This document shows, in pieces, positions 1-64,000 of a stretch of 64,000 nt of DNA. Source of the DNA: an uncultured Saprospiraceae bacterium (lineage in GTDB: Bacteria > Bacteroidota > Bacteroidia > Chitinophagales > Saprospiraceae); assembly GCA_938015595.1 (NCBI GenBank), contig CALLPI010000001.1:62001-126000 (forward strand). The letters are read 5' to 3'. Every line of letters starts with the position of its first letter. Position 1 is the stretch's first letter. A program made the translations under genes and the position numbers. The notes under the pieces are model-generated. The model did not search any database. It had not been told where the DNA came from and saw only the letters and a list, made by a program, of their open reading frames with translations.

Positions 1-3160
<3,160 letters not shown>

Positions 3161-3187
3161 TTTGCCCTATCTGTAGCCTCGCGTAGC

Positions 3188-3227
3188 GCCTCCAAGAAGT
3201 GTTTCTTTGGAGGCACTCGCCGTTTTT
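3188..3227 (+). terminator. Putative rpoC terminator
   Basis: An inverted repeat, GCCTCCAA-GAA against TTC-T-TTGGAGGC with a GTGT loop, lies at 3188-3214, 27 bases after the rpoC stop. A TTTTT run follows at 3223-3227. The T-run is 8 bases away from the stem, so it is a less than perfect intrinsic terminator. Confidence 0.5.
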
Positions 3228-3572
3228 GAAATATTTGTTGTGATGCGTCTCTATTAATAATTATTTGGAGTACATACTTCAGTTTTCGCTCACATCCAGG
3301 CAGGAAGCTACGTGCTTGCCTGGCCAGTGCGGTTTTTGCAGTATCACTTTGGAGAATGCGTATTTTCACATTAAGCGTGTGGAAATTGCCAATCCTACCT
3401 ACAACGTGGCGCTCAACAGGGCCGGATATCGTTAGCCTGGGTTTTCCAGCTCTAGGAATTGATTGCCGGTAAAAAAGAAGTTGAAAAATGCAAAAGCCAC
3501 GACCGCCCATAATATACCAGGTAATGTGCTCATATGCCACATCGCAGTGCTCGGCTATCTGAATAAAAATTA

Positions 3573-3580
3573 TACCTTTG
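3573..3580 (+). promoter_or_regulatory. Bacteroidota -7 element for pheS
   Basis: TACCTTTG matches the Bacteroidota sigma-ABfr -7 consensus TAnnTTTG exactly. It lies 21 bases before the chosen pheS start. No clear -33 TTG is present at the usual spacing. Confidence 0.55.
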
Positions 3581-3601
3581 CTCACTCATTGTATTGCAGC
3601 C

Positions 3602-4627
3602 ATGCTTCTTGAACAAGCCCGTGATATCTTGGCCGAAATAGCGCAAGCTGCTCCGCACACGCCAGCAGAATTGGAGCAATTTCGCATTCGCTACCTCGGC
3701 TCGAAAAATGTAATCAAAGCCCTCTCGGCAGAAATTCGTCACATACCCAATGAGCAGAAGCGAGATTTTGGCCGCCTCATCAACGAGGCTATGCAGGCCG
3801 CAGAGATCAAATATCAGGCACTGAAGGCTCAATTGGAGCAAGAAACTGAAAGCCAACAGGCGGCAGCATTAGACTTGAGTGCTCCGGCCGAACTGTGGGT
3901 GTGGGGCACGCGGCATCCGATATCCATCACCATAAACCGCGTCATTCGCATTTTTGAACGCCTGGGTTTTGTGGTGGCCGAAGACCGCGAAATAGAGGAT
4001 GACTGGCACAACTTCACGGCACTGAACACCCCCGAAGACCATCCTGCCCGCGATATGCAGGACACCTTTTACCTTCGGGGCAGCCAGAACTTGCTGTTGC
4101 GCACGCATACTTCTTCGGTGCAGGTTCGGCTGATGGAAGTGCAGAAACCGCCCATTCGCATCATTGCACCAGGGCGGGTATATCGCAACGAGACCATCTC
4201 GGCTCGATCGCACTGTCAGTTTCACCAGGTAGAAGGGCTATACGTGGATGAGGGCGTGTCGTTTGCTGATCTGAAGCAGACCTTGTTATACTTTGCCCAG
4301 GAGATGTTTGGCGCTACGCAGATACGTCTGCGGCCTTCGTTTTTTCCTTTCACAGAGCCAAGCGCTGAGATGGACGTGTATCTGGGGACGGAGACGGAGG
4401 ATGCTCGCCGCCTGACCAAAGGCACAGGCTGGCTTGAGATATTGGGCTGTGGCATGGTGGACCCCAACGTACTGGCCAATTGTAATATTGATCCAGAAAA
4501 ATACACGGGCTTTGCTTTTGGTATGGGTATTGAGCGGCAGGCGATGCGTCTGTTCGGCATCAGCGATATACGGTTACTGTTCGAAAACGATGTACGCTTC
4601 TTGAGGCAGTTTGCCACAGTAGTTTGA
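3602..4627 (+). CDS. pheS: Phenylalanine--tRNA ligase alpha subunit
   Basis: Catalytic subunit of the heterotetrameric PheRS, which charges tRNA-Phe in the cytosol. At 341 aa it is close to the E. coli enzyme (327). An N-terminal coiled-coil arm (about residues 1-75) precedes the class II core. Visible core motifs are HPARDMQDTFYL, LLRTHTSSVQVR, the motif 2 region IRIIAPGRVYRNE, FHQVEGLYVD, RPSFFPFTEPSAEMDV and the motif 3 FAFGMGIERQAMRLFGI. The open frame extends eight codons further upstream, but the ATG at 3602 begins the conserved MLLEQAR and sits behind a -7 element. pheT is not adjacent and must be elsewhere. Confidence 0.96.
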   Translation: MLLEQARDILAEIAQAAPHTPAELEQFRIRYLGSKNVIKALSAEIRHIPNEQKRDFGRLINEAMQAAEIKYQALKAQLEQETESQQAAALDLSAPAELWVWGTRHPISITINRVIRIFERLGFVVAEDREIEDDWHNFTALNTPEDHPARDMQDTFYLRGSQNLLLRTHTSSVQVRLMEVQKPPIRIIAPGRVYRNETISARSHCQFHQVEGLYVDEGVSFADLKQTLLYFAQEMFGATQIRLRPSFFPFTEPSAEMDVYLGTETEDARRLTKGTGWLEILGCGMVDPNVLANCNIDPEKYTGFAFGMGIERQAMRLFGISDIRLLFENDVRFLRQFATVV

Positions 4628-4833
4628 GGAGGAAATTAGTGTGTAGCATAGAGCAGGCCTAGGCATTGGGCAGCACAACCTCTCTTTCTTGGCGATAACC
4701 AGTGCGAGCGCTGCCCTTAATTCTACTAGCCTTTACGTGAAAAGGTTATGGAAGAATGCTGCTAAGCGATTCTGCAGTGGAATAGAAAACGAACATTCGC
4801 AGCTTTCTGCCAATCAAATAGAGACAAAACAAG

Positions 4834-6183
4834 ATGAAACCTGCTATTCCTAAAGGCACGCGCGATTTTAGCCCAGGCGAGGTGTTCCGGCGGCAGTACA
4901 TTTTTGGCATTATCCGCGAAGTATTTGTACGGTATGGTTATCAGCCCATTGAAACGCCGGCCATGGAGTTGCTGTCGGTACTGACGGGTAAATATGGGGA
5001 AGAAGGCGACCGGCTGCTGTTCAAAATACTGAACAATGGTGATTTTTTGAGTAAAGCCAATGCAGAGGCTTTGGAAAATCGCGACTCGCGCCGCCTGTTG
5101 CCGTCCATTGCTGAAAAAGGCCTTCGCTATGACCTCACAGTGCCTTTTGCCCGCTATGTGGTAATGCACCAGCACAAGTTGTCCTTTCCGTTCAAGCGCT
5201 ATCAGATTCAGCCGGTGTGGCGTGGCGATAACCCTCAGAAAGGCCGATTCCAGGAGTTCTACCAGTGCGATGTGGATGTAGTAGGCTCTACCTCCTTGAT
5301 GTACGAGGCTGAGTTGTTGCAGATTTACGACGAAGTCTTTTGCCGGCTGGGTATCGAGGTGGTCATCAAGTTCAACAATCGGAAGGTGTTGTACGGTATT
5401 GCGGAAGCAGCGGGCATTCCGGATCGCTTCATGGATATGACAGTAGCCATTGACAAGCTAGATAAGATAGGCTCTCAAGGTGTGCGCGCCGAAATGCAGC
5501 AGCGCGGCATTGCTAAGGAAGCCATTGACCGCGTGGAGCAAATACTGGCTGTTTCTGACCCTGAAATGCTCAGAACTCACTTGTGCCACAGCCTGGAAGG
5601 CATGAAAGGCCTGGATGAGGTAGCCGAGCTGTATCGCTACTTTGACCCCGCTACTGCCCATAATGAAGTGCGCTTTGACCTGACATTAGCACGTGGGCTT
5701 ACGTATTACACGGGCTGCATTTTTGAAGTACAGGCTAAAGGTGTGCAAATAGGCAGTATTGGCGGTGGTGGTCGCTATGACAATCTCACCGGTACTTTTG
5801 GTTTGGAGGGCGTATCGGGCGTGGGTATTTCCTTTGGCGCCGATCGCATCTATGAAGTAATGAAGGAGCTGGAGCTTTTCCCCGAAAAAGCGGCTGACAG
5901 TTTGCAACTGCTCCTGGTGGCCACTGATGAACAGGCGCACTACCATGCTTTTCGCCTTCTAAGGCAGGTACGCGCTGCCGGTATCTGCGCGGATTTGTAT
6001 CCGCAGGCAGCCAAACTGAAAAAGCAAATACAGTACGCCAACAACCGACAGGTTCCTTACGTGGCTATTATTGGCAGTGATGAAATGGCCGCCGGCGAGG
6101 TATCGTTCAAAGATATGGCCAGCGGCGAGCAAGTGCGATTGAAGCCAGAAGCGATGATAGCGCAGTTGGCAGGAAAGCATTAA
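4834..6183 (+). CDS. hisS: Histidine--tRNA ligase
   Basis: Class II aminoacyl-tRNA synthetase of 449 aa that charges tRNA-His. The start MKPAIPKGTRDFSP is the conserved N-terminus. Also visible are YDLTVPFARYV, the motif 2 region WRGDNPQKGRFQEFYQCDVDVVG, the histidine-binding LARGLTYYTGCIFEV and IGGGGRYDNLTG, followed by motif 3 GVGISFGADRIY. The anticodon-binding Rossmann-like domain occupies roughly residues 350-449. It lies 206 bases after pheS on the same strand, so the two tRNA-charging genes may share transcription, though no terminator or promoter between them is clear. It converges on folA, leaving 45 bases between the stops. Confidence 0.96.
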   Translation: MKPAIPKGTRDFSPGEVFRRQYIFGIIREVFVRYGYQPIETPAMELLSVLTGKYGEEGDRLLFKILNNGDFLSKANAEALENRDSRRLLPSIAEKGLRYDLTVPFARYVVMHQHKLSFPFKRYQIQPVWRGDNPQKGRFQEFYQCDVDVVGSTSLMYEAELLQIYDEVFCRLGIEVVIKFNNRKVLYGIAEAAGIPDRFMDMTVAIDKLDKIGSQGVRAEMQQRGIAKEAIDRVEQILAVSDPEMLRTHLCHSLEGMKGLDEVAELYRYFDPATAHNEVRFDLTLARGLTYYTGCIFEVQAKGVQIGSIGGGGRYDNLTGTFGLEGVSGVGISFGADRIYEVMKELELFPEKAADSLQLLLVATDEQAHYHAFRLLRQVRAAGICADLYPQAAKLKKQIQYANNRQVPYVAIIGSDEMAAGEVSFKDMASGEQVRLKPEAMIAQLAGKH

Positions 6184-6228
6184 GAATGCCAGGAGCACCC
6201 ATAATAGCTGGACTGGCTAGTCATCTCC

Positions 6229-6780
6229 CTAAATTGCATTCGCGTTGTAAGTTGTGTCATCTTGCCTGATCTTTTCAACCTTCTCGTACCGCACAAACTC
6301 GTAATCCCAGGTATGCCGTGCATCGCGGGTATGGTATTCTTGCCAGGTTGCTTGCCAAACAGCAGGGTCAATGAGCGGAAAGAAACTGTCGGCTTGCGGG
6401 AAGTGCGCTCGCACATGGGTGATGATCAACTCGTGAGCGTATGGCATGGTTTGGCGGTAAATGTCGGCACCGCCCAGTACGCAGAGCCGTGGTGCTCCTG
6501 TGCTAGCCGCCCAAGTCAGTGCATCTTCTACTGAACGGGCCAGGCGCACATACGCAGGCGCTTGGTAGTTAGGCTGACGAGTCACTAGAATTGTGCTTCG
6601 GTCGGGCGTGAACATCTCTCTGCCTTGTGGAGACTCAAAAGAGCGGCGTCCGGTCAGCAGAAGGCATCCTTCTATTTGCCGGTAGAAAAAAGCCAAATCC
6701 CCGGGTAAATGCCAGGGGATATCACCACGAACGCCGATGGCACCATCGTCGGCTACAGCAGCAATCAGCACAATGCGCAT
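6229..6780 (-). CDS. folA: Dihydrofolate reductase
   Basis: NADPH-dependent reduction of dihydrofolate to tetrahydrofolate. The 183 aa protein is near normal size (E. coli 159) with a short C-terminal extension. The family signature is visible: MRIVLIAAVADDGAIGVRGDIPWHLPGDLAFF includes the substrate-binding Trp and the catalytic acid (Asp of PGDL). TGRRSFES is the pyrophosphate-binding segment, and LCVLGGADIYRQTMPYAHELIITHV is the conserved C-terminal half. It starts 12 bases after the serC stop, so the two form an operon. No thyA is adjacent. Confidence 0.95.
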   Translation of the reverse strand: MRIVLIAAVADDGAIGVRGDIPWHLPGDLAFFYRQIEGCLLLTGRRSFESPQGREMFTPDRSTILVTRQPNYQAPAYVRLARSVEDALTWAASTGAPRLCVLGGADIYRQTMPYAHELIITHVRAHFPQADSFFPLIDPAVWQATWQEYHTRDARHTWDYEFVRYEKVEKIRQDDTTYNANAI

Positions 6781-6792
6781 GATGAAGGAAAC

Positions 6793-7863
6793 TTACCCGT
6801 GTTTTTGGGCAAAGTCTCGCATGACATCCACCAGTACCTGTACGCTTGTTTTGGGCATGGCATTGTAGATGGATGCCCGGAACCCCCCCACTGAACGGTG
6901 GCCTTTGATACCCACAATGCCAGCTGCTTTGCAAGCCTCCAGAAAATGCACTTCGTGGTCAGCATTTACTGGCACAAAACAGGCGTTCATCAGCGAGCGG
7001 TCTTCTTCTGCCACTGTGCCTCTGAAGCATGGATTGGCGTCAATCTCATCATAAATGAGCTGTGCTTTTTGGGCATTGTGCACCGACATAGCTTCCAGAC
7101 CACCCTGAGCTACAATCCAGCGCAAGGTGAGCATGAGGACGTAAATGGGGAACACCGGCGGAGTGTTGTACATGCTGTCGTTGTCTATGTGATTGCGATA
7201 GTCGAGCATGCTGGGTAACTTGCGCGACACCTTGCCCAGCATATCCTTGCGTACGATGACCAGCGTAACGCCTGCTGGCCCCAGGTTTTTCTGTGCGCCG
7301 GCATAGATGAGGCCAAAGCGCTCTATCTCTAGTGGGCGGCTGAACATATCGGACGACATGTCGCTCACAATGGGCACTTCGGTGTCCGGCCACTCGTGCA
7401 GTTGTGTACCAAAGATGGTGTTGTTGCTTGTTAGGTGTAAGTATTTGGCGTATGTTGGTACGGTATAGCCTTTGGGTATGTAGGTGTAATTGCTCTCTTT
7501 GGAAGAAGCCAATACTTCTACATTACCGAAGAGCTTGGCCTCTTTGATGGCTTTGGCCGCCCAGCTGCCAGAGTCCACGTAGCAGGCGGTTTGGCTTTCG
7601 TCCAGGAGGTTCATAGGTGCCATGAAGAACTGAGTACTAGCACCACCGCTCAAAAATAGCACGGCGTATTCTTCTCCTGCGCCGCTCAATTGGCGTACCA
7701 ACTGTTGGGCTTCGGCCACAACGGCTTCAAACTCCTTGCTGCGGTGAGAAATTTCCATGATAGACAGCCCCATACCGTTGAAGTCCACAGCAGCGTGGGC
7801 GGCCTGTTCCAATACATTGGCCGGCAAGATAGCTGGGCCGGCACTAAAATTGTGTTTTTGCAT
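6793..7863 (-). CDS. serC: Phosphoserine aminotransferase
   Basis: PLP enzyme of serine (and pyridoxal) biosynthesis converting 3-phosphohydroxypyruvate and glutamate to phosphoserine. The start at 7863 gives MQKHNFSAGPAILP, the conserved N-terminus, and 356 aa. The open frame runs 25 codons further but passes over the promoter. The PLP lysine lies in GLIYAGAQKNLGPAGVTLVI, and MEISHRSKEF and SGGASTQF are also typical. It is the first gene of a serC-folA pair. Its product would feed serine-derived one-carbon units to the folate pool in which FolA works, which fits the pairing. Confidence 0.96.
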   Translation of the reverse strand: MQKHNFSAGPAILPANVLEQAAHAAVDFNGMGLSIMEISHRSKEFEAVVAEAQQLVRQLSGAGEEYAVLFLSGGASTQFFMAPMNLLDESQTACYVDSGSWAAKAIKEAKLFGNVEVLASSKESNYTYIPKGYTVPTYAKYLHLTSNNTIFGTQLHEWPDTEVPIVSDMSSDMFSRPLEIERFGLIYAGAQKNLGPAGVTLVIVRKDMLGKVSRKLPSMLDYRNHIDNDSMYNTPPVFPIYVLMLTLRWIVAQGGLEAMSVHNAQKAQLIYDEIDANPCFRGTVAEEDRSLMNACFVPVNADHEVHFLEACKAAGIVGIKGHRSVGGFRASIYNAMPKTSVQVLVDVMRDFAQKHG

Positions 7864-7910
7864 AGTTAGGTTAGTTTGATGTTGGAGCCATACGCTCCTG
7901 TACGAGTGCA

Positions 7911-7938
7911 CAAAGGTAATGCGTGAAAGCATTATCAA
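7911..7938 (-). promoter_or_regulatory. Bacteroidota promoter for serC-folA
   Basis: Read on the minus strand, TTG (7936-7938), a 17-base spacer and TACCTTTG (7911-7918) fit the -33 TTG / -7 TAnnTTTG promoter. It lies about 48 bases before the serC start. Confidence 0.65.
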
Positions 7939-8120
7939 GGTGTAAAGATTGTGTGAAGTAAGACATCGTAGGGCTGTGAATATGTAACTTGCTTTGCAGC
8001 ATGCTGTTGCACCATTATCTTTGTCTTAGTCGAAAATCACTACCATAGCCAGAATTACGCTTTGCTTGTGTATCGCTCTTGCGCATCGTTGCTTTGTATT
8101 GGCCAGTGCAGAGTGCAGTT

Positions 8121-8195
8121 ATACTGAGCAATGCCAAGTTTTGTGCATGATTTGCGGATGTTGTGTACAAAACTTGGCGAGTCAAAACATAGAAC
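8121..8195 (+). repeat. Dispersed palindromic repeat, copy 1
   Basis: The palindromic core is 8133-8178: GCCAAGTTTTGT at the left and ACAAAACTTGGC at the right, around a loop containing GCATGATTTGCGGATGTTG. Conserved flanks are GAGCAAT on the left and GAGTC on the right. The same core and flanks recur at 27412-27482 and, inverted, at 49609-49682. It lies downstream of the dehydratase gene. Confidence 0.8.
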
Positions 8196-8242
8196 ACATC
8201 GCCAGGGTATGCCTTGCGGCCAGGATCCTTGCCGCCACTTGC

Positions 8243-9460
8243 TCACATTCGCTGGTCCAGGTTTTTACCGGTTTCCAGGTGGCGAAACCCAGGGACCATA
8301 TTTTCCATGGCAGCCACGATGTCGGCCTTACCAGTGTCAGGTCGGGCCAGAAGTTGTTGCAAGTCGTGGAGGTAAGTGTACATGCGCTCGCGGCTTAGAG
8401 GCGCCTGGGGGGTGATGTAGCCCAGCGCCTGGAAATCGTCGAGGTTGACCTTTTCTTCGGGGGTGTAAAATTCTTCTTCCGGTTTTTCTCCTGAGGTATC
8501 AGGTTCAAAAAAATAAACGGGATAGTATTTGGCATCGGGTAGATATCGTGCGGCTTTTTCACGGGCGATGGTCTCTGAGTCGCATAGGTCAATGGCGTAG
8601 CCCAGTTGATGCAGCAGGCTTTTGGCGATGTCGGTGAAGGTGTTCAGGTCTTGGGTGCTGAGTTTGGGGAAGAAAATTTGCCCAGATTGGCCGATGATGG
8701 CAGCCAGTAGGCAAATTTCGCCTGCCTCCTGGGGGGATACGAAGTAGCGTCGTATGTGTTTGGGGGCGGAAAGGGGTTGCTTTTTGGCAATGCGCTGCAG
8801 AAAACCATCTAGGAGGCTACCGTTGGAGAAGGCTACGTTAGCAAAGCGGGCGGTGGTCACAGGCAGGATGTCGCTGTAAGCCAGTAGTAGGTTTTCCATG
8901 AGTTTTTTGCTGGCGCCCATCACATTGGCCGGGTTGGCGGCTTTGTCAGTACTTACACAAAAGAAGCGCTCTGGCGGGTTTTCGCACAGCAAGTCCAGCA
9001 AGTAGCGAGCATGCAGTACGTTGTTTTCTAGCATGGCTTCTATGGCATACTGGTCTTTTTCGGAGCGCACGTGTTTGTGTGCGGCAAAGTTGGCCACGAT
9101 GTGAAACGGCCCTTCGTTTTTCCAGATTTTCCTGAACACCGGCGCCTGAAAGTGCGTCGGATAGGTGAGGTATTGCTCCGGTATGTATTGCTGGTGGGAG
9201 CTGCGCAGGTCGCGGGTGAGTTCGGTAAGGCCGTTTTCGCTACTGTCCACTACTACCAAGCTTGCAGGCTCGTAGCGAAGCAGGGCTTTAATAAACTGAC
9301 TACCTATACTGCCGGCACCGCCTATAACCAAGGTGTTTTTACCAGCAATGCGGCTTCGTAGCCAGGGTTCGTTGGCGATGAGGTCGTAGTAGGTCAGGCT
9401 TTTTTCCCTACGGGTCACGTGTTGAGCAATGAATTTGTCTAGGTTGAATCGTTTATTCAT
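8243..9460 (-). CDS. CapD/FlaA1-like nucleotide-sugar dehydratase (SDR family)
   Basis: Polysaccharide-biosynthesis (CapD-like) short-chain dehydrogenase/reductase of 405 aa, related to UDP-N-acetylglucosamine 4,6-dehydratases. It has the Rossmann motif GGAGSIGSQ at residues 47-55, NFAAHKHV near 124-131 and the family signature STDKAANPANVMGASK at 170-185, which replaces the usual YxxxK with MxxxK. No membrane helices precede it, so it is the soluble type rather than a full FlaA1. The C-terminal ~100 residues are charged and variable. It follows the membrane protein gene by 4 bases and is probably cotranscribed with it. The exact sugar substrate cannot be told. Confidence 0.85.
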   Translation of the reverse strand: MNKRFNLDKFIAQHVTRREKSLTYYDLIANEPWLRSRIAGKNTLVIGGAGSIGSQFIKALLRYEPASLVVVDSSENGLTELTRDLRSSHQQYIPEQYLTYPTHFQAPVFRKIWKNEGPFHIVANFAAHKHVRSEKDQYAIEAMLENNVLHARYLLDLLCENPPERFFCVSTDKAANPANVMGASKKLMENLLLAYSDILPVTTARFANVAFSNGSLLDGFLQRIAKKQPLSAPKHIRRYFVSPQEAGEICLLAAIIGQSGQIFFPKLSTQDLNTFTDIAKSLLHQLGYAIDLCDSETIAREKAARYLPDAKYYPVYFFEPDTSGEKPEEEFYTPEEKVNLDDFQALGYITPQAPLSRERMYTYLHDLQQLLARPDTGKADIVAAMENMVPGFRHLETGKNLDQRM

Positions 9461-9464
9461 GCGC

Positions 9465-10307
9465 TTATTTTTTTAGATACCACAATGATAGGGGCGCCAA
9501 AAAATGCGGAAAGCGAATGAGTACCTCCGGCGTCCATTCCTGCAAGGCGCGCGGCCACCAGGGCAGCTGAAAATGCACGTGCGCCGCATAGCGGGCAATC
9601 GCAGTAAGCAGCCCCCATACTATCATGTACACAAGGCTGATACGACGGGCCAGCGTCCAGGGCAGCAGCACGGCAAGCGCTGCTACAAGGTCTAGCGCCC
9701 CCATAATACTCAGGAATGTAGCCGCTGCGCCCTCGCTTACGTGGAGTATTTGCATGGTCATGGCTGTGAAATGCCCCGGCCTTGGGAATATATTGAGCGC
9801 GTACAAACCATGCGCGGCAAAGGTGGCTGCAGCTGCTGCGGCGCCCCAAGTGTAAATATGCCGAAGATTGCGCTCCTGGCTGCGCTCGGCGCTGTACCAA
9901 AGTAGCAAGCTCCCCCACTGCAAGGTGTATTCGGCAAACTGCACTATGAAAAATATCTTGTCCACCCCGTGCAGCACCGCCACAAGCAGTAGTAAAATAA
10001 CACTTGTAAAAACCAGATATTTACCCCAGTGAAGTCTTCCGCCTACAAGCACCGCTACAAAGGCAAGCAAAAAAATTATTCCGCCTATCCAGCCCAGCCA
10101 TTCCATCCCGCGAAGCGCTACCCATCCAGTAGCATATTCTGACCAACCCAGCCCGGTTAATGCATGGATGGTGTCACTCAGCAAATATTCGTTCCATAGC
10201 AAAGTAGAGTAGGGGAGCTTGCCACTGAAACTCAGCCAGGCATACCCTGCTAATACTGCCAGCGCAGCAGTTTGCAGGAGGCGCCTGATGCGGACTGCTG
10301 GATTCAT
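9465..10307 (-). CDS. Polytopic membrane protein, unknown function
   Basis: 280 aa with about seven hydrophobic segments. Clear ones are AALAVLAGYAWL, GWIGGIIFLLAFVAVLV, YLVFTSVILLLLVAVL, ATFAAHGLYAL, ALDLVAALAVLLPW and ISLVYMIVWGLLTAIA. Aromatic and His-containing loops lie between them. I do not recognise a family. It has the look of DoxX-like or cytochrome-like small membrane proteins, but no heme or catalytic motif is evident. It is the first gene of a two-gene unit with the nucleotide-sugar dehydratase, only 4 bases apart. A role in envelope polysaccharide assembly is possible from context only. It is divergent from cutA. Confidence 0.75.
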   Translation of the reverse strand: MNPAVRIRRLLQTAALAVLAGYAWLSFSGKLPYSTLLWNEYLLSDTIHALTGLGWSEYATGWVALRGMEWLGWIGGIIFLLAFVAVLVGGRLHWGKYLVFTSVILLLLVAVLHGVDKIFFIVQFAEYTLQWGSLLLWYSAERSQERNLRHIYTWGAAAAAATFAAHGLYALNIFPRPGHFTAMTMQILHVSEGAAATFLSIMGALDLVAALAVLLPWTLARRISLVYMIVWGLLTAIARYAAHVHFQLPWWPRALQEWTPEVLIRFPHFLAPLSLWYLKK

Positions 10308-10336
10308 GGCCGAAAGTTAGGATATTCGCTGCAAAA

Positions 10337-10654
10337 ATGGCTTTTCTTATTGTTTATGTGACGCATGCATCGGAAGCCGAAGCGCTCCGCGTTTCTCAAG
10401 AGATGTTGCAAGCCAGGCTGTGCGCTTGCGCCAACATTTTTCCTATCCAGAGCCTGTACTGGTGGCAAGGCGCGCTCGAATCCGGACAGGAGTGGGTCAG
10501 TATCCTGAAAACACAGCACAGCCACTGGGGGGCATTGCGTTCGGCCATTGAGCAGACGCATCCCTACGACACGCCTTGTATTATGAAGATAGAGGTGTCG
10601 GCCAATGAAAAGTACGAGCGCTGGATTGAGGCTCATCTGGCCGCGTTGGAGTAA
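10337..10654 (+). CDS. cutA: Divalent-cation tolerance protein CutA
   Basis: Small trimeric CutA1 protein of 105 aa, the usual size, linked in E. coli to copper/divalent metal tolerance; its true biochemical role is unsettled. Recognisable segments are FLIVYVTHASEAEALRVSQ, LCACANIFPIQSLYWWQG, the metal-associated Cys region and THPYDTPCIMKIEV. Its last 22 bases overlap tail-to-tail with the minus-strand methyltransferase gene. It starts 29 bases from the divergent membrane protein gene. Confidence 0.93.
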   Translation: MAFLIVYVTHASEAEALRVSQEMLQARLCACANIFPIQSLYWWQGALESGQEWVSILKTQHSHWGALRSAIEQTHPYDTPCIMKIEVSANEKYERWIEAHLAALE

Positions 10655-11310
10655 CCGACCAACATGAGGTTATGGCCCAAGTCCCAGCATTCGCTTTTGC
10701 GGAAGGCTCTTCGAAAGACCTCATCATACCAGGTCTGGGCTTGCTGCCGGTCTTGGGCGGTAGCGCCAAGGCGATTGTACAATAAGATGCCGCCGGGGTT
10801 GAGATGCGCCTGGAGCAGCTCCAGAAAATCTGGCTGCAGGAAAGGTTCAGGTACTTGGTCGTCCACAAAAATATCCATGCAAAGCAAGTCAAAGGTGTCC
10901 TGGCAAATTTGCAGGAACGCCAGCGCGTCCGCACAATGTAGTTCCAGTGGCGACTGAAGTTGTGGCAGAGTATATCGGCTGGCCAGGTAGAGCACGTTTT
11001 CATCGGCCTCTACCCCCGTGTAGTGATATTGGCGGTGGTATTTGACCTCCAGCAATTGGGGGATGCTCCCCAGCCCTACGCCCAGCAGTAACACCTTGCG
11101 TATGGGGAGTTTGTCTAAAGGCAGGCGTTGGAATGCCTTGTCGAAGTTGTCGTACAGGTCTTCCCAGGAGTACACGGCATTGGCGGTGCAGAGTTGCAAC
11201 CTGCCTCGGCGCAAACTCACGTACAAATGCGGGTTCAGGGCGCTAGGGGCGCTTTCGAGGTGCAATTCTACGAGCCAGCTCAGGCAGCGCTTCCAGGCGG
11301 GGATGTGCAT
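10633..11310 (-). CDS. Spermidine synthase-like methyltransferase-fold protein
   Basis: 225 aa with a class I SAM-methyltransferase fold of the polyamine-synthase-like type. VLLLGVGLGSIPQLLEV is the glycine-rich loop, YTGVEADENVL the acidic end of beta 2, HCADALAFL the next strand, and DLLCMDIFVDDQVPEPF stands where spermidine synthase has its D-x-x-D region. It is shorter than genuine spermidine synthases (about 280 aa), so whether it transfers aminopropyl or methyl groups is open. Its ATG overlaps the TAA of the thioredoxin gene by one base (TAATG), which implies translational coupling. Confidence 0.8.
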   Translation of the reverse strand: MHIPAWKRCLSWLVELHLESAPSALNPHLYVSLRRGRLQLCTANAVYSWEDLYDNFDKAFQRLPLDKLPIRKVLLLGVGLGSIPQLLEVKYHRQYHYTGVEADENVLYLASRYTLPQLQSPLELHCADALAFLQICQDTFDLLCMDIFVDDQVPEPFLQPDFLELLQAHLNPGGILLYNRLGATAQDRQQAQTWYDEVFRRAFRKSECWDLGHNLMLVGYSNAAR

Positions 11311-12674
11311 TAGCCTTTGAGGAAGATTTCGGCCAGCTTGTGCTCCAGAGCTTCGCCACGCAGATTGCGGGCTATGATTTTGCCGTCTTTATCTACCAAT
11401 ACGGTATGCGGAATGGAGTTTACGCCGTACAACAGCGCTGCAGCATTACTCCACTGCTGGAGATCGCTGACGTGATACCAGGTCAGGCCGTCTTCTTTAA
11501 TGGCGTCGAGCCAGCGCTGGCGATCGCGGTCAAGGCTGACACCGAGGATTTCAAAGCCCTTTGATTTGTAGGTGTTGTACAGGCGTACTACGTTGGGGTT
11601 TTCGCGGCGGCAAGGGCCGCACCAGGAGGCCCAGAAGTCTACTAGGACTACCTTTCCGCGCAGGTCGCTCAGGCGCAGTATTTTGCCTTCGGGCGTGGCT
11701 TGTGCAAAGTCAGGGGCTTCGGCGCCGATGGTGAAACTGCGCATGCTGGCTATTTGCTGCTGTAGAGAGGCTATAGAGGCTTCGTCGCCTTCTTTGAGTT
11801 GCTTGAGCAATTCCTCGGCGAAATAGACATAGTGAGAGCTGTTTTTTTGCTTTAATGCCACCAGACTGCCAGCCAGGGCCATGCGATAGCGCAGCGTACC
11901 TTTGGGTATCTTTTGCAATACTTGCTCAAGGTAGGCTTTTTGGGCGTTGTCGCTCAGGCCTACGTTCGCTAGTGTATTGGCATAGCCTTGGAAGGCTTCG
12001 TACACCCAAGGTAGCCCCTCGTATTTGGCATCTTTGAAGTCCACATAGCGGAAGTATTCTTTGGCAAAGTAGTCTATTTCGTTGGTGTAAGAGCCCTGAT
12101 TATTGGGCCAGCTTAGATAAGTATTAAGGGCGGCAATGCCGGCAAAGTAAGGATTGGTTTTGTTGAGCGAGTCGAGCAGTGTGAGTTTTTGGTCGTCTAT
12201 GTCTTTCATTCGGGCAATGACGTTTTTGAGTTGCTCCGGATTGTTTACGTGCATTTGATACTGCTGGATGAGCTGGCTGGTTTGAGCTTTGAGTACGTTA
12301 ATGCGGTTCTTGATGCTGTTGTAATGGGTATTCAGCGGCGAATTTTGGATGGTAGCCTGACGTACATCGGCACAGGGGCCATTGACTTGCACTTGTGCTT
12401 CAGTGCCCAGCAGTACGATGAGCGTCTGGTCGCTTCGCGTACCCAGGTAGTAGAATTGCGGGCTGGCAGTAGCAGGCAGGGTAAAGGTGTAGCTGCCATC
12501 GGGGGAGGGTGAGCTGGCCTCGGCAACTTGCTTGAATACCAGGCCGTCAAACTGGAACAATCGCAAGGGCGATGGGCATCCGTCCAGGCGGCAGGAGAGG
12601 GTAATAGTCTTGTCTTTTTGGGCATTGACTAGCAATGCCGGCAAGAGCGCAAGTAGCAGTGCAAGATGCTTCAT
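11310..12674 (-). CDS. TlpA-like thioredoxin-domain protein with DUF4369-like N-terminus
   Basis: Exported thiol-disulfide protein of 454 aa, typical of Bacteroidota. The start at 12674 gives MKHLALLLALLPALLVNAQ, a clear signal peptide. Residues ~20-115 form a beta-rich DUF4369-like domain, followed by a helical middle. A C-terminal AhpC/TSA-thioredoxin domain contains FWASWCGPCRREN with the redox CxxC. The signal peptide ends AQ and no lipobox Cys is seen, so it is periplasmic rather than a lipoprotein. It probably reduces or isomerises disulfides in the envelope. It is first in a coupled pair with the methyltransferase-fold gene and has its own promoter. Confidence 0.9.
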   Translation of the reverse strand: MKHLALLLALLPALLVNAQKDKTITLSCRLDGCPSPLRLFQFDGLVFKQVAEASSPSPDGSYTFTLPATASPQFYYLGTRSDQTLIVLLGTEAQVQVNGPCADVRQATIQNSPLNTHYNSIKNRINVLKAQTSQLIQQYQMHVNNPEQLKNVIARMKDIDDQKLTLLDSLNKTNPYFAGIAALNTYLSWPNNQGSYTNEIDYFAKEYFRYVDFKDAKYEGLPWVYEAFQGYANTLANVGLSDNAQKAYLEQVLQKIPKGTLRYRMALAGSLVALKQKNSSHYVYFAEELLKQLKEGDEASIASLQQQIASMRSFTIGAEAPDFAQATPEGKILRLSDLRGKVVLVDFWASWCGPCRRENPNVVRLYNTYKSKGFEILGVSLDRDRQRWLDAIKEDGLTWYHVSDLQQWSNAAALLYGVNSIPHTVLVDKDGKIIARNLRGEALEHKLAEIFLKG

Positions 12675-12695
12675 AAGGAGTGGTATTTGAAAGTA

Positions 12696-12726
12696 CAAAG
12701 GTACAACGTTATTAACGCCTTGTCAA
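12696..12726 (-). promoter_or_regulatory. Bacteroidota promoter for the TlpA-like gene
   Basis: Minus-strand TTG (12724-12726), a 20-base spacer and TACCTTTG (12696-12703), 21 bases before the start codon. Both elements match the consensus. Confidence 0.65.
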
Positions 12727-12823
12727 TTGCAGGGAGTCACAAGACCTTACATTCTTCGTCGTTGGTCGAAAGTAAGACGGCGCGCATGGCCAAAAAGCGT
12801 TATTTTCGCAAAAAACTTTTGTC

Positions 12824-13264
12824 ATGCGCATACGAGCTGGATTCAATACAGAGCAAATCAATCCTGTAAACCTTATTGTTGGGCTACTCATCTTGGTGGC
12901 CATTTTGTACGGTTTGTTCAAACTGGCGCAGTTCTTGTTTACTTTGCTTTACTACGCTGCACCGGTATTGCTGCTGGTTACGCTCATCATTGACGCAGGT
13001 GTCATCAAAGACTACTTTCGCGGTATTGGCGGGCTGATGCGGCGTTCAACGCCACTGGGCGTGGGCGCGCTGATACTAAGCCTTGTATTTGCTCCAGTTA
13101 CTGTAGGTTATCTGTTTTTCAGGGCTCTTACAAATCAGCGCCGCAGGCGTGTCCGTACAGCGCAAGAGCACCTGGAGTTAGGTAAGTTGACGGATTACGA
13201 GGAACTGGAGAGCAAGCCGTTGCGAGAACGCGAGCCTCGCATATCCAACGACGATATAGTATAA
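12824..13264 (+). CDS. Small membrane protein, unknown function
   Basis: 146 aa. Three hydrophobic stretches are visible: NLIVGLLILVAILYGLFKLA, FTLLYYAAPVLLLVTLIIDA and GVGALILSLVFAPVTVGYLFF. A basic, then charged, cytoplasmic-looking tail (NQRRRRVRTAQEHLELG...) follows. I know of no function; it looks like a conserved Bacteroidota hypothetical protein. A degenerate -7 element (TATTTTCG, 12801-12808) precedes it. It ends two bases from the stop of the convergent T9SS surface-protein gene. Confidence 0.75.
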   Translation: MRIRAGFNTEQINPVNLIVGLLILVAILYGLFKLAQFLFTLLYYAAPVLLLVTLIIDAGVIKDYFRGIGGLMRRSTPLGVGALILSLVFAPVTVGYLFFRALTNQRRRRVRTAQEHLELGKLTDYEELESKPLREREPRISNDDIV

Positions 13265-13266
13265 TC

Positions 13267-15645
13267 CTACTTGAGCAGCAGCGTTTCGCCTGATTGGCGT
13301 ACGCGCTTGCCGTTGACCAGTTCCACCTCGGCAAAGTAAATATAGACGCCTGCCGCAGCGGGTTTGCCTTTCACTTTGCCATCCCAGCCGTAGAGTGGGT
13401 CATTCGGTGGTATATTTTGCTGCTGGAATACCAGATTACCCCAGCGGTCTACTATTTTTAAAGAGAGAATCTGGGCTACTTCTGGCCCGGATAGCAGGGT
13501 AAGGCGGTCATTGATGCCGTCGTCGTTGGGCGAAAAAGCAGTGGGTACAAAGATGCGCTGAGCCAATTCCACGCGTATGGTGATGGAGGAGCTGTCGCGG
13601 CATCCGTTTTTATTGGTCAAAATAGCTGAGTAAGTGGTGGCTTCCACGGGGCCAACGGCGACTTCGGTGCAATCAGTACAACCAGGAATTGGGGGCGTCC
13701 ATATTATATTTTGGATTTCGCTGGGCGCCTGGTTGGTCAGTATTCGCAGGCGGGTGCTGTCGCCAAGAGTGAGTACCGGTGGGTTGCCAGGTAGGTCGCT
13801 GGTCAGTTGTATGGTGAGGGCAGGCGGTTCTTGCAGTGTTGCTGTGCGCTCGGCGGCGCATCCGTTGGCATCTTCTACGCGCACGGTGTAGCTACCCGAG
13901 GCCAGGTTGGTAAAGTTGCCACTAGGCTGCGCCGGGCGGTTGTCCAATGAGTAAGATACAGGGCTGGCTGCGTTGGTCAATCCTACTACGTCAATGCTGC
14001 CATTTTGGTCACCGGGGCAAGATACAGGTTTGACTTCCAGAGAGAATTGCGGCTCGGTGATCAGGCTGGTGACCACCACAGTATCTGAAGCAGCGCAGCC
14101 TGTGCTGGAGTTGCGCACAGTGAGTATGTAAGTGCCAGCCGTTTCTACCTCAATTATTGGCAAGTTGGGTTGGGCTATGGCTCCGCCGGTGAGGGCCGTC
14201 CATTGATATAGAATATTCGTACCAGAAGAGGAGGCGTTGCTTCCGATAGACGCCTGCTGCATCCGGCAATCAATAGAGCGATCGGGGCCGGCATTGGCAG
14301 TGGGCAAGTCTAGGATGCTGATCACCACATCAGCTGTGGCATCTGGGCAGGGGGAGGTACCCGCTACTCGGTACTGGAAGGTGTAGTTGCCAGTCAGCAG
14401 GTTTTGGGTTTGCACTGTGCCGGTAGCTGGCGAGAATGCACCCTGCGGCAAGGCGGGGCCAGATACAAAAGACCACGTGCCGCCTGCATCGGCGCCTGTG
14501 AGCCATTGGCTCAGCGAAATGCTCTGTGTGGCGCCCTGACATATACCGGGAGGTGATTGTGCCGTGCCTGCACTGGGCAATGCAGCCACGAATAAAGTAC
14601 GCGTGAGCGAATCGGCGCAAGGGCCATTTTGTACCCGATATTGCAGAGTGAATGAGCCAGGGCCAGTGCTCGAGGGGTCAAAAGCTGTAGCGGGAGCGCC
14701 GTTTACACTCCATTGGCCGCCGGGGGTGCTGTTGGTGGTCAGCAGGGTATCGAGATTGAAGGCGGGGCTGTTTTGACACAAGGCGGGCGGAGTGTTGAAG
14801 GCCGGGTTGAGATTGGCCGGCCTAATGGATACTGTGTCAGTGGTGGTGCATACTCGACGCAGTGAGATATCGTCGAGGCAAAAGTCATTACCGGCTGCTG
14901 AGTTGCTTACGTTGGCAATGCAAATCTGTACGGAAGTAGCCGTGCCAGAGTTCCACAAGCGGAAGAACTCTGTCCATTGGCAAGTAGTGTTAGGCAGGGT
15001 AAAGTTGCTACCTATTGCGTTGCCATTTACGGTGAAGCGGATAACGGAGGGGTTTTGCGTAGCTACCACAGCAAACCATGCGCTGAAGGCATATTCTGTG
15101 TTGGGCTGTACTGTCACAGTCTGGCACCATACGTTGCGCGGTATGATAGAACCGTTGACTACCAGCATCTGGCCATTGCCGGAGTGGTCTAGGCAAGGGG
15201 CAAACTGGCTGTGCAACAGGTCAGCGCGGGTAGTGATACCGTAGGTGCCCGTGTTGGTTAGGGGGCCAAACTGCCCGCCGCTACCTTGGTTGTACTGGGT
15301 GGTAAAGCCTGTATTGCCCTGGCTGAAGTCGCCGTTGAATATAAGGTTGGGGCCAGTCAGGCTGCGCGCACTGAGTACGTAATTGATAGCCGAGCTCACC
15401 ACGGCATTGGTAGTCAGGCTATTAGGGTCAGAAAGGCCAGTAGCCGGCGACCAGGAGGCGTTCAGGTAAACTCCAGTGATGTTGCCGTTTAGGGTGAGGG
15501 CTTGGCCCGGGGCACAAAACACCTGGTCGGCGCCGGCATTTACCGTGATGCCGCAGTTGGTAGTTTGAGCACTCAGGCAAATTGAAAAAAAGATGGCCAG
15601 GGCAAGAGGCGCTGGCAATAGAGCAGGGCTGCAAATCAGTCGCAT
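13267..15645 (-). CDS. T9SS type B (CHU_C / gliding motility C-terminal domain) surface protein
   Basis: Secreted protein of 792 aa. The start at 15645 (MRLICSPALLPAP...) gives a signal peptide ending near SAQ. A Cys-containing PKD/Ig-like first segment is followed by a jelly-roll-like carbohydrate-binding-type region with DDISL. Further Ig/PKD-like repeats follow, then a SprB-like repeat (SCPGDQNGSIDV...GSYTVRVEDANGC). The C-terminal ~85 residues, PTAFSPNDDGINDRL...DRWGNLVF...YGWDGKVKGKPAAAGVYIYFAEV, are the gliding-motility-associated CHU_C domain, which directs export by the type IX system and surface attachment. A ligand cannot be inferred. The gene has its own promoter and is divergent from gpsA. 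Confidence 0.9.
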   Translation of the reverse strand: MRLICSPALLPAPLALAIFFSICLSAQTTNCGITVNAGADQVFCAPGQALTLNGNITGVYLNASWSPATGLSDPNSLTTNAVVSSAINYVLSARSLTGPNLIFNGDFSQGNTGFTTQYNQGSGGQFGPLTNTGTYGITTRADLLHSQFAPCLDHSGNGQMLVVNGSIIPRNVWCQTVTVQPNTEYAFSAWFAVVATQNPSVIRFTVNGNAIGSNFTLPNTTCQWTEFFRLWNSGTATSVQICIANVSNSAAGNDFCLDDISLRRVCTTTDTVSIRPANLNPAFNTPPALCQNSPAFNLDTLLTTNSTPGGQWSVNGAPATAFDPSSTGPGSFTLQYRVQNGPCADSLTRTLFVAALPSAGTAQSPPGICQGATQSISLSQWLTGADAGGTWSFVSGPALPQGAFSPATGTVQTQNLLTGNYTFQYRVAGTSPCPDATADVVISILDLPTANAGPDRSIDCRMQQASIGSNASSSGTNILYQWTALTGGAIAQPNLPIIEVETAGTYILTVRNSSTGCAASDTVVVTSLITEPQFSLEVKPVSCPGDQNGSIDVVGLTNAASPVSYSLDNRPAQPSGNFTNLASGSYTVRVEDANGCAAERTATLQEPPALTIQLTSDLPGNPPVLTLGDSTRLRILTNQAPSEIQNIIWTPPIPGCTDCTEVAVGPVEATTYSAILTNKNGCRDSSSITIRVELAQRIFVPTAFSPNDDGINDRLTLLSGPEVAQILSLKIVDRWGNLVFQQQNIPPNDPLYGWDGKVKGKPAAAGVYIYFAEVELVNGKRVRQSGETLLLK

Positions 15646-15706
15646 ACAACAAGAAATATTTAGAGCATTTGACAAGCCGGCTGCCCTGTTTTTCAGACTC
15701 CGACAG

Positions 15707-15737
15707 CAAAGGTATGCTATTTCAGAAATATTGGCAA
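15707..15737 (-). promoter_or_regulatory. Bacteroidota promoter for the T9SS surface-protein gene
   Basis: Minus-strand TTG (15735-15737), a 20-base spacer and TACCTTTG (15707-15714), about 60 bases before the start at 15645. Confidence 0.65.
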
Positions 15738-15778
15738 GGGCAATTGGCGTTTACGGCAATGAAATACGGATTTTGGCC

Positions 15779-15786
15779 TACTTTTG
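15779..15786 (+). promoter_or_regulatory. -7 element for gpsA
   Basis: TACTTTTG matches TAnnTTTG and lies 22 bases before the gpsA start at 15809. No -33 TTG is found at normal spacing. It supports the downstream start over the longer open frame. Confidence 0.5.
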
Positions 15787-15808
15787 TTGCCTTAACAGAA
15801 GAGGTTTT

Positions 15809-16855
15809 ATGCCAGAGCTTGGTAAAATGGTGGGAGTGGTAGGGGCCGGCAGTTTCGGTTCGGCCATAGGCAATCTACTGGCGCGCAATGTGGACGTGCT
15901 GCTGTACAGCCGTCAACCCGAACTGGTGGAAGCTATCAATACTACCCATCAGAACTTTGGCGTGGCGCTATCGCCTCGCATCCGCGCTACGTCGCATCTG
16001 GAGGAAATTGCTGCGGAGTGTCGCCTTATCATTCCAGTAGTGCCTTCTACTGCCTTTAGGGATACCCTGCGCCGGCTGGGGCCTCACCTGCGTCCGTATC
16101 ACATCCTTGTACATGCTACCAAAGGATTCGACCTAAGAGATATGCCAGAGTCTGGTCAAGTGGAAGGAACGGTCATCACAAGGCAAAACGTGAGCACTAT
16201 GAGTGAGGTCATCTTGCAAGAGAGCGCCGTAGTAAGGGTGGGTTGTCTGTCAGGGCCTAACCTGGCATCTGAAATTGTAGAAGGCCAGCCTACGGCTACG
16301 GTCATTGCCAGTCGTTTCGACGAAGTCATCCGCCTGGGGCAACGAGCACTGGCTGGGCCGCAGTTTCACGTATTTGGCTCCAACGACATCCTCGGCGCAG
16401 AGTTGGCTGGCGCACTCAAGAATATAATTGCCATTGGCTCGGGCATCTTGCGCGGTGTTGGCCTGGGCAAAAACATGCAGGCCATGCTCATTACGCGTGG
16501 CCTCACAGAAATGGTGTATTTTGGCAAAGCCATGGGGGCTACGCCCAGAGCTTTTCTGGGTACTGCTGGCATAGGCGACCTGGTAGCTACAGCCACCTCA
16601 AAAAACAGTCGCAATTTTACTTTTGGCTTTCGCCTGGGGCGCGGCGAGAGCAAGGCACAGATCGAAGCTACCATGCCCGAACTGGCCGAAGGGGTGCGCA
16701 CCTTGCACATCGCATATCATTTGGCAGCCTACTACAAGCTCCGTGTGCCAGTGACCCAAATGCTTTACAAGGTAGTATTTGAAGGGCTTGATGTTGATAA
16801 GGCTATTGAATACCTCATCAATTACCCCTATGATATTGACGTGGACTTCTTGTGA
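15809..16855 (+). CDS. gpsA: NAD(P)-dependent glycerol-3-phosphate dehydrogenase
   Basis: Makes sn-glycerol 3-phosphate from dihydroxyacetone phosphate for phospholipid synthesis. At 348 aa it is the family's usual length. It has the dinucleotide motif GVVGAGSFGSA at residues 7-17, LSGPNLASEI, the catalytic-Lys region AGALKNIIAIGSGI and the substrate-binding GTAGIGDLVATATSKNSRNFTFG. The open frame continues 72 codons upstream, but that stretch covers the divergent promoter region, has no homology I can see and would separate the Rossmann motif from the N-terminus. The stop overlaps a GTG of the next gene. Confidence 0.95.
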   Translation: MPELGKMVGVVGAGSFGSAIGNLLARNVDVLLYSRQPELVEAINTTHQNFGVALSPRIRATSHLEEIAAECRLIIPVVPSTAFRDTLRRLGPHLRPYHILVHATKGFDLRDMPESGQVEGTVITRQNVSTMSEVILQESAVVRVGCLSGPNLASEIVEGQPTATVIASRFDEVIRLGQRALAGPQFHVFGSNDILGAELAGALKNIIAIGSGILRGVGLGKNMQAMLITRGLTEMVYFGKAMGATPRAFLGTAGIGDLVATATSKNSRNFTFGFRLGRGESKAQIEATMPELAEGVRTLHIAYHLAAYYKLRVPVTQMLYKVVFEGLDVDKAIEYLINYPYDIDVDFL

Positions 16856-18045
16856 CTACAACGGATATGAAGGAGACTTCACTAGAGCTGCAACAATTGC
16901 TTCAAGCGCTGGAGCAGGCTTTTGAAGCAGACACCCTGCAGAAGCTCACGCTCGGCAAACCCGTAGCGAGTACTGCGGGCAATTTAGCCAACGTATTTAT
17001 CCGACCCATACACATCAGTAAGGGCAAAGTACTTCAGTTTCTATATCGCTATGCCACTCGCGATGAAACCAAGAATTATTCTCTCGAAGAAGCTAAGACG
17101 CAATTGTCCTCGCTTTTGCCTGCCCAATTTTTGAATGCTGACCTACTGGGTACTTCCGGTAGCTGGAGTCTGCAATACTCCCGCAAGCGCAAGCCGCACC
17201 TGTATGCTCGCCCTGCAGTCGCTGTTTCAATGGCCCAAAGCAAAGTACACGACACGCCCAAACACAGGTTCATCCGCACACAAGGCAACTTGTACCTTCG
17301 CGCTATGGGCATCACCACCAGCACTGGGGAGATCACTGCCGCTGGCCAGCGCAAATACCGGCAAATCAGCAAATACATCGAAATCATTGATAGCTTGCTG
17401 CGCCAATGCCCACTACCACCAGCACCCCGAATAGTAGACATGGGTGCGGGCAAAGGCTACTTGACTTTCGCGCTCTACGACTATCTGGCCAATTACTTGG
17501 GGTTGCAACCTCAAGTCATTGGGCTGGAAATACGGCCTGCCCTAGTAGATGCTGCCAGTGCACTGGCTTCAAATTGTGAATTTACTGGGCTTCGCTTCGA
17601 GGCGCAAGACATTCACCAATACCGCAGCGAAGGTATGGATATGCTCATTGCCTTGCACGCTTGCGATATCCTTACCGATGTAGCTCTGGCCGAGGGCGTA
17701 CGAGCCGGCGCCAGTATACTAGTGGTAGCACCCTGCTGCCACAAGCAGGTCAGGAAGCAGATAAAGCCAGCCCCCACACTACAGCCTATGCTCAAACACG
17801 GCATACTGGAGGAACGCCAGGCCGAAATTCTGACGGATAGCCTTAGAGCCTTGCTATTGGAATCAAGGGGCTATCAGACCAAGGTATTCGAGTTCGTCTC
17901 CATTGAGCACACCAACAAGAACGTCATGATTGCGGCTACGCGCTCAGGGCTACCGCGCCCCGAGGCCAAAGCACAAGTGGCTGCGCTCAAACAACTGTTC
18001 GGCATTGAGAGCCACTACCTGGAAAAACTGCTGGTAGAAATGTAG
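16852..18045 (+). CDS. SAM-dependent methyltransferase (Methyltransf_32-like)
   Basis: 397 aa with a GTG start overlapping the gpsA stop (GTGA). The ATG at 16867 (MKETSLELQ) is an equally possible start. The N-terminal ~180 residues are variable. The methyltransferase core has RIVDMGAGKGYLTFALYDYL as the SAM-binding glycine loop, IGLEIRPALVDAA, MLIALHACDILTDVAL and VVAPCCHKQVRKQIKP. The HACD and PCCHK motifs are those of the Methyltransf_32 family, whose eukaryotic relatives include METTL25-like proteins. The substrate is unknown; tRNA or protein would be a guess. Probably cotranscribed with gpsA. Confidence 0.85.
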   Translation: MTTTDMKETSLELQQLLQALEQAFEADTLQKLTLGKPVASTAGNLANVFIRPIHISKGKVLQFLYRYATRDETKNYSLEEAKTQLSSLLPAQFLNADLLGTSGSWSLQYSRKRKPHLYARPAVAVSMAQSKVHDTPKHRFIRTQGNLYLRAMGITTSTGEITAAGQRKYRQISKYIEIIDSLLRQCPLPPAPRIVDMGAGKGYLTFALYDYLANYLGLQPQVIGLEIRPALVDAASALASNCEFTGLRFEAQDIHQYRSEGMDMLIALHACDILTDVALAEGVRAGASILVVAPCCHKQVRKQIKPAPTLQPMLKHGILEERQAEILTDSLRALLLESRGYQTKVFEFVSIEHTNKNVMIAATRSGLPRPEAKAQVAALKQLFGIESHYLEKLLVEM

Positions 18046-18056
18046 GGCATTGTGTG

Positions 18057-18100
18057 GCGAAGGAGCGACCTGGCTTTGCATTGGATAGTCGCTCCTTCGC
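18057..18100. terminator. Bidirectional terminator hairpin
   Basis: A perfect 13-bp inverted repeat, GCGAAGGAGCGAC (18057-18069) against GTCGCTCCTTCGC (18088-18100), lies between the convergent methyltransferase and TonB receptor genes. There is no long T-run, but the strength and position make it a likely shared transcription end. Confidence 0.7.
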
Positions 18101-18115
18101 AGAGTAAATCTTTAA

Positions 18116-20866
18116 TTAGAAATTCAGCCCTAGGCGTAAGAACAGCCGGCGTCCGTTGCCGCCCATTTGCACGGCATCCCAGGGGCCGCCGGTTTCGTTA
18201 TTGAAGGCCCAGCCCGATGCCACCGGCACATAGCCCAGGGCCGGGTGTACATTCAGGATATTGTCAGCGCCCAGGTGTAGGGTCAGTATTTTAGAGGCCT
18301 GCCAGCCGATGTACAAGTCAGGCACCACCTTGCCGGAGTAGATGTAGCGATCCGGCACATAGATGTTTTCGTCAGCATCGGTTGGTACCATAGGGTTGAT
18401 GCCCAGCCCGTCCTCGCCGTAGCCCAACAGTTCTATCTTGCCAAAGTAGTTGATGCGCGTACCTACAGTAAACTGTTTGAGGCCATACTCTAGCGTAGCG
18501 TGTATTTTGGCCGGTGGAGCGGAAGCCAGGATGAAGGTTTGCTCGCGGTCGCTAAGGAAGGTGGCGCGGTGTTCGGGCGTATCATCTAGCAGAGCAGGCA
18601 CGTTAATGCGGTCAATGGTCATTTGTTGGAAGTTGGCCGCTACCAAGGCTCTAAAGTGCCCGTAGCTGTGGCGCTTGGTGTAGTCCATCACGATGTCAAT
18701 ACCGCGGTTGGTGGTATTAACAGCATTGGCAAAGAACTGCGCCAGGCTCACCTTGAGGCGTTGTAGCTCAGCAGTGAAGGCTGGGTTGAGGGTGGCGTCT
18801 TCGGCGTCGAACTGGCCGGAGAGCACTACGCGGTCTCTGACTTTGACCTGGTAGGCGTCGAGCGTGATGGAAAAATCGCGCGAGGGCTTGTAGGTGAAGC
18901 CCAGATTGGCGTTGAAGGAGCGTTCTTGCTTGAGTTCTGGTATGCCCGCTGCCTTGGTAATGGGGTTGGCATTAGGGGCAATTTTCACTTCGGCAATCTG
19001 CCCACCCTGTACAGTGGTGAAGGTAGAGCTGAAGTTGATCTGCTGGAGCGAGGGCGCCCGGAAGCCTGTACTGATAGAGCCTCTGACATTAAAATTAGAG
19101 GAGAGTTTGTAGCGCGAGGCCAGCTTGTAGTTGGCAGTAAAGCCAAAGTCGCTGTAGTTTTCCAGGCGAATGGCCGTACCGACCAACCAGCGCTGGGTCA
19201 AGTCCAGTTCCACATCGCCGTACAGGCCAATACAGGAGCGATTGGCTACTACTTCGTCTGCCGGCTGGTATCCTGGGAACCCCTGGGCGCCGGAGGCCTT
19301 GTCGGGGTTATAATTTTTGTACGAAGCCTCTTCGCCGGCGTAGAGTTGGTATCTTTCTAGGCGGGCCTCAGCACCAAAGGCAAAGTTAGCACCTTGCAAT
19401 ATGGCGCGCGATTCTTTGCTAAAGTTGAGGTTTATGCTGTTTTGTAGAAAATTGAAGCCGCCGTCGTCGAAGCTGGTTTGGTTTGGTCCTAGGCCGGCGT
19501 TAAACGTGCCCTCGCCAAAGAAGTGAAAGTCATTGCGCCCCAGGGTATTGCTCAGGTCCCAGTTCCAGCCGCTGCCAGTAATGCCCTTGAGACCTGCGGC
19601 CAAAGAGATGTCATTGATGTTGGTTCGGATGCGCGGGTTGAAGTAGGCCTCACCTTGGGAATCCGTAAAAATGATACCGGCTACAGGAATGAGGTCACCA
19701 TTGGCAGTAGTTGGGAATCGCTCTGGCCGGGCGGAGAAGTTGCGGGTAAAGGCATAGGCGTCGGAGCGCTTGGTATTGAAGCCGCCGAAGGTGTAGAACG
19801 TCATGCGTTCGTTATCTTTGAGCGGGGCTTCCATGTTGATCATGGCGCCTACACCTTGCATGGAGCCGTCGCCGTGTGCACGGCGATAAATACTTTCGGG
19901 TAGTACGCCGTCCAGTTCCTGGCGGAAGGTCTTGCCCTGGCCCACAAGTTGTAGCCCAGCGTTGATGAAACCACCGTTCTTGCCTATGGGCAGCCCGTAG
20001 TTGACATTGGCAGAATAAGCAGCGCCGTCTATTTTTTTGTCGTGCACGTATAGCCCCAGGTCGGGTTTGAACGCCGGGTTGTATTTGGGGTCATGGTGGG
20101 CAGAGAAGCCCAGGTCTGCATTGACGAAGCCCGTATCGCGGCGCAAGATAATGTTGACCACGCCAGCAATGGCGTCGGAGCCGTACTGAGCTGAGGCGCC
20201 ATCACGTAGCACTTCAATGCGTTCTACTGCAGCGGCAGGTATGGCATTGAGATCTGTACCGGAATTGCCCCGGCCACGCGTACCGAATACCGCTACAAAA
20301 GCCGTCTGATGGCGGCGCTTACCGTTGACGAGCACTAATGTCTGGTCGGGGCCGAGACCGCGCAGGGTGGCCAGGTCTACGTGGTCGCCGCCGTCAGAGC
20401 CGGACTGCTTGTTGTAGTTGAACGAAGGTGCGCTGTAGTTCATCATGGAGGTCACGTCGAAGCGGGCAGTGCTCATACCCACTTGCTGAATGTTGATCAC
20501 ATCCACTGGTGCCATGGTCTCGGTTTGTGCGCGGTTGCTGCGCCGCGAGCCGGTCACAATGATCTGCTCCAGCAGGCTTACATCGGGCATCATTTTGACA
20601 TCCAGTATTTTTTGGCTACCTGCTTTGAATTCCTGAGGCGCATAGCCCAAGATACTAAACACAATGATAGCATCAGGGTTGCTGTACGACAGGCTGTACC
20701 TGCCCTCCAGGTCGGTAGATGTACCGTTGGAGGTTCCTTTCTCAAATACCGCTACGCCAATGAGCGGCTCGCCTTTCTCGTCGCTTACTTTGCCCTGCAA
20801 GACGCCTTGTGCAAAAGAAAACGTAGAGAAAACACACATGGTCAGAAGGGTAACTGCAATTTTCAT
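18116..20866 (-). CDS. TonB-dependent outer-membrane receptor
   Basis: 916 aa outer-membrane transporter powered by TonB-ExbBD. The signal peptide MKIAVTLLTMCVFSTFSFAQ is followed by a carboxypeptidase-regulatory-like domain (VLQGKVSDEKGEPLIGVAVFEKG...GRYSLSYS). The plug domain has IIVTGSRR, LRGLGPDQTLVLVNGKRR and ERIEVLRDGASAQYGSDAIAGVVNIILRRD. The rest is a 22-strand barrel ending in the terminal aromatic signature RLFLRLGLNF. There is no SusD partner next to it, so it is a stand-alone receptor rather than a polysaccharide-utilisation SusC. The ligand (siderophore, vitamin, peptide or other) cannot be determined. Transcription likely starts from the -7 element at 20915-20922. Confidence 0.93.
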   Translation of the reverse strand: MKIAVTLLTMCVFSTFSFAQGVLQGKVSDEKGEPLIGVAVFEKGTSNGTSTDLEGRYSLSYSNPDAIIVFSILGYAPQEFKAGSQKILDVKMMPDVSLLEQIIVTGSRRSNRAQTETMAPVDVINIQQVGMSTARFDVTSMMNYSAPSFNYNKQSGSDGGDHVDLATLRGLGPDQTLVLVNGKRRHQTAFVAVFGTRGRGNSGTDLNAIPAAAVERIEVLRDGASAQYGSDAIAGVVNIILRRDTGFVNADLGFSAHHDPKYNPAFKPDLGLYVHDKKIDGAAYSANVNYGLPIGKNGGFINAGLQLVGQGKTFRQELDGVLPESIYRRAHGDGSMQGVGAMINMEAPLKDNERMTFYTFGGFNTKRSDAYAFTRNFSARPERFPTTANGDLIPVAGIIFTDSQGEAYFNPRIRTNINDISLAAGLKGITGSGWNWDLSNTLGRNDFHFFGEGTFNAGLGPNQTSFDDGGFNFLQNSINLNFSKESRAILQGANFAFGAEARLERYQLYAGEEASYKNYNPDKASGAQGFPGYQPADEVVANRSCIGLYGDVELDLTQRWLVGTAIRLENYSDFGFTANYKLASRYKLSSNFNVRGSISTGFRAPSLQQINFSSTFTTVQGGQIAEVKIAPNANPITKAAGIPELKQERSFNANLGFTYKPSRDFSITLDAYQVKVRDRVVLSGQFDAEDATLNPAFTAELQRLKVSLAQFFANAVNTTNRGIDIVMDYTKRHSYGHFRALVAANFQQMTIDRINVPALLDDTPEHRATFLSDREQTFILASAPPAKIHATLEYGLKQFTVGTRINYFGKIELLGYGEDGLGINPMVPTDADENIYVPDRYIYSGKVVPDLYIGWQASKILTLHLGADNILNVHPALGYVPVASGWAFNNETGGPWDAVQMGGNGRRLFLRLGLNF

Positions 20867-20914
20867 AGTGACTTGTATTTAACCTGGGCAAAAAAACACA
20901 AAAATTCATACTAC

Positions 20915-20922
20915 CAAACATA
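20915..20922 (-). promoter_or_regulatory. -7 element for the TonB receptor gene
   Basis: Minus-strand TATGTTTG fits TAnnTTTG, 48 bases before the start codon. No -33 TTG stands at the right distance, so it is tentative. Confidence 0.45.
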
Positions 20923-21143
20923 AAAATTTACATATTTTTTAAATACGAGTGCGCCTAAAATGGAGCAATGGTATCAACATCAGGCTTTTTACATCTGCTT
21001 GGCCAAATTGTGCTCTAAGAAAAGCAGCTGACAAAATAGCTGTTATAAATGCAAATAAACTGCCATTTTGTCTGCTCCCGGGTGTTTAGTGCTGAAAGCA
21101 TGCTCTTTTTAATCAATTGTTAATCAATAAATTAAACGATTTA

Positions 21144-21175
21144 TTGCCTGTCGAGCTACAGACGGGCTACATTTG
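21144..21175 (+). promoter_or_regulatory. Bacteroidota promoter for clpB
   Basis: TTG (21144-21146), a 21-base spacer and TACATTTG (21168-21175), about 83 bases before the clpB ATG. No CIRCE element is seen. Confidence 0.55.
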
Positions 21176-21258
21176 GCCGTTGCTTTGCTGGAAGAGTGAA
21201 GTTTCAGGATAGTTTCTCAAAAAAATCTCATTTTTACCCACACAAAATCAATGTAATC

Positions 21259-24054
21259 ATGACGTATGACAATTTCACCATAAAGGCGCAAGAGTCCATA
21301 CTCAAAGCCCAGCAAATTGCCGCTGGCTTCAACCAGCAGCAAGTGGACACTGTGCACCTCATCAAGGGCATGCTCGAAGCCGACGAAAACGTGCCCAATT
21401 TCCTGATGCAGAAGCAGGGGGTGAACGTTCCCCAACTCAAGCGCCAATTAGATGAAGCCATCGCCTCCTATCCCCGCGTAGAAGGCTCCGACAAGCAATA
21501 CCTTACCAATGATGCCAACACTGCCCTTTCTGCTGCCCGCAAAATGCTCAAAGACTTCGGCGATGAGTTCATCTCTATCGAACTCATGCTACTGGGCATT
21601 CTCAAAGGCAACGACAAAGGCGCACGCCTGCTCAAGAGTGCTGGCATGACCGAAGAAGGTACACGTGCAGCCATCAATGAACTGCGCAAAGGCCGCAAGG
21701 TGCAAGACCCCAGCGCCGAAGAAACCTACAATGCCTTATCTAAGTATGCCATTAACCTCAACGAACAGGCAGAGAATGGCAAGCTCGACCCCATCGTAGG
21801 CCGAGATGAGGAAATCCGCCGCGTGCTACACATCCTCTCGCGCCGCAAAAAGAACAACCCCATCCTTATCGGTGAAGCCGGCGTAGGTAAAACCGCCATT
21901 GTAGAAGGCATTGCCTGGCGCATTGTAAAAGGCGATGTACCTGAAAACCTTCGCGAAAAGAAAATTTTTGTGCTCGACATTGCCGGCCTCATTGCCGGCG
22001 CCAAATACAAAGGAGAGTTTGAAGAGCGCCTTAAGGCCGTCATCAAAGAGGTGGTGGAATCCGACGGCAAGATCATCCTGTTCATTGACGAAATCCATAC
22101 CCTAATTGGTGCAGGAGGCGGCCAAGGCGCCATGGACGCCGCCAACATCCTCAAGCCTGCCTTGGCCCGAGGAGAACTACGCACCATCGGCGCCACCACC
22201 TTGGATGAATACCAAAAGTACTTTGAAAACGATAAAGCCCTGGTGCGTCGTTTCCAAACAGTACTCATTGACGAACCCAGCGTGGACGACACCATCTCCA
22301 TCCTGCGCGGCCTTCAGGAAAAGTACGAGGTGTACCACCGCATCGAAATCCTGGACGAAGCGCTTATTGCCGCAGCCGAACTTTCGCATCGCTACATCGC
22401 CGACCGCCACCTGCCCGACAAAGCCATTGACCTCATTGACGAAGCCGCCGCCAAACTTCGCCTCGAACTCGACTCCGTACCCGAAAAAATTGATGAGTGG
22501 GACCGCCGCGTACGCCAGTTGGAAATTGAGCGCGAGCACATTAAGCGCGAAGGTGACCCCAAAGTGCTGGAGGCCATCAACGAGCAAATAGCCAACGCCC
22601 GCGAAAAACGCGACGCCCTGCGTGCTGCCTGGCAAAGCGAAAAAGAAATCGTGGATACCATTCAGGAAATTCGCAAAGAGATTGAAGACCTCGAGATCCA
22701 GGCCGAACGCGCCGAGCGCAGTAGCGACTACGAAACCGTAGCCAAAATTCGCTACGGCGACCTGCAACTCAAAAAAGCCATGCTCAAAGCCGCCGAGGAG
22801 AAACTGGAAAAACTCCCCGACGAAAATCGCTTTACCAATCAGCAAGTCACGGCCAACGATATTGCCGACGTCGTCTCTCGCTGGACGGGCATACCCGTGA
22901 GCAAAATGCTCCAAAGCGAAAAAGACAAGCTCCTGAGGCTCGAAGATGAAATCTCCAAACGGCTCATCGGCCAAAAAGAAGCCGTGTCAGCCGTGGCCGA
23001 TGCCGTGCGGCGTAGCAGAGCTGGCCTAGGCGATGCAGACCGCCCCATAGGTTCGTTCATCTTCCTTGGCCCCACTGGCGTAGGCAAAACCGAACTCGCT
23101 AAAACCCTAGCCGAAATGCTCTTTGACGACGAAAAAGCCATCACCCGCATTGACATGAGCGAGTATCAGGAGCGCCATACAGTATCCCGACTGGTGGGCG
23201 CCCCTCCGGGCTACGTCGGCTACGAAGAAGGTGGCCAGCTCACCGAGGCTGTGCGTCGCAGGCCTTACTCCATCATCTTGTTGGACGAAATCGAAAAAGC
23301 GCACCCTGATACTTTCAATATCCTCCTCCAAGTACTAGACGACGGCCGCCTGACCGACAACAAAGGGCGCGTGGCCAACTTCAAGAATACCATCATCATC
23401 ATGACCTCCAATATGGGGTCTGATATCATCCTAGAAAACTTTGAAGACCTGGATACCCTGGGTGACAAACACCGCGCCGAAATCATTGAGACCACTAAAG
23501 TAGAGGTACTCAACCTGCTCAAGCAGTCCTTGCGGCCGGAGTTTCTCAACCGCATTGATGAGCAGATCGTCTTCCTACCGCTCACCCGCGCCGAAATCAA
23601 GCAAGTACTGGAGCTGCAACTCAAAAAAGTGCAAAAGATGCTCAACCGTCAGCGCATCGTCATCCGCGTCAGTGAAGAGGCTAAGAATCTGCTGGCCGAC
23701 TTAGGCTACGAACCGCAGTTTGGCGCCCGCCCCATGAAGCGCGTGCTGCAGAAGGAGGTCATCAACGAGTTGTCGCGCCTCATTATTGCTGGCTCCTTCG
23801 GACCTGGGGATACTGTCTATATCCACACCGATGCTAAGGGACTTACCTTTAGCAAAGACCCCTTTCCCGGCGCCGTTGTACTGCCCCAAGAAGACGAGTA
23901 CGATGACTATGTAGAGGTCGAATCTTCCTCCTGGAAAGCGCAAGACAACGGCGCTGAAGATCGCAAACGCCGCCTGGAGGAGCTGGATCGCGCTACTAGG
24001 GGCGTACTGGACGCCATAGAAGACATCGAGCCGGATGTGGACCCCGCAGGATAG
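21259..24054 (+). CDS. clpB: ATP-dependent disaggregase ClpB
   Basis: Hsp100 chaperone that extracts proteins from aggregates together with DnaK. The start at 21259 gives [18 protein letters not shown], the conserved N-terminus; the open frame extends 21 codons upstream without homology. In order: Clp N domain (1-150), AAA1 with Walker [14 protein letters not shown] and Walker [15 protein letters not shown], the coiled-coil M domain (about 410-530) that distinguishes ClpB from ClpA/C, and AAA2 with [12 protein letters not shown] and LLDEIEKAH. At 931 aa it is about 70 longer than E. coli ClpB because of an acidic C-terminal tail ([12 protein letters not shown]...[10 protein letters not shown]). 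Confidence 0.97.
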
Positions 24055-24162
24055 CCGATATGCGGCTGTGTAGTTTTTGACTGGGCGCTGATTTTTCGGT
24101 TGAAAATTTTACTGCTTCCCGAAGCTCAACTCTTGCCGCGATACAAAACGCTTGCTCGCACC

Positions 24163-25146
24163 TCAGGTAGCCAGCACCTCTGCCAGGCGCTGGAGGTCGG
24201 CGTTGGGCACTTTAGTTTGATGGATAGCTTGCTCAAAAGGGGTGTAGGTGATCTGGTCGTTGACAATGCCGACCATGACATCGTGGCGTCCTTCGAGTAG
24301 CCCCACTACGGCGGCATGGCCCAGGCGGCTGGCTAGCACGCGGTCTTGCCCTGTAGGCGAGCCGCCGCGCTGCAGGTGCCCGATGATGGTCACTTTGATG
24401 TCGTAGCTAGGAATGCGCTCCTGCACCTGCTGGGCGATCTGTGCCGCACCGCCGAGCTTGCTACCCTCGGCCACAATGACCAGGCTGAAGAGCTTCTTGC
24501 GCTTGACACTGCGCTGGAGTTCCTCCACGAGGTCGTCGAGGGAGCGCTCTGACTCAGGGATGATGACGTAGGCTGCCCCGCTTCCGATACCAGTATTGAG
24601 GGCGATGAAGCCGGCATGACGCCCCATAACTTCGATGAAGAAGACGCGGTTGTGGGAGTCGGCGGTATCGCGTATTTTATCCACGGCTTCGATGGCGGTA
24701 TTCACGGCAGTGTCAAAGCCGATGGTGTAGTCGGTGCCGTAGAGGTCGTTGTCAATGGTGCCGGGAATGCCAATAATAGGCACGCCAAACTCCTGGAAAA
24801 AGATATGCGCACCAGTGAAGGTGCCATTGCCGCCAATGGCGATGCAGGCGTCAATATCGTTGGCCAGGAGGGTTTCATAGGCCAGTTTCCGGCCTTCGGG
24901 GGTGCGGAAGCGCTCGCTGCGAGCGGTTTTGAGGAAGGTGCCGCCTCGATGAATGATGTTGCTGACATCGGAGCGCTCCAGGCGGGTGAGTTCGCCTTCG
25001 ATCATGCCCTCGTAGCCGCGCTTGATACCATAGACGTGCAAATCGTAAAATCCTCCGGAGCGCACCACCGAGCGCAGGGCGGCGTTCATGCCTGGTGCAT
25101 CGCCTCCTGAAGTGAATACGGCTACCCGCTTGATGTCCTTGCTCAT
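24163..25146 (-). CDS. pfkA: 6-phosphofructokinase
   Basis: Phosphorylates fructose 6-phosphate in glycolysis. 327 aa, normal for PfkA. It has the nucleotide-binding FTSGGDAPGMNAALR at residues 11-25, KTARSERF, the catalytic loop PGTIDNDLYGTDYTIGFDTA (TIDND at 130-134), MGRHAGFIAL and IIGHLQRGGSPTGQDRVLA. Oddly the Mg/phosphoryl-donor motif reads GGNGT with Asn107 where ATP-PFKs have GGDGS/T and PPi-PFKs GGDDT; the codon is AAT. TIDND is intact, so activity is probable, but the donor preference is worth noting. Its ATG overlaps the upstream kinase stop by 4 bases (ATGA). Confidence 0.94.
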   Translation of the reverse strand: MSKDIKRVAVFTSGGDAPGMNAALRSVVRSGGFYDLHVYGIKRGYEGMIEGELTRLERSDVSNIIHRGGTFLKTARSERFRTPEGRKLAYETLLANDIDACIAIGGNGTFTGAHIFFQEFGVPIIGIPGTIDNDLYGTDYTIGFDTAVNTAIEAVDKIRDTADSHNRVFFIEVMGRHAGFIALNTGIGSGAAYVIIPESERSLDDLVEELQRSVKRKKLFSLVIVAEGSKLGGAAQIAQQVQERIPSYDIKVTIIGHLQRGGSPTGQDRVLASRLGHAAVVGLLEGRHDVMVGIVNDQITYTPFEQAIHQTKVPNADLQRLAEVLAT

Positions 25147-26000
25147 GGTATGACTGTTCTTTGACCTACGTGAAATGCCGTGAGGTTGTCAATAGGTTTT
25201 TGAATGAAGATACCGGGCTTCATGGCGCGTTCAGCCAGCACTATGCGCAGTATGTCCTGAAAGAAAAATGCGACCGAACCAATAAAATGCACCGGCAGGT
25301 GGATATGCCCAGCATACTTGCGTACGTGGTGGTCAATGAATACAGCAAAAGCATCGTAGAGGAGCTTCTGGATGAAGAGGTGCTCGCGGTTTTCAGAAAA
25401 AAAGCGGGTGAATGAAGCCAGATATACGTTGGGGGTTTCTTCGCTTTCATATATATTGTCCAGGATAGCCTTTTCGCCGCCAGGGTATCGCGCCTCAAAG
25501 GAGGTGCGGATATCCGGGGGCATTTCGCGGTAGAAGTAGGTGCGGATGAGCGCCTTGCCCAGCCAGGTGCCACTGCCTTCGTCGCCAAGGAGATACCCCA
25601 GGTTGGTCACATTGTCGGTCACGTATTGGCCGTCGTAGAGGCAGGAGTTGGAGCCAGTACCTATAATGCAAGCAATGCCGGGGTTGTTGCCGCAAGTGGC
25701 TCGCGCAGCGCCCAGCAAGTCGTGCTCCACCGAAACCTCGGCATTGGGAAAAAGGCGTTGCAATGCGCCCTGGATTTTGCCACAGCGCCCTTCGTCCCAG
25801 CAACCAGCACCGTAGAAGAATACGGCCTGCGCTTTGTGCGAGGCTTCATGTGCCTCAAAGGTAGGGGCCAGAGTTTGGTAAATATCTTCTTGACTGAGAA
25901 ATACGGGATTGACACCATGTGTGTGCAGGTTTTCAACGCCGGATTCCTGTATGATTTGCCAGTCTGCCTTGGTAGAGCCACTGTCCACTACAACTATCAT
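25143..26000 (-). CDS. BadF/BcrA-type ATPase, N-acetylglucosamine kinase-like
   Basis: ASKHA-fold sugar kinase of 285 aa. The start at 26000 gives MIVVVDSGSTKADWQI, where DSGSTK is the phosphate-1 loop; the longer frame adds ten residues over the promoter. AVFFYGAGCW, SVEHDLLGAARATCG with the catalytic Asp, CIIGTGSNSCLYDG as phosphate 2 and LGYLLGDEGSGTWLGKALIR are typical of Bacteroidota proteins annotated as GlcNAc kinase-like. It probably phosphorylates an amino sugar or hexose in the cytosol, possibly from cell-wall recycling. The 4-base ATGA overlap with pfkA suggests cotranslation and a role in feeding glycolysis. The exact substrate is not shown. Confidence 0.85.
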   Translation of the reverse strand: MIVVVDSGSTKADWQIIQESGVENLHTHGVNPVFLSQEDIYQTLAPTFEAHEASHKAQAVFFYGAGCWDEGRCGKIQGALQRLFPNAEVSVEHDLLGAARATCGNNPGIACIIGTGSNSCLYDGQYVTDNVTNLGYLLGDEGSGTWLGKALIRTYFYREMPPDIRTSFEARYPGGEKAILDNIYESEETPNVYLASFTRFFSENREHLFIQKLLYDAFAVFIDHHVRKYAGHIHLPVHFIGSVAFFFQDILRIVLAERAMKPGIFIQKPIDNLTAFHVGQRTVIP

Positions 26001-26029
26001 AGGCCTGCCTGAAATTGAGATTCCAGACA

Positions 26030-26037
26030 CAAAGGTA
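26030..26037 (-). promoter_or_regulatory. -7 element for the sugar kinase-pfkA operon
   Basis: Minus-strand TACCTTTG, an exact TAnnTTTG match, 29 bases before the start at 26000. Confidence 0.5.
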
Positions 26038-26089
26038 GTGTTATTCTTACACGAAGCAAGGGCAGAGCGCGTCTTTATGGCAAAAGGAT

Positions 26090-26097
26090 TACTTTTG
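26090..26097 (+). promoter_or_regulatory. -7 element upstream of the TIR-like membrane protein gene
   Basis: TACTTTTG fits TAnnTTTG and is divergent from the kinase promoter. It would give a leader of about 100 bases before the GTG at 26203. Confidence 0.4.
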
Positions 26098-26202
26098 TAG
26101 CTGGAGGTTGCGCGTTCTGGTTTTTAAGCAAGAGGGGGATGTCCAATACAAAGAATCGTTTTACATGTTTAGTTGTTCAATTATTTTATCCGGTTTTGAA
26201 TC

Positions 26203-27237
26203 GTGAGCGCATTCAAATTTTTTTGGATAGCTAAAAGCACTTTGATTTTTCTGCTGTCCGTAGTAGCGTTTGTAGCAGGAGCTTATGCGTGTTGGCTGTT
26301 GTCGGAGCAGGTTTTTATCTGGAATGCCCGCCTGGTAGAGAAGTGGTTTAGCTTGCCTGCCATGCATCTGGGCGCCAGAGTATTGCAGGTAGTGGTGCTA
26401 GTTGTAGAGGTTTGCCTTGTGGTTGCTTTGGCTGCACTGTATCAAATACGATACCGCCGGCCTAGGGTGTTCATTTCTTTCAAGCACACCCACGAGGGCA
26501 AAGCTCAAGCTGCGGCTGCCGCCCTTGAAAAACGGGGGTTTCGCGTCTTGCGCTTGCCGTTTGGGCAATACACGCACGATGAGATTGTGGGGTTTGTACG
26601 CGATGCCCTGCGCCAGGCTGATGCGCTGGTGGCTATTCCTGATGCAGAGCACGCCTCCTTTGTGGATGCCGAACTGATGGGGGCTTCTGTGCGGCGCATT
26701 CCTATTGTACTGCTGCAGTACCAGGAGCGGCAGTTTCAGCCCACCACGTTGTTGCGTGGCTACCCTGTGTTTGACTATCACTGCCTGCAAGCTGAGGATT
26801 TTGCGCCACTATACCGCTACCTGGCTTTTGCTGCGGGGCATCCGGCTGAGTACGGTCGTATGCTGGGGCGCATATTCAGCGTGTTTTTCGATGTCGTCAG
26901 TCTCGTAGTCTTGATGGTTATACTGTTGGTGTTTGTTGGTATGGAAGGCGCTAAAGAGCTGCTCAATCGGCTGACGCAGCTACTGTGGCACTGCTCCCTG
27001 TTTGCGCCCAATACCGATAGCGCGGTATTCCACAATACTATTTTCATCCTTTTGCTGTTGGGGTATGCCGGGTATCTGCTATACCGCCAGTGGCAGGTAT
27101 TGCGTACTGCACGACAGATAAGCATTACGGGTGCCGATAGCTTTCAGACATTTGCCGACGCCTTTAGTATCCTTAAAAGTGACCGCATGGTACTGCGCTG
27201 CATCCGCGAAAATAATTTCATACCCAGAGGTAAGTGA
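26203..27237 (+). CDS. Membrane protein with a TIR-like domain between transmembrane helices
   Basis: 344 aa. Two transmembrane helices (about residues 9-33 and 59-82) are followed by a cytosolic TIR/SEFIR-like domain at about 86-210: RPRVFISFKHTHEGKAQAAAAALEKRGFRVLRLPF, DEIVGFVRDALRQADALVAIPDAEHASFVDAELMGAS, then RIPIVLLQ. Glu157 in DAELMGA sits where TIR NADases have their catalytic Glu. Two more helices (about 227-249, 279-294) and a 50-residue tail follow. The start is GTG; no earlier Met exists in frame and the first helix begins right after it. It stands alone, between a divergent sugar kinase and uvrC. I cannot say whether it is an NADase or a structural TIR. The TIR assignment rests on motif pattern only. 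Confidence 0.65.
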   Translation: MSAFKFFWIAKSTLIFLLSVVAFVAGAYACWLLSEQVFIWNARLVEKWFSLPAMHLGARVLQVVVLVVEVCLVVALAALYQIRYRRPRVFISFKHTHEGKAQAAAAALEKRGFRVLRLPFGQYTHDEIVGFVRDALRQADALVAIPDAEHASFVDAELMGASVRRIPIVLLQYQERQFQPTTLLRGYPVFDYHCLQAEDFAPLYRYLAFAAGHPAEYGRMLGRIFSVFFDVVSLVVLMVILLVFVGMEGAKELLNRLTQLLWHCSLFAPNTDSAVFHNTIFILLLLGYAGYLLYRQWQVLRTARQISITGADSFQTFADAFSILKSDRMVLRCIRENNFIPRGK

Positions 27238-27291
27238 GTGCGAAATGAGCAAAAGCGCCGGGGGAGTTTACGCACTGCCTGATACTTTCTC

Positions 27292-27299
27292 TATCTTTG
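27292..27299 (+). promoter_or_regulatory. -7 element upstream of uvrC
   Basis: TATCTTTG fits TAnnTTTG. It would give a leader of about 210 bases that contains copy 2 of the palindromic repeat. Confidence 0.4.
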
Positions 27300-27411
27300 A
27301 GCAGTTTTTGCACTATCATTCCGGCAAAGCAGAGATGAAGCATGTCAGAGAGCGGCCACCAATTGCATGTATTGCGAGATCACGGAGGAAGGAGGAGATA
27401 AAGATGTATGC

Positions 27412-27482
27412 TGAGCAACGCCAAGTTTTTGTGCATGATTTACAGATGTTGTGTACAAAACTTGGTGGGCTGAAGTATAAAA
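27412..27482 (+). repeat. Dispersed palindromic repeat, copy 2
   Basis: Core 27420-27466, with arms GCCAAGTTTTTGTGC and GTACAAAACTTGG and an inner GATTTACAGATGTTG. It carries one extra T compared with copy 1. The left flank GAGCAAC and right flank GGCTGAAGTATAAAA match the other copies. It ends about 35 bases before the uvrC start. Confidence 0.8.
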
Positions 27483-27516
27483 GTTCGGTACAGAAAAGCC
27501 TGGATGCATTCAGTAC

Positions 27517-29319
27517 ATGACTACAGCGCAATTCAGAGACATACAGGATACTATCCCTAAGGCCCCTGGCGTCTATAGGTTCATAGACGAAGACGGACTA
27601 ATATTGTATGTGGGTAAGGCCAAAAATCTGCGCAACCGGCTGTCGTCCTACTTTGGCGAGCGCACCGATTTGGCTTACCGCACGCGCGTCATGGTCAGGC
27701 ATGCGCAGCGCATTGAGTTTACCCTGGTAGAGACCGAGGCCGACGCACTGCTGCTGGAGAACTCTCTCATCAAACGCTATCAGCCCCGCTACAACGTGCG
27801 GCTCAAAGATGCCAAATCCTACACCTACATTTGTATCAAGAACGAGCCATTCCCTCGCGTGTTGCTCACCCGAAAACTCATCAAAGACGGCTCTACTTAC
27901 TTTGGGCCTTACACCTCTAAGTCGCGGCTCAAGGTCATACTCGACCTCATCAAGCAAATCTTCCCGCTGCGCACCTGCGCATTGCCGCTGACTGCGAAAA
28001 ACATTGCAGCCGGCAAGTTTAAGGTATGCTTAGAGTACCACATCAAGAGGTGCAGTGGCCCTTGCCAAGGGCTGGAGGACGAAGCCGCCTACAACGAGCG
28101 CATTGCCCAGCTCAAAAATATGCTCAAGGGGCATTTTGCCGCTGTCATCCGGCATTTCAAGGCAGAAATGCAGCGCCATGCCGAAAATCTGGAATTTGAA
28201 AAAGCCCAGCGCATCAAAGAGCAATTGGCCGCTTTTGAAGATTACCAAAGTAAATCCACAGTGGTAAGCCCCCACATTCGCGATGTGGACGTTTTTGCCA
28301 TTGCCGCCGATCAAAAAGAGGCTTTTGTACACTACCTCAAGGTGGTGAATGGTGCCATCATTCACTCTCACACACAGGAAATGGTAAAAAACCTGGACGA
28401 AGACCTGGCCGACCTGCTCAGCTATGCCATTATGGATCTACGCGAACGCTACCAAAGCTTGGCCAAGGAAGTAATGGTGCCCATACCTGTCGTGCTGCCT
28501 GACCCCGAGCTGACCATCCATACCCCCAAAACTGGTGACAAACGCAAACTGCTGGAACTGGCCGAAAAAAACGTGCAGTTTCACCTGCTGCAACGCCAAA
28601 AGGAGGAAGCCTCCAAAACCAAACGCCAAACGCCTGCGGAACGCATCTTGCGCACTTTGCAGCAAGATCTTCACATGAAAGACCTCCCTCTGCACATTGA
28701 GTGCTTCGACAACTCCAACACCCAGGGTACAAATCCTGCCTCGGCCTGTGTGGTATTCAAAAATGCTCGCCCCTCCAAGAAAGACTACCGCCACTACCAG
28801 ATCAAAACCGTAGAAGGCCCCAACGACTTTGCCAGCATGGAGGAGGTAGTTATGCGCCGCTATCGTCGTCTGTTGGATGAAGGTCAGCCGCTACCTCAAC
28901 TCATTGTTATTGACGGCGGCAAAGGTCAACTTAGCGCTGCCATGAAAAGCATTGAAGCGTTGGGTATCCAGGACCGCGTCACCGTCATTGGCATTGCCAA
29001 AAAACTGGAAGAGATTTACTTCCCCAACGACCCCACGCCACTGCACATCAACAAGAAATCGGAGTCGCTCAAGCTCATCCAGCAAGCCCGCAATGAGGCG
29101 CACCGCTTTAGCCTGGCCTACCACCGCAACCGGCGCTCCAAGGCGTTTTTACAAACCGAGCTGACCTCCATTCCAGGTGTCGGCTCCAAAACCGCCGAAA
29201 AACTACTGGCTCATTTCGGTTCGGTGAAAAAACTCCGGGAGGCCACCGTGGCTCAAATGGCCGAGGTGGTGGGGCAAGCCGCTGCAGTGAAAATCGGCGA
29301 CTACTTCGCGCAGCATTGA
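27517..29319 (+). CDS. uvrC: Excinuclease ABC subunit C
   Basis: Nucleotide excision repair endonuclease that makes both incisions in the UvrBC-DNA complex. 600 aa, normal length. The N-terminal GIY-YIG nuclease is at about residues 10-95 (PGVYRFIDEDGLILYVGKAKNLRNRL, with YVGKAKNLR). YFGPYTSKS and the zinc-type Cys CLEYHIKRCSGPC follow. The UVR motif (AEMQRHAENLEFEKAQRIKEQLAAF) is at about 215-245. The RNase H-like nuclease has IECFDNSNTQGTNPASACVVF and LIVIDGGKGQLSAA. A C-terminal helix-hairpin-helix (SIPGVGSKTAEKLLAHFG) completes it. uvrA and uvrB are not adjacent. Confidence 0.96.
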   Translation: MTTAQFRDIQDTIPKAPGVYRFIDEDGLILYVGKAKNLRNRLSSYFGERTDLAYRTRVMVRHAQRIEFTLVETEADALLLENSLIKRYQPRYNVRLKDAKSYTYICIKNEPFPRVLLTRKLIKDGSTYFGPYTSKSRLKVILDLIKQIFPLRTCALPLTAKNIAAGKFKVCLEYHIKRCSGPCQGLEDEAAYNERIAQLKNMLKGHFAAVIRHFKAEMQRHAENLEFEKAQRIKEQLAAFEDYQSKSTVVSPHIRDVDVFAIAADQKEAFVHYLKVVNGAIIHSHTQEMVKNLDEDLADLLSYAIMDLRERYQSLAKEVMVPIPVVLPDPELTIHTPKTGDKRKLLELAEKNVQFHLLQRQKEEASKTKRQTPAERILRTLQQDLHMKDLPLHIECFDNSNTQGTNPASACVVFKNARPSKKDYRHYQIKTVEGPNDFASMEEVVMRRYRRLLDEGQPLPQLIVIDGGKGQLSAAMKSIEALGIQDRVTVIGIAKKLEEIYFPNDPTPLHINKKSESLKLIQQARNEAHRFSLAYHRNRRSKAFLQTELTSIPGVGSKTAEKLLAHFGSVKKLREATVAQMAEVVGQAAAVKIGDYFAQH

Positions 29320-29582
29320 AGATCGAACCACACCTTTGTGAACTGTTCCTTCACTTGGTCTCTTTACTCGTTGTCCATTCACATGGTGGGGCGCTCGGTG
29401 TACCTATGCGTATTCATTTACTTTACATCACAGGGCAAGCCTACGGCAAAAATTGCAGTATCAAAGAGCAATGCCACCAGCACTGAAATTATGGATGCCA
29501 TGTACTGTGGTTTTTGCAATACATGAAGAGATAGCGACAAGCCACAAAGCTGCAAGAACGGCAACCTCTGCTGCTCAATGCC

Positions 29583-32500
29583 TTAGTGTGCTTCCTTTCC
29601 ATTGAGCTTATACTCAAGTTGCAACTTTTTGATTTCGCCGAGTAGGGCGGTGTCTGCCAGTATCTTGTGTGCTTTGGAGTAGGTTTGCACGCGCAGGCGC
29701 CGGGCATTGTCCACTAATTCAATGCGGAGTTGGTGCGGGCCCTTGTGGCGTTGGCACAGCGCGTCCAGTTGGTGCACCAGGTCAGTATTGAGGCGTTCAA
29801 GAGGTATACGCAGGGTGAGGGCGTGGGTCAGTTCGGCGCTCATGCCTTCGAGGAGTTTGATTTCTTTGGGTTTGAACTCCACCTCCTCAGTGTTCCATCC
29901 TCGCTGAAAATTACCCTTGAGAAAGATGGCCTTGCCGTTTTCGAGCAGGTGCTTGAAGCGCTGGTAGTCTTCGCCAAAGAGCTTGAACTCTATGCTGGCG
30001 TTGTAGTCGCGTATTTCAAATATGCCCCATCCGTTGCCATTTTTGCTCACTTTATGCGTAGCGCGGGTTACCATGCCCGCCAGTTGCAGTTGGGGCTTTT
30101 GCCGGTGTGCTTCCAGTTGGTCGAGGCTGCAGGTGATGAAGTTTTCGATCTCCAGGCGGTAGTCGTCCAAGGGGTGGCCGCTGATGAAGATGCCGGTGAC
30201 TTCCTTTTCGCGGTCAAGTTTTTCGATCAGCGACCAAGGCTCGCACTGCGGCGGTGGCGGCTCGGGTACCATTACCTGGCCGGAGTTGCCGAAGAGGGAG
30301 CCGGAGGCCATGGCCTTTTCAGCTTGCCAGGCGTTGGCATATTTGAGCAGGCGCTCGATGAAGGAGTCGTACTTTTCGGAAGGTGCGAAGTACTGGGCGC
30401 GGTGCAGTTCGGGAAAGCAATCGAAAGCCCCGCCAAGAGCCAGGCTTTCCATCACGCGTTTGTTGATGGCTTGCAAGGGTAGGCGCTGCATGAGGTCGTA
30501 GATGCTCTTGAAAGGCCCGCCTTTACGGCGCTCCTCCAGGATGGCTTCTACCGGCCCTTCTCCTACGCCTTTGAGCGCAGAGAGGCCAAAGCGTATCTGT
30601 CCGTCTTTATTGACAGAGAAGTCGGACATACTTTCGTTGACATCGGGGCCAAGCACGGGGATGTTCATGCGGCGGCACTCACTCAGGAAGAGGGTGACCT
30701 GCTCGAGGTTGCTCTTGTTGTGGGTGAGTACTGAGGCCATGAACTCCGCTGGATAGTGGGCTTTGAGGTAGGCTGTCTGGAAGGCTACAAAAGCGTAGCA
30801 AGTAGAGTGCGACTTATTGAAGGCGTAAGAAGCGAAGGCCTCCCAGTCTTTCCAGATTTTTTCGAGAATCTCTTTGGGATGGCCATTCTGTTGGCCACCT
30901 TCCAGAAACTTAGGGTACATGGAGTCCAGCACTGCTTTTTGCTTCTTGCCCATGGCCTTGCGCAGCATGTCGGCTTGACCTTTGGTGAAGTTGGCCAGTT
31001 TCTGCGAGAGTAGCATCACTTGCTCTTGATAGACGGTAATGCCGTAGGTATCAGCGAGATAGGGCTCCATTGCCGGCAAGTCGTACGTCACTGGCTTGCG
31101 GCCGTGTTTGCGATCAATAAACTCCGGAATGTACTCCAGTGGCCCAGGCCGATACAAGGCGTTCATGGCAATGAGGTCTTCAAAGGTAGTGGGCGCCAAT
31201 TCTTTCATGTACTTTTGCATACCGGCACTTTCATACTGGAAGATGGCCACTGTTTCGCCTCGCTGGAAGAGTTCGTAGGTTTTGGCGTCGTCGAGGGGGA
31301 AGGCGTCGGGGTTAAGGCGTACGCCATGATTTTGCTCAATCATAGCCACGGCATCCTTAATGATGGAGAGCGTTTTGAGGCCGAGGAAGTCCATTTTGAG
31401 GAGGCCGGCAGCTTCGGCTACGCTGTTGTCAAACTGGGTGATGAGCATGTCGGACTCCTTGTCCACTTTGACGGGCACGTACTTAGTGATTTCATCAGGC
31501 GTAATGACCACCCCGCAGGCATGTATGCCCGTGTTGCGTACCGAGCCTTCAATTTTAGCTGCAGTTTGAATCATTTGGGCGATGTCGTCCTGATGGGTGG
31601 AGAGTTCGCGAAAGCGATAAGCTTTTTCGAGTTCTTCGCTGTTGAGTTCTTCCTTGAGCTTGGGGTCAATATCGCCAGGGGCGAGCACTTTTTTGAGGGA
31701 GGCTTTGAGGTGGTTGGGGAAGGTCTTAGCTACGCGGTCCACCTCGTTGAGCGGTATATTCATGACGCGGCCCACATCGCGCAGGGAAAGCTTGGCTGCC
31801 ATGGTGCCGTAGGTCACAATCTGAGCTACCTGGTTGCGGCCGTATTTGTCAATAACGTAGTCAATAACTTTCTGACGGCCTTCATCATCAAAGTCAATAT
31901 CAATATCGGGCATGGATATGCGCTCCGGGTTGAGGAATCGCTCGAACAGGAGATTGTACTTGATGGGGTCTATGTTGGTAATGCCGGTACAATAGGCCAC
32001 TGCTGAGCCTGCCGCCGAGCCGCGCCCTGGCCCTACGGATACGCCCATCTGCCGGGCGGTGGTGGTGAAGTCCTGTACAATGAGGAAGTAGCCTGGGTAG
32101 CCGGAGTTTTTAATGACCTCCAGCTCAAAGTTGAGCCGTTCTTCAATCTCGGGCGTGATGTGGCCGTAGCGTTTGCGGGCACCTTCAAAGGTGAGGTGGC
32201 GCAGGTATTCGTCTTGTGAAGTGAAGCCTTCAGGCAGCGGAAAGGCTGGCAGGAGCACGTCGCGGGCCAGTTGGAGGGTTTCTACTTTGTCGAAGAGTTC
32301 CATGGTATAGTCCACGGCTTGGGGTACGTCGTGGAACAAGCGGTTCATCTCGTCCTGGGTTTTGAAGTAAAAGTCGGAGCTTGGGAAGCGAAAGCGATCC
32401 TCCTGCTCGATGAGGCTGTTGGTGTTCACACACAGCAGCACGTCGTGGGAGCGCCAGTCTTCTTCCTCGAGGTAGTGGGAGTCATTGGTACAAATGACCT

Positions 32501-33131
32501 TGACTTTGTACTTTTCGGCCAGGCGCAGCAGGTGCTGGTTGACGTCTTCCTGGCTAACGCCCGTGCCGTCAATGTTTTCCATGTTGCGGTGGCGCTGGAG
32601 TTCGATGTAATAGTCTTCGCCAAAAACATCGAGCCACCACTTGAGCAGCGCCTCAGCCTTATCCAGTTTGCCATGTACAATAGCTTGGGGAATCTCGGCG
32701 CCAATGCAACAGCTGGTAGCAATCAGCCCTTCGTGGTACTGCAGCAGAAGTTCTTTGTCAATGCGGGGATATTTGCCGTACAGCCCTTCCAGAAAACTCA
32801 TAGAGCATAGCTTGGAGAGGTTTTCGTAGCCTTGTTTGTTTTTGGCCAGCAGGAGCTGGTGATAGCGCACGTCTTCCTCCCCCCTGGCGCGGGCAAAGGA
32901 CTTTTTGTGCCGGTCTTCCACCAGGTAAAACTCACAACCAACTATGGGCTTGAGGTTGCGCTTCTGAGCCTCGTTGACGAACTTGAAAGCGCCAAACATG
33001 TTGCCGTGATCTGTGAGGGCTACGCCGCGCTGGCCATCGCGCTGGGCTTTGTCCATCATGGCGGCAATGTCAGTGGCACCGTCCAGCAGGGAAAATTGCG
33101 TGTGGCAGTGCAAATGGCAGAATTCAGGCAT
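29583..33131 (-). CDS. dnaE: DNA polymerase III subunit alpha
   Basis: Replicative polymerase of 1,182 aa (E. coli 1,160). The start at 33131 gives MPEFCHLHCHTQFSLLDGA, the conserved N-terminus of the PHP domain with its HLHCH metal motif; 41 further upstream codons have no homology. The palm catalytic motif PDIDIDFDDEGR is near residues 404-415. Also visible are GPGRGSAAGSAVAY, ALYRPGPLEYIPEFIDRKHG and the fingers FNKSHSTCYAFVAFQTAYLKAHYPAEFMA. An OB-fold (QLQLAGMVTRATHKVSKNGNGWGIFEI) and a C-terminal tau-binding region follow. It is convergent with uvrC across 263 bases that hold nothing I recognise. Confidence 0.97.
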   Translation of the reverse strand: MPEFCHLHCHTQFSLLDGATDIAAMMDKAQRDGQRGVALTDHGNMFGAFKFVNEAQKRNLKPIVGCEFYLVEDRHKKSFARARGEEDVRYHQLLLAKNKQGYENLSKLCSMSFLEGLYGKYPRIDKELLLQYHEGLIATSCCIGAEIPQAIVHGKLDKAEALLKWWLDVFGEDYYIELQRHRNMENIDGTGVSQEDVNQHLLRLAEKYKVKVICTNDSHYLEEEDWRSHDVLLCVNTNSLIEQEDRFRFPSSDFYFKTQDEMNRLFHDVPQAVDYTMELFDKVETLQLARDVLLPAFPLPEGFTSQDEYLRHLTFEGARKRYGHITPEIEERLNFELEVIKNSGYPGYFLIVQDFTTTARQMGVSVGPGRGSAAGSAVAYCTGITNIDPIKYNLLFERFLNPERISMPDIDIDFDDEGRQKVIDYVIDKYGRNQVAQIVTYGTMAAKLSLRDVGRVMNIPLNEVDRVAKTFPNHLKASLKKVLAPGDIDPKLKEELNSEELEKAYRFRELSTHQDDIAQMIQTAAKIEGSVRNTGIHACGVVITPDEITKYVPVKVDKESDMLITQFDNSVAEAAGLLKMDFLGLKTLSIIKDAVAMIEQNHGVRLNPDAFPLDDAKTYELFQRGETVAIFQYESAGMQKYMKELAPTTFEDLIAMNALYRPGPLEYIPEFIDRKHGRKPVTYDLPAMEPYLADTYGITVYQEQVMLLSQKLANFTKGQADMLRKAMGKKQKAVLDSMYPKFLEGGQQNGHPKEILEKIWKDWEAFASYAFNKSHSTCYAFVAFQTAYLKAHYPAEFMASVLTHNKSNLEQVTLFLSECRRMNIPVLGPDVNESMSDFSVNKDGQIRFGLSALKGVGEGPVEAILEERRKGGPFKSIYDLMQRLPLQAINKRVMESLALGGAFDCFPELHRAQYFAPSEKYDSFIERLLKYANAWQAEKAMASGSLFGNSGQVMVPEPPPPQCEPWSLIEKLDREKEVTGIFISGHPLDDYRLEIENFITCSLDQLEAHRQKPQLQLAGMVTRATHKVSKNGNGWGIFEIRDYNASIEFKLFGEDYQRFKHLLENGKAIFLKGNFQRGWNTEEVEFKPKEIKLLEGMSAELTHALTLRIPLERLNTDLVHQLDALCQRHKGPHQLRIELVDNARRLRVQTYSKAHKILADTALLGEIKKLQLEYKLNGKEAH

Positions 33132-33186
33132 GGCAGCAGTTTTGGTAACAAACGAAAAACGCTTGGGCAGGGCATTTGTATGCGCA

Positions 33187-33194
33187 CAAAAATA
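33187..33194 (-). promoter_or_regulatory. -7 element for dnaE
   Basis: Minus-strand TATTTTTG fits TAnnTTTG, 56 bases before the dnaE ATG. No -33 TTG at usual spacing. Confidence 0.4.
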
Positions 33195-33461
33195 CGCAAA
33201 AGCACCGGAGTTTTGCCAGCGCGTAGAAATCTGCTTCTGCCCGCGCAGGCACACCGACAGGGCTTTGGCTTCCTGTTGCTTGCCATGCCGGGAGGGGAGT
33301 AGAAATGCATCCTTCAGCCATCGTAAGGCTTTTCATCGCTGCTGACGCTACACCAGCCTTTGCCGTCAGGAAAATAGGCGCCGTATCCCAATTGAACAAT
33401 ACGATAGCTACGAGCCTGTACAAACACCTGGTAGCCGCGGCACCCCGCACCGACGGCTGCT

Positions 33462-33512
33462 AAAAAATGACGCCACCCCCGCTCAAACGATCATGCAGGG
33501 GCGGCGTTTTTT
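33462..33512. terminator. Terminator of the GH5 gene (symmetrical)
   Basis: Hairpin 33470-33507: ACGCC-a-CCCC-c-GC against GC-a-GGGG-c-GGCGT with a 12-base loop, flanked by an A-run on the left and TTTTTT on the right. It can therefore terminate in both directions. On the minus strand it begins 11 bases after the GH5 stop. Confidence 0.8.
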
Positions 33513-33517
33513 GCCCT

Positions 33518-35458
33518 TCAATATTTGACGATCTTTTCCGTTCCGGACCACCTGTCTGTTTTCCAATGCAACCCATACCATCCCGGCGGGAGGGTCGAAA
33601 TATCCACGGTGGCAGCCTGGGTGAAACCACCGCGCCTGACTACCCTTCCCAACTGGTCTATCAATTGCCATTGTACCGGCAGTTGGGCATCGGATTTTAG
33701 CGCGATAAAATCTTTTGCCGGGTTGGGAGCAACGACGAGCTCCGTTTTTTTCAAAAGTTCTTGTGTGGAAGAAAAAACGCCCGTTTCATACACCAGCGCG
33801 GTGTCCAGGTTCGTCACCTGGATGTTGTCGAACCAGAAATGGACACCCTGCAACCCGCCTTGTTCAGCCACAATCTCGAACCGGTCTATGGACGTCCAGT
33901 CGAAAAGGCCTTGCGGATTGTACCAGACGCCGTCTTCCCAGGCGCCACTTTCTGTAAAATGGGAAAGCGGAATGTGCAGGTGACGCCAGCGGCCATCCCA
34001 GGCTGCATGGGAGTCGTCAATAGTTACTACCACCCGCCAGGGGCGGTCGTTGGGGTCGTCGGTGTCTGTGTCCATGAAGCGCAGGTCGAAGCTGGACCCC
34101 GGCGTATCGCCCCGCACCAAAAGGTCGAGCGCATAGCCCTGCGCTCGCAGGTAGGTCAGGTCCTTGTCAGGCCTGAAATCGAAGGCGACTACATCATACT
34201 GAGAGGCTCCCGACCAGTGCAGGCAGTAATTGCCGTTGTTGGGCAGGTCTTTTGAGTAAAAATTAACGATGCCGTCGCTGTAACTTGCGTCGAACATTTT
34301 AGGGGCTACGTAATCCGTGTAGATAAAGAACCCTGCGCTGTCCGGCTTCAAGACGAAGGGCGATTGCGTCGGAACGTTGAAACCGAGCGCTTCAAGCAGG
34401 GGCACGTTCAGGTCGTGGTCGAAGAAGCCATTGCTGTAGGGTTCGAAAAGACCAAATCCGCCGTGGTAATCCCACGTCGTCCAGGCGATGTTGTGCGCAT
34501 TGAGGTATTGGCTGACGGTTTGATACCAGAATACGCGGTCATCCGGGTTGCTGTTGAGCATGTACACGCCCATTTCGCCACAAAAAACGGGTACTTGCCG
34601 CGCTTCCCTGAACTGGATGGCGATGTCGAGGAGCGCTTGCAAATGGGCTGCCGTCCCTTCGTTGGCGTAGTTGTCGTAGGCGCCGCTTACCCAGGTACCT
34701 TCCAACGAGGGCGGCAATGGGGGCATATTGGCCGCATGGAACGGAAAAGGCATGCCGGACATCGGCTCCAGCGAAGGCTGTGTCCAGCTGGCTCCTTGGT
34801 GCGTAAATAAGAACGGATCGTAAAAATGAAAGGTATAGATCAGGTTGCTGTCGCTGTACACTGGCATGAGCGCCAGGCGGTTGTAGCTGTTCCATTCTGC
34901 GCCTCCGACGATGATCGTATGTCTGTCGTCCACTGTTCGGATGGTCGTTACTACGCTTTGTTGTATAGCATTCCACAAGGAGTCGGAAATGCCGTGTGGT
35001 TCGTTCAGAATTTCGTAATAAATCAGGTTTGAGCGGTTTTTAAAATGCTGCGCCATTTGCAGCCAGACCTTATTCAGGACGGCGCCGACGTTCGGATCGG
35101 TGTCAACTGCCGGGTCGAACGTGTGATTGTCCAAAATCAGGTGCAGGTCTAATTCTTCTGCCCAATTGACCGCTTCGTCGAGAAAGTAGAGAAACAGCGG
35201 GTCGAGGGTATAGTTCGGCGCGCCGTTGGTCATGTAGTGCAAGTTGATGGGCAGGCGAATGACGTCGCAGCCGAGGCTTTTGATTTGCTCAAAATCCTGC
35301 TTGGTGTAGCGCGTGAATGGAATCTGCTGCGCGCTATTCGCCTGAAACCAGCCCGTGAGGTTGACGCCCCGGTGAAAGGGCGTTGCAGTTTGGGCAAATA
35401 GAGACGGAACAGCAAACAAGAAGATAAGCGGTAAAAAACGGAGTGAAAACATGACCAT
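33518..35458 (-). CDS. Secreted GH5 family glycoside hydrolase (endoglucanase-like) with T9SS sorting domain
   Basis: 646 aa. The signal peptide is MVMFSLRFLPLIFLFAVPSLFAQ; a Met two codons later could also start. The GH5 catalytic domain covers about residues 25-360. The acid/base Glu153 is in YYEILNEPHG and the probable nucleophile Glu295 in VFCGEMGVYM; RLPINL and DNHTFD are also conserved. A beta-sandwich region (about 375-555, LDLLVRGDTPGSSFDLRFMD...HFWFDNIQVT) looks like a carbohydrate-binding module. The C-terminal ~80 residues (VVAPNPAKDFIALKS...DISTLPPGWYGLHW...EKIVKY) are a type A T9SS sorting domain. It probably cleaves cellulose or related beta-glucans outside the cell. A terminator follows and no PUL genes surround it. 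Confidence 0.92.
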   Translation of the reverse strand: MVMFSLRFLPLIFLFAVPSLFAQTATPFHRGVNLTGWFQANSAQQIPFTRYTKQDFEQIKSLGCDVIRLPINLHYMTNGAPNYTLDPLFLYFLDEAVNWAEELDLHLILDNHTFDPAVDTDPNVGAVLNKVWLQMAQHFKNRSNLIYYEILNEPHGISDSLWNAIQQSVVTTIRTVDDRHTIIVGGAEWNSYNRLALMPVYSDSNLIYTFHFYDPFLFTHQGASWTQPSLEPMSGMPFPFHAANMPPLPPSLEGTWVSGAYDNYANEGTAAHLQALLDIAIQFREARQVPVFCGEMGVYMLNSNPDDRVFWYQTVSQYLNAHNIAWTTWDYHGGFGLFEPYSNGFFDHDLNVPLLEALGFNVPTQSPFVLKPDSAGFFIYTDYVAPKMFDASYSDGIVNFYSKDLPNNGNYCLHWSGASQYDVVAFDFRPDKDLTYLRAQGYALDLLVRGDTPGSSFDLRFMDTDTDDPNDRPWRVVVTIDDSHAAWDGRWRHLHIPLSHFTESGAWEDGVWYNPQGLFDWTSIDRFEIVAEQGGLQGVHFWFDNIQVTNLDTALVYETGVFSSTQELLKKTELVVAPNPAKDFIALKSDAQLPVQWQLIDQLGRVVRRGGFTQAATVDISTLPPGWYGLHWKTDRWSGTEKIVKY

Positions 35459-35701
35459 GAGATGATGTTTGAAGAATGACCTCCATTGAATGAAGACGCA
35501 CTCAGGATAACAGACTCAAAAGTCGGAAAATTCTGGTTTTCGCCTTCTTTTTTGCGTCAAATAGTAGATTCGATTTACTTTCTGCTCCGTAGCACGGGGT
35601 GTGCCCCCCCACAGGGCGGTTTGTATAGCATCAACGCCGCCAGCCCTACGGGCTTTTGGCGGCGGTGGCGGCGTCGGGTTCTGTGTCGCCGCCGGTGTGT
35701 A

Positions 35702-35840
35702 GAAGCCCGTCAGGGCTGGCGCTGTTGGTGCAGCATTCGGGCGCGGTTTTATGATGTATTTCAGGGTATTTCAGCGGATTTATTTTGCATTATGGGCGGC
35801 TTTTATATTTTTGCTGCTTGAGATAGAGCCTGCTGTGCGG
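35702..35840 (+). repeat. Duplicated upstream module, copy A
   Basis: About 94% identical to 38564-38701 (copy B): roughly eight substitutions and one single-base gap over 139 bases. It starts in an AAGCCCGTCAGGGCTGGCGC repeat and ends at GCCTGCTGTGCGG. It carries a promoter-like pair, TTTTG (35783-35787), an 18-base spacer and TATTTTTG (35806-35813). Copy B stands close before the second FGE gene. Confidence 0.85.
35783..35813 (+). promoter_or_regulatory. Promoter-like element in duplicated module A
   Basis: TTTTG at 35783-35787 and TATTTTTG at 35806-35813, 18 bases apart, fit -33/-7. The equivalent -7 in copy B is TACTTTTG. It lies about 395 bases before the TIR-FGE start, so it may not be the main promoter. 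Confidence 0.4.
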
Positions 35841-36064
35841 GGGTGCGTTTGTCGGGGGTGGTTTGCGCCACAAAAAGCGGCGCGCTTATACCCTCTTTCG
35901 TTGGCGCCTTTGCCGGCTTTACAGATAGCCTTTTGTTAGCTTTAAAAAATGCTGGATTTGCTGTTTGCACCATGGATTTGAAAACCCTGCGAAAAGAAAC
36001 GGAAGCAATAGCGTTCCGAAAACACATAGAAGCCCTTTAGGGCTGACCCCGTTGGTAGGCAAAG

Positions 36065-36098
36065 TTGGGCGGCTATTTCAAGTTACCCATTAATTTTG
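36065..36098 (+). promoter_or_regulatory. Promoter of the TIR-FGE gene
   Basis: TTG (36065-36067), a 23-base spacer and TAATTTTG (36091-36098). A weaker -7 match, TACCTTCG (36174-36181), lies closer to the start codon. Confidence 0.45.
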
Positions 36099-36207
36099 TT
36101 CTTGCAAAAAATTTTATAGACCCTAAAGGTGGATTTTCCGCAGAAAAGATGTTCCTGAAACCATGCCTCGAATTACCTTCGCTTCAGATTACTGAAAACG
36201 GAAGTCA

Positions 36208-38283
36208 ATGGCAGCACCGCTAAAAACTTTCATCATCTATTCCAGCCTCGACCGCGACTTGCGCGATGAGTTCCTGCAGCACCTCAAACCTCTGGAGCGT
36301 GCACAAAAAATTAGCGTCTGGAGTGATGCCGAAATCCCTCCGGGCGAGCCATGGAACAACGAAATTCAGGAAAAACTCCACGAAACAGAACTTTTCATAC
36401 CGCTCATCAGCAAAAATTTTTTCAATTCAAAGTACATCGAGGAAGTTGAACTCCCCTTTGCAGAGCAGCAGCGCAAAACGGGGCATGCTTTTGTGATTCC
36501 CGTTTTGTTGAGTGCCTGTGCTTACAAGTACGATCCCATCGTTGGGCAATTGGAGGTCATCCCCAAAGATAAGCCCATCATTTCCGCACAGGCTTGGGAA
36601 AATGCCGATGTGGCATGGGAGTATGTCATCGAAAAGATAGGCGAGCGAGCCAAGAAAATCCTCGAAGACCCCGATTTTTTGAAAAAACGGCAGGAAATTA
36701 AAGAAAAAAAAGCCGACGAAGCCGCCTGGCAAAAAGCCTTGCAAAGCGGCACCATCGCAGCATTTGAAAAGTACTTGGAAAACCCAGCGCATCACTTGCA
36801 CCGCACCGCAGCGACTCAGCGATTGGAAGCGTTAAAAATTGAACAACAAAAAGCCGCCGACGAAGCCGCCTGGCAAAGAGCCTTGCAAAGCGGCACCATC
36901 GCAGCATTTGAAAAGTACTTAGAAAACCCAGCGCACCAGCGGCACCACGTCGAAGCGACCCAGCGGCTGGAAGCCTTAAAAGCCGATGAATCTGCCTGGC
37001 AAAAAGCCTTGCAAAGCGGCACCATCGCAGCATTTGAAAAGTACTTAGAAAACCCAGCGCACCACTTGCACCGCAGCGAAGCGACCCAGCGGCTGGATGA
37101 ACTAAAAATTGAACAACAAAAAGCCGCCGACGAAGCCGCCTGGCAAAAAGCCTATCGCGCCGATACCATCGAAGCACTGGAGGCGTATTTAGCCAACCCA
37201 TCGCACCAGCTGCACCGCAGCGAAGCCACCCAGCGGCTGGAAGAGCTAAAAAAAGCCAAATCTCAACCGCCCTACCTGCGTTGGGCTGCCATCGGCATCG
37301 GCGCCCTGCTGGCGCTCTTCCTCATTGCCAGAGCCATTGGCTGTGGTGGCTGTAACAGCGAAGATGTAAAACCAATCGATCCTGTGGAGCCACCCGTGCC
37401 CGCCCCCTCGCGCCCCGACATGGTCTTCATCCGCGGCGGCACCTTCACCATGGGCTGCACGTCGGAGCAGCGGGATTGTGATGGTGATGAGTCGCCGACG
37501 TTTAAGGCGACGGTGTCGGATTTTTATTTGAGTCGGTACGAGGTGACTAATGAATCCTTTGTTGAATTTTTAAATTCAATTAGTAATAAGATTGCCCTTG
37601 ACGGTAACGGAGATCGGGTGAGTTTAAATGGGAATCCTATTTTTGATAATTTTTGCGGAGATAGAAAGGGAGGGTGTAGCGGTTTTGAAGAGATGATTGA
37701 ATACGACAATGGAACGAGGCCTGGTGGTAGGTTTAAGGTGGTTAGCGGCTATGCCAAGCATCCTGTAGTATTAGTTTCATGGTACGGTGCGGTGGAGTAC
37801 TGCAACTGGCTGAGCGATCGAGAGGGTTTGCGGAAGGTTTATACGATCAGAGGGAGAGAGGTTGAGGCGGATTGGAGCGCGAACGGCTATCGTTTGCCAA
37901 CGGAGGCGGAGTGGGAGTATGCGGCACGGGGAGGTGTGCAGTCCAAAGGGTACAAATATGCGGGCAGCGATAATTTGGACGAGGTGGCTTGGTATTTGAA
38001 AAATTCGGGCAGAAAAACACATCCTGTGGGAGAGAAAAAGCCCAACGAGTTGGGTTTGCACGACATGTCGGGCAATGTGTGGGAGTGGTGCTGGGATTGG
38101 AAAGATGCTTACAGTTCTGGTGCGAAGACGAATCCGCGGGGACCGGAGAAGGGCTCGTTCCGCGTGCTTCGCGGCGGCTCGTGGTACTACCTCGCCGAGT
38201 ACTGTCGCGTGTCGAATCGGAACGACCACGATCCGGGCAACCGCGCCGGCTACGGCGGCTTTCGCGTGGCCCTCGTCCCTTAG
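36208..38283 (+). CDS. TIR domain - repeat - transmembrane - FGE-sulfatase domain protein with putative DGR variable region
   Basis: 691 aa. Residues 1-150 form a TIR domain (KTFIIYSSLDRDLRDEFLQHL; KISVWSDAEIPPGEPW; ELFIPLISKNFFNSKYIEEVELPFAEQ), with Glu81 where TIR NADases have the catalytic Glu. Residues 169-350 are four near-identical helical repeats of the type ADEAAWQKALQSGTIAAFEK. A transmembrane helix (about 357-378, IGIGALLALFLIARAIG) precedes an FGE-sulfatase/SUMF1 domain (404-691: MVFIRGGTFTMGC, YRLPTEAEWEYAARGG, MSGNVWEWCWDW, RVLRGGSW, GFRVAL). The paired active-site Cys of true FGE are not both present, so it is probably a binding domain with C-type-lectin fold. The last ~30 residues look like a DGR variable repeat compared with the next gene. 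Predicted topology: TIR inside, FGE outside. Function in defence or signalling is inferred. Confidence 0.88.
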   Translation: MAAPLKTFIIYSSLDRDLRDEFLQHLKPLERAQKISVWSDAEIPPGEPWNNEIQEKLHETELFIPLISKNFFNSKYIEEVELPFAEQQRKTGHAFVIPVLLSACAYKYDPIVGQLEVIPKDKPIISAQAWENADVAWEYVIEKIGERAKKILEDPDFLKKRQEIKEKKADEAAWQKALQSGTIAAFEKYLENPAHHLHRTAATQRLEALKIEQQKAADEAAWQRALQSGTIAAFEKYLENPAHQRHHVEATQRLEALKADESAWQKALQSGTIAAFEKYLENPAHHLHRSEATQRLDELKIEQQKAADEAAWQKAYRADTIEALEAYLANPSHQLHRSEATQRLEELKKAKSQPPYLRWAAIGIGALLALFLIARAIGCGGCNSEDVKPIDPVEPPVPAPSRPDMVFIRGGTFTMGCTSEQRDCDGDESPTFKATVSDFYLSRYEVTNESFVEFLNSISNKIALDGNGDRVSLNGNPIFDNFCGDRKGGCSGFEEMIEYDNGTRPGGRFKVVSGYAKHPVVLVSWYGAVEYCNWLSDREGLRKVYTIRGREVEADWSANGYRLPTEAEWEYAARGGVQSKGYKYAGSDNLDEVAWYLKNSGRKTHPVGEKKPNELGLHDMSGNVWEWCWDWKDAYSSGAKTNPRGPEKGSFRVLRGGSWYYLAEYCRVSNRNDHDPGNRAGYGGFRVALVP
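36712..37257 (+). repeat. Four in-frame tandem repeats in the TIR-FGE gene
   Basis: Units at 36712-36855, 36856-36981, 36982-37125 and 37126-37257, coding for 48, 42, 48 and 44 residues. The first three are almost identical at the DNA level (GCACCATCGCAGCATTTGAA is shared), which implies recent duplication or gene conversion; the fourth is more diverged. The 42-residue unit lacks the IEQQKA linker. Confidence 0.9.
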
Positions 38284-38353
38284 TTTGGTGGCTTGCACAT
38301 CTTGCCATGCCCCTGGAGCTAAGGGTAGCAGGCAGGGTTTAAGCGAGCCGGAA
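38161..38353 (+). other. Putative DGR variable repeat A with 3' flank
   Basis: Coding bases 38161-38283 (RVLRGGSW to the stop) plus 70 bases after it. The first 24 bases are identical to 39763-39786. Then 14 codons between 38185 and 38259 differ from copy B, mostly at positions 1 and 2. The conserved end GFRVAL and the 3' flank starting TTTGGTGGCTTGCACATC are again nearly identical. This is the layout of a variable repeat with its downstream homing sequence. The template and reverse transcriptase are not in the window. Confidence 0.6.
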
Positions 38354-38455
38354 GGAGGGAAAGCCAAGCGGAGCCGGAGGCGAGCGGGCTTTCCCGCCTT
38401 GCGGCGAGCGGTGTTTGGGTGGCGAGTGTTTAGAAATGGTGGTGCGAATGGATGA

Positions 38456-38610
38456 AGAAGCCCGTTAGGGCTGGCGCCGTTTATAGAAACGGCATTCCAA
38501 AAACAAATAAAAGCCCGTCAGGGCTGGCGCCGTTTGTAGCCAATGGCATCGCGAAAAACGTTTGAAGCCCGTAGGGCTGGCGCCGTTGGTGCAGCATTCG
38601 GGCGCGGTTT
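38456..38610 (+). repeat. Tandem AAGCCCGTCAGGGCTGGCGCC repeats (3 units)
   Basis: Units begin near 38457, 38510 and 38564. Each holds a small palindromic heart (AGCCCGT.AGGGCT) followed by GGCGCCGTTTGTAG and a degenerate GC-ATTCCAAAAACA-like linker, with a period of about 52 bases. Related units occur at 35702, 36006 and 39991-40130. Confidence 0.75.
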
Positions 38611-38701
38611 TATGATGTATTTCAGGGTATTTCAGCGGATTTATTTCGCTTTATGGGCAGCTTTTGTACTTTTGCTGCTTGAGAAAGAGCCTGCTGTGCG
38701 G
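38564..38701 (+). repeat. Duplicated upstream module, copy B
   Basis: Partner of 35702-35840, about 94% identical. It has an exact -7 match TACTTTTG at 38677-38684, while the -33 position reads TTTCG rather than TTTTG. It ends 80 bases before the start of the second FGE gene. Confidence 0.85.
38677..38684 (+). promoter_or_regulatory. -7 element for the second FGE gene
   Basis: TACTTTTG inside duplicated module B, about 98 bases before the ATG at 38782. Confidence 0.45.
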
Positions 38702-38781
38702 TAGTTAGCGCATCGAGCGGCGACTAAATCCACAAAAAGTTTGACACGGACCAAAAAATAACGCAATAAAATAAACAACAG

Positions 38782-39885
38782 ATGAACTGCCATTTCATAC
38801 CCTTTCCGCTCCCGATGCTGCGCCCTCAATGGATTTGCGCGCTCTGCTGTCTTCTCTGGCTTGCCACGCCGGCAATGTCGCATCAAACCTCCTGTTGTTC
38901 ATCGATGATACAGCGAGGCCAAGCCGAATTTGATGAAAAAAACTACGATGAGGCTATCAGGATTTGGTCCGATGGAAAAAAAAGCTCTGACGCCGCCAAG
39001 TGCCCCGCTCTTGATGGGCTTATTGAAAAAGCCCAAACCGAAGAGCAAAACCGAAAAGCCGAGCAAGCCAGCCGGCCCCAAGCTGAGCAGCCGGCGCCCC
39101 CACGCCCCGACATGGTCTTCATCCGCGGCGGCGCCTTTACCATGGGCTGCACCTCCGAGCAGCGGAATTGTGATAGCAATGAGTCGCCGACGTTTGAGGC
39201 GACGGTGTCGGATTTTTATTTGGGTAGGTACGAGGTGACATTTGAGGAGTATGACGCGTTTTGCGCGGCGACGGGTCGCGAGAAGCCTGATGATGAGGGT
39301 TGGGGTCGAGGCAAGCGCCCTGTGATCAACGTAAGTTGGTACGATGCGGTGGAATACTGCAACTGGCTGAGCGAGCAGCACGGACTGACGCCGTATTACG
39401 CCATAGACAAGAGCCGCAAGGACCCGAATAATGAGAACAGCCTTGACGATGTAAAATGGACAGTAACGCCCAGGACGGGTTCGAAGGGCTATCGTTTGCC
39501 GACGGAGGCGGAATGGGAGTATGCGGCTCGGGGCGGAGCACAATCCAAAGGGTACAAATATGCGGGCAGCAGCAATTTGGACGAGGTGGCTTGGTTTTGG
39601 GAAAACTCGGAAGATAAAACGAATCCAGCAGGTCAGAAGAAACCCAACGAGTTGGGATTACACGACATGTCGGGCAATGTGTGGGAGTGGTGTTGGGACT
39701 GGTATGGCGAATACAGTTCGGGTGCGAAGACGAATCCGCGCGGAGCGGAGCGTGGTTCGTCCCGCGTGCTTCGCGGCGGCTCGTGGAACAACGAGGCCGA
39801 GTTCTGTCGCGTGTCGCTCCGGAGCTACTACTACCCGGACCTCCGCACCGGCCACTACGGCTTCCGCGTGGCCCTCGTGCCTTAG
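38782..39885 (+). CDS. Secreted FGE-sulfatase domain protein with putative DGR variable region
   Basis: 367 aa. The N-terminus carries a hydrophobic export signal (WICALCCLLWLATPAMS). ATG 38782 leaves a long n-region; ATG 38815 (MLRPQW) is a good alternative. A short helical, TPR-like segment (about 35-95, GQAEFDEKNYDEAIRIW) leads to an FGE-sulfatase/SUMF1 domain (about 110-367). That domain is closely similar to the one in the preceding TIR gene: MVFIRGGAFTMGC, INVSWYDAVEYCNWLS, GYRLPTEAEWEYAARGG, MSGNVWEWCWDW. It ends RVLRGGSWNNEAEFCRVSLR...GFRVALVP. The first of the two active-site Cys of catalytic FGE is absent in GGSWNNEAEFCR, so a ligand-binding role is more likely. It has no TIR part and is presumably secreted, a soluble paralogue of its neighbour. 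Confidence 0.88.
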   Translation: MNCHFIPFPLPMLRPQWICALCCLLWLATPAMSHQTSCCSSMIQRGQAEFDEKNYDEAIRIWSDGKKSSDAAKCPALDGLIEKAQTEEQNRKAEQASRPQAEQPAPPRPDMVFIRGGAFTMGCTSEQRNCDSNESPTFEATVSDFYLGRYEVTFEEYDAFCAATGREKPDDEGWGRGKRPVINVSWYDAVEYCNWLSEQHGLTPYYAIDKSRKDPNNENSLDDVKWTVTPRTGSKGYRLPTEAEWEYAARGGAQSKGYKYAGSSNLDEVAWFWENSEDKTNPAGQKKPNELGLHDMSGNVWEWCWDWYGEYSSGAKTNPRGAERGSSRVLRGGSWNNEAEFCRVSLRSYYYPDLRTGHYGFRVALVP

Positions 39886-39951
39886 TTTGGTGGCTTGCAC
39901 ATCTTGCCATGCCCTGGAGCTAAGGATAGGGGCAGGGTTAAGCGAGCCGGG
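39763..39951 (+). other. Putative DGR variable repeat B with 3' flank
   Basis: Counterpart of 38161-38353. It begins with the same 24 bases and has the variable codon block 39787-39861. The same 3' end and about 65 bases of 3' flank follow, differing only by a few substitutions and single-base gaps. Its variable positions include AAC-AAC directly after GGSW and three successive TAC codons. Confidence 0.6.
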
Positions 39952-40332
39952 AGTGAAAAATGAAAAGTGGGAGGTGTCCGGAGGGTGTGGAGAAGCCCGT
40001 CAGTGCTGACCCTGTTTGTAGCAATAGCGTTCCAAAACAATATAGAAGCCCGTTAGGGCTGGCGCCGTTTGTAGAAAAGGCATCGAAAAAACAAGAAGAA
40101 GCCCGTCAGGGCTGACCCCCCGTTTGTAGCTTGTTCAACAATTGGCAAACAGACTAGCTTTCTGCATGAGAGGGTAAAAAGTAAGGAGCGCCCAATCTCT
40201 TGTAAGACGTATTACAACTTTCTGGATGTGCACGTACTTTCTCATGCTTTATCTTCCTGAGTCATTCGCGGGCATACAAATTTTCCCGGAATCCTTCCTT
40301 ACTTTGCATCATCGCATTTTCCTATACTAACT
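39886..40332. other. Intergenic region after the second FGE gene
   Basis: 447 bases: conserved 3' flank of variable region B (39886-39951), three ~52-base tandem repeat units (39991-40130), then about 200 AT-richer bases. A near -7 match, TTACTTTG (40299-40306), lies before the dehydrogenase gene. No gene is seen, and no third copy of the RVLRGGSW coding DNA that could be a template repeat. Confidence 0.6.
39991..40130 (+). repeat. Tandem AAGCCCGTCAGGGCTGGCGCC repeats (3 units)
   Basis: Units begin near 39993, 40045 and 40098. The first has the variant CAGTGCTGACCCTG and the third CAGGGCTGACCCCCC. The linkers between units are themselves similar (GCAATAGCGTTCCAAAACA), so this is a degenerate tandem repeat and not a CRISPR array. 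Confidence 0.75.
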
Positions 40333-43284
40333 ATGCAAGTACCACTCGAACATCTCGCCGCCAGCCTCTCTGGCGAACTACATACTGACCGGCTCATGTG
40401 CACCCTTTACGCCACCGATGCCAGCATATATCGCGAGATACCCCTGGCTGTAGCCTATCCCCAAAATGAAGAGGATGTGCGCCGCTTGGTGGCCTTTGCC
40501 CGCAAACACGGCGTGCCGCTCATACCCCGTACGGCAGGTACCTCCTTGGCAGGCCAATGCGTAGGTACAGGCATCATCGCCGACGTATCGCGCCACATGA
40601 CGCAGATATTGGAACTGAACGCCGAACAAGGCTGGGTGCGCCTGCAACCCGGCGTGGTACGCGACGAACTCAACACCTACCTCAAGCCGCACGGCCTGTT
40701 TTTTGGCCCCAATACCGCTACTGCCTCCCGCTGCATGATTGGTGGCATGACGGGCAACAACTCCTGCGGCAGCACCTCCATCAAATACGGCACTACCCGC
40801 GACCACGTGCTGGAAATGCGCGTGGTGCTCAGCGATGGCTCGGTGGCAGAGTTCGGCCCGCTCTCAGCAGAGGGCTTCCATCAAAAGCGGGAACTACCCG
40901 GCATGGAAGGCGATCTCTACCGCCAACTCTGGAACGAACTCTCCCTGCCGGAGCGCCAGGCCGCCATCCGCAAACACTATCCCAAACCCGGCATTCACCG
41001 CCGCAACACAGGCTACGCCGTGGATGTGTTGCTCAACTCCAACGTGTTCACCCCAGGCGGGCCGGATTTCAATATGTGCAAACTCCTGGCTGGCTCGGAA
41101 GGTACGCTGGCTTTCACCACTGAGATCAAACTACACCTGAACCCGCTACCGCCGCCGCAGGATGCGTTGGTATGCGCTCATTTCGACACGCTGGATGCTG
41201 CTCTGCGCGCCGCCCAGGTGGCCATGCGCCATGCGCCATATGCCTGCGAATTGATGGATAAGTTCATCTTGGATTGCACTAAAGAAAACCGCGCCCAGCA
41301 GAAAAACCGATTTTTCCTGCAAGGCGACCCGGCCGCCATCCTCATGGTAGAGTTCCGAGACAATACTTTCGAGGGAGCCGAGGCGCAGGCCAAGGCTATG
41401 ATCGCCGACTTGCAGGCCGCCGGCCTGGGCTACGCCTATCCCATCGTGTCAGGGCCACAAAGCCAGCAAGTGTTTGCGTTGCGGGCAGCGGGCTTCGGCG
41501 TGTTGTCGAACGTAAAGAGCGATGCCAAGCCGCTAGAATTTGTAGAAGACGCGGCTGTGGATCTGGCCGATCTGCCGGAGTACATTGCTGATTTTGCTGC
41601 CCTCATGGCTGAGTTTGGGCAGCAGTGCGTGTACTATGCCCATGCCGGCGCTGGCGAACTGCACCCCCGCCCATCCATCAATCTCAAGAGCAGCGAAGGC
41701 GTAGCTATGATGCGCCAAATTGCCGAAGCCTGTGCCCACTTGGTGAAGAAGTACAATGGCTCACTGAGCGGTGAGCACGGCGACGGGCGAGTACGCGCCG
41801 AGTTTATCCCCCTGATGATCGGCGAGGACAACTATCAGCTGTTGCGTCGCATCAAGCAATGCTGGGACCCACAGGGCATCTTCAATCCTGGCAAAATTGT
41901 GGACGCCCCACCCATGCATACCTCTCTGCGCTACGAGCAGGACAAACCCGCACCAGACGTCCAGACCGTGTTTGACTTCTCCGAAACCAAAGGCATCCTC
42001 GGCCTGGCCGAGAAGTGTAGCGGCTCAGGCGACTGCCGCAAGCTACCCCACGTGAGCGGCGGTACCATGTGCCCATCCTACATGGCCACCCGCAACGAGC
42101 GCGATACCACTCGCGCCCGCGCCAACGCCCTGCGCGAGTTCCTCACCCGCAGCAGCAACGGCGAGAACCGATTCGCCCACGAAGCACTGTACGAAGTCAT
42201 GTCGCTGTGCCTCTCCTGTAAGGGCTGCGCCACGGAGTGCCCCTCCAATGTGGACATGGCCACCATGAAGGCCGAGTTTCTGCATCATTATTACATGGCC
42301 AAGGGCGTGCCGCTGCGCGCGCGGGTTTTTGGCCACATCGGGCGTATCAATGCCCTGGCTTCGGCAGTACCCGGACTCAACAACTTCGCTTTGAAAAACC
42401 CGCTCACCTCTCGTCTGCTCAAGCGCATCCTCGGCGTGGCGCCGCAGCGTTCCATGCCACTGTTGCAAAAGACTACCCTGCGCAAATGGTGGAATAATAC
42501 CGGGCGGCATCTCCAGCCATGGGGCACCGTCAAGGGAAAGGTCTATTTGTTTTGCGACGAGTTTACCAACTACAACGATACCCACATCGGCATCAAAGCG
42601 GTGCAGTTACTCACCCGCTTAGGCTACCAGGTGGAAATGCCGGAGCACCCCGACAGTGGCCGGGCCATGTTTTCCAAGGGGCTGCTGCTGCCAGCGCAAA
42701 AGCTAGCCCGTGAAAATGTGCGCATTTTCAAGCCCTTGGTTAGCGCCGAAGCGCCACTGCTCGGCATCGAGCCGTCGGCCATTCTCAGCTTCCGCGACGA
42801 ATATCCCAAATTGGTAGAACCTGCCGAACGCCAGGCTGCTAAAGCACTGGGGCAACATGCCTTGATGATAGAGGAGTTTTTTGCTGCTGAAATTCATCGG
42901 GGGCGCATTACACCAGACATGTTTACCGACGCACCCCGGCACATCCTGCTACACGGGCATTGCCACCAGAAAGCCCTGGCCAGTGTAGAAGCCACAGCCT
43001 GGATGCTGGGGTTGCCGAGAAATTATGGAGTAGAAGTCATTCCCTCCGGATGCTGCGGCATGGCTGGTTCTTTTGGTTATGAAAAGGAGCACTATGCGGT
43101 AAGTTTGCAAATTGGCGAACTCGTACTTTTTCCGGCAGTGCGCAAAGCTGCAAAGGACACCCTTATTGCCGCACCGGGTACGAGTTGCCGGCATCAGATT
43201 GCAGATGGCACTGGAAGGAGGGCACTGCACCCCGTAGAGGTATGGCACGAGGCCATTGGACTCAATACCAATAACTTGAAGTAA
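40333..43284 (+). CDS. FAD/Fe-S D-2-hydroxyacid dehydrogenase, YdiJ-like
   Basis: 983 aa fusion of a flavin dehydrogenase with an iron-sulfur and CCG-domain electron-transfer half. It probably oxidises D-2-hydroxyglutarate or D-lactate to the keto acid and passes electrons to the respiratory chain. The FAD-binding type 4 domain lies at about 35-260 (PRTAGTSLAGQCVGTGIIADVSRHM; GGMTGNNSCGSTSIKYG) and the FAD-oxidase C domain at about 270-530 (GSLSGEHGDGRVRAEF). Two ferredoxin-type Cys clusters follow (CSGSGDCRKLPHVSGGTMCP; CLSCKGCATECPSNVD). The C-terminal Cys-rich region has HGHCHQKAL and SGCCGMAGSFGYEKEHY. Size and order match E. coli YdiJ (1,018 aa). It stands alone, after the repeat-rich accessory region. 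Confidence 0.9.
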   Translation: MQVPLEHLAASLSGELHTDRLMCTLYATDASIYREIPLAVAYPQNEEDVRRLVAFARKHGVPLIPRTAGTSLAGQCVGTGIIADVSRHMTQILELNAEQGWVRLQPGVVRDELNTYLKPHGLFFGPNTATASRCMIGGMTGNNSCGSTSIKYGTTRDHVLEMRVVLSDGSVAEFGPLSAEGFHQKRELPGMEGDLYRQLWNELSLPERQAAIRKHYPKPGIHRRNTGYAVDVLLNSNVFTPGGPDFNMCKLLAGSEGTLAFTTEIKLHLNPLPPPQDALVCAHFDTLDAALRAAQVAMRHAPYACELMDKFILDCTKENRAQQKNRFFLQGDPAAILMVEFRDNTFEGAEAQAKAMIADLQAAGLGYAYPIVSGPQSQQVFALRAAGFGVLSNVKSDAKPLEFVEDAAVDLADLPEYIADFAALMAEFGQQCVYYAHAGAGELHPRPSINLKSSEGVAMMRQIAEACAHLVKKYNGSLSGEHGDGRVRAEFIPLMIGEDNYQLLRRIKQCWDPQGIFNPGKIVDAPPMHTSLRYEQDKPAPDVQTVFDFSETKGILGLAEKCSGSGDCRKLPHVSGGTMCPSYMATRNERDTTRARANALREFLTRSSNGENRFAHEALYEVMSLCLSCKGCATECPSNVDMATMKAEFLHHYYMAKGVPLRARVFGHIGRINALASAVPGLNNFALKNPLTSRLLKRILGVAPQRSMPLLQKTTLRKWWNNTGRHLQPWGTVKGKVYLFCDEFTNYNDTHIGIKAVQLLTRLGYQVEMPEHPDSGRAMFSKGLLLPAQKLARENVRIFKPLVSAEAPLLGIEPSAILSFRDEYPKLVEPAERQAAKALGQHALMIEEFFAAEIHRGRITPDMFTDAPRHILLHGHCHQKALASVEATAWMLGLPRNYGVEVIPSGCCGMAGSFGYEKEHYAVSLQIGELVLFPAVRKAAKDTLIAAPGTSCRHQIADGTGRRALHPVEVWHEAIGLNTNNLK

Positions 43285-43389
43285 AGATCTGTGGGTGAGC
43301 CGCCAAAAAAAAGCCTAAAAACTTTGCGTATCAAAAAGGTCTTAGCTTTCTTTGCAACAAATTTCTAACAATCCTAAAGCAGATTGATT

Positions 43390-43629
43390 ATGTCAACCAT
43401 TGCAGAAAGAGTGACCAAGATCATTGTGGACAAACTCGGCGTAGATGAATCTGAAGTGACGGCCGAGGCCAGCTTCATTAATGACCTGGGGGCAGATTCC
43501 TTGGACACGGTGGAACTGATCATGGAGTTTGAAAAAGAGTTCAACATCTCCATTCCTGACGATCAGGCTGAGCAAATTCAGACCGTAGGCCTGGCCATTC
43601 AGTATCTGGAAAAGCACTCGGCAGCCTAA
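43390..43629 (+). CDS. acpP: Acyl carrier protein
   Basis: Carries growing fatty acyl chains on a 4'-phosphopantetheine arm. 79 aa with the attachment Ser37 in [13 protein letters not shown], acidic helix 2 and the usual length. The start at 43390 gives MSTIAERV; two further upstream codons are open. It is followed by fabF at 101 bases with a strong hairpin between (43661-43705), so the genes are a unit with uneven expression likely. A promoter may lie around TTTG 43323-43326 and TAGCTTTC 43343-43350. Confidence 0.96.
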
Positions 43630-43660
43630 GGCGTTTGCCTCTCTTCACTCCAAAGAAAAT

Positions 43661-43705
43661 GACGCCCGCAAAGCTCTCCCTGTGAGTTGTTTGTTTGCGG
43701 GCGTC
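43661..43705 (+). terminator. Hairpin between acpP and fabF (attenuator or processing site)
   Basis: A perfect 12-bp stem, GACGCCCGCAAA (43661-43672) against TTTGCGGGCGTC (43694-43705), followed by TAGCTTTTC. With only four T it may be a partial terminator or a 3' stabiliser for the acpP message. Confidence 0.65.
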
Positions 43706-43730
43706 TAGCTTTTCACAATTTTTGCTGTAT

Positions 43731-44981
43731 ATGAAACGCGTCGTAGTGACTGGTTTAGGAGCCTTAACCCCCATAGGAAATAACATAGCGGCTTATCTTC
43801 AGGGGCTTCAGAACGGCGTCAGCGGGGCCAATCCCATTACTCGTTTTGACGCTTCCAAGTTCAAAACCCGTTTCGCCTGCGAGGTCAAGGACTTTGACCC
43901 CGAGACGATCATGGAGCGCAAGGAGGTGCGCAAGCTAGACCTCTTTGCCGTTTTTGCCATAGCCGCCTCCGACGAGGCCATTGCCGACGCCGGGCTGGCA
44001 CAGTTGCCTGCGGGTGTCGATCCTGACCGCGTTGGCGTAATATGGGCATCAGGCATTGGCGGGCTTAGCTCGCTAGAGAAGGAAATTGAAGAGTTTACGC
44101 TCGGGGGCTACAACCCACGTTACAACCCGTTCATGATACCCAAAATGATCCCTGACATTGCCGCAGGGCACATCTCTATGAAGTATAGGTTCAGAGGTAT
44201 CAACTACGCTACGGTGTCGGCTTGCGCTTCTTCTACCCATGCCATTATGACCGCCTTCGACGCTATACGCCTGGGGCGCAACGATGTCATCGTATGCGGA
44301 GGCTCCGAAGCAGCAGTCATGGCTGCAGGTGTGGGCGGGTTCAATGCCATGAAAGCCCTCTCCACGCGCAATGACGACTACCAAACCGCATCCCGCCCCT
44401 TTGACCTAGACCGCGACGGCTTTGTGCTGGGCGAAGGCGCTGCTGCCCTAGTACTAGAAGAACTGGAACATGCCCAACGCCGTGGTGCGCGCATCTATGC
44501 CGAGGTGGCTGGCTGCGGGGCCACTGCCGATGCTTATCACATCACTGCACCGCACCCAGAGGGGCTGGGCGCCACCAATGTGATGCTGATGGCCTTGCAA
44601 GATGCAGGCATGGACAAAGAGCAGATAGACTACATCAACGTGCACGGTACTTCTACACCATTGGGCGATATTGCCGAGGCAAAGGCCATTCAGAAGGTAT
44701 TTGGCGAGCACGCCTACGCGCTCAACATAAGCTCCACCAAGTCCATGACAGGGCATCTGCTGGGCGCTGCCGGTGCCGTAGAGGCCATTGCATGCATACT
44801 GGCTATTGTACACTCGTTTGTGCCGCCCACCATCAACCACTTTACTGACGACCCCGAACTGGACAACCGGCTCAACTTCACCTTCAACGAGGCGCAACCC
44901 CGCAAGGTGCGCGCCGCGCTGAGCAATACTTTTGGATTTGGCGGCCACAATGCTTCTGTGATTTTTAAGGCATTTGAATGA
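43731..44981 (+). CDS. fabF: Beta-ketoacyl-ACP synthase II
   Basis: Condensing enzyme of fatty acid elongation that uses malonyl-ACP. 416 aa, normal length. The start at 43731 gives MKRVVVTGLGALTPIG, the conserved N-terminus. The nucleophile Cys165 is in TVSACASSTHA, and the two catalytic His are in NVHGTSTPLGD and KSMTGHLLGAAGAVEA; the FGFGGHNAS end is typical. Order acpP-fabF-rnc is the classical fab cluster tail. The stop overlaps the rnc start by 4 bases (ATGA), so rnc is translationally coupled. Confidence 0.97.
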   Translation: MKRVVVTGLGALTPIGNNIAAYLQGLQNGVSGANPITRFDASKFKTRFACEVKDFDPETIMERKEVRKLDLFAVFAIAASDEAIADAGLAQLPAGVDPDRVGVIWASGIGGLSSLEKEIEEFTLGGYNPRYNPFMIPKMIPDIAAGHISMKYRFRGINYATVSACASSTHAIMTAFDAIRLGRNDVIVCGGSEAAVMAAGVGGFNAMKALSTRNDDYQTASRPFDLDRDGFVLGEGAAALVLEELEHAQRRGARIYAEVAGCGATADAYHITAPHPEGLGATNVMLMALQDAGMDKEQIDYINVHGTSTPLGDIAEAKAIQKVFGEHAYALNISSTKSMTGHLLGAAGAVEAIACILAIVHSFVPPTINHFTDDPELDNRLNFTFNEAQPRKVRAALSNTFGFGGHNASVIFKAFE

Positions 44982-45727
44982 AATTCTTATTCAGAATTTA
45001 CAACCGGTATTTTGCCAAAGACAGAGACCTGGCCGACCGACTCAGGCCAGTGCTCGGCTTTACGCCGGCCAACCTGGCCATCTTTAAACTCGCCTTCTCG
45101 CACAAGTCATCTACTACTACCGACAAAACCTACGCCCACAATAACGAACGCCTGGAGTATCTTGGCGATGCTGTGCTAGGCACCATCGTGGCCGAATACC
45201 TGTTCAAAAAATACCCTGGCAGCGACGAGGGCTTCCTCACCAAAATGCGCTCCAAGATTGTCAAGCGGCAATCACTCAACAAAATTGCCGATAGAATGGG
45301 CCTGGACATGATCCTGGCTGAGTACAACAATACTCGCCTGAGCCGCTCCATGCTAGGCAATGCCATGGAAGCTCTGGTGGGCGCCGTTTACCTCGAGTGC
45401 GGCTACAAGGCTACGCGCAACTTTGTCATCCGAAAGATGCTGATGAACCACATCAACATACACGAACTGGAAAGCTACGACGACAATTACAAGAGCCAAC
45501 TACTGGAGTGGTGTCAGAAAAACGGCCAAACCGTGACCTACAAACTACTTGCGCGCTACAAGTTTGAAAAACGCGATCGCTTTAAGGTGGCTGTCATCGT
45601 GGACGGAGAGAAAATTGCCACCGCCGATGACTTCAACAAAAAAAGCGCCGAACAGATGGCCTCCGAGCGCGCATTGGTAGCTCTCGGCATCCTCAGTGAA
45701 GAAGATATTGAAGAACACGATGATTAA
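44978..45727 (+). CDS. rnc: Ribonuclease III
   Basis: Double-strand-specific endoribonuclease that processes rRNA precursors and structured mRNAs. 249 aa with the signature HNNERLEYLGDAVLGTIVAEYLF, the second acidic site ALVGAVYLECGYKATR, and a C-terminal dsRNA-binding domain (YKSQLLEWCQKNGQ ... KKSAEQMASERALVALG). It is coupled to fabF by a 4-base overlap, as in many bacteria. A small unknown gene follows 15 bases later. Confidence 0.96.
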   Translation: MKFLFRIYNRYFAKDRDLADRLRPVLGFTPANLAIFKLAFSHKSSTTTDKTYAHNNERLEYLGDAVLGTIVAEYLFKKYPGSDEGFLTKMRSKIVKRQSLNKIADRMGLDMILAEYNNTRLSRSMLGNAMEALVGAVYLECGYKATRNFVIRKMLMNHINIHELESYDDNYKSQLLEWCQKNGQTVTYKLLARYKFEKRDRFKVAVIVDGEKIATADDFNKKSAEQMASERALVALGILSEEDIEEHDD

Positions 45728-45742
45728 ACTGCATCAGAGGCA

Positions 45743-46114
45743 ATGAAAACCTGGGAGCTGGACTTCAACTGGCTGCGCGTGCGCAATTGGGTCAAGGAAG
45801 CCTTTCGCAAGGATACCCTGCCCGACCTCAACGGCATGTTGTTTGTCATTGGCGTGCAGGAGCTTGGGCGCTGGAAACACCGCTTCACCAAAGAAGAAAA
45901 GCAAGACCTGATGCACATAGCCGTATGCCGCCTGATGAGTTACGACGGCCACTATGAGTTTGTAGGCCGCGACGCTGACGGCTGGCCGCACTGGCGCCTG
46001 GTCAGGCCGCTGCCGCCGCGCTCCCTGGAAGAGCAGGAGTTCATACTCAAAGAGCAAATTATTCGGTACTTCGATGAGATGGAGCAGGAAAGCATGGAGC
46101 TTAAATTTTATTAA
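45743..46114 (+). CDS. Conserved small protein, unknown function
   Basis: 123 aa, rich in Trp, Arg and Glu, without signal peptide or membrane segment (MKTWELDFNWLRVRNWVKEAF...). It follows rnc by 15 bases on the same strand and precedes the first cyclophilin lipoprotein gene, so it is probably part of the fab-rnc transcript. I do not recognise a family. The regular codon use and lack of overlap with other genes argue that it is real. Probably cytosolic. Confidence 0.75.
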   Translation: MKTWELDFNWLRVRNWVKEAFRKDTLPDLNGMLFVIGVQELGRWKHRFTKEEKQDLMHIAVCRLMSYDGHYEFVGRDADGWPHWRLVRPLPPRSLEEQEFILKEQIIRYFDEMEQESMELKFY

Positions 46115-46207
46115 TATATTATGAGTCAATTTATCAGGCAGATCATTGAAGGAAGTTGTGTGAAGACTGTAAGACAATCCGCACTTTCCGGAACCAATAC
46201 ATCAAAC

Positions 46208-46876
46208 ATGACCAGGTTACTTACTTTTTTGGTGCTCGGCATGACGCTACTCTTCAGCACCTGCCAAAGCGACCCCTACACGTATGTTGTTATTGAAACC
46301 GACTATGGGCAGATGAAAGCCAAGCTGTACAATGTGACGCCCAAGCATCGCGACAACTTCATCAAGCTGGCCAAAGAAGGCTACTACGATGGCTTGCTTT
46401 TTCACCGGGTAGTGCCCAATTTTGTTATTCAGGGCGGCGACCCCGACTCCCGGAATGCCCCTCCGAATGCAATGCTGGGCATGGGCGGCCCTGGCTATCA
46501 GATTGACGCCGAAATTGGCGCCCTACACGTCAAAGGTGCTCTTGCTGCCGCCCGCGATCAAAACCCTGCTAAGCGCTCCTCCGGCTCGCAGTTTTACATC
46601 GTACAGGGCCAACCGGTGGATGACGCCGTGCTATCAGGCCTGGAAAACCAGAAGGGTTTTCGGTATTCGGAGGAGCAACGCCGCCTGTACCGCGAGTTGG
46701 GAGGTACTCCTTTCTTGGACAGCGATTACACCGTGTTTGGCGAAGTGGTGGAGGGCATCGACGTCATTGATAAAATTGCTGCCGTGCCTACCGTTGGCGA
46801 ACGCCCTGTACAAGATGTCAAAATGAAGGTGCGCGTGGTACGCCAGCCGCCTTTCTGGAGCAAATGGTTTAACTAA
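46208..46876 (+). CDS. Cyclophilin-type peptidyl-prolyl isomerase lipoprotein
   Basis: 222 aa. The start at 46208 gives a lipoprotein signal MTRLLTFLVLGMTLLFSTCQ with lipobox Cys near residue 18; the longer open frame adds 29 unlikely residues. The cyclophilin domain has LLFHRVVPNFVIQGGDPDSRN (catalytic Arg, Phe, Gln), SSGSQFYIVQG and DYTVFGEVVEG, with Tyr in place of the His of eukaryotic cyclophilin, as in many bacterial ones. An insertion (GFRYSEEQRRLYRELGGTPF) separates the last strands. It likely folds envelope proteins from the membrane surface. A paralogous gene follows immediately. Confidence 0.92.
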   Translation: MTRLLTFLVLGMTLLFSTCQSDPYTYVVIETDYGQMKAKLYNVTPKHRDNFIKLAKEGYYDGLLFHRVVPNFVIQGGDPDSRNAPPNAMLGMGGPGYQIDAEIGALHVKGALAAARDQNPAKRSSGSQFYIVQGQPVDDAVLSGLENQKGFRYSEEQRRLYRELGGTPFLDSDYTVFGEVVEGIDVIDKIAAVPTVGERPVQDVKMKVRVVRQPPFWSKWFN

Positions 46877-46896
46877 ATAATACTTTGATAATCAAA

Positions 46897-47811
46897 ATGA
46901 CCAATCAAACCGCACAACTCACCACTGTACGCACGGCCGTGCTTTGGGCTTTTGCTGCGCTTTTGCTGGGAGCTTCCTGTGCCCGCCCGATGGCGAAATT
47001 TACCTGGCAGGGCAATACGCAAGCCCCAGCGCAACTCCAATTTGAAAACCAGTCGCGCAAGGCTTCCACTTTTGAGTGGAACTTTGGCGATGGCCAGACC
47101 TCCACAGAGGTAGCTCCCATGCACCGGTATTTTCAGTCAGGTATTTATTCTGTAACCCTTAAAGCCATAGAAGGTAAAAAACATCGCATGACCGAACAAC
47201 GCATTACCATCAGCCCACCGGAGGGCTGCCTCATCCTTATTGAGACTTCCATGGGCAACATGCTGGCACGCCTGTCAGATGCCACGCCCAAACATCGCGA
47301 CAACTTCATCAAGCTGGCCGAAGAGGGGTTCTTTGACAAACTGCTCTTTCACCGCGTCATTGATGGGTTTATGATCCAGGGCGGCGATCCTGAATCGCGC
47401 GGCGCGGCGCCCAATGTACCCCTGGGGCGTGGCGGCCCGGGCTACACCATCCCAGCTGAATTTGTGGACTCGCTCGTCCATGTCAAAGGCGCACTGGCTG
47501 CTGCTCGCTTGGGCGACCAGGTGAATCCAACCAAAGCCTCCTCTGGCTCTCAGTTTTATATTGTGCAAGGCCGACCGGTGGACGCCAACACGCTCGACCG
47601 CCTGGAAGCCCAGAAAAACTTCCGCTACTCTACCGAGCAGCGCCAGGCTTACATGAGCACCGGCGGTACGCCCTTCCTCGACCGCGACTACACCGTGTTT
47701 GGTTATCTCATTGAAGGCTTCGACGTGCTCGACAAAATTGCCAAAACACCCACCCAGCCTGGTGATCGCCCCAAAGAAGATGTCTGGATGAAGATTAAGG
47801 TGGTAAAATAG
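46897..47811 (+). CDS. Cyclophilin-type isomerase lipoprotein with N-terminal PKD domain
   Basis: 304 aa. The lipoprotein signal ends at LLLGASC (Cys about residue 26). A PKD domain follows at about 30-110, with the typical FEWNFGDGQTSTEVAPMHRY and GIYSVTLKA. The C-terminal ~195 residues are a cyclophilin domain close to the product of the preceding gene: LLFHRVIDGFMIQGGDPESRG, SSGSQFYIVQG, DYTVFGYLIEG and the same insertion with RYSTEQRQAYMSTGGTPF. The pair is 20 bases apart and looks like a tandem duplication in which one copy gained or kept a PKD domain. PKD domains usually mediate protein or glycan contacts at the cell surface. Confidence 0.9.
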   Translation: MTNQTAQLTTVRTAVLWAFAALLLGASCARPMAKFTWQGNTQAPAQLQFENQSRKASTFEWNFGDGQTSTEVAPMHRYFQSGIYSVTLKAIEGKKHRMTEQRITISPPEGCLILIETSMGNMLARLSDATPKHRDNFIKLAEEGFFDKLLFHRVIDGFMIQGGDPESRGAAPNVPLGRGGPGYTIPAEFVDSLVHVKGALAAARLGDQVNPTKASSGSQFYIVQGRPVDANTLDRLEAQKNFRYSTEQRQAYMSTGGTPFLDRDYTVFGYLIEGFDVLDKIAKTPTQPGDRPKEDVWMKIKVVK

Positions 47812-47859
47812 CTCGACAATTGACGTATAAGCCTTATCTTCGGGAAAAATTTGAAATCA

Positions 47860-48813
47860 ATGCAAATGCTTCGATACCTGTGCGCTGCAGCTGCACTGCT
47901 CGCAGCTGGGAGTTGTACTAACCCCGCACCATCTGCCGCTAAAACCGAGCCTGACCAAACGACTGCTACCACTACTACCGAAACCCAGCCTGCACCCCGT
48001 ACTTCGCACAACTGTGCCCCCGCTGGTAAAATGCTAGACGAAAACGCCGCCGTGTGGATTCGCTCCCGCGAAGTGCTCGTAGCTATCACCGCCGACTCTA
48101 GCACCTACGATCCTGACTACGGCGATAGCTACCGCGTGGCAGAAGTGTACGACACCCGCGATTGCAGCCTCATAGAGCGCAAAGTATTACCAGTAAACGT
48201 CAGCCCAGACTTTCCCTATTACGTTGCCGAGATCAGCTACAACAACGTACACCAGATGGCAGCCATCCGAGGGTTCCGCTCCATATACCTGTACGATGCC
48301 GAAAACAAGCGCTGGCTGCCGGAGTTCAAGCCCAAATACATCTCGGCGCGCAGCGGCGGTGATGCCCAGTCGGGCATGATCCAGCGCCTCGAAGTGTGGG
48401 AAGACTACCTCATCGGATACGCCCAGGACTACGGCGCATTCGTATTTGACCTGGGTAATAAAAACCAGCCTGCACCGGTGATGCCTTTCGCAGAGTTTAA
48501 ATCCTCGCCAGTGGACTACCAGTCGGTCTTCATGCTGCCAGTGGAGGAAGGCAAATACCAGGCTATTGCCCCCGGCTACGATGCTGAAAAGGGCACCCTA
48601 AATGCCAATCCGCTCTTCAATGCGCCTATGCCCCTGAAACTGGAGGTACAAAAAAGCGCGGCCAACAACCGCTTTCTGGTGCTGCGCCAGAATGACGCCG
48701 CCAACACCGCCGTAGCTATTGATGTAAGCAAACGACGCCTGGTAAACTTACCTCAGGACATTGCTACCAAACCCACTCAGGACATACTGGCCTGGATGCG
48801 GAATAACAGTTAG
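47860..48813 (+). CDS. Lipoprotein of unknown function
   Basis: 317 aa. Start ATG 47860 (MQMLRYLCAAAALLAAGSCTNP) or 47866. The lipobox is LAAGSC, followed by a Thr/Pro-rich linker (KTEPDQTTATTTTETQPAP). The rest is a soluble region with repeated strand-like segments and WD-like phrases (SIYLYDAENKRWLPEF, YGAFVFDLGNK, VAIDVSKRRLVNLP), which might form a beta-propeller. That is only an impression and no family is recognised. It ends 5 bases before a second small gene, with which it is probably transcribed. Confidence 0.75.
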   Translation: MQMLRYLCAAAALLAAGSCTNPAPSAAKTEPDQTTATTTTETQPAPRTSHNCAPAGKMLDENAAVWIRSREVLVAITADSSTYDPDYGDSYRVAEVYDTRDCSLIERKVLPVNVSPDFPYYVAEISYNNVHQMAAIRGFRSIYLYDAENKRWLPEFKPKYISARSGGDAQSGMIQRLEVWEDYLIGYAQDYGAFVFDLGNKNQPAPVMPFAEFKSSPVDYQSVFMLPVEEGKYQAIAPGYDAEKGTLNANPLFNAPMPLKLEVQKSAANNRFLVLRQNDAANTAVAIDVSKRRLVNLPQDIATKPTQDILAWMRNNS

Positions 48814-48818
48814 CACCA

Positions 48819-49148
48819 ATGCAAGACAACAATTCTCTGCAACAACTCCAGGCGCTTGTGGCTCAAGACTTTGAACCCGTGCCAGCAGCGCAAATCCTCA
48901 CTGAGGAGCAACTGCTCACAGTGCTCTCGGAGCAAATTGCCTGGATGCTGGAGCACAAGCTGGAGTATCTTATGAGCCTCATGTACCGGCTAGATGTGCC
49001 GGAGCATAAAGTGGACGAAGCCCTCTCGCCTGCAGCAGAGATGCCTGCCCACCGTGCACTTGCGCAATTGATATTAGACAGACAAAAACAACGCATACTT
49101 ACCAAGCGCCAATACACCCCGCCCGTGCTGAGCGATGAGGATTGGTAA
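48819..49148 (+). CDS. Small helical protein, unknown function
   Basis: 109 aa, mostly helical and acidic to neutral (LQQLQALVAQDFEPVPAAQILTEEQLLTVLSEQIAWMLEHKLEYLMSLMYRLDVPE...). No signal peptide. It follows the lipoprotein gene by 5 bases. I do not recognise it. The helical N-terminal half and the phrase EYLMSLMYRLDV recall small Bacteroidota hypothetical proteins found near unrelated housekeeping genes. It is convergent with the next gene at 3 bases. Confidence 0.7.
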   Translation: MQDNNSLQQLQALVAQDFEPVPAAQILTEEQLLTVLSEQIAWMLEHKLEYLMSLMYRLDVPEHKVDEALSPAAEMPAHRALAQLILDRQKQRILTKRQYTPPVLSDEDW

Positions 49149-49151
49149 GCA

Positions 49152-49601
49152 CTATACCTTGCTGAAGAACAACTGACGGCTTTCAAAGTAAAATTGGCTG
49201 CCGGGAATGCGCAAGGCGTATTCCAGTACCATTTCGTCGGCTTCTATGTAGCGGATGAGCGCCTTTTCGGCTGGTTTGCCCTGGAAGTACATTAGTAGGT
49301 ACTGGCCGTCGGTGCTCAGTTCCCAGCGGCCGGTCTCCTCCAGGCGGGTACTGCCTTGCTCTATGCTGTGCTTGAGCGCCCCATCGGGCAGGAAGTGATA
49401 TTCCAGTACGGCTATTTCGTTAGTTTCCGGGGCAGCGTTTTCTGCCCTGGCAGTTTGGAGTACATCCATGGCGGGTAGGGTCATTTGCCAGCGCCCCTGC
49501 AGCCATATCTGGTGGATAGAGTGTGGTGCTTCTGGCGAAGCATGGGCTTGCGCCAACAGGGCAAGGAGCAGGGAGAGGATCAGAAAAGTGCTTGTTTTCA
49601 T
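49152..49601 (-). CDS. Exported lipocalin-like small protein, unknown function
   Basis: 149 aa. The start at 49601 gives the signal peptide MKTSTFLILSLLLALLAQAHA. The mature part is beta-rich with LQGRWQMTLPAMD, NEIAVLEYHFLPDGALKH, GRWELSTDGQYLLMYFQG and LIRYIEADEMVLEY. This is the pattern of lipocalin-like domain proteins common in Bacteroidota (a W-x-L start and repeated short strands), but I cannot assign a family firmly. The open frame extends 23 codons upstream only because it reads through copy 3 of the palindromic repeat, which lies 25 bases before this start. Confidence 0.75.
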   Translation of the reverse strand: MKTSTFLILSLLLALLAQAHASPEAPHSIHQIWLQGRWQMTLPAMDVLQTARAENAAPETNEIAVLEYHFLPDGALKHSIEQGSTRLEETGRWELSTDGQYLLMYFQGKPAEKALIRYIEADEMVLEYALRIPGSQFYFESRQLFFSKV

Positions 49602-49608
49602 AATTGTG

Positions 49609-49682
49609 GTTTTATACTTCGGCTCGCCAAGTTTTATGCACAACATCAAATCATGTATAAAACTTGGCATTGCTCGGTATAA
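49609..49682 (-). repeat. Dispersed palindromic repeat, copy 3 (inverted)
   Basis: Core 49626-49668, arms GCCAAGTTTTAT and ATAAAACTTGGC. On the minus strand the left flank reads ATACCGAGCAAT and the right flank GAGCCGAAGTATAAAA, the same as copies 1 and 2. It is 43 bases long in the core, slightly shorter in the loop. Confidence 0.8.
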
Positions 49683-49826
49683 CCTGGGTTAATGCCTATA
49701 CTGCACGGGCTCCAATAATTATTTGGATAAGCCTGTTTTTGATACTGATAAGGACAATATTCTTTTAAAAAGGTTGCAGGGTTTTTTGAGAAAATCGCGA
49801 AAAAAGGCGACGAGAGGAGTAATAGT

Positions 49827-50882
49827 CTATCTAGTTTTGATCCACCCCCGCTCTTTGGCGAATTTAATGGCTTCTCGGTAGCTTTTGATCATGAACACGA
49901 TGGTTTCTCCTTCAGCCTCTTGGATGAGCTGTCGGATGCGCCTGGCTCTGCCGGGAATTTCTACGTCGCGGATGAAGATGCCCAGGATACGGCCGGGGAA
50001 CCGTCGGGCAATGTCCATGTACACATCAGTGTCGCGTTCGCCACTATCGCCAATGAGGATGAAGGGCAGGTGAGAAAAAGTTTGGAGGATACGGGCTATG
50101 CTTTCGGGTTTGTGGTTAGGTGGTAAGGTAAAGGGGCTTCTGCGGCGCAGGCCGAAGTCGCGCAGTAGAAGGGGCCCCTTGGGCAGATTGTTGAGTTCGA
50201 TGAAGTCGGTGAGTAGGTCGTACAAGTCCCACGGGCCATTGGAGACGTAAAATACAGGGTTGTGGGCATAGCCAGAAGGTCCGGCCTGAAGAGCACGGTA
50301 AAAATCAGATACCAGTTGAAAAGCCTGCCGGCCAAAGGCATTTCGAGCCAGGGTCAGATATACAGCCTTGAGTTTGAGCAAGGAGGTAAGACCAGTTTTG
50401 AGGATAGTGTCGTCAATGTCACTGATAATGCCAAAGTCGGAAGGGCCGGGCAGTAATAGCTCTCCCGTACAGTGATAGTCAAAGGTTTCGTTTAGTGTGC
50501 CCAGCAGTTGAATTTCATAAGGCAACCAAGTGGGTTGGCCTTCGGGTAGCGGATTACGCAGGGCGCCCGCGTAGTAAAAGTAGCCCTTGTTATCAGTCAG
50601 GAGGTGAAATTGGTTGTCGCCGACATGCACCGTGAGCAGCGCTCCCGGAATTTTTAGACTGCCGAAGCGGCGGTAGTTGTTTTTGAGGTTGCGCCATATT
50701 GAATCGTGCGGACTGACCACAATGCGGCGGTCGCGCAGTACCTGGCCTTGCAGCCACACACGCCCACCCATGCCAAAGCCTCTGAAGGGTACGGCCAGCG
50801 CCTGCCGGCCTTGGCTGTGCTGCTTGTGTTTAGGGCGTTCGGGCAGTATCCATCGGAATAGTCTGCACAATAAGCTGGCCAT
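49827..50882 (-). CDS. APP1-type phosphatidate phosphatase catalytic-domain protein
   Basis: 351 aa. The DUF2183/APP1 catalytic domain is of the HAD-like DxDxT type: FGIISDIDDTILKTG (Asp155, Asp157, Thr159), FYVSNGPWDLYDLLTDFI and FILIGDSGERDTDVYMDIARRFP. In yeast, App1 is a Mg-dependent phosphatidate phosphatase; bacterial homologues are little studied. The N-terminal ~145 residues are beta-rich (GRVWLQGQVLRDRRI...LTVHVGDNQFHLLTDNKGYFYY), as in other bacterial members. No signal peptide or membrane helix is evident, apart from a hydrophobic N-terminal LLCRLFRWIL that may be a peripheral anchor. Probably monocistronic. Confidence 0.88.
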   Translation of the reverse strand: MASLLCRLFRWILPERPKHKQHSQGRQALAVPFRGFGMGGRVWLQGQVLRDRRIVVSPHDSIWRNLKNNYRRFGSLKIPGALLTVHVGDNQFHLLTDNKGYFYYAGALRNPLPEGQPTWLPYEIQLLGTLNETFDYHCTGELLLPGPSDFGIISDIDDTILKTGLTSLLKLKAVYLTLARNAFGRQAFQLVSDFYRALQAGPSGYAHNPVFYVSNGPWDLYDLLTDFIELNNLPKGPLLLRDFGLRRRSPFTLPPNHKPESIARILQTFSHLPFILIGDSGERDTDVYMDIARRFPGRILGIFIRDVEIPGRARRIRQLIQEAEGETIVFMIKSYREAIKFAKERGWIKTR

Positions 50883-50911
50883 GGTTTTGGGTAAATATAT
50901 GCAAAAATGCT

Positions 50912-50919
50912 TACTTTTG
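50912..50919 (+). promoter_or_regulatory. -7 element upstream of the 51.0-kb lipoprotein gene
   Basis: TACTTTTG fits TAnnTTTG, with TTTTG (50885-50889) 22 bases upstream. It is about 100 bases before the ATG at 51017. A nearer one-mismatch match CATATTTG is at 50973-50980. Confidence 0.4.
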
Positions 50920-51016
50920 TATTGTTGGCGCTATTTTTGGCGTTAATCCTGTCAGCTGTCGCCTCATCTCATCATATTTGTAAAGCATTTTTTTATTCGC
51001 CCAAAAACAATTTGGC

Positions 51017-52570
51017 ATGAAATTACTTTTTTTGTGGCTTTCCACCTTTTGTGGCCTAAGCGCCCTGCTATTGACCTGCTCCAAACTTGATGATTTCAGC
51101 GACTTCGATGCCGTAAGCGGCACCGCAGAGTATGCAATCCCCCTGGTAGATACCGATATTTCACTGGGCGACATCCTCAAAAACTTTGAGCGCAACTCCT
51201 CCCTGACCATAGACCCCGACGGTACGCTGCGCTTCAACTACAGTGGCGACGTCATCTCCCAAAATAGCAGTTTCCTGTTCAACGCCATTGAGCATACGCT
51301 CTCTCAGTTTCCCATCATTCCAGTCACTGGTCAGCGTATGGCTCTGCCTTTCTCTTCGCCCAACGGCCTTGACTTAGACCGCATAGACTGCAAAACCGGC
51401 AACATCACTTATTACGTGGTGAACCGGCATCCGGAGAGCGTCAACGTCTCCATCCGCTTTCCTGACGTGCGGCGCAACGGCGTGCCCCTGCAGTTTCAGT
51501 TCACCATGCCGCCCTTCAGCGGCTCGGGGCAGGCGCCTTTTGCCACCAATATCTTTGCGCCGGCTTCCGCCGAGGGCTATACCATTGCCTCCTCTACCGA
51601 TTCCATCTATATTGAATACGAGGCTATCCGCATCAGCAGCGGCATCAGCGATACCCTAGCCAGCGTGCTGGTGTCTATCCGCGATCTCACCTTTACCTAT
51701 GCCGAAGGTTACCTCGGCAACTTCATACACCAGGGTGGTCGTGATACTATCCACATTGATTTCTTTGACAACTGGATCAGAGGCGACGTCTATTTTGAAG
51801 ATCCTACTGTGACGTTCAACATCGAAAACTCATTCGGCATACCCACCCGGTCATTGGTCAATGTCTTCAACGTCATTACCGTGACGGGAGCCATACTGCC
51901 CCTGCAGAGCCCTTATGTCACCAACGGCATTAACTTTCCTTACCCTGCCATCAATGAAGTCGGCCAGGTAAAAACCGACCGCTTTGTGTTCAATAAGTAC
52001 AACTCCAACATTGATGTTATTCTAGGCTCAGGGCCAGTAGCAGTGGACTACGACGTGAATGCCCTGACCAACCCCGACAATAATCCCAGCATACGTGGTT
52101 TCATCACCGACGAAAGCTACTACCGCGTGCGTGTGGAGGTAGAACTGCCCTTGCATGGCCGCGCCTCCAGCTTCGTAGCCCGCGATACCTTTGACCTGAA
52201 CCTGGGCGACCTGACCGGCGTGGACTTTGCAGAGTTCAAGCTCTTTACAGAAAACGAATTGCCATTAGACATCGAACTACAGGCCTACTTCCTGGACGCC
52301 GACAGTCGCCCGCTGGATTCGCTGTTCAGCACTCCGCAACTAGTAGTGCGCAGCACCAGTGTGAATGCACAAGGTGTAGCCCTGGGTAAAGCTACCCAGT
52401 CGCAGATTGTACCTTTCAGCGATGCTCGTTTTGAGCGCATCAAGGCTGCCCGCCGGGTGGCCATCGCAGCTTCTTTTTCTACTCTCAACAACGGCACACG
52501 CTCCGTCAAGGTATTGGCCCATCAGCAAATACGCATCAAGCTGGGCGCCAAGCTGGGCAAGCGACGGTAA
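51017..52570 (+). CDS. Large lipoprotein, unknown function
   Basis: 517 aa. The signal peptide ends at ALLLTC, giving a lipidated Cys near residue 21, so it is anchored in the inner or outer membrane. The mature part is beta-rich with many short strands (AEYAIPLVDTDISLGDIL, GTLRFNYSGDVI, NITYYVVNRHPESVNVSIRFPDV, GDVYFEDPTVTFNIENSFG), suggesting stacked beta-sandwich domains. I recognise no family. Related lipoproteins of similar size are common in Bacteroidota genomes. It precedes the M24 peptidase gene by 71 bases on the same strand. Confidence 0.8.
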   Translation: MKLLFLWLSTFCGLSALLLTCSKLDDFSDFDAVSGTAEYAIPLVDTDISLGDILKNFERNSSLTIDPDGTLRFNYSGDVISQNSSFLFNAIEHTLSQFPIIPVTGQRMALPFSSPNGLDLDRIDCKTGNITYYVVNRHPESVNVSIRFPDVRRNGVPLQFQFTMPPFSGSGQAPFATNIFAPASAEGYTIASSTDSIYIEYEAIRISSGISDTLASVLVSIRDLTFTYAEGYLGNFIHQGGRDTIHIDFFDNWIRGDVYFEDPTVTFNIENSFGIPTRSLVNVFNVITVTGAILPLQSPYVTNGINFPYPAINEVGQVKTDRFVFNKYNSNIDVILGSGPVAVDYDVNALTNPDNNPSIRGFITDESYYRVRVEVELPLHGRASSFVARDTFDLNLGDLTGVDFAEFKLFTENELPLDIELQAYFLDADSRPLDSLFSTPQLVVRSTSVNAQGVALGKATQSQIVPFSDARFERIKAARRVAIAASFSTLNNGTRSVKVLAHQQIRIKLGAKLGKRR

Positions 52571-52641
52571 ATTTATTGTCATAGCTAACTTTTACGCGCG
52601 CCTCCCAAAAAAAAACTCGCAGCTATCTCAAAAAATATGCT

Positions 52642-53985
52642 ATGACTATATTTCGACTTTGCAGTTTGGTCTTGTGCCTTTGGGGTACTTGGCACGTATC
52701 GCTACGGGCGCAGTATCCGCTCATCTTATCTGAAAAAGACCGCGCTCGCGTGGTCAACGAGGTGTTGGAAGACCGCTTTGACAACCTGCTGCCCAATCTC
52801 ATGCGCCGCGAAGGCATAGATATGTGGATCATCATCTCGCGCGAGTACAACGAAGATCCCGTGATGCGCACTATGCTGCCAGCAGAGTGGTTGTCGGCGC
52901 GTCGTCGTACGGTTATGGTGTTTTTTGACCCTGGCCTCGGCAAGCCGCTGGAAAAGATGGCCATTGCCCGTTATGACGTGGGGTTGCTCAAAGCCGCCTG
53001 GGATCTCAACGTGTATCCCGACCAATGGGAAGCCCTGGTTGAAATTGTGAAAACCCGTAACCCCAAGCGCATTGGTGTCAATACTTCCGACTACTACGGC
53101 TTGGCTGATGGGCTGGTACACACAGAGTACGAGCTGCTCATGCGGCAGTTGCCATTAGCCTTCCGCAGCCGGGTAGTGTCGGCAGAGCGCTTGGCCATAG
53201 CCTGGCTGGAAACCCGCAGCGAGAAAGAAATGGCGCTCTACGAGCAGATTGCCCGCATCTCGCATCAGATTGTGCAGGAGGGCCTCTCAGAAGCAGCCAT
53301 ACAGCCCGGCGTCACTACTACTGAAGACCTGGTGTGGTGGTATCGCCAGCGCGTGCGCGAACTGGGGATAGACACCTGGTTTCATCCTACAGTGGATGTA
53401 CAGCGCGCTGACCCTGCCAACTTTGACCACTTGCGGACTTTCTCCAAGCGCTCCAGCAGCCAGGTTATCCAGCCCGGCGACCTGCTACACGTGGATTTTG
53501 GTATCACTTACCTGCGCCTGAATACTGATATGCAACAACACGCTTACGTGTTGCGCCCCGGAGAAACAGAAGTGCCGGAGTCCTTGCGCATGGCTTTCAA
53601 ACAAGGCAATCGCTTGCAAGACATCCTGGTGAGCCAGTTTGCCGCCGGCAAAACTGGCAATCAAATGCTGGCCGAGGCGCTGGCTCAGGCTAAACAAGAA
53701 GGTATACAGGGCAGCATTTACTCCCACCCTATTGGGTTTCACGGTCATGCCGCTGGGCCGGCCATTGGTATGTGGGACAACCAGAACAATGTGCCTGGCA
53801 CAGGCGACTATCCTCTGTTTCCACACACGGCCTTCTCCATTGAGCTGAACGTATCGGTATTCATACCCGAATGGAACAAGACCATCCGCATCATGTTAGA
53901 AGAAGACGGCTACTTCGATGGCCAGCACTTCCGATTCTTAGACGGGCGGCAGGAGGAGATTTATACCGTGCCAAGGCAGAGATGA
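52642..53985 (+). CDS. Exported M24 family metallopeptidase (Xaa-Pro aminopeptidase-like)
   Basis: 447 aa with a signal peptide (MTIFRLCSLVLCLWGTWHVSLRAQ). The N-terminal creatinase-like domain lies at about 30-185. The C-terminal pita-bread peptidase has metal ligands in LLHVDFGITYLRLNTDMQQHAY (two Asp), SHPIGFHGHAAGPAIG (His), FSIELNVSV (Glu) and the final IRIMLEEDGYF (Glu). It would remove N-terminal residues from Xaa-Pro peptides in the periplasm. Its neighbours give no further hint. It is convergent with msrB. Confidence 0.88.
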   Translation: MTIFRLCSLVLCLWGTWHVSLRAQYPLILSEKDRARVVNEVLEDRFDNLLPNLMRREGIDMWIIISREYNEDPVMRTMLPAEWLSARRRTVMVFFDPGLGKPLEKMAIARYDVGLLKAAWDLNVYPDQWEALVEIVKTRNPKRIGVNTSDYYGLADGLVHTEYELLMRQLPLAFRSRVVSAERLAIAWLETRSEKEMALYEQIARISHQIVQEGLSEAAIQPGVTTTEDLVWWYRQRVRELGIDTWFHPTVDVQRADPANFDHLRTFSKRSSSQVIQPGDLLHVDFGITYLRLNTDMQQHAYVLRPGETEVPESLRMAFKQGNRLQDILVSQFAAGKTGNQMLAEALAQAKQEGIQGSIYSHPIGFHGHAAGPAIGMWDNQNNVPGTGDYPLFPHTAFSIELNVSVFIPEWNKTIRIMLEEDGYFDGQHFRFLDGRQEEIYTVPRQR

Positions 53986-53996
53986 CTGGTTTTTGA

Positions 53997-54530
53997 TTAC
54001 TGTTTCTTCTCGAAGGTTAATGATGCAGAATTGACGCAATACCGCAACCCTGTGGGCTTAGGCCCGTCGTCAAATACATGCCCCAGATGGCCGCCACACC
54101 GGGCGCAGGTAATTTCGATACGCTTCATGTTGTGGCTGAGATCTAATTTTTCTTCGATGTAGCCCTTTTTTATGGGCTGGTAAAAGCTAGGCCAACCAGT
54201 GCCGGATTCAAACTTGGCCGCCGATTCAAACAATGGCAGTTGGCAGCCTGCGCACAGATAGATGCCGTTTTCCTTGTTGTTCCAGTATGAGCCAGTGAAG
54301 GCGCACTCTGTACCGCCCTGGCGTAGTACCCTGTAGGTTTCTTCGCCCAAGAGAGTACGCCATTCTTCGTCGCTTTTGACTATCTTAGTCATCTTCTTGG
54401 GGTCGGGCAGTTCTATTTTACCCACGGAGGATGGTTCGCTGTTTGTTGCAGCGGCTTTGGGCTGGGCGTAATTGCACTGCGTGAATACCAACAGGCATAA
54501 ACAGGCCAGGAAGAAGAACTTTGATTGCAT
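53997..54530 (-). CDS. msrB: Peptide-methionine (R)-S-oxide reductase, lipoprotein
   Basis: Repairs methionine-R-sulfoxide in envelope proteins. The start at 54530 gives the lipoprotein signal MQSKFFFLACLCLLVFTQCN; 177 aa in all. The SelR domain includes EWRTLLGEETYRVLRQGGTE, the first zinc CxxC in LCAGCQLPLF, GWPSFYQPI, the second CxxC in CARCGGHLGHVFDDGP and the catalytic Cys in RYCVNSASLTF. It is divergent from the YkgJ-type gene, whose start is 143 bases away. Being lipidated, it presumably acts outside the cytoplasm and needs an exported reductant. Confidence 0.95.
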   Translation of the reverse strand: MQSKFFFLACLCLLVFTQCNYAQPKAAATNSEPSSVGKIELPDPKKMTKIVKSDEEWRTLLGEETYRVLRQGGTECAFTGSYWNNKENGIYLCAGCQLPLFESAAKFESGTGWPSFYQPIKKGYIEEKLDLSHNMKRIEITCARCGGHLGHVFDDGPKPTGLRYCVNSASLTFEKKQ

Positions 54531-54672
54531 ATTGATGATATTTTGTGATGAACCGTGAGCTACGCATCGGGTGCTTTTCCAACAGGGAGAAACACTCATA
54601 AGAAATGTACGAAGTGCCCGCATTGTTTGGATTTTCGCTTCCTTTGTGGCGGCAAATTATTCAACCGTCGGT

Positions 54673-55164
54673 ATGGCGATAGATTGGCAAGATTGGAAAG
54701 CGCAAGCTCGGCAGGAATATAAAGACATCGCAGCTTACTTCAAGCGCCTGCGCCGCAAGCCGCCTCGCCAACTGGACGATGTAATGGGCGGATTGCACGA
54801 GCAGGTCTTTCGCGAAGTGGACTGCCTGACCTGTGCCCACTGTTGCAAAACCACCAGTCCTATTTTCCGCGACAAAGACATTGAGCGCATCGCCAAGCAC
54901 TTGGGCATGCGCCCCGCTGAGCTGGTGCAGCGCTACCTACACATAGACGAAGATGGCGACTATGTGCTCAACGAAGCGCCTTGTGTATTTCTTGGTGCTG
55001 ACAACTACTGCTCCATCTACGAGGCGCGCCCTAAGGCTTGCCGCGACTACCCCCACACTGACCGCAAGCAGTTTCATCAAATCCTAGAGCTGACCCTGAA
55101 AAATACCCAAGTATGCCCGGCGGCATTTGAGATAGTGCAGCGACTGCGCAAGATACTTCCTTGA
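54673..55164 (+). CDS. YkgJ-family cysteine-cluster protein
   Basis: 163 aa. The start at 54673 gives MAIDWQDWKAQARQEY; 34 upstream codons are open but overlap the msrB control region. The Cys pattern DCLTCAHCCKTTSPIF, APCVFLGADNYCSIYEARPKACRDYP and QVCPAAFEI is that of the CxxCxxCC (YkgJ/UPF0153) family, thought to bind zinc or an iron-sulfur cluster. Biochemical function is not established. It is cytosolic with no signal peptide, and ends 59 bases before the convergent threonine dehydratase gene. Confidence 0.88.
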   Translation: MAIDWQDWKAQARQEYKDIAAYFKRLRRKPPRQLDDVMGGLHEQVFREVDCLTCAHCCKTTSPIFRDKDIERIAKHLGMRPAELVQRYLHIDEDGDYVLNEAPCVFLGADNYCSIYEARPKACRDYPHTDRKQFHQILELTLKNTQVCPAAFEIVQRLRKILP

Positions 55165-55223
55165 CACAACACTGCTGGGGGGTGTCATGGAAGCGTACTG
55201 ACCTGCTCTTTCATGTCTGTTAT

Positions 55224-56207
55224 TCAAGCGTCTTGTGCAGGGTAGTGGCCAAACGGCAGGTTGTCCAGGTCCACATTGCCACCACTGAGGATGATGCCCA
55301 CGCGCTTGCCAGTAAATACAGATGTGTTTTGCATAACGGCGGCCAGGGGCACAGCACAGGAGGGTTCAATGATGATCTTCATACGCTCCCATACCTGGCG
55401 CATAGCATACACGATGTTTTGTTCAGATACGGTGAAGATGTCGTCTATGTAGCGCTGGAGGATGTCAAAGGTTTTGTCGCCGAGGTTGGTACGCAGGCCG
55501 TCAGCAATAGTATCGGTAGTGGTATTGGTCAAGATATGGCCGGCGCGCAGGGAGCGCCAGGCGTCGTTTACGTTGGCAGGTTCGGCACCATACACGCGGA
55601 TTTTGGGCGAGAGGTAGCGGGCAGCTAGCGCAGTGCCGCTCATGAGGCCGCCACCGCCAATGGGGGCGATGATGGCGTCGAGTGCGTCTGTGTCGTCCAG
55701 GAGTTCTTTGGCGGCGGTGGCTTGGCCGGCTATGATGTTATAGTCGTTGTAGGGATGTACAAATGTGGCACCGGTGCGCTCTACTATGGTTTGCAGGGTG
55801 GTTTCCCTGGCTTCGAGGGTGGGCGCGCAGGCTATGATTTCTGCCCCGTATTGTTCGGTGGCCTTACGCTTGGTGTAGCAGGCATTTTCAGGCATGACAA
55901 TGTAAGCCTTGATGCCTAGCAGGAGAGCGCCGCGCGCCAAAGCTTGGGCGTGATTGCCAGAAGAGTGGGTAGCTACGCCTTGCCGGCGCTCTTCGGGCAA
56001 GAGGCGGAGCAGAGCACTGGCCGCACCGCGCATCTTGAAAGCACCAGCTTTCTGGAAATTTTCGCACTTGAAAAACAAGCGTGCGCCGCCACACATTTCG
56101 TCAATGCTGCGGCAAGTCAGTACTGGTGTGCGGTGTATCAGGCGGCTGATGCTTTCGTGCGTTTCCTGGATGTCTTCCAGGGTAGGTATGCGCGAGAGCT
56201 TGTTCAT
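55224..56207 (-). CDS. Threonine/serine dehydratase-like PLP enzyme
   Basis: 327 aa fold type II PLP enzyme. The cofactor Lys is in FFKCENFQKAGAFKMRGA, SSGNHAQALA is the substrate loop, and IAPIGGGGLMSG the phosphate cradle; GIILSGGNVDL is near the end. There is no ACT regulatory domain, so it is the catabolic-threonine-dehydratase/serine-racemase type rather than biosynthetic IlvA. It would deaminate threonine or serine to the keto acid, or racemise serine. The start at 56207 (MNKLSRIPT) lies one base after the stop of the lipoprotein gene upstream, so it is the last gene of a three-gene operon. Confidence 0.9.
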   Translation of the reverse strand: MNKLSRIPTLEDIQETHESISRLIHRTPVLTCRSIDEMCGGARLFFKCENFQKAGAFKMRGAASALLRLLPEERRQGVATHSSGNHAQALARGALLLGIKAYIVMPENACYTKRKATEQYGAEIIACAPTLEARETTLQTIVERTGATFVHPYNDYNIIAGQATAAKELLDDTDALDAIIAPIGGGGLMSGTALAARYLSPKIRVYGAEPANVNDAWRSLRAGHILTNTTTDTIADGLRTNLGDKTFDILQRYIDDIFTVSEQNIVYAMRQVWERMKIIIEPSCAVPLAAVMQNTSVFTGKRVGIILSGGNVDLDNLPFGHYPAQDA

Positions 56208-56208
56208 A

Positions 56209-56946
56209 TCAATAGCCCAGGTTGAGCCCAGTTTTGCTGGCATCCATCAGAAAGCCTCTGGCTACTACGGCCTTGTCTAGCCGTTGGGCGGTGGGTAGTT
56301 TGGCGTAGTCGGGGTATTTCTTGCCGTCGAAGGCCAACTTGATGGACGTAGCAGTACCTTTAGCGTCGAATACCTGGGCTACGATGTCTTTCCAGCCTTT
56401 GGTGGTGTTTTCGTCGCACACAAGTATGGGCAGGCTAAGGAACTGGATCATGGAGTGAAACCTGTATTTATCGCCGTCTTCACCTTTGCCCACAAGCAGG
56501 GTGCAGTTGGAGCCATCGCAGAAGTTGGAGCCGTACAGGTACAGGAGTACGTCCTCTACGCCATCGTTGTTGAGATCCACAAGGTTGTAGGCATACTCGC
56601 CATTGTCGGCGGTGACGGCAATGGACTTGGAGCCGAGGAAGGACTTGGCAGCGCTGACGATAGATTCCTTTTTTTCAAAAGCGGTGCGCTCGATTTTAGT
56701 TACGGCAATGGCGCCGGCTGGTCCTTTTTCCTTGATGGTTTCAGGAGTGATGATATTGGCTTCCGCTTTTTTGCGGTTTTCCTCCATGATTTTGGCATGG
56801 GCTACGGAGTCGAAGAGTTGGATGGGCTGCTCTTGCTGGGCAGTGGTTTTATCTGGAGTGTTGCCAGTAGTTTTGCCGGCGTCGTTGCGGCAGGCAGCTA
56901 AGGCAAAGGCGAATACGATACTGAGTGCGAAAAGTACGTTTTTCAT
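56209..56946 (-). CDS. Lipoprotein, unknown function
   Basis: 245 aa. The start at 56946 gives MKNVLFALSIVFAFALAAC, a clear lipoprotein signal. A low-complexity linker (TTGNTPDKTTAQQEQ) leads to a soluble domain containing YNLVDLNNDGVEDVLLYLYG, which resembles a calcium-binding FG-GAP/dockerin-like loop, and two Cys (FCDGSNC) that may form a disulfide. No family is recognised. It lies between a glycosylasparaginase gene (47 bases upstream) and a threonine dehydratase gene (1 base downstream), all on the minus strand. Confidence 0.75.
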   Translation of the reverse strand: MKNVLFALSIVFAFALAACRNDAGKTTGNTPDKTTAQQEQPIQLFDSVAHAKIMEENRKKAEANIITPETIKEKGPAGAIAVTKIERTAFEKKESIVSAAKSFLGSKSIAVTADNGEYAYNLVDLNNDGVEDVLLYLYGSNFCDGSNCTLLVGKGEDGDKYRFHSMIQFLSLPILVCDENTTKGWKDIVAQVFDAKGTATSIKLAFDGKKYPDYAKLPTAQRLDKAVVARGFLMDASKTGLNLGY

Positions 56947-56993
56947 GGTGTTATATTTTCGGGCTGCAAAGAAACGCTTTTTTACGTGAGTAA

Positions 56994-57980
56994 TCAAAGT
57001 TTAAAGGTGGCTTCTTGCACATGAATCTCGTCCTTTTGGTAGATAGTGTAGTTAAATCCAGTGACTACTGAGCAGGCGCCATGCGTGCCATCTTTGCGCA
57101 GGGCCAGAAATCCTACCTGGTAGGGGTCTTGGAGTTGTGCGTTGGCAGCGCGGCGTATAATGCGAGCCACAGCTTCTTCGCAGGCAGCCTGGGGCGAGTA
57201 TCCCTGGCGCATAAGCTCTACGATGAGGAAAGACCCCAGAGTTTGAGCCACCAGTTCGCCGAGGCCAGTAGCGCAGGCAGCGCCCACTTCGCCATCCACA
57301 AACAAACCGGCGCCAATGATGGGCGAATCGCCCACTCTGCCGTGCATTTTGAAGGCCATGCCGCTGGTGGTGCAAGCGCCGGCGAGGCGGCCTTGCACAT
57401 CTAGTGTCAGTATGCCGATGGTATCGTGTCGTTCTATATTTACCTGAGGTTTGTATTTGGCGGTTTGCAACCATTTTTCCCAGGCGGTGCGGCTGCTATC
57501 AGTGAGGAGGTTTTTAGTTTCAAAGCCTAGCGACTTGGCAAAGTTAATGGCACCCTGGCCGCATAGCATAGCGTGCGGGGTTTGCTCCATAACTTTGCGA
57601 GCTACGGATACAGGATGTTCTATATCTTGTAAAAAGCAAACTGCGCCTGTATTGCCCAGATGATCCATAATGCAGGCATCAAGCGTGACGTTTCCGTCGC
57701 GGTCGGGTAGGCCGCCGTAGCCTACGCTAGTATCGTTGGGATCGCTCTCTGGGATGCGCGCTCCGGCCTCGGCAGCGTCCAGTGCTGTACCGCCTTGGGT
57801 CAGCACGTTCCAGGCAGCTTGCGCAGCTTTGTCGTTTTTCCAGGTAGCAATGACAGCAGGAGCGCCAGTTTGGGAGTAGGGGTTGATCCGTTGGCGATCG
57901 AATTTGTCTGCACTGCAACTAAATCCTGAAAAAACAGCCGTCAGCGCGGCAGATTTGAAAAAATGGCGACGTGTCAGCAT
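56994..57980 (-). CDS. Glycosylasparaginase-type Ntn hydrolase, exported
   Basis: N4-(beta-N-acetylglucosaminyl)-L-asparaginase / isoaspartyl peptidase family, 328 aa. The N-terminus MLTRRHFFKSAALTAVFSGFSC carries a twin-arginine motif and a lipobox-like end, so it is probably a Tat-exported lipoprotein. The self-cleavage site before the nucleophile Thr is in ERHDTIGILTLD. NDTSVGYGGLPDRDG, GRVGDSPIIGAGLFVDGEVGA and ATGLGE are typical. It would cleave the GlcNAc-Asn link of glycoproteins or hydrolyse asparagine-like substrates in the periplasm. First gene of a three-gene operon. Confidence 0.9.
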   Translation of the reverse strand: MLTRRHFFKSAALTAVFSGFSCSADKFDRQRINPYSQTGAPAVIATWKNDKAAQAAWNVLTQGGTALDAAEAGARIPESDPNDTSVGYGGLPDRDGNVTLDACIMDHLGNTGAVCFLQDIEHPVSVARKVMEQTPHAMLCGQGAINFAKSLGFETKNLLTDSSRTAWEKWLQTAKYKPQVNIERHDTIGILTLDVQGRLAGACTTSGMAFKMHGRVGDSPIIGAGLFVDGEVGAACATGLGELVAQTLGSFLIVELMRQGYSPQAACEEAVARIIRRAANAQLQDPYQVGFLALRKDGTHGACSVVTGFNYTIYQKDEIHVQEATFKL

Positions 57981-58047
57981 GGTAGCAATATTTGAGCGGT
58001 AGTGAGAGAGCTATAAGCTGCAAGACGAGTATCTCGGTGGCAAGCGC

Positions 58048-58530
58048 TCAAGCAGGCAGCATGGCCAGCGCCTGGTCTTCTTGGCGCGTCATAATGGCTT
58101 TGGCTTCGGGTGTGTTGTCGGTATAGCCACACAGGTGCAGCACGCCATGAATCATAACGCGGTGCAGTTCCTGTTCAAAAGTTACTTTATATGTAGCGGC
58201 ATTGTCCCGCACTCTGTCCACAGAGATGAAGATGTCGCCTTGTATATTGGGCGGTGGCAGGTAAGGGAAGGTGATCACGTCGGTGAGGGTGTCGTGCTGG
58301 AGGTATTTTAGGTTCATTTGGTAGAGGTAGTCGTCGGAGCAGAAGATGAAGGTGATATGGCGCAATATACCACCTTCGCGCTGTATGGTGCGGGTGATCC
58401 AGTCGCTCAGTAGATCGGGATGAGAAGGCTCAAAGTCTGTATCTTCCTGCAGAAAAGAAATAGGCTTTTGGTTTGCCTCGTCGTTGGCAGGAGGGAAGGT
58501 TGGGAACTCAGGTAATTCGGGGCTTACCAT
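58048..58530 (-). CDS. ybeY: Endoribonuclease YbeY (rRNA maturation factor)
   Basis: 160 aa metal-dependent RNase involved in 16S rRNA 3' maturation and ribosome quality control. The zinc triad HxxxHxxxxxH is seen in MIHGVLHLCGYTDNTPE as HGVLHLCGYTD with the third position occupied by Asp rather than His. The partial NLKYLQHDTLTDVITFPY and GDIFISVDRV are the other family signatures. Its start overlaps the stop of the RsbW-like gene by 7 bases, which suggests cotranslation. Confidence 0.92.
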   Translation of the reverse strand: MVSPELPEFPTFPPANDEANQKPISFLQEDTDFEPSHPDLLSDWITRTIQREGGILRHITFIFCSDDYLYQMNLKYLQHDTLTDVITFPYLPPPNIQGDIFISVDRVRDNAATYKVTFEQELHRVMIHGVLHLCGYTDNTPEAKAIMTRQEDQALAMLPA

Positions 58531-58937
58531 AATTTGAACTGCATCTCTACGGTGCTGCCGTTATTGCGGAAGGCGATGTGGTCGGCGCAATGTCGCATGA
58601 GAAAAACGCCGCGACCTCCGCACTTGCAGAGGTTTTCGGGGGCAGTAGGGTCGGGCAGGTTGTTGTAGTCAAAGCCACGGCCTTCGTCCGAAACGCGTAT
58701 GGCTATGGTATTCTTGTTTTTGCGCAATTCGATGCACACGTTTTTGGAGTGGTCTTCGTGGTTGCCATGGATGATGGCATTATTGACGGCTTCGGTAATA
58801 CTAAGGCGTATGTTGCCGTACTGGTCAGGGCTAAGCCTATATTTTTCGGCTACTTTTTGGATGAAAGACTCCACGACGGTGATGTTACGTGGATCAGAAG
58901 GAAGTTTTAGCATGACCTGTTGAGCTTGTTTTTCCAT
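58524..58937 (-). CDS. RsbW-like anti-sigma factor / HATPase_c_2 protein
   Basis: 137 aa GHKL-type ATP-binding protein. The N box is in IRLSITEAVNNAIIHGNHED, the G1 box in AIRVSDEGRGFDYNNLP and the G2 box in CGGRGVFLMRHCADHIAF, with GSTVEMQFKL at the end. Such single-domain proteins are serine kinases of partner-switching systems that bind sigma factors or antagonists. No sigma factor, RsbV-like antagonist or PP2C phosphatase is adjacent here, so its partner is unknown. It overlaps ybeY by 7 bases and follows the DUF4175 gene by 137. Confidence 0.88.
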   Translation of the reverse strand: MEKQAQQVMLKLPSDPRNITVVESFIQKVAEKYRLSPDQYGNIRLSITEAVNNAIIHGNHEDHSKNVCIELRKNKNTIAIRVSDEGRGFDYNNLPDPTAPENLCKCGGRGVFLMRHCADHIAFRNNGSTVEMQFKLW

Positions 58938-59074
58938 TGAACCCGCAATTTAAGTTTTCTGCCAATATGGCGCAAGGGTTTTGGTATTCAAATGGAGTTT
59001 TGGGAACGGACAAAAAATAGAACGCCGGCACGGTGCCATAGGTTGAAGCGCTGTGCCGGTCAGTTGGAATTTTT

Positions 59075-62000
59075 TTATTGTATTCTGACGGATTTGAAGT
59101 ATTCGTCCACGAGTTGCTTGTAGTAAGGCTTGAGGGCAGGCGAGACAGTTTTGTACATTTCAATTTCGGCTTCGCGCTTTTTGAGGTATTCCTCAAGCGA
59201 GGGTGGCATTTTGCGCTCTTTTTCTTTGGCGGCTTCTGCCTGGCGTTGTTCGTCGAGGCCGCGTTCGCGCTCGGCCTTGTCGTGTTCGAGCAGTCGGGTA
59301 AGAATGTCTTGTTGGCGGCGCAAGGTTTCGTTGGTGAGTTTTTTGTTTACCAGGTCGGTTTCAATTTTGTCCATACCGTCAATGGCTTCCTGGAGTTCTT
59401 TACTGCCTTTGCCACGTTGCTGGAGCTCTTGTTGTTTTTCGCGCAGGGCTTTGCGCAGCGCGGCTTGTTTGGCGGCCATTTGTGCAAACTCTTTGCTGTT
59501 GATCTTTTCGCCTTTGTCGAGGCGGTTTTTCATTTGCTTGAGCTGCTCGCCTATTTCCTGCTGGCTGGGGGTGATGCGGTCGGAGGGCTTTCGCCCGGAG
59601 CCGCCCGGGTTTTTGCACATCTGGTTGCCGGGCATCATACCGGCCATTTGTTGCTGCATCTGGTTGAGGGTTTCGCTGAGCATGAGGGCCAGGTCGTTGA
59701 GGTTCTTCATGGCGCGCTGCTGGTGCTCGCCGGCCTGGGGTTTGCGGCGCTCTTCGAGTTCGGAGATACTGTTGCGTAGGTTGGTATTGATGTCGGACAC
59801 TTTCTCTGTGATGAAAGATTCGATCTGGAACACGCGCTTTGCTAGAGCGTGAAGGCTATCTTGTACCAGGCGGAAGTCGTCTTTGATTTTGAACTGGCTC
59901 TGGGTGAGCTGTACGTAGCGCGGGGTGTTGATGGGGGTTTTGTTGAAGTCTTTGATGAGAGCTTCTTGACTGAAAGACAAAGACACGAGGTTTTCCAGCA
60001 GTTGGCGCAGGGCTTTCATATCCTCTTCCATTTGCTCCATTTCGGCGCTCTGCATATCCATAGCCATGGCGTTGGCCATATCTTTCATTTTTTGGGAGGC
60101 TTTTTTCTGCGATTTGGCGGCCTTGCCGTTTTGGTTCTGGTTGAGATCCTTTTGTGAGTCGTTGAGGTCTTTCTGTATGTCCTTCATGTCTTGCTGGCGG
60201 TCTTCCATTTTCATAGGACGCTCCAGCTCGTCATTTTTTTGTTTAGTCTCCTCAATTTTCTGTTTGATATGTTCAAACTTTTCATTGATCTGCTCTTGTT
60301 CTTTTTTGAGTTCTTCCTGCGACTTCTGGTTTTTCTCGGTCTGTTCGGCAAGTTTTTCCTGTTCTTCAGCCAGTTGACGAAGTTCTTCTATGGCTTCTTG
60401 CATGTTCTTTTCCACTTCAAGTTGCTTGAAAAGTTCGAGCATGCGGTCGAGTTCTTTTTCGAGATCTTCGTTGTTAAGCTGGAAGTTCTCCATCATTTGC
60501 AGGGCATTGTCTTTCTCCAGTTGCTGGAGGAGTTCTTCGATTTGCTGCATGAGTTCTTTCATTTCGTCGCTCATGACTTCGTCGAAGAGTTTTTGGAGTT
60601 GCTCTTGCTTGTCGAGGATATTTTTCTCGGTTTTGCTATATTCTTGCTGGTTGCGGAGATTTTCCTGGAAGGCCTTCTGTGCTTGCTGGATTTGCTTTTC
60701 GAGTTGCTTTTGGCGCTCGAGCATTTTTTCGAGTTCCTTTCGGTTTTGCCAGCTTATATTTTTTTCCTGGAGCATTTTTTCGCGCATTTTTTTGAGTTCC
60801 TCTTGAAGTTTGCGCGATTCTTCGAGCGCTTTGGCCAGGTCGTTTTTGATTTGCTGGTCGTTGGCCTGAGCCATGGCTTTGAACTCTTCCACGGTGGGCA
60901 TGGAGAAGACCATGAGCTGCGTACGGGAGGCTTTGGGGCCTTGTACGCCGTCGTTGTCGAGGGCTTCAAAGTAGTAGGTGACTTCGTCGCCAGGGCTGAG
61001 GTTGAGCTTGGCCATGTCAAAGGAGTAGTCAAAATTGGCCTGCTTGACACCCGGGCGTTTGAGGGAGATGGTGACTAGGTCGCCGGGTTGTTTACCAGCT
61101 TTTTTGAGGCGGTAGTTGAAGGTGATGTGGCTAAGGCCGTGGTCGTCGCTGGCGTCGCCTACAAAGAACAGCAACTTGAAGTCGGTGCTGTCCTGGAATT
61201 TATCGGCGCGGATAGTGGGATACAGGTCGGGAATGACGGTGATGACATAGTTTATGGAGTCGGCTTTAGGTAGCAGTTTATTGGAGATGAGTACCTTGTA
61301 GGTTTCATCTTGCATGGCGCGGCGCTTGAATGTGAACAACTCGTTGGAGAAGCGGTTGGCTTTCTCCAGTTTTTGCTGGGCGCTACTGAATAGCAGGGAC
61401 ACGTCGTCGGTATTCTGAGCATTGAACACCCAGTCAATGGTAGTGCCTACGGGTAGCACTAAATCGCCGATGCTTTGCAGTGTTTCCGGCGGGCGTTGCA
61501 GGTAAGAGGGGAAGGCGAGTTTCACCTCAAAGCCCAGCATATTGGGGCGTTCCAGCACGTCGAGCCGGTATTTGGCTGAGCGTACCGAGCCAGAGAATAG
61601 GCGGAAGTCGGTGTCCTTTTGTACATTGACAAAGCGGTAGCTGAACACGCCAGGGGATTCTTTGGTGAGGCGATACTGGAAGTTATCTACTTCAATGAAC
61701 ACCTCGTTAGGGATGAGGTCGCCCTGGGTTTTGACTACAAGCTCGTAGTCTTCAAACTGGGCTACTTGCAGCCGGTCGTCGTTGAGTACAAAGGCAAAGG
61801 GTGCTGGGCGCAAGAACTCTACATTGCTTTGCAGTAGCCGGCGGGTGCTGTCTCGAATGACGCTAGGAGCAGCAAACAGCAGCACGAGCAGCAGTAAAAG
61901 TGGGGGTAGGGCAAAGCGTAGATACTTGCGGTTTTGCCTTAGGTTGATGGCGGCCTTGAAGGGCACGAGCTTGATTTCTTCAGATTTTTGCTGGATGCTG

Positions 62001-62389
62001 GCCAGGATGAGTTCGCGGCTGGCGGATTCTTGGTCGGCCTGTTGGCGTAGTTGCAAGATATTGAGCAGTTTGTCCTTTACATTGGCAAAGTGGTTGCCAA
62101 TAATTTGTGCGGCTTGCTCATGGCTGATGACATGGCCCAGGCGAAAGTAGCGCAACAAAGGCAGAAACACCCAGCCGCCAAGTGCTGCAAGGCTCACGCC
62201 TATAAACGAAAATGCAAATGCTTTGCGCACGCCAGTGGGAAAGTAGAAATTGTACTCCAGCAGCGCTATGGCCAAATAGAGCACCAGGATGAGACTAGTG
62301 CTGTAGAGCGCGCCGCGAATGAGCTGATTGACGTAATACTTGCGGATGAACTGATCCAACTTCTCTACCAACAATCTGTAGTTATCCAT
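59075..62389 (-). CDS. DUF4175-family membrane protein with long coiled coil
   Basis: 1,104 aa. Membrane helices lie at about 25-46, 57-79 and 158-174. A beta-rich extracytoplasmic region (about 185-500) follows, with VIRDSTRRLLQSNVEFLRPAPFAFVLND and GDEVTYYFEALDNDGVQGPKASRTQ. Then comes a very long Glu/Gln/Lys-rich coiled coil (about 505-820: LEESRKLQEELKKMREKMLQEKN, LLQQLEKDNALQMMENFQL), and a Met/Gly-rich segment (MQQQMAGMMPGNQMCKNPGGSG) with further coiled coil to the end. This is the arrangement of Bacteroidota DUF4175 proteins; their function is not established, but a structural or envelope-organising role is often assumed. Divergent from the PfkB kinase gene. Confidence 0.88.
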   Translation of the reverse strand: MDNYRLLVEKLDQFIRKYYVNQLIRGALYSTSLILVLYLAIALLEYNFYFPTGVRKAFAFSFIGVSLAALGGWVFLPLLRYFRLGHVISHEQAAQIIGNHFANVKDKLLNILQLRQQADQESASRELILASIQQKSEEIKLVPFKAAINLRQNRKYLRFALPPLLLLLVLLFAAPSVIRDSTRRLLQSNVEFLRPAPFAFVLNDDRLQVAQFEDYELVVKTQGDLIPNEVFIEVDNFQYRLTKESPGVFSYRFVNVQKDTDFRLFSGSVRSAKYRLDVLERPNMLGFEVKLAFPSYLQRPPETLQSIGDLVLPVGTTIDWVFNAQNTDDVSLLFSSAQQKLEKANRFSNELFTFKRRAMQDETYKVLISNKLLPKADSINYVITVIPDLYPTIRADKFQDSTDFKLLFFVGDASDDHGLSHITFNYRLKKAGKQPGDLVTISLKRPGVKQANFDYSFDMAKLNLSPGDEVTYYFEALDNDGVQGPKASRTQLMVFSMPTVEEFKAMAQANDQQIKNDLAKALEESRKLQEELKKMREKMLQEKNISWQNRKELEKMLERQKQLEKQIQQAQKAFQENLRNQQEYSKTEKNILDKQEQLQKLFDEVMSDEMKELMQQIEELLQQLEKDNALQMMENFQLNNEDLEKELDRMLELFKQLEVEKNMQEAIEELRQLAEEQEKLAEQTEKNQKSQEELKKEQEQINEKFEHIKQKIEETKQKNDELERPMKMEDRQQDMKDIQKDLNDSQKDLNQNQNGKAAKSQKKASQKMKDMANAMAMDMQSAEMEQMEEDMKALRQLLENLVSLSFSQEALIKDFNKTPINTPRYVQLTQSQFKIKDDFRLVQDSLHALAKRVFQIESFITEKVSDINTNLRNSISELEERRKPQAGEHQQRAMKNLNDLALMLSETLNQMQQQMAGMMPGNQMCKNPGGSGRKPSDRITPSQQEIGEQLKQMKNRLDKGEKINSKEFAQMAAKQAALRKALREKQQELQQRGKGSKELQEAIDGMDKIETDLVNKKLTNETLRRQQDILTRLLEHDKAERERGLDEQRQAEAAKEKERKMPPSLEEYLKKREAEIEMYKTVSPALKPYYKQLVDEYFKSVRIQ

Positions 62390-62523
62390 CGGGCATTTTT
62401 TAACTCAACCTTTCAAAAACTATCTAAGTCATCAAAAAGTTGACTGTCGGGCGAGTTTAACAATTCGGTCAAGCGCCAGAATTGTGCCATATTTGCAGCT
62501 TCATTCATCTCAATAATCTGTAC

Positions 62524-63447
62524 ATGAGCTTACTAACTGTAGGAACTGTTGCCTTCGACGATATACATACCCCTTTTGGCTCGGCGCGCAACGCCATTGG
62601 CGGTGCAGCTACCTATATCTCGCTGGCGGCTTCTTATTTTTGCAAAGATATCCGGCTGGTGTCGGTCATCGGCGACGACTTCCCCAAGGCCGAACTGGAA
62701 CACCTCAGCCAACGCGGTGTGGACCTGGCAGGCCTCCAGGTGTGCCAAGGCCGGAAATCCTTCTTCTGGGCAGGGCGCTATCACAGCAACATGAATAGCC
62801 GCGATACGCTGGATACTCAGCTCAATGTGCTGGCCGACTTTGACCCCGTGCTGCCAGGGCACTTCCGCCAGACACCTTTTGTAATGCTGGGCAACCTCAC
62901 TCCGGCTGTGCAAATGCGCGTGCTGGACCAAATGGAGCAGCGCCCCCAGCTGGTAGCCCTCGATACTATGAACTTCTGGATGAATACCGCCATGGACGGG
63001 CTGCAGCAAGTACTCCGGCGCATCGATATCTTGACCGTGAACGACGAGGAAGCCCGACAACTTTCTGGTGAGTACTCGCTAGTGAAAGCAGCGCAGCGCA
63101 TCCACCAGATGGGGCCGCGCATTCTCATTATCAAAAAAGGCGAACACGGCGCTCTACTCTTTGAAGCCGACAGGGTGTTTTTTGCTCCGGCCTTACCACT
63201 GGCCGAAGTGGTGGATCCTACCGGCGCTGGCGATACCTTCGCTGGAGGCTTTATGGGGTATCTAGCCCAAACCGGCGATACCTCCTTCGACAACCTAAAA
63301 CGCGCTGTCATCTACGGCTCGGCCATGGCCTCGTTCTGCGTGGAAAAATTTAGCATCGAACGCCTGCGCCACCTCACCCATGCCGACATCCGCGAGCGCG
63401 TGGCGCAGTTTGTGCGCCTGGTGCATTTTGATGCTCGTCTGGATTGA
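62524..63447 (+). CDS. PfkB-family carbohydrate/nucleoside kinase
   Basis: 307 aa ribokinase-fold kinase. The start at 62524 gives MSLLTVGTVAFDDIHTPFG; 14 upstream open codons overlap the promoter region. IGGAATYISLAASYF is the N-terminal signature, and ILTVNDEEARQLSGE and ILIIKKGEHGALLF are typical. EVVDPTGAGDTFAGGFMGYLA is the anion-hole and catalytic-Asp signature near residues 236-256. The substrate is not clear: sugar, adenosine-like nucleoside or aminoimidazole-type compounds are possible. A one-mismatch -7 element CATATTTG (62488-62495) precedes it. Confidence 0.9.
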   Translation: MSLLTVGTVAFDDIHTPFGSARNAIGGAATYISLAASYFCKDIRLVSVIGDDFPKAELEHLSQRGVDLAGLQVCQGRKSFFWAGRYHSNMNSRDTLDTQLNVLADFDPVLPGHFRQTPFVMLGNLTPAVQMRVLDQMEQRPQLVALDTMNFWMNTAMDGLQQVLRRIDILTVNDEEARQLSGEYSLVKAAQRIHQMGPRILIIKKGEHGALLFEADRVFFAPALPLAEVVDPTGAGDTFAGGFMGYLAQTGDTSFDNLKRAVIYGSAMASFCVEKFSIERLRHLTHADIRERVAQFVRLVHFDARLD

Positions 63448-63654
63448 AAAAACAGAAAAGACCTCCCGCCCCGCCGCTCAATAGAGTTTCTAAAACATAG
63501 GGACAACGACGCGGAATGCCAACCCATTGAGTGGTAGTCTGTCCCGACTTAGTGAAATGGACGCGGATACAATGCTCTGGTTTCCAGAATATTGCTTGCG
63601 CTTAGGCACAAGAGTGTTCTTGGCGGCATTCGCAGGCAAACAGCGCGGCTTGAC

Positions 63655-64000
63655 CTAAGACTTCTCCCCTATGAAATAATCCTCCTTGTGTTTGAACAGC
63701 ACATTGAAGGTGGTAAGACTGCCGTATATTTTGGTAATGTACTGCTGTAGGTTTACCTTTTCTTCGTCGTTGAGATGGCTGGCATTGATGCGCTGCTCCA
63801 TGACGCGCAGGCGGTCGCGGGTCATCACAATTTTGTGGAAGAAAGTTTCGATGGGCACTTCCTTTTCCTTAAGCCCTGGGTCACCAGGGCGTAGAATCAT
63901 AACGCCGCCCTTCCAGCGGTCGCCAAGGGGCACGTCTTCCTGGAGGGCATTGAAATTGCGCAGGATTTTGATCAGGGAGCGCTCTGCTTCGGTGTAGGTA
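63655..64000 (-). CDS. 3' end of an unknown conserved gene (5' end outside window)
   Basis: The frame is open from the window edge; about 114 residues are visible, from [20 protein letters not shown] to [11 protein letters not shown]. The segment contains [47 protein letters not shown] and looks helical and cytosolic. No family is recognised. Starting it at the internal GTG would ignore a well-conserved-looking upstream sequence, so I treat it as partial. The 207 bases between it and the PfkB gene hold nothing I can identify. Confidence 0.7.

Follow-up and report, generated by a model that had tools for sequence, protein, structure and literature searches.

Two FGE genes that end in variable repeats

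The window, a stretch of 64,000 nucleotides from an uncultured Saprospiraceae bacterium, holds two forward-strand genes, A and B, whose coding sequences each end in a variable repeat (VR) of 123 bases. Gene A (36208..38283) is an open reading frame of 691 aa with the order TIR, stalk, membrane span and FGE: a domain search places a TIR_2 match at the N-terminus (residues 8-116) and an FGE-sulfatase (C-type-lectin-like) match at the C-terminus (residues 402-688), with the VR at its end, and between the two lie a stalk of near-identical repeats (36708-37243) and a likely membrane span, read by eye from the translation as WAAIGIGALLALFLIARAIG (37283..37341, forward strand), that would set TIR and stalk apart from FGE. 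Gene B (38782..39885) is an open reading frame of 367 aa with an FGE domain, the VR at its end and an N-terminus that looks hydrophobic by eye. The domain search found PF03781 (FGE) in both genes, and the top PDB match of gene B is 2y3c, the variable protein of Treponema denticola (E 4.5e-41), in an alignment that runs through the VR. From these matches we predict that both proteins adopt a C-type-lectin/FGE fold whose C-terminal end is formed by the VR, as in the target genes of diversity-generating retroelements (DGRs).

The VR of A spans 38161..38283 and the matching VR of B 39763..39885, both on the forward strand. Each stop codon is followed by a conserved 3' element on the same strand, at 38284..38353 after A (TTTGGTGG...CCCTGGAGCTAA...) and at 39886..39950 after B; the element of A is common to B and to copies in two other genomes, and the roughly 65 bases beyond the stop do align between A and B with few changes, as the first-pass annotation had it. 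Tandem arrays of a 53-base unit follow, with 2.4 copies after A (38458..38587) and 2.6 copies after B (39991..40130), again on the forward strand. The array at 38458..38587 occupies the spot that the accessory gene, reverse transcriptase (RT) and template repeat (TR) take in the complete DGRs of relatives.

Codon pattern of the variable repeats

The first-pass annotation had read the ends of A and B as DGR footprints, and its counts hold. The 24 bases that encode RVLRGGSW are the same at 38161 in A and 39763 in B, and the following 25 codons include 14 that differ, in the pairs it had listed. Of the 21 base differences within those pairs, 18 affect the first or second codon position, and C is the third base in 25 of the 28 codons; up to the stop only two synonymous changes occur, TTT/TTC and GTC/GTG. 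The pattern exceeds chance: at the 15 codons that vary across the wider VR class, the third base is C in 13/15 (A) and 14/15 (B), whereas C takes that position at frequencies of 0.295 and 0.281 over the remainder of the same genes (binomial p = 7e-6 and 2e-7). Synonymous differences are indeed frequent upstream, at 36/130 identical-residue codons of the upstream FGE sequence compared with 2/25 in the repeat, a contrast that is modest and weak when taken alone (Fisher p = 0.042). It is sharper between two paralogues of a same-genus genome (52/91 upstream and 3/22 in the repeat, p = 0.00025), and it is absent between the related genome G333 and either A (p 1) or B (p 0.8).

The VR class comprises five complete copies: A, B, one in G333 and two in G001, the latter two being related genomes of which G001 belongs to the same genus as the window's genome. 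Because no template of this class has ever been seen, we inferred one from the VRs themselves (30 adenines and 93 other bases), which makes its use partly circular. Against it, mismatches at template adenines number 15/30 in A, 15/30 in B, 16/30 in G333 and 22/30 and 15/30 in G001, and those at other bases 3/93, 2/93, 5/93, and 2/93 and 6/93, so that the five copies range over 15-22/30 at adenines and 2-6/93 elsewhere. Judged against this inferred template, the differences in A and B appear restricted to adenines. The share of C-ending codons at the 15 variable positions is 87-100% in each copy, and across 19 columns, which take in GAG at codon 12 as well as columns 36-38, three that lie off the template pattern, 84/95 codons of the five copies end in C.

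Relatives vary in the same way: their three complete VRs of this class vary at the same codons and in the same adenine-like manner, and the columns variable in A and B correspond to encoded NNN runs in the TRs of relatives and are AAC-rich in those real TRs. FGE-target DGRs are moreover complete in same-genus and same-family genomes. A and B are thus VRs of a DGR. One might instead suppose that no DGR was ever involved, and that FGE paralogues diverged at exposed ligand-binding codons by diversifying selection while gene conversion kept the framework. The VLRGGSW...CR...R...P..R...GFR frame is indeed present across the FGE domains examined, and gene conversion could account for the conserved 3' flank. 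But selection works at the level of the residue and should not leave a C third base in 84/95 variable codons; two further FGE genes of the window's genome have mixed third bases at their C-termini (by eye, among readable C-termini); and real TRs of relatives are AAC-rich at the same columns. We consider this explanation very improbable.

The annotation had also taken the three third-base mismatches in the variable codons to mean that one template could not explain everything. The mismatches are real, but a second template is not required, as they fit point changes that postdate the last rewriting. Outside template adenines, C has become T at three sites in A and G at two sites in B, and the call of decay rests on these five sites.

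Search for the retroelement in the window's genome

The window's genome (3.77 Mb, 27 contigs) is rated 100% complete. In it, neither PF00078 (RVT_1) nor a profile of eight DGR RTs gave a match, a DNA search with the VRs found the VRs alone, the pattern predicted for the TR flank had no forward match even when 2 mismatches were allowed, and the inferred template recovered A, B and a third VR, truncated where contig C15 begins, and no TR. The last query does recover other-class TRs in G386, G188 and G002, though in G002 it finds 2 of the 4 known and misses the other two. None of the five types of search found anything beyond the VRs, and a hidden RT or template in this genome was set aside. No template for this VR class was found in G001 or G333 either, nor, with one exact framework pattern, in the GTDB genome collection or IMG/VR, and blastn of A's repeat matched no plasmid or phage record. 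The annotation had held that a lack of RT or TR, be it here or among near relatives, would speak against a DGR. The genome shows neither, and its relatives carry complete DGRs, so that objection stands for the genome and falls for the relatives.

We find no support for a DGR that is active in this genome. Its RT and TR could sit in an assembly gap or on a mobile element left unbinned, or a co-resident replicon could supply them in trans; a gap is conceivable because the assembly has 27 contigs and the third VR is cut by a contig end, and the complete copy in G333 likewise lies about 120 bases from the end of its contig, while in G001 a DGR RT gene itself is cut by one. In Thiohalocapsa, TRs acting in trans and strain variants with intact machinery are described in the accessible part of the report (PMC10907252). 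Against this stand the empty searches of an assembly rated complete, of the two large collections and of plasmid and phage records, and also the third-position differences between A and B, which make up 5 of their 23 differences, far above the 1/102 non-adenine differences counted over five VR pairs at loci in relatives that have an RT. We regard a still active DGR as unlikely, and infer loss of RT and TR rather than an assembly gap.

Two binning errors were considered and judged unlikely. Misbinning of C15 is improbable because its genes are nearest those of same-genus G001 (70-78% identity) and several of them have a separate, more distant counterpart in G333 (64-70%). The array at the start of C15 is nearer the G333 arrays (77-85%) than those of A and B (74-78%), which counts for misbinning. 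That C141 is a stray piece of the window's genome is improbable because several of its genes have homologues, at 67-75% identity, in the window and on other contigs of that genome.

Complete DGRs and repeat flanks in relatives

Same-genus G002 has four complete DGRs, each with an FGE target, an HRDC accessory, an RT (328-334 aa) and a TR; 11/12, 19/19, 15/15 and 22/23 of the TR/VR mismatches at the four loci fall at template adenines. These and the DGRs of same-family genomes resemble the window in target fold and in TR columns that match the variable codons, and differ in having HRDC accessory, RT and TR where the window has short 53-base arrays. The TR comes after the RT in complete relatives, and at one of these loci (L057) a TIR-like gene lies, by eye, directly upstream of a B-like FGE target. 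Among 13 genomes picked from 27 with VR-like or TR DNA, the DGR RT is full-length in 6, truncated in 1 and missing in 6. The RT fragment of G001 that is cut by the contig end is accompanied by a VR of another class; a further RT of that genome (L052) was dismissed as CRISPR-associated, given its cas1- and type III-like CRISPR neighbours, by eye.

In the HRDC-type clade the sequence 3' of the TR is often the reverse complement of that 3' of the VR, so the template RNA could anneal to the coding strand of the target and guide homing. This inversion is not a general DGR trait: none of 11 Avd-clade TR/VR pairs exceeds its own controls (two reach 8.0, control maximum 8.5), and among 67 viral-contig pairs no score passes 11, the control maximum; the highest, 10.0 for L178 (nearer the HRDC clade by RT score), lies above the 99th percentile of 9.0. 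Such pairing as a step of target recognition was not found in the portions of the DGR literature consulted. A hairpin or cruciform suspected by eye in the 3' element gained no support from folding: in a test of eight stretches, with L095:9160-9242 mis-placed and left out, five 3' flanks of the class, folded as single-strand DNA, did no better than shuffled sequence (z of 0.29 to 1.69), and the flanks of two complete DGRs, at -0.39 and -0.80, were scarcely unlike shuffles and offered no contrast. Since A and B keep the 3' element (TTTGGTGG ... CCCTGGAGC) at the site of this inversion, we tentatively speculate that they may be dormant targets, still recruitable by a DGR arriving via horizontal transfer, with flank pairing guiding homing.

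Discussion

A and B carry DGR-written stretches in a genome where no DGR was found, and therefore look like leftover targets. We put the probability at roughly 80% that they are orphaned DGR targets, in a putative immune sensor, whose VRs are slowly decaying. The last ~120 coding bases of both genes would owe their last rewriting to an error-prone reverse transcriptase acting on an adenine-rich template of AAC and GAC codons, and the rewritten copy would have entered A and B by mutagenic retrohoming. RT and template may since have been lost from the lineage, or the target cassette may have come without them, and the VRs would now be drifting; as neither the VR framework nor the 3' element has eroded much so far, any loss should be recent. 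The diversified part is predicted to be the ligand-binding end of the FGE/C-type-lectin fold. Because the FGE end of gene A joins a TIR domain through a likely membrane span, we infer that its likely function is to sense a ligand for a TIR effector, as a sensor that was once evolvable and is now fixed.

Orphaned targets are, on our best reading of the available portions of two reports, of a known kind. In T. denticola, an HRDC-type DGR diversifies an FGE-fold variable protein (2y3c) with remote targets, and some isolates retain remnant target genes but lack RT and TR (PMC4891356). The likeness extends to the variable protein's C-terminal end, which aligns to the VR, and, for the complete DGRs of relatives, to the HRDC accessory. 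Unlike the T. denticola targets as that text describes them, those here, in Saprospiraceae, are TIR-membrane-FGE (A) or FGE alone (B), no TR has been seen in any genome with their class, and the RT precedes the TR in complete relatives, whereas the T. denticola accessory gene stands between TR and RT (PMC4891356). Thiohalocapsa PB-PSB1, by the accessible account of Clade 5 DGRs of multicellular bacteria, has putative sensor targets with TIR and other effectors, and degenerate loci with repeat arrays in place of RT or TR (PMC10907252); the window is alike in both respects, and unlike in that PB-PSB1 keeps one complete locus per class and none was seen in the window's genome. RT-anchored surveys overlook targets distant from an RT, as one of them admits in the part available to us (PMC8144416).

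Flank inversion, for its part, suggests a pairing step in DGR target recognition. Remnant targets of the sort described in the consulted parts of the T. denticola and Thiohalocapsa reports are here extended to Saprospiraceae, and the finding suggests that DGR-diversified TIR sensors are able to outlive their diversifier, which bears on the usefulness of fixed sensors.

Results

Gene A (36208-38283, forward strand) encodes 691 residues comprising a TIR domain (residues 8-116), a repeat stalk and an FGE domain (402-688), the last preceded by a likely membrane span identified by eye, and gene B (38782-39885, forward strand) encodes an FGE protein of 367 residues; both end in 123-base repeats. The first-pass annotation saw in these the footprint of variable repeats (VRs) of a diversity-generating retroelement (DGR), and its table of codon differences proved exact when we rechecked the sequence: a 24-base block is common to both genes (at 38161 and 39763), 14 of the 25 codons downstream of it differ, 18 of 21 base differences fall at the first two codon positions, there are two synonymous changes ahead of the stop, and about 65 bases past it are similar. 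The solved structure closest to B by sequence is a T. denticola variable protein (2y3c, E 4.5e-41), with an alignment that runs through the VR. The stalk of A (36708-37243) consists of repeats, each about 126-144 bases long and nearly identical to one another (KALQSGTIAAFEKYLENPAHH...), a sign of recent expansion. By eye, a near-identical block (TTATGATGTATTTCAGGGTATTTCAGCGG) lies upstream of both genes (35703-35790 and 38570-38660), so the cassette seems to have been duplicated together with its leader.

By DNA search, G000, the genome to which the window belongs (27 contigs totalling 3.77 Mb; completeness rated at 100%), has the repeat in three places: in A, in B, and at the start of contig C15, which truncates a third copy so that its end remains, with GTC ATC as the last variable codons. 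Among the 60 relatives searched, A's repeat matches in 4 genomes, G000 included, with long matches only in same-genus G001, where two copies adjoin each other. B's repeat matches in 27 of 398 family genomes (two candidates scored per genome), and among the candidates scored G333, a genome placed in another genus, has the closest one beyond G000, a complete copy not far from the end of its contig. An exact framework pattern occurs in two stretches of the GTDB genome collection, UBA2329 (G001 C44) and CALHAM01 (G333 C141), in a search that may leave out records of the window's own genome; IMG/VR had no match to this pattern, and blastn with A's repeat gave no hit in plasmid or phage records. C15 opens with 156 bases (L004 1-156) that are identical to the 156 at the end of C141 (L093 10229-10384); a repeat common to one metagenome, a recent transfer or an artefact of assembly could each account for this.

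Across the five complete copies (A, B, one in G333, two in G001), the residue varies at 19 codons, 16 of which are compatible with a template made up of AAC, GAC and GAG (codons 8-10, 12, 13, 18, 20-23, 25, 26, 28-31); the second base alone varies at codons 12, 25 and 29 and the first alone at codon 9, while variation at codons 36-38 is found in single copies and lies outside the template pattern. Against the inferred template, 15-22 of its 30 adenines are mismatched per copy, compared with 2-6 of the 93 remaining bases, a consistency check because the template was built from these same copies. Independent support for the adenine rule comes from real template repeats (TRs) of relatives such as G386, which encode NNN runs at the columns that vary in the A/B class. 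In all seven pairs involving G001, the framework codons are more alike than the remainder of the domain (p 0.0066 to 8e-6), and weakly so in A-B (p 0.042), a contrast not seen in A-G333 (p 1) or B-G333 (p 0.8).

The reverse transcriptase (RT) and template that such repeats imply did not turn up in G000, which has no match to RVT_1 or to a profile built from eight DGR RTs, and in which the inferred template matches VRs only. That profile was run on 13 genomes, all drawn from the 27 with B-repeat matches: six have a full-length DGR RT (G002, G386, G188, G436, G173, G240), G001 has one truncated at a contig end, and none was found in G000, G333, G064, G020, G444 or G437, the last with distant RTs only. 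The inferred template returned VRs and no TR from G001 (40 of 43 candidates scored) and G333; beyond these, G333 gave one weak, short match, and the 3' flanks of both G001 VRs matched on the opposite strand. It recovers TRs of other classes in G386, G188 and same-genus G002, in G002 only two of four.

Complete DGRs are present in relatives. Long, nearly adenine-only TR/VR pairs were identified by a TR/VR finder in fetched loci of G002 (four loci), G022, G025, G016 and G003, and later in G386, G240, G188, G173 and others; the gene order among the loci listed is FGE target, accessory, RT, TR. At one G002 locus (L057) the accessory has an HRDC domain (Pfam), its relatives match in the other loci of that clade, and a TIR-like gene lies immediately upstream of a B-like FGE target. 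On G001 C20 (L106/L153) there is an FGE target whose VR belongs to another class, together with an HRDC-like accessory and a DGR RT that the contig end cuts off after 99 residues. RVT_1 matches occur in 52 of 119 relatives, every kind of RT counted; the RT genes of L052 (8637-9971), L053 and L059 adjoin, by eye, cas1-like or other CRISPR-like genes or arrays; they inflate these counts and are not DGR RTs.

In the HRDC clade, the 12-22 bases directly 3' of the TR often recur in reverse complement no more than 35 nt 3' of the VR. Of 16 pairs compared, eleven score high (L054-L058, L080 with an offset of 3, L088, L095, L099, L101, and L109 with one mismatch), nine beyond all 236 mismatched controls and two not far behind, with 2 and 7 of the 236 scoring at least as high; the other five, one of them a truncated pair, gave no signal. 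None of 11 Avd-clade or 67 viral pairs went beyond controls. Many viral DGRs (e.g. L186, L187, L243, L252) have short AATCTG-type direct repeats in their VR 3' flanks.

Discussion

The repeats of A and B were probably rewritten by a DGR and have since drifted. Three loci of relatives combine a TR with two or three VRs; over their five VR pairs, 101 differences lie at template adenines and a single one elsewhere. Between A and B, 18 differences are at the first or second codon position and 5 at the third, and relative to the inferred template A has three extra C to T changes and B two C to G. Such third-position and non-adenine changes fit rewriting followed by drift. The conserved 3' element of the window sits at the position that corresponds to the clade's TR-complementary VR flank. 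Read by eye in reverse complement, the G001 flanks retain the CCGGA common in the clade's TR flanks, and the G000 and G333 flanks have CAAGA in its place, which speaks either for decay or against the homology. Passages of PMC3240598, PMC12875486 and PMC4891356 either mention hairpins or inverted repeats next to the VR or are silent on the matter; none describes this relation between TR and VR flanks.

Downstream of A and B, where the machinery would be, are short arrays of a 53-base unit (AAGCCCGTYAGGGCTGG...GCCGTTTRTAG; two short internal dyads by eye; window 35703-40130, L004 251-386). Its core, at up to one mismatch, occurs at 11 places in G000 (seven around A/B, three beside the C15 copy, one elsewhere) and at 12 in G333, where on contigs C62 and C71 it adjoins ordinary genes; we therefore reject it as a DGR part and regard it as a spreading repeat.

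Our literature search found no paper pairing DGRs with Saprospiraceae. Precedents exist elsewhere: in Thiohalocapsa, repeat arrays stand where RT or TR would be (PMC10907252), and isolates of T. denticola retain target genes although RT and TR are missing (PMC4891356). By analogy with these, A and B would be a known kind of remnant. With its TIR domain on one side of the likely membrane span and its lectin-like domain beyond it, A resembles a receptor, a putative role in line with the antigen-sensor proposal of PMC10907252.
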